Positions 1 to 50,457 of a stretch of 50,457 bases of DNA are shown one piece after another. The notes under the pieces are model-generated. The model was not told the DNA's origin, made no database searches, and saw nothing but the letters and a program-made list of their open reading frames with translations. The first letter of the stretch is position 1. Each line of letters begins with the position of its first letter. The position numbers and the translations under genes are program-made. Source of the DNA: a virus; the IMG/VR virus record IMGVR_UViG_3300032523_000861, positions 1 through 50,457 of that record, one strand, 5' to 3'.

Positions 1-150
1 GGTGCTGCAGTTGTAGTTGTTGTAGTTGTGGTTGTTGGAGCTGCAGTAGTTGTAGTTGTAGTTGTTGGTGCCGCAGTAGTTGTTGTTGTAGTTGGAGCCG
101 CAGTAGTTGTTGTTGTAGTTGGTGCTGCGGTTGTAGTTGTGGTTGTTGTA
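1..150 (-). repeat. Thr-codon (TTTTTTAAP) repeat tract
   Basis: A degenerate tandem repeat of ACA/ACT/ACC codons is interrupted by GCA-GCA/GCT-CCA (Ala-Ala-Pro). It encodes the extended linker of the truncated modular protein. The same repeat recurs in the protease gene at about 965-1135, so slippage or recombination between copies is plausible. Confidence 0.85.
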
Positions 151-698
151 GCACCGAGACACGATGCCTTATCAGCTAAAATTCCAGCATATGTAATTAT
201 TGCGTAATTAGTTCCATTTGAATAATACCCATTAGGCGCAAATGTTGTTAATCCACTATTTGTAAATAATTGCGTACCGTTATCTAAACCATATCCATTT
301 CTAGCATAGTAATTTGATGGAGAAGCTCCACACGCGGTTAGAGCCGATGATACGTTGTAACCTAAACTTATAGTTGCGGGTGCGAGTGTTGTTGTGGTAG
401 TTGGTGCAGCGGTTGTTGTAATTGCAATCGTAGTTGTGGTTGTTAAACTTTCATCGTTTCCGATACCTGAGCAATTTGAATTTGCAACACCAATTTTTTC
501 AATTGTTGCTGCTGCAGATTTTGATATTGAACAATCTACTAAAGGAGTTGTCCCAGTACCCTGTGCTTCAAATACTATCGTGCGTAAACGTGAGTTTATA
601 AGTCGTGGAGGAGGTGTGTTTCCTTCACACTCCGTCCATTGTACATATGAATGGTTATCACCCGTAACCGAAACTTTATAAATAGCTACTGCTGGCAT
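1..698 (-). CDS. Modular Thr-rich surface/fibre protein, 3' end outside window
   Basis: The gene starts at the ATG at 696-698 and is still open at base 1, giving 232 codons. The first ~85 residues form a small module with an aromatic/Cys core (VQWTECEGNTP). A short Thr-rich linker follows, then a second module around residues 110-185 (containing NGYGLDNGTQLFTNSG and NGYYSNGTNY), then a long run of TTTTTTAAP units up to the window edge. The first module resembles the displaced C-terminal module of the neighbouring protease gene (YVFWTDC). Such Thr/Ala/Pro linkers usually separate small exposed domains in phage or cell-surface proteins. A virion adhesin or fibre accessory is likely by context; the ligand is unknown. 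The 43-base gap upstream carries an ATATTTAT motif. Confidence 0.7.
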   Translation of the reverse strand, partial: MPAVAIYKVSVTGDNHSYVQWTECEGNTPPPRLINSRLRTIVFEAQGTGTTPLVDCSISKSAAATIEKIGVANSNCSGIGNDESLTTTTTIAITTTAAPTTTTTLAPATISLGYNVSSALTACGASPSNYYARNGYGLDNGTQLFTNSGLTTFAPNGYYSNGTNYAIITYAGILADKASCLGATTTTTTTAAPTTTTTTAAPTTTTTTAAPTTTTTTTAAPTTTTTTTTTAA

Positions 699-741
699 TA
701 GTTATTAAATTACCTTTAACAATAAATATATATATAAAAAA

Positions 742-960
742 TTATGGAAGCGGTTGGATTTCAGTTATTTCCAATTGATTAGATTCACCAAAGATAACAC
801 TTAATCTCGTACCTCTTTCACCAACAGGATATGTTCTCGATGCTATTTTTTTTCTTTTACCAGGATTCAACAAAGCTCCTGCTGGTTGATTTGTTATACA
901 GTCTGTCCAAAATACATATCCACCACTATTCGATGTGCAAATATATTCAACACAATACAC
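742..960 (-). CDS. Displaced C-terminal module of the subtilisin-like protein (frame-broken)
   Basis: This reading frame encodes a ~70-residue module with YVFWTDC, matching in style the first module of the adjacent modular protein (YVQWTEC). Read alone it would need the GTG at 958-960, with no clear reason for initiation there. The same frame is open upstream to 1068 and encodes a Thr-rich linker (poly-Thr, then Asn-Ala-Pro), so it appears to be the real C-terminus of the protease upstream. It is separated from the protease by a one-base loss between 1069 and 1070. I regard it as a gene fragment or sequencing artefact rather than an independent gene. Confidence 0.6.
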   Translation of the reverse strand: MYCVEYICTSNSGGYVFWTDCITNQPAGALLNPGKRKKIASRTYPVGERGTRLSVIFGESNQLEITEIQPLP

Positions 961-2621
961 CGGTGCGTTTGTTGTAGTTGTGGTTGTTGTTGTAGTTGTT
1001 GTGGTTGTAGTGGTTGTAGTTGGAGCTGCAGTAGTTGTTGTAGTTGTAGTTGTTGGAGCTGCGGTAGTTTAGTTGTTGTAGTTGGTGCCGCAGTAGTTGT
1101 TGTTGTAGTTGGTGCCGCAGTAGTTGTTGTAGTTACTAAATTAAAATTAGAATATAAAAATGATTGATTACTACCAAGTATACTTCTACTATTGGTCCAA
1201 TCATTACCTAATCCGCTTGTATATATTGTTGCGGTTGCCTGCGCCAATAAAGCCGTTTTAACTTGTGCAGGTGTGAATGTTGGATTTAATTGTAGTATCA
1301 ATGCACAAACACCTGCTACCTGAGGAGATGCCATTGAAGTACCACTAATATTACATTGTCTATATGTTGCGTTTAAATAATATGATTGCCCACTAAATCT
1401 ATTCGTAGTTGATGTTGCACTCATTATATCAGTACCTGGAGCGAATATATGAACACCTGGACCGGTTTCCGATGATGTTGATTTTTGGTCTAAAGTTGAA
1501 CTATTCACCGTACTATCCGCATTTCCTACACTAATAGCGTTTTCGTTATTCGGAGATGAACCTCTATGATAAAAATATGTAGCTCCACTGGTAGATAAAA
1601 TAGAGTTATTATAATCCGTTCCACCCGTTACATCTATTTTATAACTACGATTACCTGCTGCCGTACAAACTACTGCGCCGGCTGCTAACAATTCCTGAAC
1701 ATCCACATCAACTGATGATACTTTTGTATTTAATTGACTAGTTGTTTTTATTCCGTATGTATTACTTCTATACGTTGAATTACCGGTTGTAGTTGCATCT
1801 GAATAAGTAACTCCTCTATATGTTACCGATGCTACTCCAACGTAGTTGGTATAAAATCCCCAACTCATATTAACTACGGTTGGTCTACTACCTGCTTTAG
1901 AAGTATGCCAATTCTTAATACAATCAAATGCGTATGTATAACTTATTCCAGTACCTTCATCACCACTACCTTCTAGTCCATTAAGTTTTACCGAATAAAT
2001 TCTTGCGTTCTTTGCCCAACCATAAGTTTTACCAGCAGCAGTACCAGCCACGTGTGTACCATGTCCATCGTAATCTCTATAATGATTTGCGTTTTGTGTA
2101 AAAGCGCCTCCACTATAAGAACCCCAATCTATTTGATAAACTCTAGTATTACCTGATGCGTCTGTGAATTCTGGATGGTCTACTTGTAATCCACTATCTT
2201 GAAGTACCACATCTACTCCAGTACCATCTAATGTGTATTGATAACTACTTGTTACTGTAGTACTAGTTCCGTAAACGTTTGTTGAATTTGATGAACGTAT
2301 TAATCCCCAGTTAAGGTATGCCCCACTATCGGATGTTGTTTTTGTAAAATCACCGGTTTGTGTTGCCACCTGTCCGATAAAGATATCATCTCTAAATTCC
2401 GGTGGTATCTCTACGCAATAAACTCTCTCATCATTTCTAAGAATTTCCGCTTCTTCATCGGTAAGTAAATACCAACATTGACGAAGTGATGCAGGTCTTT
2501 CGTTTGTAAATTCTATTCTACGATTTGGAATATAAAGTAATCCATCGGTTTCGGATTCCATATCATCCCAAAACCCATCGTAATCAATTCCTTCTTTTAA
2601 CGCAACATTATATTGTTTCAT
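894..2621 (-). CDS. Subtilisin-like serine protease (S8), C-terminus frame-shifted
   Basis: A serine endopeptidase with the full subtilase triad: Asp142 in LQDSGLQVDHP, His187 in DGHGTHVAGT and Ser429 in ISGTSMASPQVAG, with the oxyanion Asn324 in AAGN. Residues 1-90 look like a propeptide or inhibitor-like domain. The catalytic domain ends near 490 and is followed by a TTTTTTAAP linker. After about residue 518 the frame changes to a Leu/Gln-rich stretch (LPQLQQLQLQQ) that is simply the Thr repeat read out of frame, ending at 894. Adding one G in the plus strand between 1069 and 1070 restores the linker and joins the module that ends at 742. Its place between fibre genes suggests a virion-associated protease that matures fibres or cuts host surface proteins; this is inference. 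Confidence 0.9.
   Translation of the reverse strand: MKQYNVALKEGIDYDGFWDDMESETDGLLYIPNRRIEFTNERPASLRQCWYLLTDEEAEILRNDERVYCVEIPPEFRDDIFIGQVATQTGDFTKTTSDSGAYLNWGLIRSSNSTNVYGTSTTVTSSYQYTLDGTGVDVVLQDSGLQVDHPEFTDASGNTRVYQIDWGSYSGGAFTQNANHYRDYDGHGTHVAGTAAGKTYGWAKNARIYSVKLNGLEGSGDEGTGISYTYAFDCIKNWHTSKAGSRPTVVNMSWGFYTNYVGVASVTYRGVTYSDATTTGNSTYRSNTYGIKTTSQLNTKVSSVDVDVQELLAAGAVVCTAAGNRSYKIDVTGGTDYNNSILSTSGATYFYHRGSSPNNENAISVGNADSTVNSSTLDQKSTSSETGPGVHIFAPGTDIMSATSTTNRFSGQSYYLNATYRQCNISGTSMASPQVAGVCALILQLNPTFTPAQVKTALLAQATATIYTSGLGNDWTNSRSILGSNQSFLYSNFNLVTTTTTAAPTTTTTTAAPTTTTKLPQLQQLQLQQLLQLQLQPLQPQQLQQQPQLQQTHRCIVLNIFAHRIVVDMYFGQTV
965..1135 (-). repeat. Thr-codon repeat with frame-breaking one-base loss
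   Basis: Same Thr/Ala-Ala-Pro codon repeat as at the window start. The repeat unit reads gtagttgtagttg in most copies, but at 1065-1074 it reads gtagtttagttg, lacking one g. This loss changes the reading frame of the protease gene. Confidence 0.85.
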
Positions 2622-2625
2622 CTAA

Positions 2626-2871
2626 TTATGATTCGCTTACTAAAGAAGCTTGATATGCTGCTATCACTTCTTCTGTCCAAACTGCATTTGCGATAGCTTG
2701 AACTTTTGGGTCTTCGTTTATAATACTATCACCAGGTGAAAGTACATGTCTATGAAATGTTCTTGCAATTTCAGTACCATCTTTTTCAATGATATTTGCA
2801 GTACGAACTTGAATGTGATTTGTTTGTACAAGTTCTACTAAATCTACGATTTGTTTTTCTATTAATGCCAT
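2626..2871 (-). CDS. Small conserved phage protein of unknown function
   Basis: An 81-residue acidic, soluble protein lying 4 bases upstream of the protease start and 16 bases after the large fibre gene, so probably co-transcribed with both. It contains FHRHVLSPGDS and a Trp near the C-terminus (AVWTEEVIAAYQ). Proteins with this FHRHVL...PG pattern are, from memory, common beside tail-fibre genes in metagenomic phages, but I know no assigned role. No membrane segment or Cys is present. Confidence 0.75.
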   Translation of the reverse strand: MALIEKQIVDLVELVQTNHIQVRTANIIEKDGTEIARTFHRHVLSPGDSIINEDPKVQAIANAVWTEEVIAAYQASLVSES

Positions 2872-2887
2872 TTTATATTAATTTATA

Positions 2888-5800
2888 TTATGTTGAATAA
2901 GTATAAGATGCTACAACATTAAATACTCCTCCTGAATTTATATTTGAGTTTGTCATATCTGAATAAAATCCTGAATTATTTAGTATTTGTGGGTAAATTT
3001 TGGTATCACCAGTACCTCCTTGTTGATATAAAATACTACTACTTGGAAAATTTAGATTACCATTCCCGTATGGTGCAAACGATTGATACCCAGCAGATGA
3101 AGCGTTAATTGTAAATGGAAGACCTGTGATTGTTACATAACCAACCGAACCGGTTATACTACATGCAATAATATTATATTCACAATGAACTATTCTTCCA
3201 ATTTTTGTGTATCTTCCAGTTCTACTTATATAATTTACAGTACCAGGTGTTCCAACAAAAGTAACAGTGGGTGTCCAAGTTCCTTCTTCGTAATCATTTA
3301 ATAATTCGGAAGTCATTCCAGCAGCGTTTGAATTTGCAGAGAAATCAATACCTTTTCCGTCAGTTCCTATTACTAAGTTACCAGTTGATACAGTTACATC
3401 ACCACCAGATGCGATATTAAGAGCAGTTGTGTTATTTGTTTTTATTTGTAACCCATGATTGGTTGCTACGTTTATAATACCTGCGGGTGCCCATGAACCA
3501 GCTGCGTAAGTAGTAGCCAAAAACATATTAACTGCTTCGTTACCAGAAGAAATAAGGATATCAGCAAAGTTGAATGTAGTTGAACCATCTCCTTGTGTAG
3601 CTAAACTATTTTGAACTTTAAAACGAGGGAAATCAGAACCACCACCACTATTACTACTTCTATTAATATTTGCCGAACCGCTTATAGTTTGTGTACCATA
3701 GAATGTATTTGCAGATGCCGTTTCAGCGAACTTATAATAGTTTGTTATTTGTTGTGAAGATGATACAATTGCTGCTCCTTTTAAAGATGCCGTATATGCT
3801 TCAATACCACCTATCTCAGCTTTGATTGATGCGGTTTCAGCGTATAATTGATAAAGTTGTGCATCAGTTGCGTATGTTGAATCTAAAGCTGCGGTAAACG
3901 CCATCAAACCATTTGTAATACCGATTAATGAACCCGTAGTTAATTCTAATGATTGCGTTGACTGATATAATTGGTATAATTGTGCATCAGTTGCGTATGT
4001 CGAATCTAATGCTGCCGTAAATGCCATCAATCCATTTGTGATTCCTATTAAAGAACCAGTAGATGTATATAGATTAGAATTTAAAGCGAATACATCATAG
4101 TTTTGAACCTGCGTTGATGAACTTACAATTGCTGCTGCTTTTAAAGATGCAGTATAAGATTCTATTCCAGCTACTTCCGCTTTTATAGAACCTGTACCAT
4201 TATATAAGTTAGAGTTTAATGCGAATAAATCGTAGTTCTGAATTTGTGTAGAAGAAGATACAATTGCTTGTCCTTTTAAAGATGCGGTATATGCCATCAA
4301 ACCATTTGTTACACCCACCATTGAACCACTATGTAATTCTAATGAACGGGTAGCTTGGTATAATTGATATAATTGAGCATCAGTTGCGTAAGTATTATCC
4401 AATGATGCAGTAAATGCCATTAATCCGTTTGTGATTCCTATTAAAGAACCAGTTACAGTTGAGAGTGTTAAGTTTCTACTATCTTGAGATGCGGTAAATT
4501 GATTTAATTCAAATAATTGATTAGAAGAACTAACTACACCATTTGTTGCTAATAAAGAACCAGTAATAACTCCCTTAACCAACAAGCTATCATCAACCGT
4601 CAATCCAGTTCCAAATAAGCGAACATCTCTCCAAATTAATAACTTATCAAAGTTTGAACCAAAGCTACTAACACTAAATAACATTTTGTTCGAAGTTGTA
4701 TATTGGTCATATCTTAATTGTACACCATTATCAGTTGCTACAAATTTCCAAGCGTTATTTTCAGAACCAACTTGATTATTTCTATATCTTAATTCTAAAG
4801 TACCATTTCCAGTTATCGGGTCAACTTCGGTATGTGTGAAACTCAAAGAACTTGTCAGAGCTCCACTTCCAGTTACAGCATTAAATTGTCCTCTTTGTAT
4901 TGATAGAGAGCCACTTCCGATTACTACCTCTTTTTGAACAGTTAAGTTATTATCTATAACTAAACTCTTATTATATAATCTAGTATCTCTATATAGATAT
5001 ATGTTATTATTATCAAACGCTTCAACATTTAGTATAGAATAAGGTGTACCATTTCTTACAAATTGAGTATAAACCCCAGCTGCCCAAACATTTACATTGA
5101 ATGTGTGGTCTGCAACAGATAACCTATCATTGTGTCTTAATTTTAAAGTAACACCATCATTTTGAGTGTGGTCGAAAATTAGAGAACTAGTCATATTACC
5201 ACTTCCAGTTGTAACATTAAATTCTCCGTTTGTTATTGAAAGAGAACCTGTTATTTGTTGATTACCTAAAAATGCATTTGAAGCAGTTGTTGCATATGAA
5301 CCAGATATAGAATTGAATGATTCTGTAAATGCGTTTAAAGATGCGGTTGCTATTTGTAATGATTGAGTAGTTTGCTGTAATCTTAGTAATTGTGCATCAA
5401 CAGAAGCTGAATGAAATTGTAAAGATGCCGTTGCTACTTGTAATGATTGTGTAGTTTGTTGTATTGCTAACAATTGTGCATCTACTGAAGCTGAATGGAA
5501 TTGTAAAGATGCGGTAGCTACTTGTATTGATGCAGTTGCTTGTTGTAATCTTTGTATTGTATTTGCATCAATATTAGTAAGAGTGACCCCATTATATATT
5601 ACAGACCCACTTACATTTATAGAACCTGTAAATTGATGCTTATCACCAGTATCATCACCAAATTTAGTTGAACCACTTTCAAATATAATAGAAGCGGATG
5701 TTATTTCGGTATATACTTCCTGTGCTGTTAGTTTTCCGTTTACAACTAAATTACCACCGATTGTACCGTTTCCAGTAACACCCAATGTACCTACTATTGT

Positions 5801-6085
5801 AGTATTTCCACCAACACCTAATGTACCAACATTTATAGTACTCGCTGATACAATTGCGTTAAACCATTGATTTTGGTTAAATATATTTTGTGCGGTGAAT
5901 GTATTCTGTGAACCAGTTTGTGCTGCGTATAGATTTGTAAACTTTGAGAAATTCTCAACGGTAATTTGGTTGGTAGTACCATATAAAACAACAGGTACTA
6001 CTGTATTTAGTACCGGATTATCGAATACAGTCGAACCACTCAAAGTGTTTATAAAAGGTAATTCGGTTATTTTTTTAGTTGCCAT
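2888..6085 (-). CDS. Large repeat-rich tail fibre protein
   Basis: A 1065-residue Ser/Thr-rich structural protein. The N-terminus (MATKKITELPFINTL) is typical of virion-attachment ends. Residues ~175-265 hold repeated coiled-coil-like units (TASLQFHSASVDAQLL). Two related ~100-residue domains follow (each beginning near GSLSI and containing TGSG...TSSL). Then come at least four copies of a unit with IGITNGLMAFTA and YATDAQLYQLY. The C-terminal ~200 residues include LLNDYEEGTWTPTV and GRYTKIGR, a pattern seen at the distal ends of many phage fibres. A trimeric, host-binding fibre is likely. The start is the only ATG before the N-terminal motif, and an ATATTTAT motif lies 39 bases upstream. Confidence 0.85.
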   Translation of the reverse strand: MATKKITELPFINTLSGSTVFDNPVLNTVVPVVLYGTTNQITVENFSKFTNLYAAQTGSQNTFTAQNIFNQNQWFNAIVSASTINVGTLGVGGNTTIVGTLGVTGNGTIGGNLVVNGKLTAQEVYTEITSASIIFESGSTKFGDDTGDKHQFTGSINVSGSVIYNGVTLTNIDANTIQRLQQATASIQVATASLQFHSASVDAQLLAIQQTTQSLQVATASLQFHSASVDAQLLRLQQTTQSLQIATASLNAFTESFNSISGSYATTASNAFLGNQQITGSLSITNGEFNVTTGSGNMTSSLIFDHTQNDGVTLKLRHNDRLSVADHTFNVNVWAAGVYTQFVRNGTPYSILNVEAFDNNNIYLYRDTRLYNKSLVIDNNLTVQKEVVIGSGSLSIQRGQFNAVTGSGALTSSLSFTHTEVDPITGNGTLELRYRNNQVGSENNAWKFVATDNGVQLRYDQYTTSNKMLFSVSSFGSNFDKLLIWRDVRLFGTGLTVDDSLLVKGVITGSLLATNGVVSSSNQLFELNQFTASQDSRNLTLSTVTGSLIGITNGLMAFTASLDNTYATDAQLYQLYQATRSLELHSGSMVGVTNGLMAYTASLKGQAIVSSSTQIQNYDLFALNSNLYNGTGSIKAEVAGIESYTASLKAAAIVSSSTQVQNYDVFALNSNLYTSTGSLIGITNGLMAFTAALDSTYATDAQLYQLYQSTQSLELTTGSLIGITNGLMAFTAALDSTYATDAQLYQLYAETASIKAEIGGIEAYTASLKGAAIVSSSQQITNYYKFAETASANTFYGTQTISGSANINRSSNSGGGSDFPRFKVQNSLATQGDGSTTFNFADILISSGNEAVNMFLATTYAAGSWAPAGIINVATNHGLQIKTNNTTALNIASGGDVTVSTGNLVIGTDGKGIDFSANSNAAGMTSELLNDYEEGTWTPTVTFVGTPGTVNYISRTGRYTKIGRIVHCEYNIIACSITGSVGYVTITGLPFTINASSAGYQSFAPYGNGNLNFPSSSILYQQGGTGDTKIYPQILNNSGFYSDMTNSNINSGGVFNVVASYTYST

Positions 6086-6123
6086 TTATCAATATTATTT
6101 CGTAAAGTTAGTATTTAACTCTT

Positions 6124-6131
6124 ATAAATAT
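6124..6131 (-). promoter_or_regulatory. ATATTTAT motif upstream of the tail fibre gene
   Basis: The octamer ATATTTAT (coding strand) occurs in the 76-base gap before the fibre gene, inside CAATATTTATAAGAG. The same octamer lies upstream of six other genes or operons here (722-729, 7894-7901, 23958-23965, 26270-26277, 44949-44956, 49822-49829). It could be a late-promoter element. In AT-rich gaps an octamer can recur by chance, so this is tentative. Confidence 0.35.
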
Positions 6132-6161
6132 TGAAAAATTTAAATAAACTACTACTCCAAG

Positions 6162-6689
6162 TTAGAAGTGTTTAACTTGTTGAATTTTTTGTTTTATATT
6201 GTAGTTTTTAAGTCTACGGCGTACCGCATCTATGTTTTTGGGAGAATCATCCACGAAGAAAATATCATCGTACCCTTCTTTTACTTTATCTTCAATCCAA
6301 TCGGCTTTTTTTTCAGGATTGTTATCACCTAATGCTATTACCTTCACACCACTTATTCCCAAATCCTTAATGAATTGAGATACAGGTCTTTCGGCTGCTC
6401 TAGCGGTTAATATGAATACTTCTCTGCTACCACCACTATTAACCATTCTTCTTAATAGTTCAACGTATCCTTTTACAAGTTGGGGATTTGTTACTTGTTG
6501 AAAATCTTTAAAATCAAACTTATCACCTGGTCTTTCTTTATAAACTGCATATTGACCGGGACTTAATTTAGATGTTTTACCATCTTTATGAGTAACATAT
6601 ATAAATGAGTTTGTTTTGACTAAAGTATCATCAAAATCGTACACACGCAATTTTTTACTTTCTACAAATAAGCTTCTTGATATTGGCAT
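6162..6689 (-). CDS. HAD-superfamily phosphatase
   Basis: A 175-residue hydrolase. HAD motif I is YDFDDTLV (nucleophile Asp18, acid/base Asp20), motif II is the Thr in FILTAR, and motif IV is the acidic pair in FFVDDSPKN near residue 145. Lys in KVIALGDNNPEKKADW may supply motif III. The length and ILTAR/VDDSP pattern fit the small phosphatases related to the 3'-phosphatase domain of polynucleotide kinase, but no kinase domain is present and the substrate is unknown. It starts 1 base after the stop of the coiled-coil membrane protein gene and is probably co-transcribed with it. Confidence 0.8.
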   Translation of the reverse strand: MPISRSLFVESKKLRVYDFDDTLVKTNSFIYVTHKDGKTSKLSPGQYAVYKERPGDKFDFKDFQQVTNPQLVKGYVELLRRMVNSGGSREVFILTARAAERPVSQFIKDLGISGVKVIALGDNNPEKKADWIEDKVKEGYDDIFFVDDSPKNIDAVRRRLKNYNIKQKIQQVKHF

Positions 6690-6690
6690 C

Positions 6691-7005
6691 CTATCCGTTT
6701 ATTTGCTTCTTAGTCTTTGGGATTGCTTTTTCTAACTTATCGTTTTCTTTTGTAAGGAATTCAACTTTAACACCCAATGCTGCTACTTCTTTTGTAAGTT
6801 CCAACACCATCATACGAAGTTCATCTTTCTCTTTTGAACTATTTTCTAATAAGGCTTCTAATTTAGTGATGCGGTCTTTACAATCGTGTCTGATAAACTC
6901 ATCATCTCTTTCTTTATTTAGTGCTCTCTTTTCATAATATCTCCAAGCACCCGTTCCACCTAATACGGTGATTGCTGTAATTAATACTGAATACAAATTT
7001 TCCAT
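6691..7005 (-). CDS. Single-pass membrane protein with coiled coil
   Basis: Starting at the ATG at 7003-7005 gives 104 residues; a TTG at 7014 would add three but overlaps the previous gene. Residues ~4-22 form a transmembrane helix (LYSVLITAITVLGGTGAW). The rest is a charged heptad-like coiled coil (residues ~30-95, with KLEALLENSSKEKDELR). This arrangement resembles small phage membrane proteins such as spanin or holin partners, but nothing proves a lysis role. It sits 2 bases after the two-pass membrane protein gene. Confidence 0.7.
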   Translation of the reverse strand: MENLYSVLITAITVLGGTGAWRYYEKRALNKERDDEFIRHDCKDRITKLEALLENSSKEKDELRMMVLELTKEVAALGVKVEFLTKENDKLEKAIPKTKKQING

Positions 7006-7007
7006 AA

Positions 7008-7871
7008 TTAACAAGTTTTACATTCTTTTATTGGTTCTTCTTCCGTTTGAGGTAACGATGCTGCTACATGCTCTACACCTTTCTTGTCAACGTATTCTTT
7101 TTTAGTTCCCTTTGTCATTCTAGCTGCTACCAATGAGATAACTGCTATTGTGAAAAATATGAAAAATGCGTACATTCCTATTTTGCCATATATAGAACCT
7201 TCGGCCTGTCCAGCCCTTCCCAAATCTTGCATTACTTTCATTACTTCGGGTTCTGCTAATTTTTGGATTTCAGTATAATACCATTTTGTGAATGATGAAT
7301 CTAAATATTGTATCCAACCAGCCATAGATACTAATGCGGTAATGATACCCAACATAGTTGCACCCGTTCCTAATTTAACTGCAATCTTATTAATTGCGGT
7401 TTTAAGGTCCTCATCTAAATCGTTTTGTTGTAATAATGCAGCCGTTGCGTTGTTCATAGCCCCGCTAGCGTCAAAATCATCTGCGGATGCTATTTTATCA
7501 ATATTAAGATGTGATTTAGCTCTATCATATTTTGTAGATGCCATCTTAATTGCCAAACTTCTAATCTTTTTTATAGAATCACCAAATCCTTCATTGATTG
7601 TAGTTTCGGTTACCGATTCTAATTTCAACTTAAAATGGTCCATAACTTCCCATACATCATTATAACCATAATCACCTAACTCATCTAATATTTGGTTTCT
7701 ACTTGCATTTGGTTTACGAAGTAGATATAGAGACAATGCTTTTTTAGCGTTTGAGCTTCCTTTATCGTAGAATTTCATTATTTCCTTTACATGAATATCG
7801 TTTTTAGACATTTCATTCATAAATTCTTCTCTTACTACTGAACGGATTCTTTCTTTAATTTGCTTTTCCAT
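7008..7871 (-). CDS. Two-pass membrane protein of unknown function
   Basis: A 287-residue protein. The N-terminal ~165 residues are soluble and mostly helical, beginning with a charged segment (KERIRSVVREEF). Predicted membrane helices lie around residues 171-190 (ATMLGIITALVSMAGW) and 231-251 (YAFFIFFTIAVISLV). The C-terminal tail is charged and ends in CKTC. I do not recognise the family. The gene heads a short unit with the coiled-coil membrane protein and the HAD phosphatase, and an ATATTTAT motif lies 23 bases upstream. A role in host entry, lysis or membrane remodelling is possible but unproven. Confidence 0.7.
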   Translation of the reverse strand: MEKQIKERIRSVVREEFMNEMSKNDIHVKEIMKFYDKGSSNAKKALSLYLLRKPNASRNQILDELGDYGYNDVWEVMDHFKLKLESVTETTINEGFGDSIKKIRSLAIKMASTKYDRAKSHLNIDKIASADDFDASGAMNNATAALLQQNDLDEDLKTAINKIAVKLGTGATMLGIITALVSMAGWIQYLDSSFTKWYYTEIQKLAEPEVMKVMQDLGRAGQAEGSIYGKIGMYAFFIFFTIAVISLVAARMTKGTKKEYVDKKGVEHVAASLPQTEEEPIKECKTC

Positions 7872-7893
7872 TTATATACTTAACAATTTAGAT

Positions 7894-7901
7894 ATAAATA
7901 T
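7894..7901 (-). promoter_or_regulatory. ATATTTAT motif upstream of the membrane protein unit
   Basis: Coding-strand sequence TTTATATTTATATC in the 36-base gap between the sugar operon end (7908) and the membrane-protein gene start (7871). It matches the octamer seen upstream of the fibre genes. Candidate late promoter only. Confidence 0.35.
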
Positions 7902-7907
7902 AAAGAT

Positions 7908-8801
7908 TTAGGTATTTGATTGTTTTTTAATCAATTCTTTGGCAAATTTGGTAACTTCTTCTTGTCCCAATGAATTAGCTTTATCATAAAACTCTTTTTT
8001 CCTATCAATTGGTTTTATTTTACCATCAAATGAAGGAGTTCTATTTATATAATCCTCTGTTATATAAACACCATCTAACACTATTTGTTTAATATCATAT
8101 CCCAATTTTATAGCCAATTGTGCCGCTGACATACCATATGTATCTTCAGGCCCGTACCCACCAAATGATTCAGGTATACCTACTAATTCCCAAAATGATT
8201 TAGAATATAAAGTATGCATACCACATCCAAATTTTATTGTTTCAATTTGTCTAGCATTTATTTGTTTAATTTCCTGAGTATATGTATTTTTTATTATATC
8301 TTTATTATCAATAGAATACCCATATGGTTTATCCAAATAATCAGAGTGACATAATATATCCCAAGTATCATCCCACCATTTAGCAAGAGATGGTGATACT
8401 ATATAAACCCCATCCAATTGATATGATACGTTTAACTGATGTTTTAACATATGTTCGTGAAACAAAATATCAGTATCACAAAATATAAATTGGTCATAAT
8501 CTAATTTATAACTTTCTCTCTTTTGTTGAGTAGTTCCCCAACAAGAAGTATCTAATATTACTTCATTAATATTCTTTATACCATTAAAAAGAATAGCAAA
8601 TCTAGATATAAAATGCCCGTTTTTCAATTCACTATTTTTCCAATCAGTTAATTCTGGATTTAGGTTTAATGTTACCTTTAATGTAACATCGTCATTTTCA
8701 TCCAAATACATCAATGCCCTTTTCATTTGCTGCATTAATCTTTCAAACATTTCAATTTCAGCCGGCATAACGTGTATGCAAATAAGTGTCCTTTTTTTCA
8801 T
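7908..8801 (-). CDS. GT-A-type glycosyltransferase, last gene of the sugar operon
   Basis: A 297-residue protein with a likely metal- and nucleotide-binding DxD motif (FIFCDTDILF) and a downstream FGGYGPEDTYG, which resembles the G-x-x-x-E-D acceptor/catalytic region of GT2/GT7-like galactosyltransferases. No membrane helix, so it is probably cytosolic. The start (MKKRTLICIHVMP) overlaps the previous gene's stop as TAATG, supporting translational coupling. Acceptor and donor cannot be read from the sequence. Confidence 0.7.
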   Translation of the reverse strand: MKKRTLICIHVMPAEIEMFERLMQQMKRALMYLDENDDVTLKVTLNLNPELTDWKNSELKNGHFISRFAILFNGIKNINEVILDTSCWGTTQQKRESYKLDYDQFIFCDTDILFHEHMLKHQLNVSYQLDGVYIVSPSLAKWWDDTWDILCHSDYLDKPYGYSIDNKDIIKNTYTQEIKQINARQIETIKFGCGMHTLYSKSFWELVGIPESFGGYGPEDTYGMSAAQLAIKLGYDIKQIVLDGVYITEDYINRTPSFDGKIKPIDRKKEFYDKANSLGQEEVTKFAKELIKKQSNT

Positions 8802-10033
8802 TAAAATATATTTTTAAAGAATGGGGTAACCATATCTTTTGTTCTTAAGTTAAATATGTGCATTTGGAATACATCCCATTCAAAACTACCAACCGAATCC
8901 GTTTGCTGAATAATGAATGGTATATTTTTTATAAATGATGTAAAATTTTCATTTGTCAATTTAGAGCCATCAAACATTATTTGCACATCACCTTTCATCT
9001 CATCGCCAATAGAATGTATCTTATCCGATATATCAAACATAGTTTCTTTTTTCTCCTCATCTACATACCATTGATAATTACAATCAACATACAATCTATC
9101 ACACCAAGGTTCTAACGCTTGTAATAATTGAGGATAACAATTGTGTACCACAAATGTAGTATCGTATCTATTAGGTACGATTGGCATCATAAGGTCATCA
9201 TGCAATACATCGGTGTGCCACTTTCTCCACCACTCTTTGAATTTGTTTTGTCTTAGTTCTAAATACTCTTTTGAATCTTTAGGTTTGTACCAAATAGTTC
9301 CATCCGGCATTGGTATCTCCTTTTCAATTTCAATACCATCTTTGAATCTACTACCTCTACAAGTCATATGATATACAAATGCATCTCTACTCTGAATTAA
9401 TTTATAATCACATAAATGGAATCTATTGAATATATCAGAATCTTCCAACTCCATAGGTGCGAATAATTTATCATGCCCACCCATACTTCGGAAATCTTCT
9501 TTGTATAACATCCAAGGTGCAAAAATACCATTGGTAGTTTTATCTTCCATCACATATTCGGTTTCATACACAAACTTTTTGAAAGCATCGGTATCAAATG
9601 TTTCCGGCTCCATGCCAAAATCCTTAACATACTTTTCAGGTCCCGGTGGATGTAATGGTGGTTCGATACGAGTAGCACTTACAACTGATAATGGTGTTAA
9701 GTTCTTTAACATATTACCAACATAGTTTTGTGTTACAATCATATCCGAATGTAAGATAGTAACAACAGGTGTTTGTGCCATATTAATACCTATATCATAT
9801 AAAACGGTGTGTCCAACTCTTTCCGGTCCTTCGTTTCTATATGATTTAATATATGGATGTTTATCTTCCATTAATTGGACCCATTCCCAAGTCCCATCGG
9901 TTGAGGCATCATCTAATATTATTATATTATGAGTATCACCATAACAATCTTCAATACTATTAATTGCTTGCTTTAAATATTTTACATTATTCCTACAAGG
10001 TATAATAAAAGTAACTCTTTGATTTATTGTCAT
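8801..10033 (-). CDS. GT2 family glycosyltransferase
   Basis: A 410-residue protein. The N-terminal ~260 residues form a GT-A/GT2 domain: strand and loop FIIPCRNNVKYL, nucleotide-binding ILDDASTDGTW and a DxD-like LHSDMIV. An ELEDSDIFNRF segment is a plausible catalytic-base region. The C-terminal ~150 residues have no clear family and may bind acceptor or partner. It overlaps its neighbours by one base at each end (TAATG), placing it firmly in the sugar operon. Confidence 0.8.
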   Translation of the reverse strand: MTINQRVTFIIPCRNNVKYLKQAINSIEDCYGDTHNIIILDDASTDGTWEWVQLMEDKHPYIKSYRNEGPERVGHTVLYDIGINMAQTPVVTILHSDMIVTQNYVGNMLKNLTPLSVVSATRIEPPLHPPGPEKYVKDFGMEPETFDTDAFKKFVYETEYVMEDKTTNGIFAPWMLYKEDFRSMGGHDKLFAPMELEDSDIFNRFHLCDYKLIQSRDAFVYHMTCRGSRFKDGIEIEKEIPMPDGTIWYKPKDSKEYLELRQNKFKEWWRKWHTDVLHDDLMMPIVPNRYDTTFVVHNCYPQLLQALEPWCDRLYVDCNYQWYVDEEKKETMFDISDKIHSIGDEMKGDVQIMFDGSKLTNENFTSFIKNIPFIIQQTDSVGSFEWDVFQMHIFNLRTKDMVTPFFKNIF

Positions 10034-10383
10034 TATTTTTTATTTTCTAAGTAATATTTTAAATCTTCATTTTCCAATTCATACAAACTATTAATATAAG
10101 TTACTGATATGGTTTTCATTCCATTTTCCAATTTATCACCACCACCTAATTTATTATAATTTGGGTCTAAAAATGTTGATTTTTTTGGACTGTATATTTT
10201 TACAATATCTTCTTTTTTTGGAGAGTCATATGTAAATAAATAAAAAGATATTTCATGTCCTTCTTCTTTTAATGGATTTATAATATTACTCATAAACCCA
10301 TCAATGGCATCTTCATAATTTCTATATCTACCAACCCCACCATCGTTATACGAAACTCCTACTAAATTAATTCCTATTTTCAT
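10033..10383 (-). CDS. Truncated glycosylation-cluster protein with a borrowed 3' tail
   Basis: The start is the ATG at 10381-10383 (MKIGINLVG), which overlaps the upstream stop as ATGA; an in-frame extension beginning MYWGL is unlikely. The 116-residue product resembles the first ~70 residues of the 238-residue protein at 16218-16934 (both begin MKI, then DxFxxS/T-type strands and a YSPKKSTFLDP / YNPKASLFEP segment). It lacks the remaining two thirds. Its last residues, EDLKYYLENKK, match the last residues of the nucleotidyltransferase at 10811 (EDLKYYLENHK), and about 26 of 28 bases match at the DNA level. It may be a remnant fused to another gene's tail, and its function may be lost. Confidence 0.65.
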   Translation of the reverse strand: MKIGINLVGVSYNDGGVGRYRNYEDAIDGFMSNIINPLKEEGHEISFYLFTYDSPKKEDIVKIYSPKKSTFLDPNYNKLGGGDKLENGMKTISVTYINSLYELENEDLKYYLENKK

Positions 10384-10814
10384 TTGTAATTGATTATATA
10401 ATCCGAACAAACCCCAATACACTCACTAACATCATCGGTATGTATTTCAGGTAATACTGCAATACTTCTTTGGATTGGTTGTTTACCAGGAAATGCCCAA
10501 ATAAAATTTTTTGATGTTAAAGTTATAGTATCCGTTTGATGCCAAAAATAATTAAACCCACCGATTGCATTAAACCACTCAACTGCTTCTATATTTTTAC
10601 AATGTATCCATAATTTATCAACTCTTTGATTAAACCAAAGTTGCGATACCCCATATTGCGGTTCATCGTGTCCTAATAATAAAACACCCTCAATTATCCA
10701 TACATCTATTTCAACTTCAAATTCAGCATGAATTGCCTCATCGATATAATCTGGATGATTTTCGTTTGCAGGTAATTTTCCGTTTATATTTCCCCTATGT
10801 GATATTAATCTCAT
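10380..10814 (-). CDS. Short glycerophosphodiesterase-like (GDPD/PLC barrel) protein
   Basis: A 144-residue protein. The N-terminus has the GDPD-type pattern: HRG at residues 6-8, NENHPDYIDEAI, a VEIDVW strand with two acidic residues, and LLGHDEP with the second His. Full GDPD barrels are about 230-300 residues, so this is a short form or a partial barrel. The family hydrolyses glycerophosphodiesters or related phosphodiesters; here it could process a glycan-linked phosphodiester, but that is inference. It overlaps both neighbours by ATGA (10380-10383 and 10811-10814). Confidence 0.65.
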   Translation of the reverse strand: MRLISHRGNINGKLPANENHPDYIDEAIHAEFEVEIDVWIIEGVLLLGHDEPQYGVSQLWFNQRVDKLWIHCKNIEAVEWFNAIGGFNYFWHQTDTITLTSKNFIWAFPGKQPIQRSIAVLPEIHTDDVSECIGVCSDYIINYK

Positions 10815-12175
10815 TTGTGATTTTCTAAATAATATTTTAAATCCTCAGGTGTACCCAATCCCCACATTTTTTCAATATGGAATGTTTTAATTATTTTACA
10901 ATCCGCGATTGCTTCGTTGAATACCGGACAAGTATAAAATTCACCATTAGTTCTGATATTTTTACTAATCATTTGTTCTGCGTATTTTACATAATCAGAA
11001 CCCTTTGCCCAATAATAAACACCAACAGTTGCTATGTCTGAAATTGGATTCTTTTCTTGTACTTCAGTCACATATCCATATTCATCAACTTTAGCAAATG
11101 ACCACTTAGGATGTGTTGCAGTAAATGATACAATTCCACCATCTACTTTTTGTTCAATCATCTTATACATAAACTCATTAGAATCCCATTCTAAAAATTG
11201 GTCAGAGTTTGCCATAACTAATGGAGTATCTGAATCAATAAATTCTTTTGCTAATAAAGTAGTACAAGCTGCACCCTCTGTAATACCATCAACTTCCACA
11301 ATTTTACAATTAGGAGTTATTAGGTTTAAAAGAGTATCTAAATTATATTTTGCTCTATGTTCTTTTTGAACTACAAAGATGAATGTTGCATCAATATTTA
11401 AATTGTCCACAACGGTTTGAATCATAGGTTTTCCATCCACATCGATTAGTGGTTTTGGGAATGTGTAACCTGCTTGTTGGAATCTACTTCCTGCTCCTGC
11501 CATTGGAATGAGCACATTCAATTTACCTCCTTGCCATTTTGGTATGCTCATAGTATGTTTTGTTTCGTCTAATTTACGAATAATTTTTGATAAATCCAAG
11601 TCTTTTGGAGAATTTACTCTTAAAACATTTGCTCTACTTCTACTTGCAGCAAGTAACCCATGTGGTGAATCTTCTACAATAAGAGTTTCTTCTGGCAATA
11701 CACCCATCATACTCATTGTCTTCCAATACATTTCAGGATGTGGTTTAGAGTTCTTTACATCTTCATTAGAGATGATTAAATCCATATACTCAATTATGCC
11801 TATTTTAGCTAACATCACCAATACAGACCTTCTAATTGAGTTTGAAGCACATGCTAACTTATACCCCCTGTTTCTTAATTCCTTAAATAATTCAATCTTT
11901 TCTAAATCAGGTTGTAATTCTGAGATAGCTTCAATGGTTAAGTGTTGCTTTCTATACCAAATATCATCATAGAACTCCGGATGTAATCCTTTGTTTTTAG
12001 TAAGCAGTTCTAATTTTTGTGTTGTCTTTAATCCATCATATATTGATAGATGTTCAGCTTCAGTAATTACATACTTCTCATCAATTTCTTTTAGAGCTTG
12101 GTTTAGTGTATCATAGTGGATTTTTTTAGCCTCTACCAATACACCATCCAAATCAAACACGATTAATTTTATCAT
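10811..12175 (-). CDS. Bifunctional HAD phosphatase / sugar-phosphate nucleotidyltransferase
   Basis: A 454-residue fusion. Residues 1-205 are a HAD subfamily I phosphatase: nucleophile motif VFDLDGVLVE, then CASNS and VEDSPHG. Residues ~217-454 are a GT-A-type nucleotidyltransferase: LIPMAGAGSRF signature loop, FPKPLIDVDGKPMI and NSDQFLEW. Such enzymes form NDP-sugars from sugar-1-phosphates. With the HldE-like kinase directly upstream, the set (kinase, phosphatase, nucleotidyltransferase) matches the logic of NDP-heptose synthesis, although no GmhA isomerase is seen. The overlap with the kinase stop is TAATG. Confidence 0.85.
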   Translation of the reverse strand: MIKLIVFDLDGVLVEAKKIHYDTLNQALKEIDEKYVITEAEHLSIYDGLKTTQKLELLTKNKGLHPEFYDDIWYRKQHLTIEAISELQPDLEKIELFKELRNRGYKLACASNSIRRSVLVMLAKIGIIEYMDLIISNEDVKNSKPHPEMYWKTMSMMGVLPEETLIVEDSPHGLLAASRSRANVLRVNSPKDLDLSKIIRKLDETKHTMSIPKWQGGKLNVLIPMAGAGSRFQQAGYTFPKPLIDVDGKPMIQTVVDNLNIDATFIFVVQKEHRAKYNLDTLLNLITPNCKIVEVDGITEGAACTTLLAKEFIDSDTPLVMANSDQFLEWDSNEFMYKMIEQKVDGGIVSFTATHPKWSFAKVDEYGYVTEVQEKNPISDIATVGVYYWAKGSDYVKYAEQMISKNIRTNGEFYTCPVFNEAIADCKIIKTFHIEKMWGLGTPEDLKYYLENHK

Positions 12176-12930
12176 TAATAGATTTTAATATGATTACCAA
12201 CTTTTGTAACTCCTTTATGTTGAACTGCTATTGTTGCACATTGATTTGCATATACAATCGAACTATCAATATCTTTACTTCTACAATACTCAATTGCTAA
12301 TGCTGATATGAATGAATCTCCGGCTCCACTATTATCTCTCACTTCTACTTCATCAACATTGAATTCTTTATCCATATATTTACAACCTTTACCGCTCATA
12401 GTTACGATTAACTTATCGTAAAATTCTTTAAAGTATTGTCCGGCTGCAATATTGTTTTCATATTCATGTTCATTTATCTTAATGAACTTAGCACCTAACA
12501 TTTTTTCATTCACAATCTTTTTAGTATCAATGAATACCGTATTATGCTTTGAACAAATGTATTCAATATCATCATACTCCAAAAATCCTTTGTTGTAATC
12601 TGATATAATAACTGCACAATAATCGGAATACGGAATGTGTTCTAATCCTTCAACTCTTTGTGATTTGTTTGCATCCGAATCAACTCTAATGATTTGGTGA
12701 TTTGTTTTTTCTTCAACATATCGAGTCTTAGTAATAACTTCCTGATTTGTTATCAAATCCACTTCAACATTCAATGATTCTATATTCTCATATACATTAG
12801 CTGCCATCCCACCTGTTTCAGTTTTTCTCTTAGGAATGAATACAGGCACAGGAGCTTCAGGACACAACCTATTGGCTGTGCCATAAATGAATACGTCTTT
12901 ACAACTATCTCCTATAACTAATATTTTCAT
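12175..12930 (-). CDS. PfkB-family sugar kinase, HldE/RfaE-like
   Basis: A 251-residue kinase. It has the N-terminal GDSCKDVFIYG, the HldE-type RLCPEAPVPVF, the substrate loop GGMAANV and the catalytic NSGAGDSF motif with its Asp near residue 207. HldE N-terminal domains phosphorylate heptose-7-phosphate at C1. This protein is shorter than the ~320-residue family norm and lacks the HldE nucleotidyltransferase domain, which the next gene could replace. The exact sugar is not determined by sequence. Confidence 0.8.
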   Translation of the reverse strand: MKILVIGDSCKDVFIYGTANRLCPEAPVPVFIPKRKTETGGMAANVYENIESLNVEVDLITNQEVITKTRYVEEKTNHQIIRVDSDANKSQRVEGLEHIPYSDYCAVIISDYNKGFLEYDDIEYICSKHNTVFIDTKKIVNEKMLGAKFIKINEHEYENNIAAGQYFKEFYDKLIVTMSGKGCKYMDKEFNVDEVEVRDNSGAGDSFISALAIEYCRSKDIDSSIVYANQCATIAVQHKGVTKVGNHIKIY

Positions 12931-12941
12931 AACTTTTTATT

Positions 12942-13346
12942 TTACCAACTAATTTCCCAATCTTTAAAATCGGCTGCTAAGCAATCAATTTTATAATCCT
13001 TTCTGCCACCCATAACTTCCTGAATCTTATTCTTAGCTACGTTACGGATACCATTCAATCCATGTGTTAATTCTAAATCGTTACCATCTTTGATTCCCTT
13101 ACGATAGTTTGATTCATTGTGCCAAATATGTAAGTTCATTTGTGATAACACTACAATTGCTCTGATTGTTTCTGCTGTAACCGGTTCTTTACTTTCATTT
13201 AAATATAATTGAATATCATGTACAATTGCGTTAATTTCTTCTGCGTATTCCTCTTTGTGTTCAGCGATGAACACCTCTTTCAATTGTACGATAGATAATC
13301 TATCTACTAATTCACTTAGCGTTGGTAAGTATTTTCTGTCTGCCAT
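12942..13346 (-). CDS. Conserved helical protein of unknown function in the sugar operon
   Basis: A 134-residue soluble, mostly helical protein. It begins with PTLSELVDRLSIVQLKEVF and contains a HDIQLYL segment and a C-terminal Trp-rich end (DWEISW). No catalytic motif is evident. Its position, 11 bases before the kinase gene and 2 bases after the epimerase gene, suggests a role in the same pathway. I have an impression of similar short proteins beside sugar-kinase genes in other phages but cannot name a family. Confidence 0.65.
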   Translation of the reverse strand: MADRKYLPTLSELVDRLSIVQLKEVFIAEHKEEYAEEINAIVHDIQLYLNESKEPVTAETIRAIVVLSQMNLHIWHNESNYRKGIKDGNDLELTHGLNGIRNVAKNKIQEVMGGRKDYKIDCLAADFKDWEISW

Positions 13347-13348
13347 AA

Positions 13349-14284
13349 TTAAAGGTTTGTAAAATTTTGATTGTTTTTGTTTATTACGATTTTGTATGCC
13401 GATATCAATTGTTTGATTCCGTAATCTAAATCATAAATTGGTTTCCATCCCAATGCCTCTAATTTTTCATTTGATACGATATAGTTTCTCTTATCAAAAT
13501 CTTCTTTGAAATCATCTTGCTTAATCACCAAAGATGGAATATATTTTTTAATTGTTTCTGCTAATTCTAATTTACTTAAGTTAGCAGTTGATAAACCTAC
13601 ATTGAATGCGTGTCCTTTACACTTATCATAATTCTCAATAATAAATTGGAATGTACGAGCTATGTCCTGAACGTGAATGTAGTTTCTTTTAAAATGTGCT
13701 TCAAATAATACTAAGTATCCGTCTACTACACTCTTATAAACAAAATCGTTTACTAATAAATCAGTTCTCATACGAGGTGATACACCAAATACGGTTGCTA
13801 ATCTTAATGATACTCCATTTCCTTTTGCTAACATAGTGTTCTCTGCATCACATTTAGTTTTAGCGTAAAGTGATAATGGGTTGAATGGTGATTCTTCGGT
13901 AATGATTGAATCAGATGAACCATATTGTGAATTAGTATTAGGTAAGATTAACTTTTGGTCATCTCTTAATACTTCAACAATATCAGCTACTTGCTGATAG
14001 TTCACAGCTACCGTTAATTCCGGATTAGCTTTACATGCAGGCATTCCTACAATTGCTGCCAAAGGAATAATCACATCATTTAATTCTACTAACTCTTGTA
14101 AAAGTTTTTTATCTCTTACATCACCTAATTCAAATTGAAATTTAGGGTTACCAAATAAATGTAATAAAGTTACTTGGTCATACATTAAATTGTCCAATAC
14201 CGTAACAGTGTAACCTGCCTCTAATAAATGTCTAGTTAAATTTGAACCTAAATAACCAGCTCCTCCTGTAATTAATACTTTCAT
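13349..14284 (-). CDS. NAD-dependent sugar epimerase/dehydratase (SDR)
   Basis: A 311-residue extended SDR. The Rossmann motif is ITGGAGYLGSNL (GxxGxxG) and the catalytic YxxxK is in SLYAKTKCDAE. PLAAIVGMP is the NAD-binding strand-4 region and RNYIHVQDIA the C-terminal substrate region. It acts on a nucleotide-sugar, probably as an epimerase or dehydratase; the substrate cannot be deduced. It overlaps the next SDR gene upstream by ATGA. Confidence 0.85.
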   Translation of the reverse strand: MKVLITGGAGYLGSNLTRHLLEAGYTVTVLDNLMYDQVTLLHLFGNPKFQFELGDVRDKKLLQELVELNDVIIPLAAIVGMPACKANPELTVAVNYQQVADIVEVLRDDQKLILPNTNSQYGSSDSIITEESPFNPLSLYAKTKCDAENTMLAKGNGVSLRLATVFGVSPRMRTDLLVNDFVYKSVVDGYLVLFEAHFKRNYIHVQDIARTFQFIIENYDKCKGHAFNVGLSTANLSKLELAETIKKYIPSLVIKQDDFKEDFDKRNYIVSNEKLEALGWKPIYDLDYGIKQLISAYKIVINKNNQNFTNL

Positions 14285-15255
14285 ATTCTTTGTTTTATAT
14301 CGTTATATACTATTGTTAATCCATCTCTTAAAGATGTTTGTGCCTCCCAACCTAATTCTTCTTTTGCTAAACTACAATCACACCATTGTCCCCAAATGAC
14401 TGTGTTCTTTGTTGTATCCCATTCAATGTTAATATCCTTACCACTAATCTCAACAACAGTGTTTGCTATTTCTTCAATGGTACATCTTTCCCCCTTACCA
14501 ACATTATATGGTCCAACTATTTGTTTCGTATCCATTGCTTCAATCATTTTCTCAACACAATCTAATGCATCATCAATGAAACAATAAGAACGAGTTTCCT
14601 TTCCAGTTCCCCATACACTAAATGGTACTTCAGAATATTTGATTGCTCTATGTGAGAATACAGGAATAACCGAACCACTTTCTAACTTAAAGTCCTGATT
14701 TGGTCCGTAGATACCAATGAATCTTGCTATTGCCACTTTCATCCAATCATTTTCAACTACTGCGGATTCAATTGCTTTTTCACCAATCAACTTTGCCCAA
14801 CCATATGATAGTTCAGGATTTGCTGGGTAAGCATCTGATTCTTTAATCATTGGGGAATCTACTATTGTTTGTAATTCTTTTGGATAAATGTGTGCCGATG
14901 ATGCGTAGAAGTATGTATCTATTTTATTCTCAATAACACCTCTTAATACGTTACTATCCATCTTCATATTAGCGTTCATCACTTCATATGGCTTAGATAA
15001 GTAAGTACCAATACCACCAACCTTTGATGCCAAATGTATTACTACATCCTTACCAATGAAATATCTACCACATTCATCGTAATCAGTTAAATCAGTATGT
15101 ATCATTTTAATATCAGTAATAATGTCTGATATGAATTCAACTCTACCCCTTTCCAAATTATCTATCACCGTAACATCATGTCCTTGCTTAACTAATCTCT
15201 TAACTAAATGAGAACCTATGAATCCGGCACCACCTGTAACTAATATTTTTTTCAT
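14281..15255 (-). CDS. NAD-dependent epimerase/dehydratase (SDR)
   Basis: The start is the ATG at 15253-15255 (MKKILVTGGAGFIGSHL); the in-frame extension upstream overlaps the preceding gene and adds nothing conserved. The 324-residue product has GGAGFIGSHLV, the NAD strand HLASKVGGIG and catalytic YGWAKLIGE. The overall look (KVGGIG, CFIDDALDCVE) is close to GDP-fucose-synthase- and dTDP/UDP-sugar-epimerase-type enzymes. TAATG overlap with the GDP-fucose synthase gene indicates coupled translation, and it may act in the same pathway. Confidence 0.85.
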   Translation of the reverse strand: MKKILVTGGAGFIGSHLVKRLVKQGHDVTVIDNLERGRVEFISDIITDIKMIHTDLTDYDECGRYFIGKDVVIHLASKVGGIGTYLSKPYEVMNANMKMDSNVLRGVIENKIDTYFYASSAHIYPKELQTIVDSPMIKESDAYPANPELSYGWAKLIGEKAIESAVVENDWMKVAIARFIGIYGPNQDFKLESGSVIPVFSHRAIKYSEVPFSVWGTGKETRSYCFIDDALDCVEKMIEAMDTKQIVGPYNVGKGERCTIEEIANTVVEISGKDINIEWDTTKNTVIWGQWCDCSLAKEELGWEAQTSLRDGLTIVYNDIKQRI

Positions 15256-16208
15256 TATAATCTTGCGGTTTCTTTGTTGTTTGAATACCAATCAATAGTT
15301 TCTTTTAAACCATCTTCTAAAGTTGTGTTTGGTACATATCCAAATGTTTCTTTGAATTTAGTCATATCGTAGAATCTCTTAGGTTGTCCATCTGGTCTAG
15401 TTGTATCCCAAATAATCTCACCTTTGTATCCTACTAACTTAGAGATAGTTTCATTCAATTCTTTAATAGATGTTTCAACACCAGTTCCTAAATTGAAAGG
15501 ACCTGTTTCGGTACAAGCCATAGCGTCAATGATTGCTTTAACAGTATCACCAACATATAAGAATTCTCTTGTTGCCACACCAGTTCCCCATACTTCAACG
15601 GTAGGTGAATTTGATTCTTTAGCTGCAATGAACTTTCTAATCAATGCAGGAATTACATGCGAATTCTCTAAATGAAAATTATCATAAGGTCCATAAAGAT
15701 TAGCTGGTAGTAATATCGTTGTGTTGAAACCATATTGTTCTCTATATGCCCATCCACCAATTACTAAGTTTTTCTTAGCTAATGAATAACCATATGAATT
15801 CATATCAGGCAATCCATTCCAAAAATCATCTTCTGAAAATGGTACAGGAATATCTTTTGGATATCCACATCCTGCCGCTAATGATACTAACTTCTCAACT
15901 CCATTGATGTAAGAGTAATGATTGATTAATACACTCATCATTGCGTTCTTATAAAAGAATTCAGCCGGTCTTGCTTTGTTAGCAGCAATACCACCAACTA
16001 AACCAGCGATGTGTAACACAACTTCAGGTTTGTTTTCTTCAAAATATCCCTTTACATCATTTTCTCTCGTCAAATCAACTTCAGCTGATGTTGGTGTTAG
16101 TAAATTTGTAAATCCTTTTCTTTGTAGTTCTTCTACTAAATTTTTACCTACGAAGCCGCTAGCTCCAGTAACTAAAATCTTTTTCTCTTTAAATTGTTCT
16201 ATATTCAT
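15255..16208 (-). CDS. fcl: GDP-L-fucose synthase
   Basis: A 317-residue SDR with VTGASGFVGKNL, HIAGLVGGIAANKARPAEF, catalytic YGYSLAKK and LYGPYDNFHLENSHVIPALI. The last two segments are characteristic of GDP-4-keto-6-deoxymannose epimerase-reductase (Fcl/WcaG), which makes GDP-L-fucose with NADPH. The usual SSCIYP segment is AAGCGYP here. No GDP-mannose 4,6-dehydratase is present in this window, so the substrate must come from the host or a gene elsewhere. The GT11 fucosyltransferase-like gene two genes further upstream fits a fucose-using pathway. Confidence 0.85.
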   Translation of the reverse strand: MNIEQFKEKKILVTGASGFVGKNLVEELQRKGFTNLLTPTSAEVDLTRENDVKGYFEENKPEVVLHIAGLVGGIAANKARPAEFFYKNAMMSVLINHYSYINGVEKLVSLAAGCGYPKDIPVPFSEDDFWNGLPDMNSYGYSLAKKNLVIGGWAYREQYGFNTTILLPANLYGPYDNFHLENSHVIPALIRKFIAAKESNSPTVEVWGTGVATREFLYVGDTVKAIIDAMACTETGPFNLGTGVETSIKELNETISKLVGYKGEIIWDTTRPDGQPKRFYDMTKFKETFGYVPNTTLEDGLKETIDWYSNNKETARL

Positions 16209-16217
16209 ATTATTTTT

Positions 16218-16934
16218 TTATTCCCAGTCAGTAGGTAGTGCTATATTATTATCCCACATACCATTATGTAGCATCCACCATTTATAAAATATAACAGCGT
16301 TTGACATATCTCCATTTGGTCCTGTTATTGATTGTGAAAATTTATGATACTCCGAATTTAAAATCATATTTTTTTCTAATTCATCATATATCGTTGAAAA
16401 TGGTTTCATTATTTTTTGAGAACCATAGAACCATATATCAGAAGGTCCTTGGTCAAAATATAACCAAAATGCCTGATACAATTTATCATTGACGATATCG
16501 GTTTGAAAATTTATAAATTGGGCAGGAGTTGGATGTCCTTTTGCACTTATACGATTTATTCTACCTAAATCAAATCTACTTTTTATTACAATATCATAAT
16601 TTTCACCAGTACTATCCAACAATTCAAACGATTTTTGAATAGAATAAAAATGAGATAATACCGTTTGTGGACTTCTTGATGGAGCAACTAATTTATGCAA
16701 TTCTTTTTTATTAACTAATTCACTAAAATCTTTTTGGGGTTCAAATAAAGATGCTTTAGGATTATATAAATTAGTTATGATATCGTGTTTATCTTCTTCC
16801 CAGCTATGAACAAATACATCAACATCACCTTTAGATAATATATGTTTTTTAATATACTCATATCCATCAATTCCAAGTGAAGTATCATCTGTTGCTGAGT
16901 TAAATAATCCATGTAAGCAAAGTGCTATTTTCAT
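16218..16934 (-). CDS. Putative glycosylation protein of unrecognised family
   Basis: A 238-residue protein with an N-terminal strand (KIALCLHGLFNS), a D-V-D-V-F-V-H-S-W strand and turn, and YDIVIKSRFDL with a possible substrate-binding region. It lacks a membrane segment. Proteins of this look sit in polysaccharide clusters and are often annotated as glycosyltransferase-like, but I cannot identify the fold with certainty. The truncated gene at 10033-10383 resembles its first third. Confidence 0.6.
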   Translation of the reverse strand: MKIALCLHGLFNSATDDTSLGIDGYEYIKKHILSKGDVDVFVHSWEEDKHDIITNLYNPKASLFEPQKDFSELVNKKELHKLVAPSRSPQTVLSHFYSIQKSFELLDSTGENYDIVIKSRFDLGRINRISAKGHPTPAQFINFQTDIVNDKLYQAFWLYFDQGPSDIWFYGSQKIMKPFSTIYDELEKNMILNSEYHKFSQSITGPNGDMSNAVIFYKWWMLHNGMWDNNIALPTDWE

Positions 16935-16940
16935 ATAATT

Positions 16941-17642
16941 TTATTTTGCGAAAAACATTCCGTAGTTTACACGTCTTTCTGGGTTAATTAATTTATCCAA
17001 TTCTAAGTCCTCTAAAGCGTAGAAGTTTTTAGGATATTCTAAGTATGGGTCACCTTTATCTGAAAATGTTGCTTTCTCAAAAACATCACCTTCATCAAAC
17101 CAACCTATTACACCAAATTGTTCATATCCTAAACTTTGTAAGTGCTCTAATATTTTATATAAGTTATCCTTTTCTTCTTCGTGCCACTCAAAACAAATAT
17201 CATTAGCTTTTTGTGTTAATCCACTCAATACATTATATTCATATCCCTCAACATCAATCTTAATCAAATCAGGCATGCCATATCTTTCAATCATACTATC
17301 GATTGTAATTGATTGTACTTTAATTGGTGCTTCCCATTTAATTGAATTTTTTTCTAAATTTTTACTACCTTTGGTAAATCTAGAATTTTCCATAAACTGA
17401 GTAGATGCTGTTGATACTCCGGTTGTGTTTGGTGATACATAAAAATTTATATCTTCATTAGTTTTTTCAGAAACTAAGTTATTATGTAATGTAAAATTAT
17501 AGTTTGTAAAAAAATGTGGTGATGCAAGTTTAACTAAACTTGGATTAGCTTCAACTGCAATTACGTTACAATCCTTATATCTGTTGAAACACGTTTGTGT
17601 AAACTCTCCAACATTAAAACCGATGTCAAATATTAAATTCAT
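16941..17642 (-). CDS. FkbM-family methyltransferase
   Basis: A 233-residue SAM-dependent O-methyltransferase. The SAM-binding motif I is FDIGFNVGEFT, followed by the acidic AVEANPSLV. The FkbM signature PDLIKIDVEGYEYNVLSG lies near residue 130. Family members methylate hydroxyls on sugars or small molecules, so methyl capping of a glycan is likely given the neighbours. It lies 5 bases after the fucosyltransferase-like gene. Confidence 0.85.
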   Translation of the reverse strand: MNLIFDIGFNVGEFTQTCFNRYKDCNVIAVEANPSLVKLASPHFFTNYNFTLHNNLVSEKTNEDINFYVSPNTTGVSTASTQFMENSRFTKGSKNLEKNSIKWEAPIKVQSITIDSMIERYGMPDLIKIDVEGYEYNVLSGLTQKANDICFEWHEEEKDNLYKILEHLQSLGYEQFGVIGWFDEGDVFEKATFSDKGDPYLEYPKNFYALEDLELDKLINPERRVNYGMFFAK

Positions 17643-17647
17643 ATTGT

Positions 17648-18505
17648 TTATTTTAAAATATATTCTTTTGGATAAAACTTCTCTCTTATTAAAGATGGTT
17701 CATCGGGATGATAGTATTTTGGTGCTACTACTATTTTGTTTGGGTTTGGGTTTATATAAGATGCCCACCATCCAAAACTACTAGCATGCGATAATATATT
17801 ATGGTCACAATTCATTATTAAAGAAAAATCATCTATTTGTTGGTTACCTTCTGAAAAAAGAAATTCATCTCCTTTGAAGAAACTTCTACACCAATCAACA
17901 TCTACTTTATTATCTTCGTTGAAGCGTTGTCCACCTGTGAATACTAAAAACTTTACATTCTTTCCTTCAAACACTTTCTTAGCTTCATTAAAATATGCTT
18001 CGTACACCCCACCTGGCTCAAATGCTTGAATTAATCCAGTTTGACCATTTGTCATATTATCACCTCGTCTAACGTGCACACTTACAATTTCACATTGAAG
18101 ATGTTCTTTTAAAAAATCAATCTCAGTTATTGCGGTATCTATATATTCTTTCTTAGGTGTTAGTTCTTTTTTAATTTGTTCAGATATATGTTCGAAATAA
18201 AATAGGCTTTGATAATATCCATCTATTGTTGTATTATCAGGTGTATTAAAAAAGTTTTCATCATATGTTTTCCAATTAGGTTCACCATACAAATATTGTA
18301 ATGTATTTACATCTTCTTGTGTTAGATAATCACATTGGATATTAAATTTATCTAATAAACAAACTTGTCCATGCCAACTCATTGTTTGCGGGTTTGGTAT
18401 CTTCACATCATATCCATTTTTAATAGCCAACCCCTTTAATGCCGCATACTGAAACAATTGATTACCCAATCTCCCATTCTCTCCTAATTTATGAAATGTT
18501 ACCAT
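17648..18505 (-). CDS. GT11 family alpha-1,2-fucosyltransferase-like protein
   Basis: A 285-residue protein. The N-terminal GRLGNQLFQYAAL is the typical GT11 opening motif, VSVHVRRGDNMTNG is the conserved GDP-fucose-binding motif, and SHASSFGWWASYIN is the third conserved block. The enzyme would transfer L-fucose from GDP-fucose, matching the fcl gene in the same operon. Its ATG overlaps the aminotransferase stop as TAATG. Confidence 0.85.
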   Translation of the reverse strand: MVTFHKLGENGRLGNQLFQYAALKGLAIKNGYDVKIPNPQTMSWHGQVCLLDKFNIQCDYLTQEDVNTLQYLYGEPNWKTYDENFFNTPDNTTIDGYYQSLFYFEHISEQIKKELTPKKEYIDTAITEIDFLKEHLQCEIVSVHVRRGDNMTNGQTGLIQAFEPGGVYEAYFNEAKKVFEGKNVKFLVFTGGQRFNEDNKVDVDWCRSFFKGDEFLFSEGNQQIDDFSLIMNCDHNILSHASSFGWWASYINPNPNKIVVAPKYYHPDEPSLIREKFYPKEYILK

Positions 18506-19137
18506 TATTCTATAACCTTATTATTTTTAAACACAGTAAATTCGGTAAGGTCTCTATAACCATTTAATTCACCCTGGTCTGAATTATGTATTGCTAAGTT
18601 TTGGAACATTGCCAATCCGTGTGCTGCTTGTTGTGGAGTCATATACATATTCCATCCTAAGAATGTAATATCATCATCTTTGTAATACTTTTCACTTCTA
18701 CCTTCGTAACGAGCTTTCTTAAACCAATCAGCTGCTTCAGCGTTATCGGTTAGAATCATACCACCTTTCCAAATTGGAAGAATCTTTTTAATATGAAATG
18801 ATAATCCCATAAATGTTCCAGGCATATACATATCCTTTGTCAATCTCTTAGCCGCATCCCAAATTGGATATGGTTTTAATTGATATGCACCTACCCAATG
18901 ATTTGTTTCTGACCTCTTATCAAAGATAACTTCACCACCAGCGTGTATAATTGATTGTGGTACTGATAAGTAAGTTTTAGATGGTATGGTTACCTCTTTA
19001 ACTTCGTTGTACTTACAAATTAAGAATAGTGCATTAGTACAACTATCAATTGAGATAGCGTATGGTGCTCCAGTATAGTTAGCTATTTCTTCTTCAAACA
19101 TTCTAACCACTTTGTACGGATTGTGTAACATTGCCAT
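18505..19137 (-). CDS. Short DegT/DnrJ/EryC1-type aminotransferase
   Basis: Starting at the ATG at 19135-19137 (MAMLHNPYKVV), 2 bases after the upstream stop, the product has 210 residues. Segments typical of PLP-dependent sugar aminotransferases are present: YAISIDSCTNALFL, PSKTYLSVPQSI, and a GLSFHIKK loop followed by GGMILTD, which should carry the PLP lysine. Family members are usually 360-400 residues, and the C-terminal domain is essentially missing. It may be a phage-specific mini form or degenerate. Confidence 0.75.
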   Translation of the reverse strand: MAMLHNPYKVVRMFEEEIANYTGAPYAISIDSCTNALFLICKYNEVKEVTIPSKTYLSVPQSIIHAGGEVIFDKRSETNHWVGAYQLKPYPIWDAAKRLTKDMYMPGTFMGLSFHIKKILPIWKGGMILTDNAEAADWFKKARYEGRSEKYYKDDDITFLGWNMYMTPQQAAHGLAMFQNLAIHNSDQGELNGYRDLTEFTVFKNNKVIE

Positions 19138-19139
19138 AA

Positions 19140-19760
19140 TTAATCGTTTTCTTTTATTATTTCTATACAAAGGATATTCTTGTCATTTACCATAACAAGT
19201 CTACCATCTTTTGTTTCAAACTTTGTGAATTGTCCTTGCTTAATAGAATCAGTATCAACTCCATTGAATGTTCTTTTTTCTCCACCAACAAAATGTAGAA
19301 TCTTAGAAACATATTTTCCTTTAGCTGTAATTGAACTCTTTAAGCTAACCATTTTATTTTTTAGTTTATAGTATGTAAAGTTATCATCTCTATCACTCAC
19401 TTCAAATCCACAACTAATGAATAACTTATCACTAGCAATATTACCATGCTTTACTTTAGCATATGCGGTTGGCCATATAGCCATAGCAGATTTTATCATA
19501 AACTTACCAACTCCCATTCCAAAAAAATCAGGATGAGTACACACTCTGATATCATCTTCAATCACACCAACATATCCTGCCGGTCTACCATCAAGTAAAG
19601 CAATGCGATAGTGTTGCGAATTATCCGTCATATACTTTGTTTGCTGTTCTCCGGTGATTGGATTTTTTTCTAAAAAACCATCAATTACTCTACCATCCAT
19701 TCGTAGCGTTCTAACAAACTCCCAATACTCTTTACTACATTCTACTATTACCATATACAT
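19140..19760 (-). CDS. GNAT N-acetyltransferase with extra C-terminal domain
   Basis: A 206-residue protein. Residues ~1-135 form a GNAT fold with the acetyl-CoA loop THPDFFGMGVGKFMI and a substrate-side GRPAGYVGVIEDD. Residues ~136-206 form a small beta-rich domain (GQFTKFETKDGRLVMVNDKN) of unknown role. The start is the ATG at 19760, or the ATG at 19754; both overlap the upstream gene. Together with the aminotransferase and UDP-GlcNAc 2-epimerase it could make an N-acetylated amino sugar. Confidence 0.8.
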   Translation of the reverse strand: MYMVIVECSKEYWEFVRTLRMDGRVIDGFLEKNPITGEQQTKYMTDNSQHYRIALLDGRPAGYVGVIEDDIRVCTHPDFFGMGVGKFMIKSAMAIWPTAYAKVKHGNIASDKLFISCGFEVSDRDDNFTYYKLKNKMVSLKSSITAKGKYVSKILHFVGGEKRTFNGVDTDSIKQGQFTKFETKDGRLVMVNDKNILCIEIIKEND

Positions 19761-20524
19761 ATTTTTTGAATGTCTTGTCCACCTCTATATCCCCAAAATG
19801 CCTCTAAGTAACCTCTATGGGTTGGCATATTCATCATTGGTGTAAGACACGTTCCAATATCAATATAGGAATTATTGGGAAAATCTCTGAATAATTCATA
19901 TACTGCCAAATTTGTGAATGTTGAAGCTGAAAATAAGAACACATGATTTGTGATGTTATTTTCTTTAATCCATTGTCTAATAATTTCAATTTTATCATAA
20001 TCGTTTATAAATGCGTTATAGCCTACTCTGAAATCTTTTACTACAAAAGGTAGTTTAGATATATCAGCACTTTCATGTCCAACAAATACGCAATCCTTAC
20101 TATAAAGAATTGGAAGTGTATGTGTAACAAATAGCGGATAGTTTCCGTTTACCCAAAGATTTGCCCAACTTAAACTCTCATCATCACCACCATGTAAATC
20201 TATTTGAAAATCAAATGCTTCGTTACCTACACAACACTTACAACTAATACCTTTGTAATAATTTGGTTGTCTATGTTTGTACGCTTCAATTAATCTATTG
20301 TAAAATTCTCCATGTACCTTTGGGTCATAATGTTTGAAATCAGCGGGTTGATATACACCACCCTCTTTCTTATCTCCAATCTGAATCAATCCCTTATCTA
20401 ATACTAATTCTTTATTTTGAAGGATATATAATTCACCATCCGAATATCTAGCAAATCCAAAATGAATATCATTTCTAATCATTTCAGTAAACTTAATAAA
20501 ATGTTCTCTAAAGTTCTTCTGCAT
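19748..20524 (-). CDS. Putative GT-D-fold glycosyltransferase
   Basis: A 258-residue soluble protein. The N-terminal HFGFARYSDGELYIL resembles the R-x-G-D-G-E region of the DUF1792/GT-D glycosyltransferase family. SASTFTNLAVYELF and SYIDIGTCLTPM near the C-terminus fit the second nucleotide-binding region of that fold. The assignment is by motif resemblance only. Its start lies 17 bases inside the end of the UDP-GlcNAc 2-epimerase gene, and a candidate internal promoter sits 57 bases upstream. Confidence 0.6.
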   Translation of the reverse strand: MQKNFREHFIKFTEMIRNDIHFGFARYSDGELYILQNKELVLDKGLIQIGDKKEGGVYQPADFKHYDPKVHGEFYNRLIEAYKHRQPNYYKGISCKCCVGNEAFDFQIDLHGGDDESLSWANLWVNGNYPLFVTHTLPILYSKDCVFVGHESADISKLPFVVKDFRVGYNAFINDYDKIEIIRQWIKENNITNHVFLFSASTFTNLAVYELFRDFPNNSYIDIGTCLTPMMNMPTHRGYLEAFWGYRGGQDIQKICIW

Positions 20525-21509
20525 CTAATATCTTTTTAATGTGTTCTGCTGCGTATCCATCTCCATACGGACAAGGTTTACAAATATACGAATCTTTTTC
20601 CAATTTAACAAATAAATCCTTTAATTTATCAGTAGTTTTACAAAGGTGTAAATGACCAGTATAAATTGCTTCAGGCCTTTCCGTTACTTCTCTACAAACA
20701 ATTACTTTCTTATTAAGGAAAGAAGCTTCTTCCTGTATCCCACCACTATCACTTATTACTAACTTACATTCTAATAGGATATCTATCAGTTCATCGTGCG
20801 AAAGTGGTTCTACTACTTTAACGTTAGTTAGTAAATCTCTATGTTTTTGTACATTTGGATTTGGATGTATTGGAAGTATAAATTCTAACTCTGGATATTG
20901 TATTGCTAAATCATTTACTTCCTTAAACCACTCATGCATTATAGGATGATTCTCTCTACGATGTAATGTAACTAATACTTTGTTTCCGTATGTTGGTTCA
21001 GGTAAGTCCACTAAGTTATCCAACACAGTGTTACCAACTAACCAAACATCACCTAAACATTTTTCTTCAAATATATTAACCATTGATATCTGCGTAGGTG
21101 CAAAGTTTACATCAGCGATACGAGCTATCATTTGTCTATAACCTTCCTCAGGAAAGGGGTGTTTTAAACTCTTACTTCGAAGACCTGCTTCTAAGTAGTA
21201 TATTCTCATTCCTCTATGATATGCTCCTAGAGCACACGCAAATGCAGATGCGGTATCGCCTTGAACCATAACACCTCTAAACTCACCTTCCGGTAAATCT
21301 AAACATGCTTTTACTACTTCATCCAATCTATTAGAACCTTCTTTGATAGTTGCTTTATAATCAACATCAACTTCTTTAAGTAAATCTTCATGCTGACCTG
21401 TAAAGAATAATTTATATTCACTACGGTCCATTATTTTAATTAAAGGCTTTATCTTTAACCATTCCGGTCTAGTTCCGAAACATATTAATATGGGATATTT
21501 TTTATTCAT
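20508..21509 (-). CDS. wecB: UDP-N-acetylglucosamine 2-epimerase (WecB-like)
   Basis: A 333-residue GT-B-fold epimerase that interconverts UDP-GlcNAc and UDP-ManNAc. It has the family opening FGTRPEWLKIKPL, VQGDTASAFA, AGLRS with the conserved PEEGYRQMI, VTLHRREN and ISDSGGIQEEA. It is slightly shorter than the ~370 residue norm but all main blocks are present. It overlaps the next upstream gene by 8 bases. The sugar product could feed the amino-sugar genes downstream. Confidence 0.9.
   Translation of the reverse strand: MNKKYPILICFGTRPEWLKIKPLIKIMDRSEYKLFFTGQHEDLLKEVDVDYKATIKEGSNRLDEVVKACLDLPEGEFRGVMVQGDTASAFACALGAYHRGMRIYYLEAGLRSKSLKHPFPEEGYRQMIARIADVNFAPTQISMVNIFEEKCLGDVWLVGNTVLDNLVDLPEPTYGNKVLVTLHRRENHPIMHEWFKEVNDLAIQYPELEFILPIHPNPNVQKHRDLLTNVKVVEPLSHDELIDILLECKLVISDSGGIQEEASFLNKKVIVCREVTERPEAIYTGHLHLCKTTDKLKDLFVKLEKDSYICKPCPYGDGYAAEHIKKILDAEEL
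20581..20612 (-). promoter_or_regulatory. Candidate internal promoter (TTTG-N20-TATATTTG) in wecB
   Basis: On the minus strand TTTG (20609-20612) is followed 20 bases later by TCG-TATATTTG (20581-20588), the same layout as the intergenic promoters. It lies inside the wecB coding sequence, about 57 bases before the start of the 20,524 gene. Chance or codon constraint cannot be excluded. Confidence 0.4.
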
Positions 21510-22269
21510 TTACTAATTTCCAACCTTTTAATCTTTGTTCTCTAAAATACTGATTCATTAATTCTTTAAAGGGAACTCCCTCAACACTTCTTTGATTGCT
21601 TTCCCAAAGAGAATTAGCATCACCGCCATAAGTTCCACCCTTTGTACTTCCCCACAATTCCATATCGGAACGAGGATGTGGTGGTACAAACGTTTTTATT
21701 CCAGCATATTTTTGTAACATATATGAGAAGTGCATGTCCTCACCACAAGTATTATACTTAGGGTCAGGTTGTTCTCTCCACATATGAGATAACCATTCTT
21801 TTTTAAAGAACCAACTATGCCCAACTAAATCAACTTGCACCGTTTTATCATTGTTACCTTGTTCAGGCCAACCGAATCGTAGATAGTGTTCATAATAAGA
21901 TGAATGTTGTGGTGGTAATGGAACTGGATATAGTAATCCAACCGAACCCAATAAACCTTCGTGTGTTTTCATAGTTTCCATACAATTCTCTAACCATCTA
22001 CGGCCAGGTATTGTATCATCATCGAACATACATACATAAGGATTTTTTGCCATAAATGCGAAAGCAAATCTTGCCCAAACACCAAAGTTATAGTTACAAT
22101 ATGCAACGGGAACTTCTGTCCCAATATCATAATTAATCAAATCATTATCACCAGGATTATTATACCAAACAAGTATTTCATCCGGTGGTAATGTTTGATT
22201 TTTGAGAGCTTCCATTTGTTCATTCAGATTCTCCCCTCTTTTGTAACCATTTAATATAACCGTTATCAT
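21502..22269 (-). CDS. GT2 family glycosyltransferase
   Basis: A 255-residue GT-A protein. It opens with TVILNGYKRGENL, and the DxD-type metal motif is CMFDDDTIPG. CGEDMHFSYML is the likely acceptor/catalytic region. It is related in layout to small GT2 enzymes of polysaccharide clusters. ATGA overlap with the upstream gene and 8-base overlap with wecB. Confidence 0.85.
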   Translation of the reverse strand: MITVILNGYKRGENLNEQMEALKNQTLPPDEILVWYNNPGDNDLINYDIGTEVPVAYCNYNFGVWARFAFAFMAKNPYVCMFDDDTIPGRRWLENCMETMKTHEGLLGSVGLLYPVPLPPQHSSYYEHYLRFGWPEQGNNDKTVQVDLVGHSWFFKKEWLSHMWREQPDPKYNTCGEDMHFSYMLQKYAGIKTFVPPHPRSDMELWGSTKGGTYGGDANSLWESNQRSVEGVPFKELMNQYFREQRLKGWKLVNE

Positions 22270-23273
22270 AAATCTAATGCTTCTTTAATATTTTCTGTCC
22301 AAACTTTTTGCGAGTAACATTCTTCGTATCTTTGTTTAGCTGTATTGGAACATTTATCGTAAAACTCTTTATCTTCTTTTAACATAATTGCTAACTCTCT
22401 TGCACTTTCCAAATCATTAACCATTACCGATGTATATGGGTGACATAACATTTGAGTATCCACATCCATATTACCAATACAAGGAATTGAAAAGTATGCA
22501 CAATTTAAAGCGAATGTACCAGCTGCCACCGTTGGCATCATATGAATACCATATTTGAATGTTGATAAATTTTGCATCCATTCACTCCACATCATTCTTG
22601 GTAAGTGATTTAAATTATCCACACTACCTTCATTCTCTCTCATAGCATGCGATGTTTGAGCCCAAATAGGAACTTCAAAATTACCAGCTATCATATAACT
22701 TTCAAACCCACCATACCATCTTGCGAAGTTACCACCTATAATTGCTTTATCTTCTTTTGTGGGTACAATATCTTTGATTAGAGTATCAATCATTAATGTA
22801 CCAATTGGTCTTACTTTTTTATTAGGAAATAATCCTTTATAGTAATACACATCTGAATCATTATGTGTAAAGATTGAATCACAAGATTGTAAGAAGTTAT
22901 AGAAATAAATTTGGTCTGCTATCTCATAATCGTTGTACCACCAATGAGGTCCTTCTTGAATATAGTGAACCGAAGTATTACCTTTTTCTTTTATTCTACC
23001 AACAATATCTTGCTGAAGTAATTCTGAAAATGGATTAACTCCGTTTACCAATTTACTTCCTTCCGAACTTAAAAATGTTTTACCTTTTGGAAATATAACA
23101 AAGACATGGTCATAACCTGTCAAATTTTTATCTGCACCAAACAAATGAATATTAAAATGGTCAGCATCTAAAGCATGCATCCAAGCAAACTCCGTTCTCA
23201 TATTTGGGTGATTAGTTGGAACTTTACCAACAAATCCCATTTCAGTAAGGAAAGCTATTTTAGATTGTAGCAT
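22266..23273 (-). CDS. Putative GT-B glycosyltransferase
   Basis: The ATG at 23271-23273 (MLQSKIAFLTEMG) is the likely start, giving 335 residues and a 14-base overlap with the upstream gene; the longer in-frame extension is low-complexity and lies wholly inside that gene. The N-terminal FLTEMGFVGKVP and the C-terminal block (IPCIGNMD, then DKEFYDKCSNTAKQRYEE) fit a GT-B enzyme, the latter like the terminal helix region of GT4 proteins. The characteristic E-x7-E motif is not clear, so the activity is uncertain. Confidence 0.6.
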   Translation of the reverse strand: MLQSKIAFLTEMGFVGKVPTNHPNMRTEFAWMHALDADHFNIHLFGADKNLTGYDHVFVIFPKGKTFLSSEGSKLVNGVNPFSELLQQDIVGRIKEKGNTSVHYIQEGPHWWYNDYEIADQIYFYNFLQSCDSIFTHNDSDVYYYKGLFPNKKVRPIGTLMIDTLIKDIVPTKEDKAIIGGNFARWYGGFESYMIAGNFEVPIWAQTSHAMRENEGSVDNLNHLPRMMWSEWMQNLSTFKYGIHMMPTVAAGTFALNCAYFSIPCIGNMDVDTQMLCHPYTSVMVNDLESARELAIMLKEDKEFYDKCSNTAKQRYEECYSQKVWTENIKEALDL

Positions 23274-23892
23274 AATAATCGTTTTGTTTTTCTTGTCTTT
23301 CGATTTGTTTATGATGATACAAACAAAATTGTTCATCTTGTGGTAATACTGAAAGAGTATTATAACCTGCGATTCTTTCATGTACTTTACCTTGCCATTC
23401 TATTTCAGATGTTCTTCTATAAAGGCGTGTTTGATAATCAGGAAAGTTTATCCATTCTTTTTCATCCACTTTCCATCCCCATTTTTTAATGTGCTCATTA
23501 GTCAATCCAGTAACCGTATTAATACGAGGTACAAAGAAAAGGTCTACTTCTTTATTATATTCTAAAAGTTGATGGATATTTTCAACCATATATTCGGTAG
23601 GTGTTTCATCTGCATCGATTTGGAAAATGAAAATTCCTTTTGCGTGATTTTTTAAATTATTTTTATACGATGCAAAATCTTTATTTAATGGGAATCCAAT
23701 TACTTTTATTTTTGAAGCATGTATTTGAGAAATTATATCCAAATAGTTTTTTATAGCTTCTGTTGCAGAATCTGAATCATATTGTATTAATATTTCATCT
23801 TCTTGTCCAATTTTATCTTTTAAAAAATCTATTAAGGTTGTAATTTCAGTAAGTTCATTACAAACCGTTATTGCGTAGGTAACATTTATCAT
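23260..23892 (-). CDS. GT2 family glycosyltransferase, first gene of the sugar operon
   Basis: A 210-residue GT2 enzyme with the opening TYAITVCNELTEI, LIQYDSDSATEAI and a DxD motif in FQIDADETPTE. QGKVHERI fits the conserved acceptor region of small LPS-core-type GT2 proteins (WaaE-like). The start codon lies only 5 bases beyond the -7 box of the promoter at 23898-23929, so the transcript may be leaderless or nearly so. This gene heads the ~16 kb operon. Confidence 0.85.
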   Translation of the reverse strand: MINVTYAITVCNELTEITTLIDFLKDKIGQEDEILIQYDSDSATEAIKNYLDIISQIHASKIKVIGFPLNKDFASYKNNLKNHAKGIFIFQIDADETPTEYMVENIHQLLEYNKEVDLFFVPRINTVTGLTNEHIKKWGWKVDEKEWINFPDYQTRLYRRTSEIEWQGKVHERIAGYNTLSVLPQDEQFCLYHHKQIERQEKQNDYYATI

Positions 23893-23897
23893 AGGTA

Positions 23898-23929
23898 CAA
23901 ATATAAAACTTTTTTTTCAAATTACCAAA
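23898..23929 (-). promoter_or_regulatory. Bacteroidota-type promoter of the sugar operon
   Basis: On the minus strand: ATTTGGTAAT with the -33 TTTG at 23926-23929, a 20-base spacer, and TATATTTG (-7 box) at 23898-23905. This fits the Bacteroidota primary-sigma consensus TTTG / TAnnTTTG. The GTAAT after TTTG is shared with several other promoters in this window. Confidence 0.7.
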
Positions 23930-23957
23930 TGTAATTTATGTATATGTATATATAGAT

Positions 23958-23965
23958 ATAAATAT
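23958..23965 (-). promoter_or_regulatory. ATATTTAT motif upstream of the sugar operon
   Basis: Coding-strand CTATATTTATATC, 66 bases upstream of the operon start and separate from the TTTG/TAnnTTTG promoter. If this octamer is a late element, the operon has both an early/middle and a late start. Confidence 0.3.
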
Positions 23966-23983
23966 AGAATTTTAAAAGAAAAC

Positions 23984-24018
23984 ACAAAAAAAGGGATAGT
24001 TTTTTTAGAACTATCCCT
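23984..24018 (-). terminator. Intrinsic terminator after the collagen-like gene
   Basis: A perfect 10-bp stem (AGGGATAGTT at 23992-24001 pairing with AACTATCCCT at 24009-24018) with a 7-base loop. On the minus strand it is followed directly by a run of T residues (complement of 23986-23991). It lies 24 bases after the stop of the collagen-like gene and insulates the sugar operon from it. Confidence 0.85.
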
Positions 24019-24041
24019 ATTATATTTTTTATTAATTTTTA

Positions 24042-26231
24042 CTATGGACCTACAGCTACCGTAATCCAATTTGAACCATTGTAAAATAACAAAGCCCCAC
24101 CTGCACCAGATGCAGATACAACCAATGTACCAACAACGGCACTTATAGTTGCGGGTGGCGTTACTCCACTAAATGTAGTTGTTCGTATTCTACTTGCTGC
24201 ATATATATCAGTAGAACCACTTATTGTTAATACTCTAGTTGTACCATCATACGTCATAGATGATTCAACATTTCCTGCATTTGTAATAACACCATCATAA
24301 GTAATAAGCCCATTATCAGTAGTTCCAGTTAGGATTAATGCTCCGCTTGTTCCAGAAGTACCATTTGTACCACTAACACCACTACTACCCCCACCACCGG
24401 TTAATCCGGATGTACCCGATGTACCATTAGTACCAGAAGTTCCAGAAGAACCAGTAGCATCAACTCCGTTTATACCAGATGTTCCAGATGTACCACTACT
24501 CCCAGCTGCTGAAGATGTTCCGGAAGAACCAACAGTACCAGATGTACCACTACTTCCACCTGTACCATTTATACCAGAAGAACCTACTGCACTTGTGCCT
24601 GATGTACCGGAGCTACCACCCGTTCCAGATGAACCAAACCCATTTACACCAGATGTACCGTTTGCACCAGATGTTCCCGATGTACCAGTTCCTCCACTTG
24701 CTCCACTTGTACCAGAAGTTCCATTTGTACCACCACCTCCACCGGTTATTGTTACAGTAACCGCACCACTTCCATTATTTGCTAGTGTTGCTCCACTAAA
24801 AGTTATTTGACTAACTGCCGATACTGGAACGTTTGGTACTGAATCTGCAATTGTTAATGATGCACCTAACGAAGCAGTTGCTATTTGTAAATTATTTTTA
24901 TTCGTAGTTCCACCAACCCAAACATATCCTTGTCTTAACGATGCAGTTACACTGCCATTGATATCTAATGAACCAGTTATTTGTACATTATTTGTTGTTG
25001 CTACCACAGAACCAGTTATTCTGAATATACCATCGGTTGTTGTAGTTCCTCCACCAAATGATGATGTTGCTACCAATCTTGCTCTATTACCAGCCCCACC
25101 AACCCAAGCATATCCACTTGCCAATGATGCAGTTAATGCTCCAGATGCTGATATATTACCAATTACAGTTAATAAATTACCATCAAATAATAAATTAGAT
25201 TCCACAGTACCCGATGTACCACTATTTGATGTAATTACGCCATCATCAGTAGTTCCACTTAAAATCAATGCTCCACTTGTTCCAGAAGTTCCCGATGTAC
25301 CAGAAGTTCCAGATGACCCATTTGTACCTACACCAGATGTACCGGAAGTTCCTGATGTTCCTGATGTTCCATTGATTCCTGATGTTCCATTTACTCCAGA
25401 AGTTCCAGATGTACCAGTTTGTCCAGATGTTCCAGATGTACCAGATGTACCAGAAGTTCCTTCACTTGCGTTTGTTCCCGATGTACCAGATGTACCAGAT
25501 GTACCATTTACTCCACTCGTACCATTTACCCCACTCGTACCATCCACACCACTGGTTCCAGAAGTTCCGGATGTTCCCGATGTACCTGCACTTGCGTTTG
25601 TTCCCGAAGTACCCGAAGTTCCAGATGAACCAGAAGTTCCAGATGTACCAGAAGTTCCTGATGAACCTGCTTGTCCAACTGCACCTTTTGTATTTATACT
25701 CCAAGAAGTATATGTACCACTACCACCCACACCACCAGTATCAATATCAGCTGTGAGAAGTCCGTTTGCCGAATTGTATGTTAATACCGTAACATCTAAT
25801 TTATTAGTTGCAGTATTAGCTACTATCATTTGCTGACCAGGTGTCCAAGACAAACCAGTTCCTATTGTTATTGAAATGGTATCACTATCGGTAAGTGTAG
25901 TTAAATTTAAAGAATTTGTTGATGTTGATGTGAATAAATCACCCTTAAGTCCAGATGTTCCAGAAGTTCCACTTGTAGCAGATGTTCCCGATGTACCTGA
26001 AGTTCCACTTGTAGCAGATGTACCTGAAGTACCTGAAGTACCAGCAGTTCCTGCCGTACCTGTACCCGAAGTACCGGCCGTGCCACTAGTTCCACTCGAA
26101 CCAGATGTACCTGATGTACCCGATGTGCCCGATGTACCTGCGTTTATTAAACCTTCTAAAAACGTTAGGTTATTATCCATCTCAGCGGCTGTGAGTGGAG
26201 TCCCTTTAGGAATTCTTGTTACTAATGCCAT
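24042..26231 (-). CDS. Collagen-like GTSG-repeat tail fibre protein
   Basis: A 729-residue virion fibre candidate. The N-terminus ([21 protein letters not shown]) matches the attachment motif of many phage fibres. Three long blocks of Gly-Thr-Ser repeats (GTSGTSG, with GVNGTSG and SSG variants) cover roughly residues 30-95, 185-320 and 495-630. Between them lie beta-rich segments with a duplicated GYxWVGG motif. The C-terminus ([14 protein letters not shown]) is a compact tip-like end. Gly-X-Y repeats suggest a collagen-type trimeric triple helix. It is a separate unit: terminator downstream, ATATTTAT motif upstream. Confidence 0.85.
24341..24745 (-). repeat. GTSG-coding repeat block (C-terminal)
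   Basis: Tandem degenerate nine-base repeats encoding Gly-Thr-Ser / Gly-Ser-Ser triplets. Related blocks occur further upstream in the same gene. Confidence 0.8.
25269..25680 (-). repeat. GTSG-coding repeat block (central)
   Basis: Second tandem block of Gly-Thr-Ser codons in the collagen-like gene, including three GVxGTSGV-type units near 25500-25560. Its open complementary strand produces long spurious reading frames. Confidence 0.8.
25953..26144 (-). repeat. GTSG-coding repeat block (N-terminal)
   Basis: Third Gly-Thr-Ser repeat block, directly after the fibre attachment segment. Includes GTAGT and ATSGT variants. Confidence 0.8.
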
Positions 26232-26269
26232 ATTTTATAATTACTAATTAGATTGCTATAATAGTAAAT

Positions 26270-26277
26270 ATAAATAT
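26270..26277 (-). promoter_or_regulatory. ATATTTAT motif upstream of the collagen-like gene
   Basis: Coding-strand ACAATATTTATATTTAC, 39 bases upstream of the ATG. The spacing is the same as for the tail fibre gene at 6085. Candidate late promoter element. Confidence 0.35.
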
Positions 26278-26295
26278 TGTTTAAAAATAAAATAA

Positions 26296-26853
26296 TTAAA
26301 CTTTAGTTTTTGCTTCAGTTGGGGTTGGTGTTTCTACCGGTTCTGGAGTTGTTGGCTTGGGTTTTTCCGTTTTAAGACGTAAAATCGGATGTATTGATTT
26401 AAGAAAATCTTTTTTGAATTTAACTTCAGATGCCTGTTTTATTCCTTTTAAAGAATAAGTTCTATATGGTGTTGGATTTAAGTTATAAATTGGACTAGTT
26501 TTTACAAACTGGCTAAATAACCCACTACCATCTTTGCCACTCTTTTTTAATACCTCATCCAATGTTTTGGATTTCCCCCATGCTTCATCGGTAATACTTG
26601 GATTAAATAACGGTTGTAACCATTTAAAAAATTTATCAGGTTTTATTTCACTTAATTTTATACAAGATATTATTTTTTCAGGAGAAATACCTATCACAAA
26701 TATATAAGCAGTATTATTACCAGAAAAACTTTTTTGTTTACCGTCCGCATACACATACGATTCAACTATATATACGTTTCTTGGTTTAATCGCCGTTTTA
26801 CCAACGCTTATTTCTGCTTCTATATATGATTTGTATAAATTTGCGAACGGCAT
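26296..26853 (-). CDS. Unknown protein with Pro/Thr-rich tail
   Basis: A 185-residue protein. Residues 1-150 form a mixed alpha/beta region with VGKTAIKPRNVYIVESY and PYRTYSLKGIKQAS. The last ~25 residues are Pro/Thr/Lys-rich (TPEPVETPTPTEAK). I do not recognise the family. It starts 1 base after the stop of the glycosyltransferase upstream, so it belongs to that unit. Confidence 0.65.
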   Translation of the reverse strand: MPFANLYKSYIEAEISVGKTAIKPRNVYIVESYVYADGKQKSFSGNNTAYIFVIGISPEKIISCIKLSEIKPDKFFKWLQPLFNPSITDEAWGKSKTLDEVLKKSGKDGSGLFSQFVKTSPIYNLNPTPYRTYSLKGIKQASEVKFKKDFLKSIHPILRLKTEKPKPTTPEPVETPTPTEAKTKV

Positions 26854-26854
26854 T

Positions 26855-28147
26855 TTAAATCTTATTTAATTTTGGTATTTGCATTTTCGTTGAATTCACA
26901 CTTGGCATATTAAATGGAATTAATTTGGGTTGTTCCTTTACATAAGTATTAAGTATTTGCTCAAATTTTTCATTCATTTTATCTAAGGTGAAGTTTTTTA
27001 AAGTATTTTCTCTCAATCCTTTTGATTTATCTAAATAAGAATCATACTTGTTATATACATCATATATCTTATTAGCTGCGTTTGAATAATTTGCAGTAAA
27101 CCATTGTGCTTCTTTCATACAAAATTGGTCAGCTGCTGATTCATGCACAGGTGTTAAATTACCTTCTAATAAAACTGCATTATCCGGTGGTAGAAAGTCC
27201 ATTTGTCCGCTCCAACCACTTGCAATAATTGGTTTACCTGTTAGGGTAAATTCGGCCATAGGTCTACCATATCCCTCACCTTTAGTAAATGATATCATTG
27301 CTTTAACTTTTGGATGATGGTATAAATTACTCATATCAGTTTCTTCCATATCACCATGTAACAAATATATAGATGGACATTTATCGCCGTATGTTTTTAA
27401 TACACCTTCAAGTTTTTCTCTAGTTGCTTCTCTATCTATAACACTAAATCCAGCGTGTGATGTTTTAACAATAAGTCCTGGTCTTTTATCTTTTGGAAGA
27501 TATTGGAATACAGTTGCAAATGTTTTAATTGCCATACCAATATCTTTTCTATCTTGTCCTAAATCTCCTTTTAACCAATGTCCTACAATTAAGAAATTAA
27601 AATCCTCTTTTACATTAGCTAATACATCAGTACCACTTCCTTTGGAAAATATTTCAGTGTCAACTCCTTCAAAAAGAACTTCAATTGGTTTTGTTACTTT
27701 GATTTCTCCAACTATTTGGTCAGTTGCATTATCTTTTTGTTGATATACAGTTCCACCAATATTTTGTTTTGTAAAATGGGATGGTTCTATAATTAAATCC
27801 ATCTTATTAGAACCATCGATAAAATCTTTTGGACAGATTGTAGTTTCTACGCCGGCTGTTATACCAATACTATAATGTCCCTTTGGTTCAAATTCATTTG
27901 CTACTGAAACCTGTATAAACACATCTGGTTTTTCTCCTACTTCTGTAATAACTCTTTCTAACATCCATCTACCAAATTCACTTTCACCATCAACTTGGTT
28001 TTGTGGAGTGCTTCCCCATCTCAAAGGTATAATTTTAATATCATACTTATCCATCTTGCGTAGGGATTTCATTAAATCTCTACAATGGTCACCGTAACCG
28101 CTACGAGTGAATATAGGTCCTTGAAATACTAATGTTGACTTATTCAT
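26855..28147 (-). CDS. GT-B (GT4-like) glycosyltransferase
   Basis: A 430-residue protein with an N-terminal glycine-containing loop (GPIFTRSGYGDHCRDL), VGHWLKGDLGQDRKD at the domain junction, and the GT4-type donor motif FTKGEGYGRPMAEFTLTG with IIASGWSG. A retaining NDP-sugar glycosyltransferase is likely. It pairs with a second GT4-like gene 10 bases upstream; the two may glycosylate the GTSG fibre encoded just downstream, whose Ser/Thr content offers many acceptor sites. The target is inference. Confidence 0.85.
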   Translation of the reverse strand: MNKSTLVFQGPIFTRSGYGDHCRDLMKSLRKMDKYDIKIIPLRWGSTPQNQVDGESEFGRWMLERVITEVGEKPDVFIQVSVANEFEPKGHYSIGITAGVETTICPKDFIDGSNKMDLIIEPSHFTKQNIGGTVYQQKDNATDQIVGEIKVTKPIEVLFEGVDTEIFSKGSGTDVLANVKEDFNFLIVGHWLKGDLGQDRKDIGMAIKTFATVFQYLPKDKRPGLIVKTSHAGFSVIDREATREKLEGVLKTYGDKCPSIYLLHGDMEETDMSNLYHHPKVKAMISFTKGEGYGRPMAEFTLTGKPIIASGWSGQMDFLPPDNAVLLEGNLTPVHESAADQFCMKEAQWFTANYSNAANKIYDVYNKYDSYLDKSKGLRENTLKNFTLDKMNEKFEQILNTYVKEQPKLIPFNMPSVNSTKMQIPKLNKI

Positions 28148-28157
28148 ATTTTATAAC

Positions 28158-29540
28158 TTATTTTATTTTAAATACCGAAAATCTTTCACGAGGTTTCCAA
28201 TTTTCAAATGTAGATTCAATTCCATCAACTAATGTTTGACACATATTTGTATGTGTTAATCCCATTTGATTGACAAACGCCTCTCTGCCCTCTAATGCGT
28301 TTGTTTTACGAACTTCTTTTGGTGTGTTATACATTTTCTCAATTGCTTCTGCAACATCCTCTATATCAACTCTATCATCCCAAATATAAGGTGTTGGCAC
28401 AGACCCTGCTAATGCTAATGCTCTACTCCATACTGGTGTTACCCAAGAACCAGGAATAGCTTTACCTTCCCACTTTCTCCATTCGTGCAATGAACCAATT
28501 TTAACGTAATCTTCGGCAGTTAACATTTTTCCATCAACTGCAAATCCACATTGGTCTTGCAATCCACCAGTTACGTTTACAATTATAGGAGTTCCTGCCA
28601 TTATTGATTCTGCAGTTGCTAATCCAAATCCTTCGTTGTTAGCAATGTTGATTGTTACATCTGCTATATTATAGATAAGATTTAATTCTTCTTGAGGTCT
28701 TCTCTTTTCTGAAAATATAATATTACATTCAGGTGCCATTACATCTATTACCGCAGGTAAATCAGTTCCATTTTCATCCACAGGTTGTGTATGCATTACT
28801 AAACAAACTTTATCTGCTTTTTCCTTACCAATCTTATCACAAAACTTTTTAAATGCTACAATAACATCTGCAGGTTGTTTTCTTCTGATATTACGATTTG
28901 ACCAATATAATACAAAATCATAATCCTTACCACCTAAAATTTCTTTACGGAATTCAGCAGAGACTTCTGCTGGCTTATATATGTTTGTATTAATACCATG
29001 TGGTACATATCCTACTTGCCAATCCTTTTTAGGTTTCCAAGTTGGTTTAGTATCTAATGCTGATAATCTTTTAATGATACCATATGTTTGACGAGATATA
29101 CAACCAATCCAATCACAACTTTCATAGAAGTTACGATTATATAATGGGTCTGGTAAATCATCCCAAATTGCGTAGAATAAAAGAGGAACATTTTGTCTGA
29201 TTTCATGTTCGATATCATACAACCACGTCCAATAACGAGGGTCAGTAAAGTGTAAGATAGCATCAGGCTTTTCGGTATTGATTAATTGTCTAATCAAGTC
29301 CGCATTACCATAACCATTCCAAGGAAGTATCTTTACATTAGCATCCGCGATACCATAATTTTTTTGTATATCTTCACTAACATCTAAAACCTTACCAGCT
29401 TCTGGATGATTAATTGCGGCTCCTACTTGAAACCAATCGTACTTATGTACTGTGCCTAATACTAATTCTTTTGATACGGTGGCAATACCACTTGCCATTC
29501 TTAAGTCATCTGAAAGTAACAGAATCTTCTTTTTTGCCAT
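28158..29540 (-). CDS. GT4 family glycosyltransferase
   Basis: A 460-residue GT-B enzyme. The N-terminal domain opens with ILLLSDDLRMASGIATV. The C-terminal Rossmann domain has LYWSNRNIRRKQP and the GT4 donor-sugar motif NEGFGLATAESIMAGTPII, with the E-x7-E pair. It probably uses a nucleotide sugar in the cytosol. It is followed closely by the other GT-B gene and then the 185-residue unknown. Confidence 0.9.
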   Translation of the reverse strand: MAKKKILLLSDDLRMASGIATVSKELVLGTVHKYDWFQVGAAINHPEAGKVLDVSEDIQKNYGIADANVKILPWNGYGNADLIRQLINTEKPDAILHFTDPRYWTWLYDIEHEIRQNVPLLFYAIWDDLPDPLYNRNFYESCDWIGCISRQTYGIIKRLSALDTKPTWKPKKDWQVGYVPHGINTNIYKPAEVSAEFRKEILGGKDYDFVLYWSNRNIRRKQPADVIVAFKKFCDKIGKEKADKVCLVMHTQPVDENGTDLPAVIDVMAPECNIIFSEKRRPQEELNLIYNIADVTINIANNEGFGLATAESIMAGTPIIVNVTGGLQDQCGFAVDGKMLTAEDYVKIGSLHEWRKWEGKAIPGSWVTPVWSRALALAGSVPTPYIWDDRVDIEDVAEAIEKMYNTPKEVRKTNALEGREAFVNQMGLTHTNMCQTLVDGIESTFENWKPRERFSVFKIK

Positions 29541-29555
29541 AACTTATTTGTGTTG

Positions 29556-29756
29556 TTAAAATTGTGAACCTGAAATTTGTAGTTTTACATATTCATTCAT
29601 TTCGCTTCTAAAACTTTCGTCTGAAACGTATCTTTCTACAGTTCTATTTACCAATTTTTGTAGGGTAACCTCTGAATTAAAAGATACTTTTTTAAATGAT
29701 GAATATACATCTTTCAATATTTTTACGGTTGTTAGTTTTGTGTTTCCTTGTTCCAT
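29556..29756 (-). CDS. Ribbon-helix-helix-like small regulator
   Basis: The ATG at 29754-29756 (MEQGNTKLTTVKILKDVY) gives 66 residues; an upstream in-frame extension is AT-rich noise. The pattern TTVKILKDVYSSFKKVSF, then TLQKLVNRTVERY, fits a short strand followed by two helices of the RHH (Arc/MetJ) fold. A DNA-binding repressor is likely. An inverted repeat at 29764-29814 directly upstream is a candidate operator, and two glycosyltransferase genes follow. Confidence 0.65.
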   Translation of the reverse strand: MEQGNTKLTTVKILKDVYSSFKKVSFNSEVTLQKLVNRTVERYVSDESFRSEMNEYVKLQISGSQF

Positions 29757-29763
29757 TGTAGAT

Positions 29764-29814
29764 ATTGTTTTTATATATTTGTATATATAAGTATATTGTA
29801 AATAAAAAAACAAT
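29764..29814. promoter_or_regulatory. Inverted repeat upstream of the RHH-like gene (candidate operator)
   Basis: Nine-base arms ATTGTTTTT (29764-29772) and AAAAACAAT (29806-29814) match perfectly; a shorter TATATA...TATATA palindrome lies between them. The site begins 8 bases upstream of the start codon. RHH proteins commonly bind such repeats near their own gene. It has no T-tract, so a terminator is less likely. Confidence 0.4.
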
Positions 29815-29832
29815 AATTTTTAAGGAACTTTT

Positions 29833-30705
29833 TTATTTACTCGCTTTTCCATCACATATCCCTCTACTCATAAACTCACACCATTTACAATTCTTTTTAT
29901 TTTGTCCAGGTACTTTAGGGAATTCGATATCTTTAAACGCACCACCGTCATCAAACACAGTATTAATGAATTCCATAAATTCATCATATACTTTATTAAC
30001 TGAGGGTGAGCCGTTAGGAGGAACGTGCTTTGATATGTATGGAATTGGAAATGCAGAATCTTCAGGTAGTTTTCTTCTCATTATCTGATATTCTACTTTT
30101 ATTTTAGTAAGAGGAATATTAAATAATTCTGAGTAGTACTTTTTATATAGGAGGATTTGAGAATTTTTCATCTTATCCGCTTTCTGATATTGATTCCAAC
30201 CCATTGTTGAAGTTTTTAAATCAACAATTATAATTGAATTTTCAGCTAAATCTTTCAATACAATATCTATGTAACCAATAAAATGAACACCCGGTTTAAT
30301 ATTTGCATTTAATGGAATTTCAATACCAACTAGTTCGTAGCCGGATTTGGAATAAAATTTACTACAATACTTTTTAAACCAACTAAGAATTCTCCTGCCA
30401 TCACCATAAAATTCTTCTAATTCTAATTGAGTACACGGAGCACCCTCACTAAGAGCTTCCTTTTCTTTAGTAAAATTTTCTTTCATTCTATCCAATAACA
30501 ATCTATCCAATTCAATTTCATCGGCTTGTTTTTTGGATACACCATACATTACCGAAAGATAGTGTTGGATAGTTTCGTGCATTGCACTACCAAATAGTGT
30601 GTGAATGTTACCAGAACTTTCACCTAATTTATCTATGTAGTTTAACTTATATTGTTGGGGGCAGCTACTCCACATTGAGTACTGCGAAAATGATACTTTT
30701 GCCAT
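29833..30705 (-). CDS. Cas4/RecB-like PD-(D/E)xK nuclease with likely Fe-S cluster
   Basis: A 290-residue nuclease. The N-terminal SSCPQQYKLNY carries Cys15, GSAMHETIQ carries the conserved His, and GYIDIV followed by IIVDLKTS gives the catalytic D...DxK set. Three C-terminal Cys residues (C273, C276, C284 in NCKWCEFMSRGICDG) with Cys15 match the four-Cys iron-sulphur layout of Cas4/AddB-type nucleases. It lies among replication genes, so DNA-end processing in recombination or host DNA breakdown is plausible. No CRISPR genes are nearby. It has its own upstream promoter (30723-30754). Confidence 0.85.
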   Translation of the reverse strand: MAKVSFSQYSMWSSCPQQYKLNYIDKLGESSGNIHTLFGSAMHETIQHYLSVMYGVSKKQADEIELDRLLLDRMKENFTKEKEALSEGAPCTQLELEEFYGDGRRILSWFKKYCSKFYSKSGYELVGIEIPLNANIKPGVHFIGYIDIVLKDLAENSIIIVDLKTSTMGWNQYQKADKMKNSQILLYKKYYSELFNIPLTKIKVEYQIMRRKLPEDSAFPIPYISKHVPPNGSPSVNKVYDEFMEFINTVFDDGGAFKDIEFPKVPGQNKKNCKWCEFMSRGICDGKASK

Positions 30706-30722
30706 TATGTTTGTTTAAGCCT

Positions 30723-30754
30723 TAAAGATACGAAAAAAGGGTGAGATTACCAAA
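30723..30754 (-). promoter_or_regulatory. Bacteroidota-type promoter before the Cas4-like nuclease
   Basis: Minus-strand ATTTGGTAAT with TTTG at 30751-30754, 20-base spacer ending in TTCG, and TATCTTTA at 30723-30730. The last base of the -7 box deviates from TAnnTTTG. It directly follows the gp62 stop. Confidence 0.6.
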
Positions 30755-31204
30755 TTATACTTTAAGTTTTAACTTAGTAATTTCTTTTGGATTTGTACCG
30801 TACGCCTCGGCAATTCGTTTAATTTCTTCTCTACCAGTGGTACTTTCATATAATATATCTAAATATTCAGATGCTTCTCTGCTAGAAACCATAAACCATT
30901 TGGCTACCAAATCGATAATCCATTGTTCATAATCTTTTACCGATTTACCTTTCATATAACGAAGATATGCTTTTCCTTTTGGTATGACTCCAATTAATGC
31001 TTTATAAACTGCTTTAGGAGGTGCCTCTTGAATATATGGTTGTATTTCCGCTACCACCTCAACCCAATCAGGATTCATAGACATATAACGTATAATTAAC
31101 CAATTACTCCAAGTCTTTTTATCAGCATCTTCTAGCTTATCCCAATACTTTGGGTCCTGGTCTTTTGTAATTGCATTGATGTGGTCGAATAATCCTTTTG
31201 CCAT
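30755..31204 (-). CDS. 62: Clamp-loader small subunit (gp62-like)
   Basis: A 149-residue helical protein. IGVIPKGKAYLRYMKG and IIDLVAKWFMVSSREASEYLDIL correspond closely to the PRGKRYGKW and LLAKRYQVNTNDAINYKSIL segments I recall in T4 gp62. The start overlaps the stop of the zinc-ribbon gene by one base, and gp44 lies one gene upstream, as expected for the partners of the gp44/62 complex that loads the gp45 clamp. Confidence 0.85.
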   Translation of the reverse strand: MAKGLFDHINAITKDQDPKYWDKLEDADKKTWSNWLIIRYMSMNPDWVEVVAEIQPYIQEAPPKAVYKALIGVIPKGKAYLRYMKGKSVKDYEQWIIDLVAKWFMVSSREASEYLDILYESTTGREEIKRIAEAYGTNPKEITKLKLKV

Positions 31205-31464
31205 TAGTCTTCTACTTTTAAACCCGGAGGTAATAAATCATTTAATACTTCACCACAATCACCACATAAGAATAACTCTACGGGTAATACTTCATCCTTT
31301 GGTTTACCAGTTAATAACTTTGAAATCTTACGAAATCCAAAACCTTGTACGAATATTTCACCACCACATTTCTTACATCCGATTGCTTCAGTTTTTTCTA
31401 AAGGTATTGGTTTTTCTTCTTGTCCTCCGATTGGTTGTCCACCTGCTCCTAAAATGTTAGCCAT
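31204..31464 (-). CDS. Zinc-ribbon protein between the clamp-loader genes
   Basis: An 86-residue protein with two CxxC knuckles (IGCKKCGGE and FLCGDCGEV) spaced about 38 residues apart, a likely zinc ribbon. A Gly-rich N-terminus precedes it. Its place between gp44 and gp62, 1 base after the gp44 stop, suggests a replication or transcription accessory, but no function is known to me. Confidence 0.75.
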   Translation of the reverse strand: MANILGAGGQPIGGQEEKPIPLEKTEAIGCKKCGGEIFVQGFGFRKISKLLTGKPKDEVLPVELFLCGDCGEVLNDLLPPGLKVED

Positions 31465-31465
31465 G

Positions 31466-32404
31466 TTAAATAATATTTAAAATTTGAATTAATGTAGCCG
31501 CTGCGATAATTTCTTTATCAATTGCTACTGCTGATTTAGCAACACCATCACCTAAAACTAAAATTACATTTGCAGTATTTTCTCCTGCATAATCATCAAC
31601 TTTTTCATATAGTAATGTATATAGGTCAGAAAAATCAGTAGCTTTCGAATCAAGAACCGTCTGTCTAATTTTCATATATTTGTTTCTCTTATCATCATTT
31701 GATTTAAGAACTTCAAGAACTTTCAACTTATAATCATTCTCTAAAAGATTTTGTACATCAACTTGCAATTTACCTTTAAGAGAATTTAATTGACAGGTAT
31801 TAATAATCTTACGAATATCCGGATAAGAAGAATCGATAATTGGAACTAAATCTTTTGGGTTAAACTCAACACTTTCTGATTTTAAAATCTTACTCATTTG
31901 AATTGCCACATCTTTTTTAGTTGGTGGTGTAATTTGAAACGTTTGACAACGGCTTTGAATTGGTTCAATAATCTTTTCAATATAATTACAAGTTAAAATA
32001 AACCTACAATGTCTACTAAATGTTTCCATCAAATTTCTAAGGATAGCTTGAGCTTGAGGAGTCATATAATCAAACTCATCTAAGATAATGATTTTATATT
32101 TTTTGAATCCCATAGAAGATGCAAAGTTTTTTACTTTATTTCTTACGGTCTCAACATTGTTTTCATCAGATGCGTTAATCATCATAAAATCACATTCAAT
32201 TGAACTAACAATTAGCTTTGCCAATGTTGTTTTACCAGTGCCGGCTTTTCCAAAAAATAAAAGATGAGGAATGTCTTCGTTTTGAATATACCCACTTACT
32301 TTATTTTTTAAGTGTTCATTTCCAACATAATCATCTAGTTTAGATGGACGATATTTTTCCACCCATAATGAGTGATTTATTTGTTCTTCTTTAAATTCAA
32401 ACAT
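31466..32404 (-). CDS. 44: Clamp-loader large subunit (gp44-like AAA+ ATPase)
   Basis: A 312-residue AAA+ protein. Walker A is GKAGTGKTT (residues 52-60), Walker B is IIILDEFD (105-112), sensor 1 is in ILTCNY, and the SRC arginine-finger motif is at about 151-153. It hydrolyses ATP to load the gp45 clamp onto primer-template DNA with gp62. Length matches T4 gp44 (319 residues). Confidence 0.95.
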   Translation of the reverse strand: MFEFKEEQINHSLWVEKYRPSKLDDYVGNEHLKNKVSGYIQNEDIPHLLFFGKAGTGKTTLAKLIVSSIECDFMMINASDENNVETVRNKVKNFASSMGFKKYKIIILDEFDYMTPQAQAILRNLMETFSRHCRFILTCNYIEKIIEPIQSRCQTFQITPPTKKDVAIQMSKILKSESVEFNPKDLVPIIDSSYPDIRKIINTCQLNSLKGKLQVDVQNLLENDYKLKVLEVLKSNDDKRNKYMKIRQTVLDSKATDFSDLYTLLYEKVDDYAGENTANVILVLGDGVAKSAVAIDKEIIAAATLIQILNII

Positions 32405-32415
32405 ATTTTTATTTT

Positions 32416-32850
32416 TTATTTTCCAGTTGAACCGAATCCGCCTTCGCCTCTTTCGGTATTATTTAATTCATCTACTTCGTAGAATTCAATTTGTGGATGT
32501 GGTATGATAATGATTTGTGCAATTCTATCACCTATTTGATATTTTTCAGATTCATTACCTTTCAACCAATTAGTTTTTTTGAATGTGGCTTGAATTTCTC
32601 CTCTATATCCACTATCAATTACACCTACACAATTTGTTAATGCCAAATCGTATTTTCTTATTGATGAACGTGGGAATACCAATCCTACAAAACCATCTCT
32701 AATTTCCATAGCCAATCCCGTACCATAAGTTACATCGGTAGTTGTTTCTGATATAATTCTAGTTGCTACTAAATCCATACCAGCATCACCATCTTTAGCA
32801 TATGATGGGATAACTGCGTTTTCATGTAATCTTTTTATATTAACTTTCAT
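32416..32850 (-). CDS. dut: dUTP diphosphatase
   Basis: A 144-residue trimeric-type dUTPase with all five motifs: DAGMDL, PRSS, GVIDSGYRGEI, GDRIAQ and GEGGFGSTG. It converts dUTP to dUMP and pyrophosphate, keeping uracil out of DNA and supplying dTMP synthesis. It overlaps the upstream unknown gene by 11 bases. Confidence 0.95.
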   Translation of the reverse strand: MKVNIKRLHENAVIPSYAKDGDAGMDLVATRIISETTTDVTYGTGLAMEIRDGFVGLVFPRSSIRKYDLALTNCVGVIDSGYRGEIQATFKKTNWLKGNESEKYQIGDRIAQIIIIPHPQIEFYEVDELNNTERGEGGFGSTGK

Positions 32851-33160
32851 TTTTCACACTTTTAAGGTTATGTTCTCTTAATTTTTTTCCTTCATCTGAA
32901 AGTTCTCTAGCGAATAATTTAAAACGTTTACCATTTTGTTTACTTGTAAACGATATGTAAGCATCTTTAGTATTACTAATAGTAAATGTTACAGTTGGTT
33001 CTTCATTCGTCATATCTTCTCCTGTCCATGCAAATATTTGTGGCTCATCTCCATCAAATTGGAATACCCATTCGCATTGTTCTAATTTTTCAGATGGTTT
33101 CATTTTTAATTCACCAATTGGTTCTAATTTTTCTTTTTGTGTTTTTTTAGCCTTTGCCAT
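32840..33160 (-). CDS. Small protein of unknown function after DNA polymerase
   Basis: A 106-residue protein. The N-terminus is Lys-rich (MAKAKKTQKEKLEP); the rest looks beta-rich (FTISNTKDAYISFTSKQNG). It does not resemble T4 RegA, which sits near this place in T4. A strong promoter (33179-33209) directs this gene and dUTPase downstream. Confidence 0.7.
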   Translation of the reverse strand: MAKAKKTQKEKLEPIGELKMKPSEKLEQCEWVFQFDGDEPQIFAWTGEDMTNEEPTVTFTISNTKDAYISFTSKQNGKRFKLFARELSDEGKKLREHNLKSVKNES

Positions 33161-33178
33161 AATTTTATTTTGTTTTAC

Positions 33179-33209
33179 AAATATACGAAAAAAAGTTTAG
33201 AATTCAAAA
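33179..33209 (-). promoter_or_regulatory. Bacteroidota-type promoter overlapping the end of DNA polymerase
   Basis: TTTG (33206-33209), 19-base spacer ending TTCG, and TATATTTG (33179-33186) on the minus strand. The -33 box is inside the polymerase coding sequence. It drives the 106-residue gene, dut and the clamp-loader genes. Confidence 0.65.
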
Positions 33210-35749
33210 AACTTTTTTGCGTTTTGAGAATCAGCGGATGCTATTTCCCATTTTAGAGCGTTATAGAAATCAGTTAATTTGTTTTCCAACTCCGCTTTAT
33301 AAATTCCATCCCTATCAACATATTGATTGATAAAATCTAAAATTTCGATTGGGTCATTATAATCTCTAAATGCCACAGTTTCTATCCCCAATGGATTACT
33401 TTTAAGATATACCCATTTAACCTTTTCACCGTCTTTAATTGGTTCGTATTTAAACGGACATTCAAAGAATTTGAGTAATCGGTTATATGTAATACCGGCC
33501 TTAACGTGAGCAGGTGTTCCTTTTTGAAAAGTAGCAATAGCTAACCCACTATCTTTTCTCCACTTACCTTTATCGTATTTACTTAATTCTTTAATAGCTC
33601 CACCTTTGGCGATTTTATTAATACGAAGATTAGGTAAACTCTTTTTAAATTCTAAAAGTGATTCATTTATTTCTTCGTTTGTTTTACCCATTAAGATATC
33701 TTTCAACATCTTAGCCATAAAGTCCTGAAATGCTTTGGGGAATGATGAACGTACTACGTCTAATCCCTTTACATCCAACTTATCACAAGGAATACCATTC
33801 TTTAAAATCATCCATTGAGCGTATCTTTTCTTTGCTACCCAAAATCCCGCTTTACTGATGTATTCTTTCTTAATCTCAAAACGATGTTTTTCTTTTGGAA
33901 TACAAAAAAATCTTTCAGCTAACAAATTGTAGAATGAATTTAAAAACAATTGTGTTTCATCTGCAATGGTATTAACTTCTGCAGCCATTCTATTTTGGTC
34001 AAAGGTTTTGTACTCAGGAAATCTATGTTTTACTAACGGCTCTGCCATCATATAGATTGAATCGGTATCTATGTAAACATTATAATCATCTTTTGTACCT
34101 AACTCTTTTTGATATTTTAGATTAGCCATTTCCGCAGTTTTATTAATTACGGTTTGACCGGTAATAGTTACGGCTTCGGCGTTATCAATATCATAGAAAC
34201 GAAATGCTACAAGTCCTAATACACCATACATTGAATTCAAAAGAATCTTTTGTACTAATTGTCTTTTTGCATAAAAATCATACAATTCAGTATTACCTTC
34301 TTCTCCATATTTTTTTTCTAACTTTCTGAACTCAACTCTTTTATTAAACCAATTATCTAAGATATCTGCAATTAGTCCCGGCTTCTTTTGAGTATATAAC
34401 ACCCCATTTGCAGCTACACCTAATTGATTATCTTTGATAACTTCTTCTAATTCTTTTCTATTATATGTAAACTCTTTTGTTTTCCCAACAACGGTGTATT
34501 GTCTTTCTTCACCCCTAACCCAAGATTCAGGATCCCAATTTGAAATCTTACCAACCTTAGTTTCCGGTGAAATATTTAGGGTCATAATGATTGATGGGTA
34601 TAGGGATGTTAAATCCAAATCATAAATCCAATCATACTTACCAACAATCGGTTCTTTCACATACGCCCCAATAAACTTATCTTCACCCGCTTCCGATTGT
34701 TCGGCGAGTTTATCTTTGTGATTTTTTGGTTTATTTGGTGCTACTAATTTTTTTGTTTTAAGATACGCCAAACATGCACCTTCTAAGTATTTTGATGAAA
34801 AAATATAATCTTCATATGGAGTAAAACCGGAGTGACAAATTGCTCTACTTAATTCAATAAATTGAAGTTTTGCATCCATCGTTACAATCAGTTCTACGTC
34901 AGTAATGTTGTACTCAATAAATTTTTCTAAATCATTTTCAAATAGGTCATCCAAACTTCCTTCATATTCCAGCTTACCTCTACCCAATTCTTTTGTCGCT
35001 ATGTGATTGAGTGTATAAGAACTCTCTAACCCAAAATTATATCTTTTATATAATCCGATATAGTCCATAACACTAACACCTGCAATACTATAACGATTAC
35101 GATATGGCGACCAATATGTTTTACCTATTGAGGAAAGACGATTGGCTTGTTTTTCTCCTGCTACGTTTCTAATACGATTATAAAGATATGGAACGTCAAA
35201 GAAATCAATATTCCATCCTGTCCAAATTGTTGCATTTATACTTTCAATATAGGTAATATACGCATTTAATAATTCTCTTTCACTTTTGTAAATATGAATA
35301 TGCACATCTCTACCATCTTTTTGGAATGATTTACCATTTACTTTGCCATTTTTATCAACAACAAATACGTGATATTCTTTTGTAGCATCATCGTGTGCAG
35401 CTATTGAAGTGATTTCATTTTCTGCTTTTTCAATATTTGGTAAACCTGAATTCATTTCTACCTCAATATCAAATGTCAAAACGATGTGTCCTTTAGATGG
35501 TGTATCAGCATTATATAAATCAACCAATACCCTAGTTGTTTCGGGTACATCCGATTCGAATAATTCTTCACCACTATCTTTTTCCCATTTATCTACTTTA
35601 GTTAAACGGTCCCCATACATAGATTCATATTCTCCGTTTGGGTCTTTGATATATGCGTATTTTTTATAAGGAAACGTGCGATACCCCATCGTATCATCCC
35701 ACAAGTGAATTAAGTTCCGGTTTCTTTCAAAGAAAATATTTTGATACAT
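33197..35749 (-). CDS. 43: DNA polymerase, family B (gp43-like)
   Basis: An 850-residue replicative polymerase with proofreading. Exo I is TFDIEVE (Asp94/Glu96), Exo II WNIDFFD (Asp182), Exo III YNITDVEL (Asp284), polymerase motif A DLTSLYPSII (Asp378), motif B KILLNSMYG (Lys501-Gly509) and motif C YIDTDSIY (Asp561/Asp563). The whole protein is intact with no intein or split. It lies 8 bases after a DNA-methylase-like gene and downstream of the gp45 clamp. Confidence 0.97.
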   Translation of the reverse strand: MYQNIFFERNRNLIHLWDDTMGYRTFPYKKYAYIKDPNGEYESMYGDRLTKVDKWEKDSGEELFESDVPETTRVLVDLYNADTPSKGHIVLTFDIEVEMNSGLPNIEKAENEITSIAAHDDATKEYHVFVVDKNGKVNGKSFQKDGRDVHIHIYKSERELLNAYITYIESINATIWTGWNIDFFDVPYLYNRIRNVAGEKQANRLSSIGKTYWSPYRNRYSIAGVSVMDYIGLYKRYNFGLESSYTLNHIATKELGRGKLEYEGSLDDLFENDLEKFIEYNITDVELIVTMDAKLQFIELSRAICHSGFTPYEDYIFSSKYLEGACLAYLKTKKLVAPNKPKNHKDKLAEQSEAGEDKFIGAYVKEPIVGKYDWIYDLDLTSLYPSIIMTLNISPETKVGKISNWDPESWVRGEERQYTVVGKTKEFTYNRKELEEVIKDNQLGVAANGVLYTQKKPGLIADILDNWFNKRVEFRKLEKKYGEEGNTELYDFYAKRQLVQKILLNSMYGVLGLVAFRFYDIDNAEAVTITGQTVINKTAEMANLKYQKELGTKDDYNVYIDTDSIYMMAEPLVKHRFPEYKTFDQNRMAAEVNTIADETQLFLNSFYNLLAERFFCIPKEKHRFEIKKEYISKAGFWVAKKRYAQWMILKNGIPCDKLDVKGLDVVRSSFPKAFQDFMAKMLKDILMGKTNEEINESLLEFKKSLPNLRINKIAKGGAIKELSKYDKGKWRKDSGLAIATFQKGTPAHVKAGITYNRLLKFFECPFKYEPIKDGEKVKWVYLKSNPLGIETVAFRDYNDPIEILDFINQYVDRDGIYKAELENKLTDFYNALKWEIASADSQNAKKFFEF

Positions 35750-35757
35750 CTATTATG

Positions 35758-37329
35758 TTATGGTTTATAAAATATAAAAATTGGTTCGTATTTGTAAAAT
35801 TGTCCTTCTATTTTCATAGAATTCTTCGCTTTGGATAAATCCATTCCCGTCATAGGACTCATTGTCATTCTCAACTTACCTTTGTATTCACATCCTAATT
35901 GTGTAAGGATATCAATACTATCTTGTTCTAATGGATAAAATTTATCAGGTCCAACTTTAATATCTGCGATATTCCAACAAACGTATCTATCATTTCGTAG
36001 GTATTCAAAAATTGTTGTAAGTGTTGGTTTTAAGAAACCATCTCTCCAACTTTCATAGTTACCAAATTTCTTAAATGATTGTGAATCATCATCTGAATAT
36101 CTTTCTCTATCGAAATACGGAGGTGAAGTAAATGCGAAATCTAATTTACCCTTATACTTTTGAAATCTCGGGTCATCTGCAATAACTTCCGAACCTGTTG
36201 TAAAGAGTTCGTATGTATTCGCGTGTCCCCAAAATGGATTAGCCGCACCAGGAACTTTGTTGTTAAAAAACTCCGCAAGATATTCATAACGAGTTTTACC
36301 AATTTCTGGTATTTGGTTTTCAGTATTAGGGTCATTACCAATGTAATGTATATTTCTATCATCTAGACTCAATGCTCCTAATATTCGTCCACCCCAACCA
36401 GCTGAAGGGTCATAAATGTTAATTACATCCTGCTCCTTAATATGTTGAGTAAACCTTTGATACAAATACTTTGCAGTAAGTGGTGGAAAGTTTACAACTG
36501 CCTGTGTACCCATACCGATACGAAATGCTGCAGTTGCTTCAGGAAATATTCTTTGTCCTAATGGATATATTTTAATCTGAATAGGTTGTTTTGGAACGTC
36601 AATAAGATTATCAATGTTATCACCCCAATCCGCAGTTTTAAGTGAAGATATATTTTCATATTTTAATATGCCGGCATTATAAAGGTCTCTAACCTCTTGT
36701 GCAGTTATTGGTGGTGATGGAACTTTACTATCCGCTTGTGATAAGCAAAATCCATATCCATATTTGCTATTACCACCTACCCACGTCTCAATCCACTCTT
36801 TACCACTTTGAATATGTGAGTTATGAAATTCTGGATTATCTAAGTGCAATGTTTTAGAAAAACGATACATACCATCTTGCCTAGTCAGTCTTCTCATTTG
36901 TTTGATGAATTCTGGTAAATAGGTATCATCTGAAAATACATCGTAAATTGATGGCTTTGGTTTATCATACGCCGAACCACCTATTCCTGTTTTATACATT
37001 GCAGGAAAGAATTGGTTGACGGGTGTGGCGAATTTATTAAAGTTAAAGATGACTTCATTACCGTCATCATCTTTTTCTTCAAACTTATTTACTTTATAGG
37101 TTTGTAGTTTAGAGAACTGCTCAATCATTTCTGATTCATCAACACCAATTCTAGGTGGCGCTCCAGTCTCATTCCACTTTCTTACTGCGAGTTCTCTAAA
37201 AAATGCCACCCACTTTCCAAAATCGGTGAATGGCATTTTTAGAACTTCTTCGTATAATAAGTTTACTTCCGGTTCGTATAACCAGTCATTCTTTTCATAG
37301 AAATATTTTTTCTCGTAGTTAAAACTCAT
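35758..37329 (-). CDS. DNA methyltransferase-like protein (523 residues)
   Basis: An amino-methyltransferase-type fold in the C-terminal half: SAM motif I is IYDPSAGWGGRIL and the catalytic motif IV is FTSPPYFDRERYS (N6/N4-type [DNS]PPY). The N-terminal ~290 residues are a separate region without a recognised family, containing a KYGYGFCLSQAD segment. Its methylase part is related to the tandem pair at 38115-40555, which share the SAGWG(D/G)R and SPPYF(N/D)xERYS patterns. It sits between clamp and polymerase with a TAATG overlap to the clamp. No restriction enzyme accompanies it, so protective or replication-coupled base modification is likely. Confidence 0.8.
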   Translation of the reverse strand: MSFNYEKKYFYEKNDWLYEPEVNLLYEEVLKMPFTDFGKWVAFFRELAVRKWNETGAPPRIGVDESEMIEQFSKLQTYKVNKFEEKDDDGNEVIFNFNKFATPVNQFFPAMYKTGIGGSAYDKPKPSIYDVFSDDTYLPEFIKQMRRLTRQDGMYRFSKTLHLDNPEFHNSHIQSGKEWIETWVGGNSKYGYGFCLSQADSKVPSPPITAQEVRDLYNAGILKYENISSLKTADWGDNIDNLIDVPKQPIQIKIYPLGQRIFPEATAAFRIGMGTQAVVNFPPLTAKYLYQRFTQHIKEQDVINIYDPSAGWGGRILGALSLDDRNIHYIGNDPNTENQIPEIGKTRYEYLAEFFNNKVPGAANPFWGHANTYELFTTGSEVIADDPRFQKYKGKLDFAFTSPPYFDRERYSDDDSQSFKKFGNYESWRDGFLKPTLTTIFEYLRNDRYVCWNIADIKVGPDKFYPLEQDSIDILTQLGCEYKGKLRMTMSPMTGMDLSKAKNSMKIEGQFYKYEPIFIFYKP

Positions 37330-38048
37330 TATGCAGTTAATTGTTGTTCTACTAAGAAATATTTTGCATTGAAATCATCGATTTTGAATTCAACGTGCGA
37401 AATACCTTGTGTAGATACTTTTAATACAACGGATGTTGCCTCTTTATTAGCGGTTAAAATTTCTTTCAAATATTTTGCAGAGAAGGAAATTGGTTTAATT
37501 TCAACATCATATGCTTTATCAACTACAAATACAACTCTGTTTGAATTGATGTTTGAGTATCCTAATACAATTTTCAATTCTTTCTTTTCGGTAAGAATAG
37601 TAAATGTATCAACTTCACTTAATGCGTTTTTAGCTTTGATAAACTTATCAATAAATGCACCATCGAAATTGATATCAACATCAAACTCAGGAAGTTTTTT
37701 CAAATCTGGTACATTTGGAATAACTGCCAAATCCGCCAATTGAAATTGAACTTTTGTATTTTCACTCTTAATGAAAATATTCACCGCTTTACCTTCAATT
37801 TCTTGTGTTTCCAACTCAATATCTTCACCAACTACTGAAAGTAGTTTTGATAATGTTGACGTTGTGTACACACCTAAATCAGGTGAAGTAAATGCGAAGT
37901 TGTCTAGTTGAATCTCTCCTAATACAGTTTTGTCATCGGAAATAAAACGAGTAACTAATTTGTTATCTCCTGCTTTCCAAGCTACTGATTCTACTAATCC
38001 ACCCAAACTATACTTTTGGATAAATCTTGTTAATTTTGCTTTGTTCAT
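37329..38048 (-). CDS. 45: Sliding clamp (gp45-like)
   Basis: A 239-residue protein of the T4 gp45 processivity-factor type (T4 gp45 is 228 residues). It shows the typical alternating beta pattern (KLVTRFISDDKTVLGEIQL, TFTILTEKKELKIVLGY) with two similar halves and no catalytic motif. The identification is supported by the neighbouring polymerase and clamp-loader genes. It has its own strong promoter at 38082-38113. Confidence 0.85.
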   Translation of the reverse strand: MNKAKLTRFIQKYSLGGLVESVAWKAGDNKLVTRFISDDKTVLGEIQLDNFAFTSPDLGVYTTSTLSKLLSVVGEDIELETQEIEGKAVNIFIKSENTKVQFQLADLAVIPNVPDLKKLPEFDVDINFDGAFIDKFIKAKNALSEVDTFTILTEKKELKIVLGYSNINSNRVVFVVDKAYDVEIKPISFSAKYLKEILTANKEATSVVLKVSTQGISHVEFKIDDFNAKYFLVEQQLTA

Positions 38049-38081
38049 TTTTGTTTATGTTTAAATTTTAAATTGTGAATA

Positions 38082-38113
38082 CAAATATACGATAATTTAT
38101 TCAAATTACCAAA
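38082..38113 (-). promoter_or_regulatory. Bacteroidota-type promoter of the clamp-polymerase unit
   Basis: Minus-strand ATTTGGTAAT with TTTG at 38110-38113, 20-base spacer ending ATCG, and TATATTTG at 38082-38089. It starts right after the upstream methylase stop and lies 34 bases before the clamp ATG. Confidence 0.75.
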
Positions 38114-38114
38114 T

Positions 38115-39341
38115 CTATTTTTCCCAAATCCATATTGGTTCTCCAAATGCGTGGTTTTTGGTTTCCTCCGCCTTTTCTTTCAATTCATCCGAATAATATT
38201 CAGATACAGCCATCCCAGCACCTCCACTATTAGGTCTTTTTGTCATTTCCATACCAATACATCCTTTGTAAATTAACCCCTTAGATTGAAGGAAATCGTT
38301 CATAGAATTAACTATATCTACATATCCCTTATCCGGTGCCGAAAATACATCTGCAATATTAATTGCCAGTATTCCACCTTTTTTTAAGGTTGGTATAATT
38401 TTCTCTAAAGTTGTATGAAAGAACCCTTTGTTCCAATCATCAAACTTTTTATACCTAATCCAACTTTGAGTATCGTCAAACGAATATCTTTCGGTATTAA
38501 AATACGGTGGTGAAGTAAAGATTGTATCAAAGAAATTTTCATACTCTGAATAATCTACATCTTCCGCTGCCGCTTCCAACATCTTTGCATCTTTATCTTC
38601 TTCAAAGAACGTTTTATGTTTTTTATAAAACTCAATTTGGTTTTGATAGTTAGAGTGATTGTTACTATTCGGGTCAATGCCTAAATAAAATTTAGTTGTT
38701 TCTCCGGCAAAGAATCCAGCTAAACGGTCACCCCATCCTGCTGAAAAATCCATTACATTTTGACTTTGGAACTTATCGTAGAATGCTTTTGCTATGACCG
38801 GCTTAAATTGTGATGCTACATACTTTCTCAATGTTGTTGCCATCTTTAAAGTTTCCATAGTAACATCCAATAGCATTTTATCCAAAGTAAAATACGCTCT
38901 TACAATCGTTTTAATACCATCAACTGTCTGCCATGTCTTCCAACCCGATGGTGTTCTAACCCAATCAACCTTCCAACGATTTTCAATGTGGAAAGGATTT
39001 GATGCATTATTACCAACGTTTGTTCTTCTAAAATAATATTCAGAACCATCGTATGTTAATGGATACGTTGATACTCTTTCATTACGAGGAAACCATTTAC
39101 CCTCAACTAATATATCAGGCCACCAAGTACCTTTTAATTTTTTATACGCATCCAAAGTTTGTTCTTCGGTGATATTTGGAATTGGTGGTGGATATGTGTG
39201 AAGGACTTCTGAAAGTTCATCTACAATTTCTTCTTTAGTATAAGTTTGAAGAATAGTTTGCCATTCGTCTTTTTCAATACGAATATACGGTTCCATTCCA
39301 TAAAACTTTTTAAAGTATTCTTTTATTATAATTTTTTCCAT
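38115..39341 (-). CDS. DNA methyltransferase-like protein, tandem paralogue 1
   Basis: The likely start is the ATG at 39341 (MEKIIIKEYF); a GTG at 39347 adds two residues. The ~408-residue product has an N-terminal domain of ~190 residues (with WFPRNERVS and NRWKVDW), motif I MDFSAGWGDRLAGFF with LGIDPN, and motif IV FTSPPYFNTERYSFDDTQSW. LKKGGILAINIADV follows. It is a close paralogue of the gene just upstream, including a ~38-base DNA identity around 38,705-38,745. A SAM-dependent N4/N6 base methylase or related base modifier is likely. Confidence 0.8.
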   Translation of the reverse strand: MEKIIIKEYFKKFYGMEPYIRIEKDEWQTILQTYTKEEIVDELSEVLHTYPPPIPNITEEQTLDAYKKLKGTWWPDILVEGKWFPRNERVSTYPLTYDGSEYYFRRTNVGNNASNPFHIENRWKVDWVRTPSGWKTWQTVDGIKTIVRAYFTLDKMLLDVTMETLKMATTLRKYVASQFKPVIAKAFYDKFQSQNVMDFSAGWGDRLAGFFAGETTKFYLGIDPNSNNHSNYQNQIEFYKKHKTFFEEDKDAKMLEAAAEDVDYSEYENFFDTIFTSPPYFNTERYSFDDTQSWIRYKKFDDWNKGFFHTTLEKIIPTLKKGGILAINIADVFSAPDKGYVDIVNSMNDFLQSKGLIYKGCIGMEMTKRPNSGGAGMAVSEYYSDELKEKAEETKNHAFGEPIWIWEK

Positions 39342-40555
39342 ATCCACACAGGTTCACAGAAAGTTTTGTCTGCCGCTTCTCTTGCTTTTTCTAAAGCTTC
39401 TTCGGTATATCTACCTTCATCTCCCTCAATAATAGAATTTGCACCAGCACTACCTGGTCTCTTTGCCATTTCCATTCCCAGACATCCTTCGTATTCCGCA
39501 CCTAATGTTTGAATAAAATCATTCATTGGATTACATATCTCTTTATAACCTTTACCATCACCTTTAGATGCTGCATATACATCTGCGATATTGATTGCAA
39601 GAATACCACCTTTTTTTAAAGTAGGCCAAACGTTTGCAATTGTTTTATGAAGAAACAATTTATTCCACGCATCAATATTTTTATATCTAACCCAACTTTG
39701 AGTATCATCGTAAGAATATCTCTCTACGTTGAAATAAGGAGGTGAACTGAATATAATATCAAAGTGATTTTCATATTGAGTTAAATCAGCATCTTCTGCT
39801 GGTGAAATTATAAAATCTGCTTTCTTTTCAGTTTCAAAAAATGAATTGTGTTTTGTATAAAATTCAGCTTGAGTATGATATATTGGATGGTTTTCTACCC
39901 TAGGGTCTATACCTACATAATGTTCTCCATTCTCAGATGCAAAGAATCCAGCTAAACGGTCACCCCATCCTGCTGATATATCTAGTACATTTTTACATTC
40001 ATAGAAATCATACAATACTTTTGCAGCATTTGGTTTAAATTGAGAACAAATATATTTTCTCAAACTCAAACAAACTCTTAAAGAATTTCTATTTACTTCA
40101 TCAAATTTAAGAGTATATAATCCACCCATTAAGGTTGTCATAAATTCTTTACTAGCCCAAGTTCTTTTTGGTCCAGGTGAAACGGTGCCATCAACACTCC
40201 AACGATTTGATTGTTGGAAATGGTTTGATGCATCATTACCGGTATTTAACCTACGAATATATTGTGGTTTACCCTGAAAATCTAATGAATATCTAAATTC
40301 CGATGCTTTTCGTGGAAACCATTCACCTTCAGTAAATAAGTTATTCCAACGAATGCCTTTTAACGCCAAATATTCTTTCCTAGCTTCATCTTCACTTATT
40401 TCCGCATAAGGAAGTTCGTAAGTCATAGCCACATCTGCCAATGATTCTTTTACATCATTAATTTCAAATGTTGTTTTTATATGCGTCCATTCTTTCGCAT
40501 TAATGTGAAGATATGGTTTCATATCTTTAAACTTATCAAAATAATTTATATACAT
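39326..40555 (-). CDS. DNA methyltransferase-like protein, tandem paralogue 2
   Basis: A 409-residue paralogue of the adjacent gene with the same order: N-terminal domain (WFPRKASEF, NRWSVDG), motif I LDISAGWGDRLAGFF with VGIDPR, motif IV FSSPPYFNVERYSYDDTQSW and an identical LKKGGILAINIADV. Motif IV begins SSPPYF instead of TSPPYF. It overlaps the GNAT gene by 10 bases and the next methylase by 16, so the three are translated together. Confidence 0.8.
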   Translation of the reverse strand: MYINYFDKFKDMKPYLHINAKEWTHIKTTFEINDVKESLADVAMTYELPYAEISEDEARKEYLALKGIRWNNLFTEGEWFPRKASEFRYSLDFQGKPQYIRRLNTGNDASNHFQQSNRWSVDGTVSPGPKRTWASKEFMTTLMGGLYTLKFDEVNRNSLRVCLSLRKYICSQFKPNAAKVLYDFYECKNVLDISAGWGDRLAGFFASENGEHYVGIDPRVENHPIYHTQAEFYTKHNSFFETEKKADFIISPAEDADLTQYENHFDIIFSSPPYFNVERYSYDDTQSWVRYKNIDAWNKLFLHKTIANVWPTLKKGGILAINIADVYAASKGDGKGYKEICNPMNDFIQTLGAEYEGCLGMEMAKRPGSAGANSIIEGDEGRYTEEALEKAREAADKTFCEPVWIWKKL

Positions 40556-41103
40556 ACGTTGTTGATATTTTTATTAGCATCTAATTTTAATTTGTAAACT
40601 CCTCCAGGTATTTTACCATCGGTTTTACTTGTCCAAAATAAATCACCTTCTCTAACAAACCCAAATCGTTCATAAAAACGAATTGCATTTTGATTTTCAT
40701 CTCTAACAGTTAACCATATATTTTCAGTATGTCTAGATTTACAATGTTCTCGAAATAAAGATAATGTCATTACTGCTGCAGTTTTATTAGATTGATTACT
40801 TGCTATTTGGTGTATAATGAAATCGCCTTTCTTTTTATAAATGGGAGCTGGTTTGTGTGGAATGCTTAGTACCTTTTTTACAGCATTTTTAGAAATTTTT
40901 CCATTTGATTTGTATCTACTAAATGTAATAAATACTCCATCCTGAAGTACTAAGTTTCCTTTTAAAATATATTTTTCTAATTTAAACCCTTGTTCATATA
41001 AGTGAGGGAATATTTCAGGATATAAGTCAATGATAGCCGAAGTTTGATTGATAGATTCTATCATTTCGGTTGTGCCCTTATCGGCTTTTACAAAGTTAAG
41101 CAT
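40546..41103 (-). CDS. GNAT acetyltransferase
   Basis: With the ATG at 41101-41103 the product has 185 residues. The C-terminal half carries the GNAT signature: KTAAVMTLSLFREH, IWLTVRDENQNAIRFYERFGF. FIIHQIASN fits the central strand beta-4. The first ~60 residues are an extra helical region. It sits between asparagine synthetase and the methylase pair with overlaps on both sides. Mom of phage Mu is also a GNAT-fold enzyme that modifies DNA adenine, so a DNA-modifying role is possible, but protein or small-molecule acylation is equally open. Confidence 0.8.
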   Translation of the reverse strand: MLNFVKADKGTTEMIESINQTSAIIDLYPEIFPHLYEQGFKLEKYILKGNLVLQDGVFITFSRYKSNGKISKNAVKKVLSIPHKPAPIYKKKGDFIIHQIASNQSNKTAAVMTLSLFREHCKSRHTENIWLTVRDENQNAIRFYERFGFVREGDLFWTSKTDGKIPGGVYKLKLDANKNINNVCI

Positions 41104-42553
41104 ATTCAAAGAATTTATTTTGATTTATTTGGTCTTTATACAAATATAAGGATTTTAATTGAGATTTCAAAGTCTCTTTTTTCGCTTGCATCATATCACC
41201 GGTTCTACATCCTTTCGCAAAGTAAACTTTAGGTCTATATAATAGTTCATCGGAAATTTCTCCTTTAAATGCAGCTCTTAATAATGGTTTCATATGTCCA
41301 CCTTCTTTCTGATACAATGGTGGTATATTTAATGTGTATTCTACAAATGGTCTCCAACTATATGGTGTACGAACTTCAACAGTCCCACCCCACATAATGG
41401 ATTGGTTAGTAGTTAAGAAGTTTGTTTTATGAACATCCTCTACTAACTTTCTTCTTGCTTTATCATAATCTTCCGGTCTCCAATGAAATGCTTGAATATG
41501 ACCATAACTTCCCCAAATCTCATCCGATAGGTCTCCACTAAATACAACTTTGAATCCTAACTCATTTATTTTTTTAGATAAAGCTATTTGAGCAATTGCA
41601 CTACCAACATTTTGCCATCTCGCTTGCTCAATTACATAGAGTGTTTCATCAACAGCATCTTCAACATCTTTTTCAGTTAAAATAATTTCATGTAGTTTTA
41701 CGCCAAATTCTTTTGCAGCAATTCTGGCATATTTTATATCATCATTCTTAGTATCTCCATCTCCCATTGAAACCACAAATGCTTCGATATTAGGGTTTAT
41801 CTTTGAAAGTATGTAAGTTGTTATCACCGAATCAATACCCCCACTTAAAATGGTGCAGATTGGAACGTCAGATACCATCTTTACTTTAACCGCTTCTTCC
41901 AACATTTTTCTAATATTGTTAACGATAGTTTCTCTATCATCATTTATTATTTCGTTTGGAAGTTTATAATAAGTTACCGTTTTATGTTCTAATGTTTTGT
42001 AATTATATTCTAAGTAAGTGCCAGGATAAATTGCTTTTACTTGTTTTTCGTAGAGGTCTGAAATAGGCAATCCTTTCTTTTCTGAGCAAAATACCAATTT
42101 ACCATCGTTATCAATTGCATACCACAAAGGTAGTTCACCAACGTAATCCTTAACAATAAGTAATTTGTCGATTTTAGTGTCAACTATTGCAAATGAAAAC
42201 ATCCCATCTAACTCTTTAAAAACATCTACACCAAATTGTTCATATCCATTGAGGATAATTTCAGTATCAGATTTTGTTCGGAATGGTATTGTGATTTTTT
42301 CTTTTAATTCTTTTGTATAAGTACTATCCCACAACTCACCGTTATAAATTAAGCAAATGGTTTTGTCACCATTCCACATTGGTTGGTTTGCAGTATCAGA
42401 AAGGTCCTGAATAGATAGACGATTATGCCCCACATAAAGATTATTAATCTTTTCAACTGCGGAAGCATTTCTACCTCTATGAATTATTTTTTGTAAATGG
42501 GTATGAGTTTGCTTCTTAGAAGTAAACCAATTGCCGCCTATTATTCCACACAT
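41096..42553 (-). CDS. asnB: Asparagine synthetase (glutamine-hydrolysing)
   Basis: A 485-residue class II amidotransferase. The catalytic Cys2 follows the initiator Met (MCGIIGG), which fixes the start. HRGRNASAV, YNGELWD and KSDTEIIL complete the glutaminase domain; SGGIDSVITTYIL is the ATP-binding PP-loop of the synthetase domain. It makes asparagine (or amidates another acid) from glutamine, aspartate and ATP. The promoter -7 box lies only 4 bases before the ATG, so the mRNA may be leaderless. It is shorter than bacterial AsnB (~550 residues). Confidence 0.9.
   Translation of the reverse strand: MCGIIGGNWFTSKKQTHTHLQKIIHRGRNASAVEKINNLYVGHNRLSIQDLSDTANQPMWNGDKTICLIYNGELWDSTYTKELKEKITIPFRTKSDTEIILNGYEQFGVDVFKELDGMFSFAIVDTKIDKLLIVKDYVGELPLWYAIDNDGKLVFCSEKKGLPISDLYEKQVKAIYPGTYLEYNYKTLEHKTVTYYKLPNEIINDDRETIVNNIRKMLEEAVKVKMVSDVPICTILSGGIDSVITTYILSKINPNIEAFVVSMGDGDTKNDDIKYARIAAKEFGVKLHEIILTEKDVEDAVDETLYVIEQARWQNVGSAIAQIALSKKINELGFKVVFSGDLSDEIWGSYGHIQAFHWRPEDYDKARRKLVEDVHKTNFLTTNQSIMWGGTVEVRTPYSWRPFVEYTLNIPPLYQKEGGHMKPLLRAAFKGEISDELLYRPKVYFAKGCRTGDMMQAKKETLKSQLKSLYLYKDQINQNKFFEYA
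41141..41171 (-). promoter_or_regulatory. Candidate internal promoter in asnB before the GNAT/methylase genes
   Basis: TTTG (41168-41171), 19-base spacer and TATATTTG (41141-41148) on the minus strand, inside the asnB 3' end and 38 bases before the GNAT ATG. The spacer lacks the TCG seen in intergenic promoters. Confidence 0.4.
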
Positions 42554-42557
42554 ATAA

Positions 42558-42589
42558 CAAATTTACGAAACTTTTTGGATATTACCAAA
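42558..42589 (-). promoter_or_regulatory. Bacteroidota-type promoter abutting asnB
   Basis: Minus-strand ATTTGGTAAT with TTTG at 42586-42589, 20-base spacer ending TTCG and TAAATTTG at 42558-42565. Four bases separate the -7 box from the asnB ATG, so transcription would start at or next to the start codon. Confidence 0.7.
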
Positions 42590-42590
42590 T

Positions 42591-42860
42591 TTATTTTAAC
42601 CCCTCATTAATAGCATTTACATACGCCATCTTAGATGATAACCCTTGAAATCTTTCAACAAGTACACCATCTCTTTCAATTATTACTACTGGAATTGATG
42701 TCACATTATATTGTTGCGATTCTTCGGGTGAATTATCAACATCATATTCTATGAATGTTACTTTATCTGCGAAATCATTTTTCAATCCTTCTAATACCGG
42801 TCCTAATGCTCTACAAGGACCACACCATTTTGCTCCAAATTTTTTAACTACTACGCTCAT
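42591..42860 (-). CDS. trxA: Thioredoxin
   Basis: An 89-residue thioredoxin with the classic WCGPC active site (residues 12-16) and the cis-proline loop TSIPVVII. It is shorter than E. coli thioredoxin (108 residues), starting directly at beta-1. It probably reduces the C-terminal cysteines of the ribonucleotide reductase encoded two genes upstream. It overlaps the DUF5522-like gene by 17 bases. Confidence 0.93.
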   Translation of the reverse strand: MSVVVKKFGAKWCGPCRALGPVLEGLKNDFADKVTFIEYDVDNSPEESQQYNVTSIPVVIIERDGVLVERFQGLSSKMAYVNAINEGLK

Positions 42861-43032
42861 TTTTTTTTGTTTTATATTGTTCTTCTAATTCTATGTTTTC
42901 TTTTATATGGATTGGGTGATAAGGACAATGGCGGCAGCCACTCCCACAGCAATAACCTCTATCAATGTGATACTTAGGAGTGAAAACCACTTTACCATTT
43001 TCCAAATAATATAATTCTTCATCATTTTTCAT
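42844..43032 (-). CDS. DUF5522-like small Cys-rich protein
   Basis: A 62-residue protein with the motif RGYCCGSGCRHCPY, four cysteines in a compact cluster that could bind metal. This motif is, from memory, that of DUF5522 proteins common in Bacteroidota. Function is unknown. It lies between ribonucleotide reductase (one-base overlap) and thioredoxin, suggesting a redox or metal role in the same pathway. Confidence 0.75.
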   Translation of the reverse strand: MKNDEELYYLENGKVVFTPKYHIDRGYCCGSGCRHCPYHPIHIKENIELEEQYKTKKNERSS

Positions 43033-44888
43033 TATTTTATTTCACACGCACCACCAGCACATGCCAATTCACCACTCAAATCAGTCATATCTTCTATTTC
43101 AACTATCTTACTTAAATCAACATCGTTTAATGTTTTCATAAGTTCATCATATTTTTCTTTAGTACAATCTTCAAAAGGAGCCTGAATATAACTACCACCA
43201 TCATAAGGTAATACTGATAATCCATTATAGAATTCTTTATTCTCCCACATCCACTCTCCAACTGCTTTCCACTCATGCTCTCTAATAGAAATTGTTGCTG
43301 ATACGTTGTGTGAATTATTTCCACTTCTATGACCCGGCTTAACCCACTCCCCATGTACTTTCTTAACTCTCTCTAATAATTGAATTGGTGATTCAGTTCT
43401 AAAGATAGCAGTATCAGGTGCTTTTTGTGGAATACCAATTACTGCCGTATCATGTGGTCTGAAATACTCATCCTCTACTAATTCAGGATGATTACTTGCT
43501 AAGTGTGTGTACATTGATTCGTTCTTTCCAACTCTTACTCTACGAATATAATAATCGTTATGCCAAGCGTGAATACCAGATGAAGTTCCTAATGCCAAAG
43601 AAGTAGTTCCAGCAGGCTTAACCGTTGTACATCTTGCCGATGCGTTAATACCTAATATCTCTGCTACTCTTTTGTTTTCTATTTTCACAACTTTTGCTGC
43701 TTCTTTCATATCCAATTTCAAAACTGCACCACTTCCGATTCCTGTCATTGAGATTCCTATTAAGGCATCCTTTTCAGTTGTTCTTTGCCATATAGGTCTT
43801 AAGTAATGAAAATCAGTATATCCAGCCTGTAATGTTCCTACAAATGCCGCTGCTTTAACTCTAGCATTTAATTCTTCTTGAGTATCAACATCACTTACAT
43901 TCACTTCACATAAGTTACAGAATTGAAAAGGTCTTAACGCAATCTCACAACACGGATTAGTTCCCCAATCTTTATCGTTTGATAAGTAGATACCAGGTTC
44001 ACCGGCTCCACTTGCTTCAATTCTTTTCCAAAGGTCTAAAAAATATTCTTTTGTAATTTTATGTCTCATTAATACAGCAGAGTTATTTGCTCTACCTCTT
44101 TGTGGATTGTTTTCCCACCACGCTCCACTCTTACAACTAATCATTTGTTCATCAGTTGCGGAGAATAAGGCGATTAATGCTGCTCTACGAATACCGCCTG
44201 CTAATACTGCATCAGCAATATGACAAACCATATCGTGCACTTCAATTGGTTTTAATTTCTCACCATTTTTCTTTGCATCTAAAATACCTTCTAATTTGAT
44301 AAGGCATTCTTTCAATGGTTGAGGACCGGGTGCTTTACCACCTGATGTTACCAATCGTGCTCCTTTCTCTCTAATATCTCTAAAATCAAATACCGGCTTA
44401 CTACCACCGAAGAAATATGCTTTTACAATTACTGAAACTGCATCAGCCCATCCTTCAATAGAGTCACCGATTAAAAATCTTCTTGTCTTATCAATAGATG
44501 GCTTTCTGATTTCAGGCAGAGCATCAACGTGATGTTGTTGTACTGAATAACCTACTCCAGTTCCACCCAATAGTAAGAACATAATTTCTGAAAATACTCT
44601 CCAATCATCTGCCGGTGCAAATGCACAATTGTAAATTCTATTTGGTGATAATTCAATTGGTTTACCTGCGAACTGCATTGAACGCATTGATGGTAATATT
44701 TTTTTATTCGATACGAATTTATATACTTCTTTTATTTCTTCTTTTAAATTTGGATATGTCTTTATATGCATATCCATATTTCTTTTTACTAACTCTTTCC
44801 AAGTTTCTCTCCTTTTTAATTCCGGTTTGTACTTTGCATACTTCATATAAACCGTAATGTCAGATAAAATTCGTGTTGAAATGTCCAT
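43032..44888 (-). CDS. nrdJ: Ribonucleotide reductase, adenosylcobalamin-dependent (class II)
   Basis: A 618-residue monomeric-type class II reductase that converts ribonucleotides to deoxyribonucleotides using a B12-derived thiyl radical. Cysteines match Lactobacillus RTPR in spacing: Cys88 (YNCAFAP) and Cys324 (FCNLCEV) as the reducing pair, Cys313 in NPCCEI as the radical site with Asn311 and Glu315, and C-terminal shuttle cysteines Cys610/Cys615 (CAGGACEIK). It is shorter than RTPR (739), mainly in the N-terminal and allosteric regions. The upstream gap (44889-45079) is unusual and may hold regulation. Confidence 0.9.
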   Translation of the reverse strand: MDISTRILSDITVYMKYAKYKPELKRRETWKELVKRNMDMHIKTYPNLKEEIKEVYKFVSNKKILPSMRSMQFAGKPIELSPNRIYNCAFAPADDWRVFSEIMFLLLGGTGVGYSVQQHHVDALPEIRKPSIDKTRRFLIGDSIEGWADAVSVIVKAYFFGGSKPVFDFRDIREKGARLVTSGGKAPGPQPLKECLIKLEGILDAKKNGEKLKPIEVHDMVCHIADAVLAGGIRRAALIALFSATDEQMISCKSGAWWENNPQRGRANNSAVLMRHKITKEYFLDLWKRIEASGAGEPGIYLSNDKDWGTNPCCEIALRPFQFCNLCEVNVSDVDTQEELNARVKAAAFVGTLQAGYTDFHYLRPIWQRTTEKDALIGISMTGIGSGAVLKLDMKEAAKVVKIENKRVAEILGINASARCTTVKPAGTTSLALGTSSGIHAWHNDYYIRRVRVGKNESMYTHLASNHPELVEDEYFRPHDTAVIGIPQKAPDTAIFRTESPIQLLERVKKVHGEWVKPGHRSGNNSHNVSATISIREHEWKAVGEWMWENKEFYNGLSVLPYDGGSYIQAPFEDCTKEKYDELMKTLNDVDLSKIVEIEDMTDLSGELACAGGACEIK

Positions 44889-44904
44889 TTTTTTTGTAAA
44901 TTTT

Positions 44905-44973
44905 GTTTAGTGTGTTAAAATATTTCAGGAAAACCCCAAAATGTAAGAATAAATATAAGACATGACACTAAAC
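44905..44973. repeat. Inverted repeat in the nrdJ leader
   Basis: Nine-base arms GTTTAGTGT (44905-44913) and ACACTAAAC (44965-44973) with a 51-base loop that contains the ATATTTAT octamer. It lies in a 190-base gap before nrdJ with no gene that I can see. It may be an operator or long-range stem; no riboswitch signature was found. Confidence 0.4.
44949..44956 (-). promoter_or_regulatory. ATATTTAT motif upstream of nrdJ
   Basis: Coding-strand CTTATATTTATTC, 61 bases before the nrdJ ATG, in the gap that lacks a TTTG/TAnnTTTG promoter. Candidate promoter element shared with fibre genes. Confidence 0.3.
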
Positions 44974-45053
44974 GATACAAGTCTGTGGATAAAAACTCCA
45001 CTTTTTTTGAAATTTATTCATGTCAAAATTCATAGTGTATTATAACATATAGA

Positions 45054-45073
45054 AGGGGAGTGTTACCTCCCCT
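45054..45073 (-). terminator. Hairpin after the histone-like gene
   Basis: A 7-bp GC-rich stem (AGGGGAG at 45054-45060 with CTCCCCT at 45067-45073) and 6-base loop, 6 bases after the stop codon of the small histone-like gene. The following minus-strand sequence is only moderately T-rich (TTCTATATGTT), so it may be a weak terminator or mRNA-stabilising hairpin. Confidence 0.55.
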
Positions 45074-45079
45074 ATCATA

Positions 45080-45250
45080 TTATGCTTTTTGCTCTGCGGT
45101 AGATGCTTGTCTGTACGCAGTGATTAATTTCTTCAAATCACCGATAGCTTTTCTAGCTCTTGATTTGTTTACTTTTTTAGTTCCGTTGTGCTCTGTTTCA
45201 AATTGTGTAAACAAAGTCTTCATTTGTTCGAATAGTTCTTGACTGTTCAT
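45080..45250 (-). CDS. Histone H1/Hc1-like small basic protein
   Basis: A 56-residue reading frame (ATG 45248-45250, stop TAA 45080-45082). The first ~25 residues are acidic-helical (MNSQELFEQMKTLFTQFE); the rest is basic with KKVNKSRARKAIGDLKKL, resembling the K-x(4)-R-x-R-K-A...L-K pattern of short Hc1-type histone-like proteins of Bacteroidota. It probably binds DNA and may compact phage DNA or affect host nucleoid. It lies 26 bases after the helicase gene and is followed by a hairpin. Confidence 0.7.
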   Translation of the reverse strand: MNSQELFEQMKTLFTQFETEHNGTKKVNKSRARKAIGDLKKLITAYRQASTAEQKA

Positions 45251-45276
45251 AGTTTTTGTTTTTTATTGTTTTATTA

Positions 45277-46671
45277 TTAACCTAATCCTGTAACTAATTG
45301 TGGTTTGTTACCAACCGGCATTGTTTCAACATATTTCTTATGTAATAGTTGTCTTTCTATTTCATTCCCGTTTGCACTAGCTTTTTGTGAGAGTACACCA
45401 TCCGCAGATGTAGCGGTATAAACTTCTATTGTACCATGTGTAGTATCCATCTTTGCTGGGAATGTGATACCATCTTGTCCAAAACGATTCTTCATAATGT
45501 GTACTCTCGCCGTATTACTAAGTTTATCTTTTGCTTTCCTACTTAAACTCATAATAAAATCGGCGTTCATTACTTTTGCATATGAATCTGCAATTTTATC
45601 GGCTTCGATAATATCACTATCAATTGCTGAACGATTTGTTTGTGATGCTGTCCAAATTGGTATTCCTAACTCACCACTCATTCCTCTCAAATCAATATAC
45701 ACACCACCTTGTTCAGCGTATGTACTATCGGTTTTATTTGAATGTGATAGTAATAAATCGGCGTAATCAATAATGATTAAATCGGGTTTATTACCGGCTG
45801 CTATCATCTTCTCTAAGTGAGCCTGAATTGTTTTTGATGATGCTCCTTTAGGTGGATAGTATTTAACTTTAAGTTTACCTTTTAATCGTTTTACTTTCTC
45901 CAATACTTCATCTCTCCTTTGTGATAAATCAGATGATGCAATATGTGTAAACACAGTATCATATCGTAATCCAACATACCCTTGTGAAAGTTCTAATGTA
46001 TAGTGAGCCACCGTCTTTCCAGCTTTTACAGCCGCTGCTCCCAATGCTGCTAAAACCCAAGTCTTACCAACACCGGATGGTGCTACTACAACTCCTAATT
46101 CACCTGGTCCTAACCCCCCATTCATCAATTCATTAATACATTCCCAATCAGTACGAACAGTATCTCTAGATGTTTCATCATAACGTTCTTCAAAATCCTT
46201 TAAGTAATCCATACCCAAATCAGCATCTACACCAACCTTTAGTGCTTTATCAACCAACTCTTTGATTTTATCATAGTTGCCTGATTTTAGTAAATCGATT
46301 GATTGTACAATTACATTCTTTAAGTTTTGATTAATACAAAATGAAGTAAATTCATCTTTAATATATTGTAGGTCTAAACCACCAATACTTTGATAAACTT
46401 CTTTTAATTGTACTATTATTGTTTTTTGTAAAACCGGATTATCAACTTTAGAAACTTGCACTTTAAATACATCCAATGATGGTAATCTATGATACTCGTT
46501 ATAATACGCCACTACCTCATCTACAATCCATTTATTTGTTTCTGCTTCAAAGAATTTTTTATGGATAACATCACCCAATGTATCCAACATCCTGTCATCA
46601 CTTAAAAGCGCTGCCACTACTTTGGTTTGAAATGATTGTCCGTATTTTGAAAGTGTATCTTCGCTCTGCAT
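45277..46671 (-). CDS. 41: Replicative DNA helicase (gp41/DnaB-like)
   Basis: A 464-residue RecA-fold hexameric helicase. Walker A is APSGVGKT (residues 197-204), Walker B is in PDLIIIDYADLL, and ASQTNRSA plus VHIMKNRFGQDG are the sensor and arginine-finger regions. The N-terminal ~150 residues are the helical collar domain. Size matches T4 gp41 (475). No primase gene is visible in this window. Its promoter is at 46689-46720. Confidence 0.92.
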   Translation of the reverse strand: MQSEDTLSKYGQSFQTKVVAALLSDDRMLDTLGDVIHKKFFEAETNKWIVDEVVAYYNEYHRLPSLDVFKVQVSKVDNPVLQKTIIVQLKEVYQSIGGLDLQYIKDEFTSFCINQNLKNVIVQSIDLLKSGNYDKIKELVDKALKVGVDADLGMDYLKDFEERYDETSRDTVRTDWECINELMNGGLGPGELGVVVAPSGVGKTWVLAALGAAAVKAGKTVAHYTLELSQGYVGLRYDTVFTHIASSDLSQRRDEVLEKVKRLKGKLKVKYYPPKGASSKTIQAHLEKMIAAGNKPDLIIIDYADLLLSHSNKTDSTYAEQGGVYIDLRGMSGELGIPIWTASQTNRSAIDSDIIEADKIADSYAKVMNADFIMSLSRKAKDKLSNTARVHIMKNRFGQDGITFPAKMDTTHGTIEVYTATSADGVLSQKASANGNEIERQLLHKKYVETMPVGNKPQLVTGLG

Positions 46672-46688
46672 TTATCTTTATTGGTTTA

Positions 46689-46720
46689 CAAATATACGAT
46701 AATTTAGTGATTCCACCAAA
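46689..46720 (-). promoter_or_regulatory. Bacteroidota-type promoter of the helicase
   Basis: Minus-strand ATTTGGTGG with TTTG at 46717-46720, 20-base spacer ending ATCG and TATATTTG at 46689-46696. It begins immediately after the FEN gene stop and is 18 bases from the helicase ATG. Confidence 0.72.
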
Positions 46721-47764
46721 TTATTTTACTATTATATTCGTGTATGTTGATTTCAACCAATCGTTTATATCTTTCCAATTTTGAAGAATTTTATACTTCA
46801 TAGCGGCTTTAATGAATTCCATTTTATCAAACTTTTTATTTGGTTCGTCAAAACGGTCATTAATTTTCAACTTTGTATTTGTGTTAATATGTGGTTCTTG
46901 CAATTGCATGAGTTGTCTATTTCTTAAAACATCATCTTTTTGTGCAAGTATATCTTCATAGATTTTAGCCTCTTTCCTTTTATCCTCGCAGATTTGAAAT
47001 AATTCATCAAAAGTTATTTCTCTATCTTCCGATAATTCAGGAAATCTTTTAAGAACGGTCTTCAATCCACACCCTTTTACTCCAGGTACATTATCTGAAT
47101 TATCTCCATCCAATGTTCTGAATAGTAAAAGATTTTGCGGATATATTCCCCATTCTTCTTTTACTAGCTCTCTATTGTAAAGTTTCTTTTTAGTTGGAGA
47201 AAACACAAATGTCTTTTCATCCACTAATTGTAAAAAATCTTTATCGGTAGAAACAATATAACATTCATCTTCTTCACCAAGCACATGCCTAGCTATGTGT
47301 CCAATTACATCATCTGCTTCGATACCATCATATATCATTGTAGTAATTGGTAAACTATCTAACAAGTCTACTAACCACACAAATTGTCTTTTCATTGAAA
47401 TTTGTTCATCCTCTTGAGTCATCATTTCAGGATACTGACGATTAACTCTAAAACGATTCTTACCTCTATCAGCTTTATATCCTTCAAACAATTCTTTCCT
47501 GCCTTTAGAACCACCTTTACCATCAAAGGTTAAGATAACTCTAGTTGGATTAAATTGACGAATTTGATATCCGATTGAATTTAATGAACCAATAACTCCA
47601 CCCGTATGGTCACCATCCTCATTCATAATGGGGTTAGTAGTCCAACTACGGATGAAGGTATTGAGTCCATCTATGATAAGAACTCTACCATTCCTTACCC
47701 TATGGACGTTTGATTCATGTTCTGTCTCAACTTCATTGAGTAATTTTTTGTATAGTTCTTTCAT
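46721..47764 (-). CDS. rnh: 5'-3' exonuclease / RNase H (FEN-like, T4 Rnh type)
   Basis: A 347-residue flap-endonuclease-type nuclease. Metal-binding acidic residues appear in VLIIDGLNTF, ILTFDGKGG, IEADDVIGH and VSTDKDFLQL; DGDNSDNVPGVKGCGLKT is the helix-3-turn-helix with the last Asp pair. It likely removes RNA primers of Okazaki fragments, as T4 RNase H does. It is somewhat longer than T4 Rnh (305). Adjacent to uvsX with an 18-base gap. Confidence 0.9.
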   Translation of the reverse strand: MKELYKKLLNEVETEHESNVHRVRNGRVLIIDGLNTFIRSWTTNPIMNEDGDHTGGVIGSLNSIGYQIRQFNPTRVILTFDGKGGSKGRKELFEGYKADRGKNRFRVNRQYPEMMTQEDEQISMKRQFVWLVDLLDSLPITTMIYDGIEADDVIGHIARHVLGEEDECYIVSTDKDFLQLVDEKTFVFSPTKKKLYNRELVKEEWGIYPQNLLLFRTLDGDNSDNVPGVKGCGLKTVLKRFPELSEDREITFDELFQICEDKRKEAKIYEDILAQKDDVLRNRQLMQLQEPHINTNTKLKINDRFDEPNKKFDKMEFIKAAMKYKILQNWKDINDWLKSTYTNIIVK

Positions 47765-47782
47765 ATTGTTTTGTAACCTTTA

Positions 47783-48904
47783 TTAGTCACCTATCACTTC
47801 TGAGTCTGTCACCAAACTATCAGTATCAAGTGAATCTTTTTTGTATTGTGAAATTGTTGCTTCACAAATTCTTTTGTAGATTTGTTCTTTAACCTCTTGA
47901 TTAGATTCTAATGTAGAAGGAAAATCTTTTGATTGAAACTTAATGATTTCACCAGTATCAATATCAGTATATTCATACCACGCACCACTTTGTTTTACAA
48001 TGTTATTATCCTTCATTAGCCCTAGCCAAGACCCATAGTTATCAATTCCTCTGTCAAAGAAGATATCGAAATCGGCGGAACGTAACGGAGGTCCCATCCT
48101 ATTCTTTACTACTTGACAACGAACTTTAATACCTACAATTCTATCGTTACCATTTTCTTTCGCCTTAATCGTTCCCATACTCTTTAATCTTAAACGAACC
48201 GATGCGTGGAAAGCAATTGCTTTACCACCAGAAGTTGTCCAAGGGTCAGAGAATGGCATTGCGTTCATCTTCTGTCTTAATTGATTTGTGAAAACCAAAG
48301 TGATTTTCTGTCTACCAATCAAGTTTGTGATTTTACGCATTGCTTTGGAAATGATAATTGCTTTATCCGTAGCGTAACCATCTTTACCATAATCAGCTTC
48401 CATCTCCTTTTCAGTTGATGCTGCTGCTACTGAATCCACAACGATTGTTACATACTTGTCTTTAGAGGAAGTTCTTACCTTCTCAATAATAGTTTCGGTA
48501 TATTCAAAACATTGTTCAACAGTCTCAGCTACTACATAAAGTAATTTGGTTGTATCTACTCCAATGGCTTCTAAGAATTCTCTACTTACGGCGTTTTCCG
48601 TATCAATCAATACTGCCAATCCACCTAGCTTCTGCGTTTCCGCAAGTAAGTGAGCTGATACTAATGATTTACCACTTTGTTCTAATCCCGTAATTTCGGT
48701 AATTCTGCCAACAGGTAATCCACCATAAGGTCGATTTGATATTGCCACATCCAACATAGATGCTCCGGTCGAAACCCAGCCTTCTACATTTGTTGGTGCA
48801 TCATCATTATCTAAAAAGAATGCTACCTTTTGGTCTTTTGATTGTTTGTTAAGGGACTCAACGAGTACTTCCGCTAAGTCTATTTCCTTAGTTGTTTTAG
48901 CCAT
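47783..48904 (-). CDS. uvsX: RecA/UvsX-like recombinase
   Basis: A 373-residue ATP-dependent strand-exchange protein. Walker A is GLEQSGKS (residues 73-80), LIDTENAVS holds the catalytic Glu region, VTIVVDSVAA is Walker B, and VFTNQLRQKM the sensor/L2-adjacent segment. The sequence is nearer to RecA in its core than T4 UvsX, but size and neighbours (gp32, gp41) fit UvsX function. The acidic C-terminal tail (DSLDTDSLVTDSEV) is typical of the family. Confidence 0.9.
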   Translation of the reverse strand: MAKTTKEIDLAEVLVESLNKQSKDQKVAFFLDNDDAPTNVEGWVSTGASMLDVAISNRPYGGLPVGRITEITGLEQSGKSLVSAHLLAETQKLGGLAVLIDTENAVSREFLEAIGVDTTKLLYVVAETVEQCFEYTETIIEKVRTSSKDKYVTIVVDSVAAASTEKEMEADYGKDGYATDKAIIISKAMRKITNLIGRQKITLVFTNQLRQKMNAMPFSDPWTTSGGKAIAFHASVRLRLKSMGTIKAKENGNDRIVGIKVRCQVVKNRMGPPLRSADFDIFFDRGIDNYGSWLGLMKDNNIVKQSGAWYEYTDIDTGEIIKFQSKDFPSTLESNQEVKEQIYKRICEATISQYKKDSLDTDSLVTDSEVIGD

Positions 48905-48920
48905 ATGTTAACTTATTTTA

Positions 48921-49736
48921 TTAATTGAAAAGGTCATCAAATGCCGCTGCTACATCATCTAATTTCTTAGAAGGTGCTGCCGCTGGTTTTGATGGAGTTG
49001 TATCGAATGGTGCTTCTTCATCGTTACTAGCCGTTGAAGATAACGTTTCAGCTGATGCTGATTTTTCATCCTCAGAAGTTGCCGATGGATTTAACCAACC
49101 TTCTAATACATTTTTCAATTCTGCATAAGTTAATTCAGAATACAATTCAGTAATTTCTTTCTGATTTGCTAAGTACTTATCCGTATCTTCTTTAGTTGCT
49201 GCTAAAGGTGTTTCTTTAGGTTTAACACGGATTGTTGTTACAGGGTATGAAGTACCACTGTCTTCAGCTGATACTACTTCAACAGTAATATCTCTACCTT
49301 CATTTGGGTCAGTAATATCACCATAATCAGGATCTGCCATATAACCAAGAATCTCTTGATATACAGTTTTACCAAAGCCCCAAAATTTTACACCTTCACC
49401 TTCTTCACCTCTTACCAATACTGGTACGAATGTTCTAAGTTTCGGCTCCATTTTCTTAGCAGCTTTCCAATCTTCCTTATCGCCCATTCTTTTAAGTTTG
49501 TCAGCAAACTCAACAATTGGGTCAGGTCTACCGAATGACATCGGAGATAGATAAGTTTTGTTGTTTACGTTGTAGTGAAAGTACAATTCAATGAAAGGAT
49601 TCTCTTTGTTGAATTTGTAAGGGACCAAACGAATAGTGTGTTTGCCCGGTGCTGGTTTCCAAAGTTCTACAGTTGTTCTTTGGGTGTTTTGCAGTTTGTT
49701 AAGTCTGCTCTTAATTGCGTCTAAGTTAATAGCCAT
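48921..49736 (-). CDS. 32: Single-stranded DNA-binding protein (gp32-like)
   Basis: A 271-residue protein. The N-terminal segment (SRLNKLQN) resembles the LAST-type cooperativity region, the core has PGKHTIRLVPYKF and FHYNVNNKTYLSP, and the C-terminal ~60 residues are acidic and low-complexity (Ser/Glu/Asp/Ala-rich), as in gp32, where this tail binds replication partners. The usual zinc Cys/His set of T4 gp32 is not apparent. Two tandem promoters lie upstream. Confidence 0.85.
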   Translation of the reverse strand: MAINLDAIKSRLNKLQNTQRTTVELWKPAPGKHTIRLVPYKFNKENPFIELYFHYNVNNKTYLSPMSFGRPDPIVEFADKLKRMGDKEDWKAAKKMEPKLRTFVPVLVRGEEGEGVKFWGFGKTVYQEILGYMADPDYGDITDPNEGRDITVEVVSAEDSGTSYPVTTIRVKPKETPLAATKEDTDKYLANQKEITELYSELTYAELKNVLEGWLNPSATSEDEKSASAETLSSTASNDEEAPFDTTPSKPAAAPSKKLDDVAAAFDDLFN

Positions 49737-49821
49737 GTCTTTTAAGTTTTAAGAGTTTAAGGTTTAAAACATACGTTTTAAGGTTGGATTATAGTGTCTT
49801 TCCTACACTTCCGTTACACAT

Positions 49822-49829
49822 ATAAATAT
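49822..49829 (-). promoter_or_regulatory. ATATTTAT motif upstream of gp32
   Basis: Coding-strand TTATATTTATATG, 86 bases before the gp32 ATG and just downstream of the first TTTG/TAnnTTTG promoter. Same octamer as at the fibre genes. Confidence 0.3.
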
Positions 49830-49839
49830 AATGGAAACA

Positions 49840-49871
49840 CAAATATACGAAGAATACCTGATATTTCCAAA
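49840..49871 (-). promoter_or_regulatory. Bacteroidota-type promoter P1 of gp32
   Basis: Minus-strand ATTTGGAAAT with TTTG at 49868-49871, 20-base spacer ending TTCG, TATATTTG at 49840-49847. Nearer of two tandem copies; the leader to gp32 would be about 100 bases. Confidence 0.72.
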
Positions 49872-49908
49872 TCTTTTTTTCGATATATTTTTATGGTAAA
49901 TGATGTAA

Positions 49909-49940
49909 CAAATATACGATAAATTTGTGACAATACCAAA
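49909..49940 (-). promoter_or_regulatory. Bacteroidota-type promoter P2 of gp32
   Basis: Minus-strand ATTTGGTATT with TTTG at 49937-49940, 20-base spacer ending ATCG, TATATTTG at 49909-49916. It lies 69 bases upstream of P1, giving gp32 two start sites. Confidence 0.72.
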
Positions 49941-49951
49941 TAAAAAATACT

Positions 49952-50113
49952 TTATCGTAAACTGATGTATATCTTTTTGTAATCTATACAACATAGGGAG
50001 AGTATTCCTACCGTCCAACTAAGTGTGGGGGTCAATAAATTAGAACCATCCACACTCAAATAAAAAATAACACCACATATTGTAGAAGTGAGTATTAATT
50101 GCCAGTTTTTCAT
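49952..50113 (-). CDS. Small hydrophobic (membrane) protein
   Basis: A 53-residue frame with ATG at 50111-50113 and TAA at 49952-49954. Two hydrophobic stretches (LILTSTICGVIFYLSV and LSWTVGILSLCCI) suggest a two-helix membrane hairpin. Its start overlaps the upstream stop as ATGA, the same coupling seen in many gene pairs here, which supports it being real. Function unknown. Confidence 0.6.
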   Translation of the reverse strand: MKNWQLILTSTICGVIFYLSVDGSNLLTPTLSWTVGILSLCCIDYKKIYISLR

Positions 50114-50334
50114 CTTAGTTTATAGCTATATAGAGTACCACAATCGTCATCATCAATATTATCCTCTACAACGTCAATACCACCACCTATAAGGTATTGT
50201 AGCTTTTGTAGGTCTACTCGCCTCCAATACCCAAAACGAAGATATACATCATTATTACCTCCACATACTTGTGAGAGTTCAAACTCACCAATTTCAGACC
50301 TGATTAGAACTAAAGTATCTGCATCTATTCTCAT
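50110..50334 (-). CDS. Small acidic protein of unknown function
   Basis: A 74-residue protein with LVLIRSEIGEFELSQ, LRFGYWRRVDLQKL and a run of acidic residues near the C-terminus (VVEDNIDDDDCG). I recognise no family. It follows the partial gene at the window end by 10 bases and overlaps the small membrane gene by ATGA. Confidence 0.65.
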   Translation of the reverse strand: MRIDADTLVLIRSEIGEFELSQVCGGNNDVYLRFGYWRRVDLQKLQYLIGGGIDVVEDNIDDDDCGTLYSYKLR

Positions 50335-50344
50335 ACTTTAGGGG

Positions 50345-50457
50345 TTATAGGTAATCGTATCTAGAAGCTTCCAATTCGTAATCTTGGGATTCAAAGTTAT
50401 CCACATCCCAATCGTAATCCTGCTTCTCTATAAGAGTAGAAGATTCACCAGAGATGA
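50345..50457 (-). CDS. C-terminal end of an unknown gene, 5' end outside window
   Basis: Frame open from the window edge to TAA at 50345-50347, encoding at least 36 residues. The visible part is acidic and Tyr-rich (DYDWDVDNFESQDYELEAS). No function can be proposed. Confidence 0.55.
   Translation of the reverse strand, partial: ISGESSTLIEKQDYDWDVDNFESQDYELEASRYDYL

Follow-up and report, generated by a model that had tools for sequence, protein, structure and literature searches.

The window analysed here is the whole 50,457-nt stretch of IMGVR_UViG_3300032523_000861, an IMG/VR virus record, and belongs to a large T4-like aquatic phage. The genes considered are the following:

41096..42553, minus strand: AsnB-like glutamine-dependent amidotransferase (485 aa), asparagine synthase and GATase family matches
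40546..41109, minus strand: GNAT-fold acyltransferase (187 aa), Acetyltransf_1 match
39326..40555, minus strand: MT2, class-I SAM methyltransferase (409 aa), PF01555, motifs DISAGWGDR and SPPYF
38115..39347, minus strand: MT1, paralogue of MT2 (410 aa), PF01555, motif FTSPPYF
35758..37329, minus strand: MT3, SPPYF methylase of more distant relationship, its gene placed between those for the clamp and PolB (523 aa), PF01555
37329..38048, minus strand: sliding clamp (context), weak PCNA / PCNA_C match and synteny
33197..35749, minus strand: PolB, DNA polymerase family B (context), DNA_pol_B match
42591..42860, minus strand: thioredoxin (context), the usual upstream neighbour in one of the slots of the cassette

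The order is asnB–GNAT–MT2–MT1, followed by the clamp gene, MT3 and PolB. Reading frames overlap by 14 nt (AsnB/GNAT), 10 nt (GNAT/MT2), 22 nt (MT2/MT1) and 1 nt (clamp/MT3), and 66 nt separate MT1 from the clamp gene. The ORF coordinates and family searches thus agree with the original prediction that asnB, GNAT and two tandem methylases overlap end to end and that a third related methylase lies between the clamp and polymerase genes. Genes for RNR and Trx are located directly upstream of the cassette and a dUTPase gene downstream of PolB. No restriction endonuclease was seen among the subset of window ORFs searched.

AsnB shares with asparagine synthetase B (AsnB/ASNS) the domain architecture, namely an Ntn glutaminase domain (MCGI) and a PP-loop synthetase domain (SGGIDS), as well as the glutaminase and PP-loop residues and the overall HMM score (281.1 bits on the NCBIfam asparagine synthase model TIGR01536, cut-off 267.1). 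In contrast, seven residues of the aspartate site that E. coli AS-B and human asparagine synthetase have in common are replaced: human T336, T337, R339, E364, G365, D400 and R403 correspond to Q, N, G, D, L, N and T, with S362, G363, S366, D367 and E368 (human numbering) being kept. The roles of these residues in asparagine synthetase have been described (PMC5775275, PMC6748925, PMC11615228), and the E364A and E364Q variants are inactive (PMC6748925). All 54 distinct AsnB orthologues surveyed across IMG/VR contigs carry the active-site signature QNxG plus SGDLSDE. The sequence supports an amidotransferase with a rebuilt aspartate site, which probably amidates a substrate other than aspartate. 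Its cellular relatives, chiefly from Campylobacterota MAGs, reach about 25-36% identity at most; a look at their site motifs reached just 7 ORFs and carries no weight here.

The GNAT gene starts with TTG, with an alternative ATG two codons in. PF00583 matched 24 of 24 aligned family members. Structural matches of the AlphaFold model (pLDDT 88.8) were RimI/Naa/PaiA-type enzymes, including Naa50, and the nearest folds belong to enzymes acetylating proteins or small amines. The original prediction had drawn on Mom of phage Mu, an enzyme of N6 adenine modification, and the likeness extends to a GNAT-fold enzyme, here proposed for DNA modification. As homology the analogy failed: membership in the Mom family was rejected because Pfam Mom (PF25680) matched none of the 24 GNAT members, and the listed fold matches are RimI/Naa-like. 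The search with the window GNAT listed no Mom match at E values up to 1. A genome search with Pfam Mom gave no match anywhere, controls included, and is thus uninformative. A true Mom protein (Pfam Mom, E 4e-51) is encoded at the related locus L285. No bacterial relatives of the GNAT were found with the patterns used, and tblastn yielded no match in isolate phages. More distant relatives occur in the absence of AsnB, next to replication genes and to DNA methylases of the SPPYF or another type.

The SAM-binding and (S/D/N)PP(Y/F) motifs are intact in MT1, MT2 and MT3. On PF01555 (N6_N4_Mtase), MT1 scored 27.8 bits, above the cut-off of 26.7, and MT2 (23.6) and MT3 (16.4) scored below it. MT1 and MT2 are 49% identical. 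The closest structures to the MT2 model were the m2G tRNA methylases Trm11/TrmN/Trm14, with which others tied (Z 15.8). The fold alone does not settle the substrate; Foldseek and VIA on MT2 did not tell DNA, tRNA and small-molecule methylases apart, and a PDB sequence search with MT2 returned chance matches only.

The GNAT gene lies directly downstream of AsnB in 51 of the 51 testable distinct orthologues. An SPPYF methyltransferase follows AsnB at no more than 800 nt in 34/44 loci and within 3 kb in 42/43. The trio occupies at least three slots of the replication cluster (Trx/clamp, clamp-loader large/small and Trx/PolB), hence the linkage reflects more than vertical inheritance of one gene order. 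Every gene compared is under purifying selection (dN/dS far below 1); together with the invariant AsnB-GNAT adjacency, this shows that the arrangement did not arise by chance. Since the AsnB signature is shared and the partners persist despite the varied slots, AsnB, GNAT and MT2 travel together as a conserved unit. Within it, the GNAT behaves as an exchangeable allele, evidently swapped by recombination, with a dS of 1.65 at L224 against 0.09-0.22 for neighbouring genes. MT1 is a frequent but separable neighbour. AsnB/GNAT need not accompany the methylases: MT1 and MT3, like most of the marine MT2 genes, are found apart from the pair and look like orphan methylases in their own right, and about 30 marine sequences hold MT1/MT2 without it, which indicates that the methylase has a function of its own. 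MT1 and MT3 most likely act as independent orphan enzymes of the same cluster, with ordinary m4C/m6A methylation as their role. For AsnB-GNAT-MT2, conserved as a unit in the replication cluster, the proposal of a co-inherited, replisome-embedded module holds, but the four genes and MT3 are not one inseparable set, as MT1 and MT3 vary independently, and their membership in the same pathway was not borne out. Among the literature searched, no publication was found that describes this AsnB-GNAT-methyltransferase set.

We tentatively favour the explanation that AsnB-GNAT-MT2 is a co-inherited tailoring cassette modifying phage DNA bases beyond methylation, whose DNA target and chemistry we infer. 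The sequences offer an intact-looking AsnB glutaminase with an AMP-forming PP-loop site and rebuilt aspartate-holding residues, a GNAT acyltransferase fold, and in MT2 intact class-I methyltransferase motifs of the exocyclic-amine (SPPY) type. The methylase neighbours of distant GNAT relatives and the alternative small-molecule-type cassettes beside freshwater MT2 genes, described below, also speak for it. Most plausibly this would be a further form of the base hypermodification known from phages, with a DNA-borne group amidated by AsnB and acylated by GNAT. MT2, or another host or phage enzyme, would attach a group to an exocyclic nitrogen of a DNA base; AsnB would adenylate a carboxylate on this adduct or its precursor and convert it with glutamine-derived ammonia into a carboxamide; and GNAT would acylate an amine of the same adduct, yielding bulky DNA that would resist host nucleases. 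That MT2 itself delivers a carboxylated SAM-derived group to the exocyclic nitrogen, for AsnB to amidate at the carboxylate and GNAT to acylate at the amine, is an improbable version; candidate groups are carboxymethyl from host-made Cx-SAM or 3-amino-3-carboxypropyl. The originally suggested coupling of modification to fork progress was not supported.

Several observations count against the cassette reading, among them the marine MT1/MT2 sequences that lack AsnB/GNAT. In compact phage operons, moreover, linkage can arise through co-transfer alone, with no common pathway. The asparagine synthase score of AsnB exceeds the cut-off, and the GNAT folds are of the protein or small-amine type. CmoA (TIGR00740) was detected in 0/19 related records, including the window and reaching up to 274 kb, some of which may be fragments, and CmoA might come from the host; the controls gave matches, E. 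coli being one of the matching controls, and one control scored above the cut-off. Thymidylate synthases were limited to a canonical copy in 4 records and a divergent ThyA-like copy in G004. With CmoA absent and thymidylate synthases few, no source of a base-linked carboxylate was identified.

The main rival, possible though we give it less credence, holds that MT1-MT3 are plain orphan m4C/m6A methylases protecting against restriction and that AsnB-GNAT is a separate two-gene small-molecule module of the same operon, which might, for example, amidate and acylate a metabolite resembling a free amino acid. The PF01555 and SPPY features and the wide occurrence of MT1/MT2/MT3 without AsnB-GNAT fit this explanation, as do four loci (L023, L246, L249 and L358) in which AsnB-GNAT lies at least 2 kb from the next methylase. 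The freshwater MT2 clade, moreover, often has alternative cassettes beside MT2 in the same slot (AsnB' with a ThyA-like protein and a PLP enzyme; AsnB'' with a 2-hydroxyacid dehydrogenase and a PLP enzyme; or a PLP enzyme alone), whose PLP and 2-hydroxyacid dehydrogenase enzymes are typical of small-molecule metabolism. Nonetheless, the methylase stays within 3 kb in nearly all loci despite rearrangement, distant GNATs likewise adjoin DNA methylases, and DNA-modifying AsnB-like enzymes are now known (PMC12783734).

Host takeover, with the GNAT acetylating a host protein (as phiKMV Rac does on RNA polymerase, or RimI-like enzymes on ribosomal proteins) and AsnB serving as an auxiliary metabolic gene, seems unlikely. 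The RimI/Naa50/PaiA-like fold, the Rac-like action predicted for jumbo-phage GNATs (PMC7824862) and the recombination-swapped alleles, as a changing host target might cause, are in its favour, but an unrelated protein target leaves the strict one-to-one coupling with an AsnB that has lost its aspartate site unexplained. Action on a nucleotide precursor before polymerisation is still less probable: the neighbouring RNR, Trx and dUTPase genes and the ThyA-like protein of the AsnB' cassette point that way, but the former are ordinary T4-like genes and the AsnB-GNAT unit itself has neither a ThyA homologue nor a kinase.

If the cassette reading is true, the carboxylate/amide branch of phage DNA hypermodification extends from cytosine C5 to exocyclic-amine-type methylases and gains an acyltransferase, across many aquatic T4-like phages; should MT2 deliver a carboxylated group, this would be the first N4/N6 carboxyalkyl DNA hypermodification. 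The gene set is defined by three overlapping genes and one residue signature, and on this reading it would be unwise to annotate such phage AsnB genes as auxiliary metabolic genes for asparagine synthesis.

Of the characterised systems, the nearest precedent is CmoA-CmoX-CmoY, the 5-carboxymethylcytosine hypermodification system of Synechococcus phage S-B43 (PMC12783734). There, the asparagine-synthetase homologue CmoY ligates glycine to 5-carboxymethylcytosine, i.e. the carboxylated base is amidated, and the same 2025 work reports a class of CmoY that has a glutaminase (PMC12783734), so the expected precedent for amidotransferase-type base hypermodification exists. In both systems a phage encodes a homologue of asparagine synthetase beside an enzyme of the DNA methyltransferase fold, and in cyanophage S-CRM01 CmoA-CmoX likewise lies in a T4-like replication cluster, flanked by clamp loader and PolB. 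Among isolates, the best full-length homologue of the window AsnB, a glutaminase-type CmoY homologue, comes from Streptomyces phage TurkishDelight (~28% identity in the synthetase domain), where its gene is flanked by one for a C5-MTase and a CmoA-like one. S-B43 CmoY shares ~16% identity in that domain, and a tree including it is unreliable owing to long branches. In contrast, the window cassette lacks CmoA in its neighbourhood, its AsnB has its own QNxG/SGDLSDE signature and is always followed by GNAT in loci of this type, and none of the three methylases is a C5-cytosine methyltransferase (SPPC), all being SPPYF enzymes (N4/N6 type) matching PF01555. The methylase core is homologous (27-31% identity over the matched stretch) to phage orphan N4/N6 methylases (PF01555, phrog_12517) of Vibrio phage 2.058.O, where the gene also lies among recombination/replication genes, Bacteroides phage DAC16 and Staphylococcus phage Alsa. 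The matches are limited to this core and the N-terminal regions differ, whereas window-type phages have up to three paralogues, one of them tied to AsnB-GNAT.

The minus strand of the window (50,457 bases, an IMG/VR virus record) carries a T4-like replication cluster, and the predicted gene set was confirmed within it, both as open reading frames and in its overlaps:

41096..42553, minus strand: AsnB, asparagine-synthetase-like protein
40546..41109, minus strand: GNAT enzyme
39326..40555, minus strand: MT2, SPPYF-type methylase
38115..39347, minus strand: MT1, SPPYF-type methylase
37329..38048, minus strand: sliding clamp
35758..37329, minus strand: MT3, SPPYF-type methylase
33197..35749, minus strand: PolB

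AsnB and GNAT overlap by 14 nt, GNAT and MT2 by 10 nt and MT2 and MT1 by 22 nt; the sliding clamp, MT3 and PolB follow MT1 in that order. Family assignments of the cassette genes were concordant across Pfam, PHROGs and NCBIfam. Judged by PolB, the nearest isolate is Microcystis phage Mel-JY01, at 48% identity; that phage has an S-adenosylmethionine synthase gene in its clamp-loader gene run (L162:20590-21792). Elsewhere in the window, two glycosyltransferases (phrog_2170, window:26855-29540) lie close behind the clamp-loader/exonuclease block, a position kept in many relatives, and a tail-fibre gene with collagen-like matches (window:24042-26231) has a local G+C of 0.41 against approximately 0.32 around it.

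Gene order was mapped across loci that hold a relative of AsnB, of GNAT or of one of the methylases. With 60% identity as the lower limit there are 54 distinct AsnB orthologues. GNAT lies directly downstream of AsnB in all 51 loci with enough sequence; an SPPYF methylase is present in 34 of 44 loci when only the 800 nt downstream are considered, and in 42 of 43 when 3 kb to each side are. The AsnB-GNAT block occupies different slots, namely between thioredoxin and clamp, between clamp-loader genes, and between thioredoxin and PolB. That this linkage persists from slot to slot is the chief reason to regard AsnB, GNAT and MT2 as one functional unit. The original prediction had also included MT1 and MT3, an extension that is not supported, since both occur without AsnB-GNAT: MT3 adjoins clamp and/or PolB in many contigs, and MT1 and MT2 are present in many marine contigs that have neither AsnB nor GNAT nearby, for the most part in the interval from clamp to clamp-loader genes (30 marine MT2 sequences in the tree).

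The window AsnB keeps the glutaminase parts (N-terminal Cys, HRG and NGE segments) as well as SGGIDS and SDE. In human ASNS, T336, T337 and R339 bind aspartate and ATP (PMC5775275), E364A and E364Q are inactive (PMC6748925), and G365, D400 and R403 have been described (PMC6748925, PMC11615228). All seven positions are identical in the E. coli and human enzymes; by residue mapping, T336/T337/R339 become Q/N/G in the window protein and E364, G365, D400 and R403 become D, L, N and T. The resulting QNxG plus SGDLSDE signature occurs in 54/54 orthologues. Because these aspartate-site residues are replaced, aspartate is probably not the substrate, although the protein scores above the NCBIfam asparagine synthase cut-off.

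The GNAT model (AlphaFold, pLDDT 88.8) resembles RimI, Naa50/60 and PaiA-type acetyltransferases. None of 24 family members matches Pfam Mom; GNAT is therefore not a Mom protein, and the proposed precedent of Mom from phage Mu does not extend to homology. In comparisons of the window with 12 relatives, all genes gave dN/dS far under 1. In one related contig (L224), AsnB is 99% identical to that of the window (dS 0.09) and MT2 96% (dS 0.22), whereas GNAT (L224:4103-4627 against window:40546-41109) is 66% identical with a dS of 1.65. The GNAT allele has therefore been replaced through recombination inside an otherwise nearly identical operon; a shift in the acyl donor, in the acceptor or in the target within the host would account for the swap, which we offer as an observation and not as a mechanism.

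Distant GNAT relatives (29-34% identity) adjoin other enzymes. In L282 (3723-5931) the neighbours are an SPPYF methylase and an Asp/Asn beta-hydroxylase-like 2OG enzyme (PF05118), between PolB and UvsX; L280, L281, L283 and L287-289 share this gene order, the proteins themselves having been read in L282. In L272 (3778-5381) and L284 (4860-6486) a 2OG-hydroxylase-domain protein (PF05118) adjoins, near a UvsX or exonuclease gene. L282, L272 and L284 may represent the cassette in a form that lacks AsnB. In L277 (3484-5421 and 6609-10727) the neighbour is an intein-bearing DNA methylase (1373 aa; splicing domains with LAGLIDADG/NUMOD3 motifs), and the clamp-loader ORF there, judged by eye, also looks intein-bearing. 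In L285 (5607-8189) an S-adenosylmethionine decarboxylase overlaps a GNAT of the window family, with a true Mom protein (PF25680, E 4e-51) approximately 1 kb downstream.

Across 50 MT1 and MT2 sequences, S-P-P-Y-F, D-x-S-x-G-W-G-D-R and some other positions are invariant. The MT2 model (pLDDT 86.6) comes nearest to Trm11, TrmN and Trm14, tRNA methylases that act on exocyclic amines (Z 15.8), with O-methyltransferases tied; the predicted structure and motifs would fit a methyl or another SAM-derived cargo alike. Within the MT2 clade of the window (41 sequences in the tree), loci without AsnB-GNAT often have other enzymes beside MT2. One arrangement combines AsnB' (34% identity), a divergent thymidylate-synthase-like protein and a PLP fold-type-II protein, and resembles a further cassette, for hypermodification or for metabolism:

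L025:10465-13497, AsnB' flanked by the thymidylate-synthase-like and PLP fold-type-II proteins, in the replication cluster
L029:4922-7957, the same
L102:10349-13381, the same

In another (L117:403-3615), the stretch from thioredoxin to MT2 holds AsnB'' (41% identity) and, after it, genes for a D-2-hydroxyacid dehydrogenase and a PLP enzyme; a third has a PLP protein alone. Our reading is that one methylase is paired with interchangeable sets of tailoring enzymes, although exchangeable metabolic genes would look identical.

The base-modification reading is supported in part, in the AsnB-GNAT-MT2 linkage and the altered AsnB, and is not supported in Mom homology and MT1/MT3 membership. That the three genes form a base-hypermodification cassette is our tentative preference, short of an even chance. 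Plain methylation beside an unrelated small-molecule AsnB-GNAT pair, against which the conserved linkage speaks, is rather doubtful but a serious competitor. Host-protein acetylation, to which the RimI-like fold of GNAT but not its tie to AsnB would point, nucleotide-level chemistry or something else jointly take the remaining share.

As a known system for comparison with the preferred cassette, phage S-B43 makes 5-carboxymethylcytosine via CmoA and CmoX, and the asparagine-synthetase homologue CmoY amidates it (Yang et al. 2025, PMC12783734). Certain relatives of CmoY bear a glutaminase domain (PMC12783734). The window set was rejected as a member of this system: CmoA is absent from 19 related records, there is no C5-methylase motif, a GNAT is added and the AsnB signature is distinct. 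Yang et al. state that a preliminary search revealed no CmoA-associated N6 or N4 carboxymethyltransferase (PMC12783734); only if the window set does transfer a carboxylated group would it fill a gap neighbouring that one. The S-CRM01 locus (L292:6962-8799) holds a CmoA-like gene and a DNA-cytosine methyltransferase, with no CmoY directly adjoining. The best full-length isolate match of the window AsnB, from Streptomyces phage TurkishDelight (30% identity), has a C5-methylase on one side and a CmoA-like gene on the other, and in the freshwater cyanophage S-CRM01 CmoA-CmoX sit between clamp loader and PolB, comparable to the replisome siting of the window set. Given S-B43 CmoY and these two neighbourhoods, a set of base-modification genes sited within the replisome cluster and including an AsnB-like amide ligase is workable as a model.
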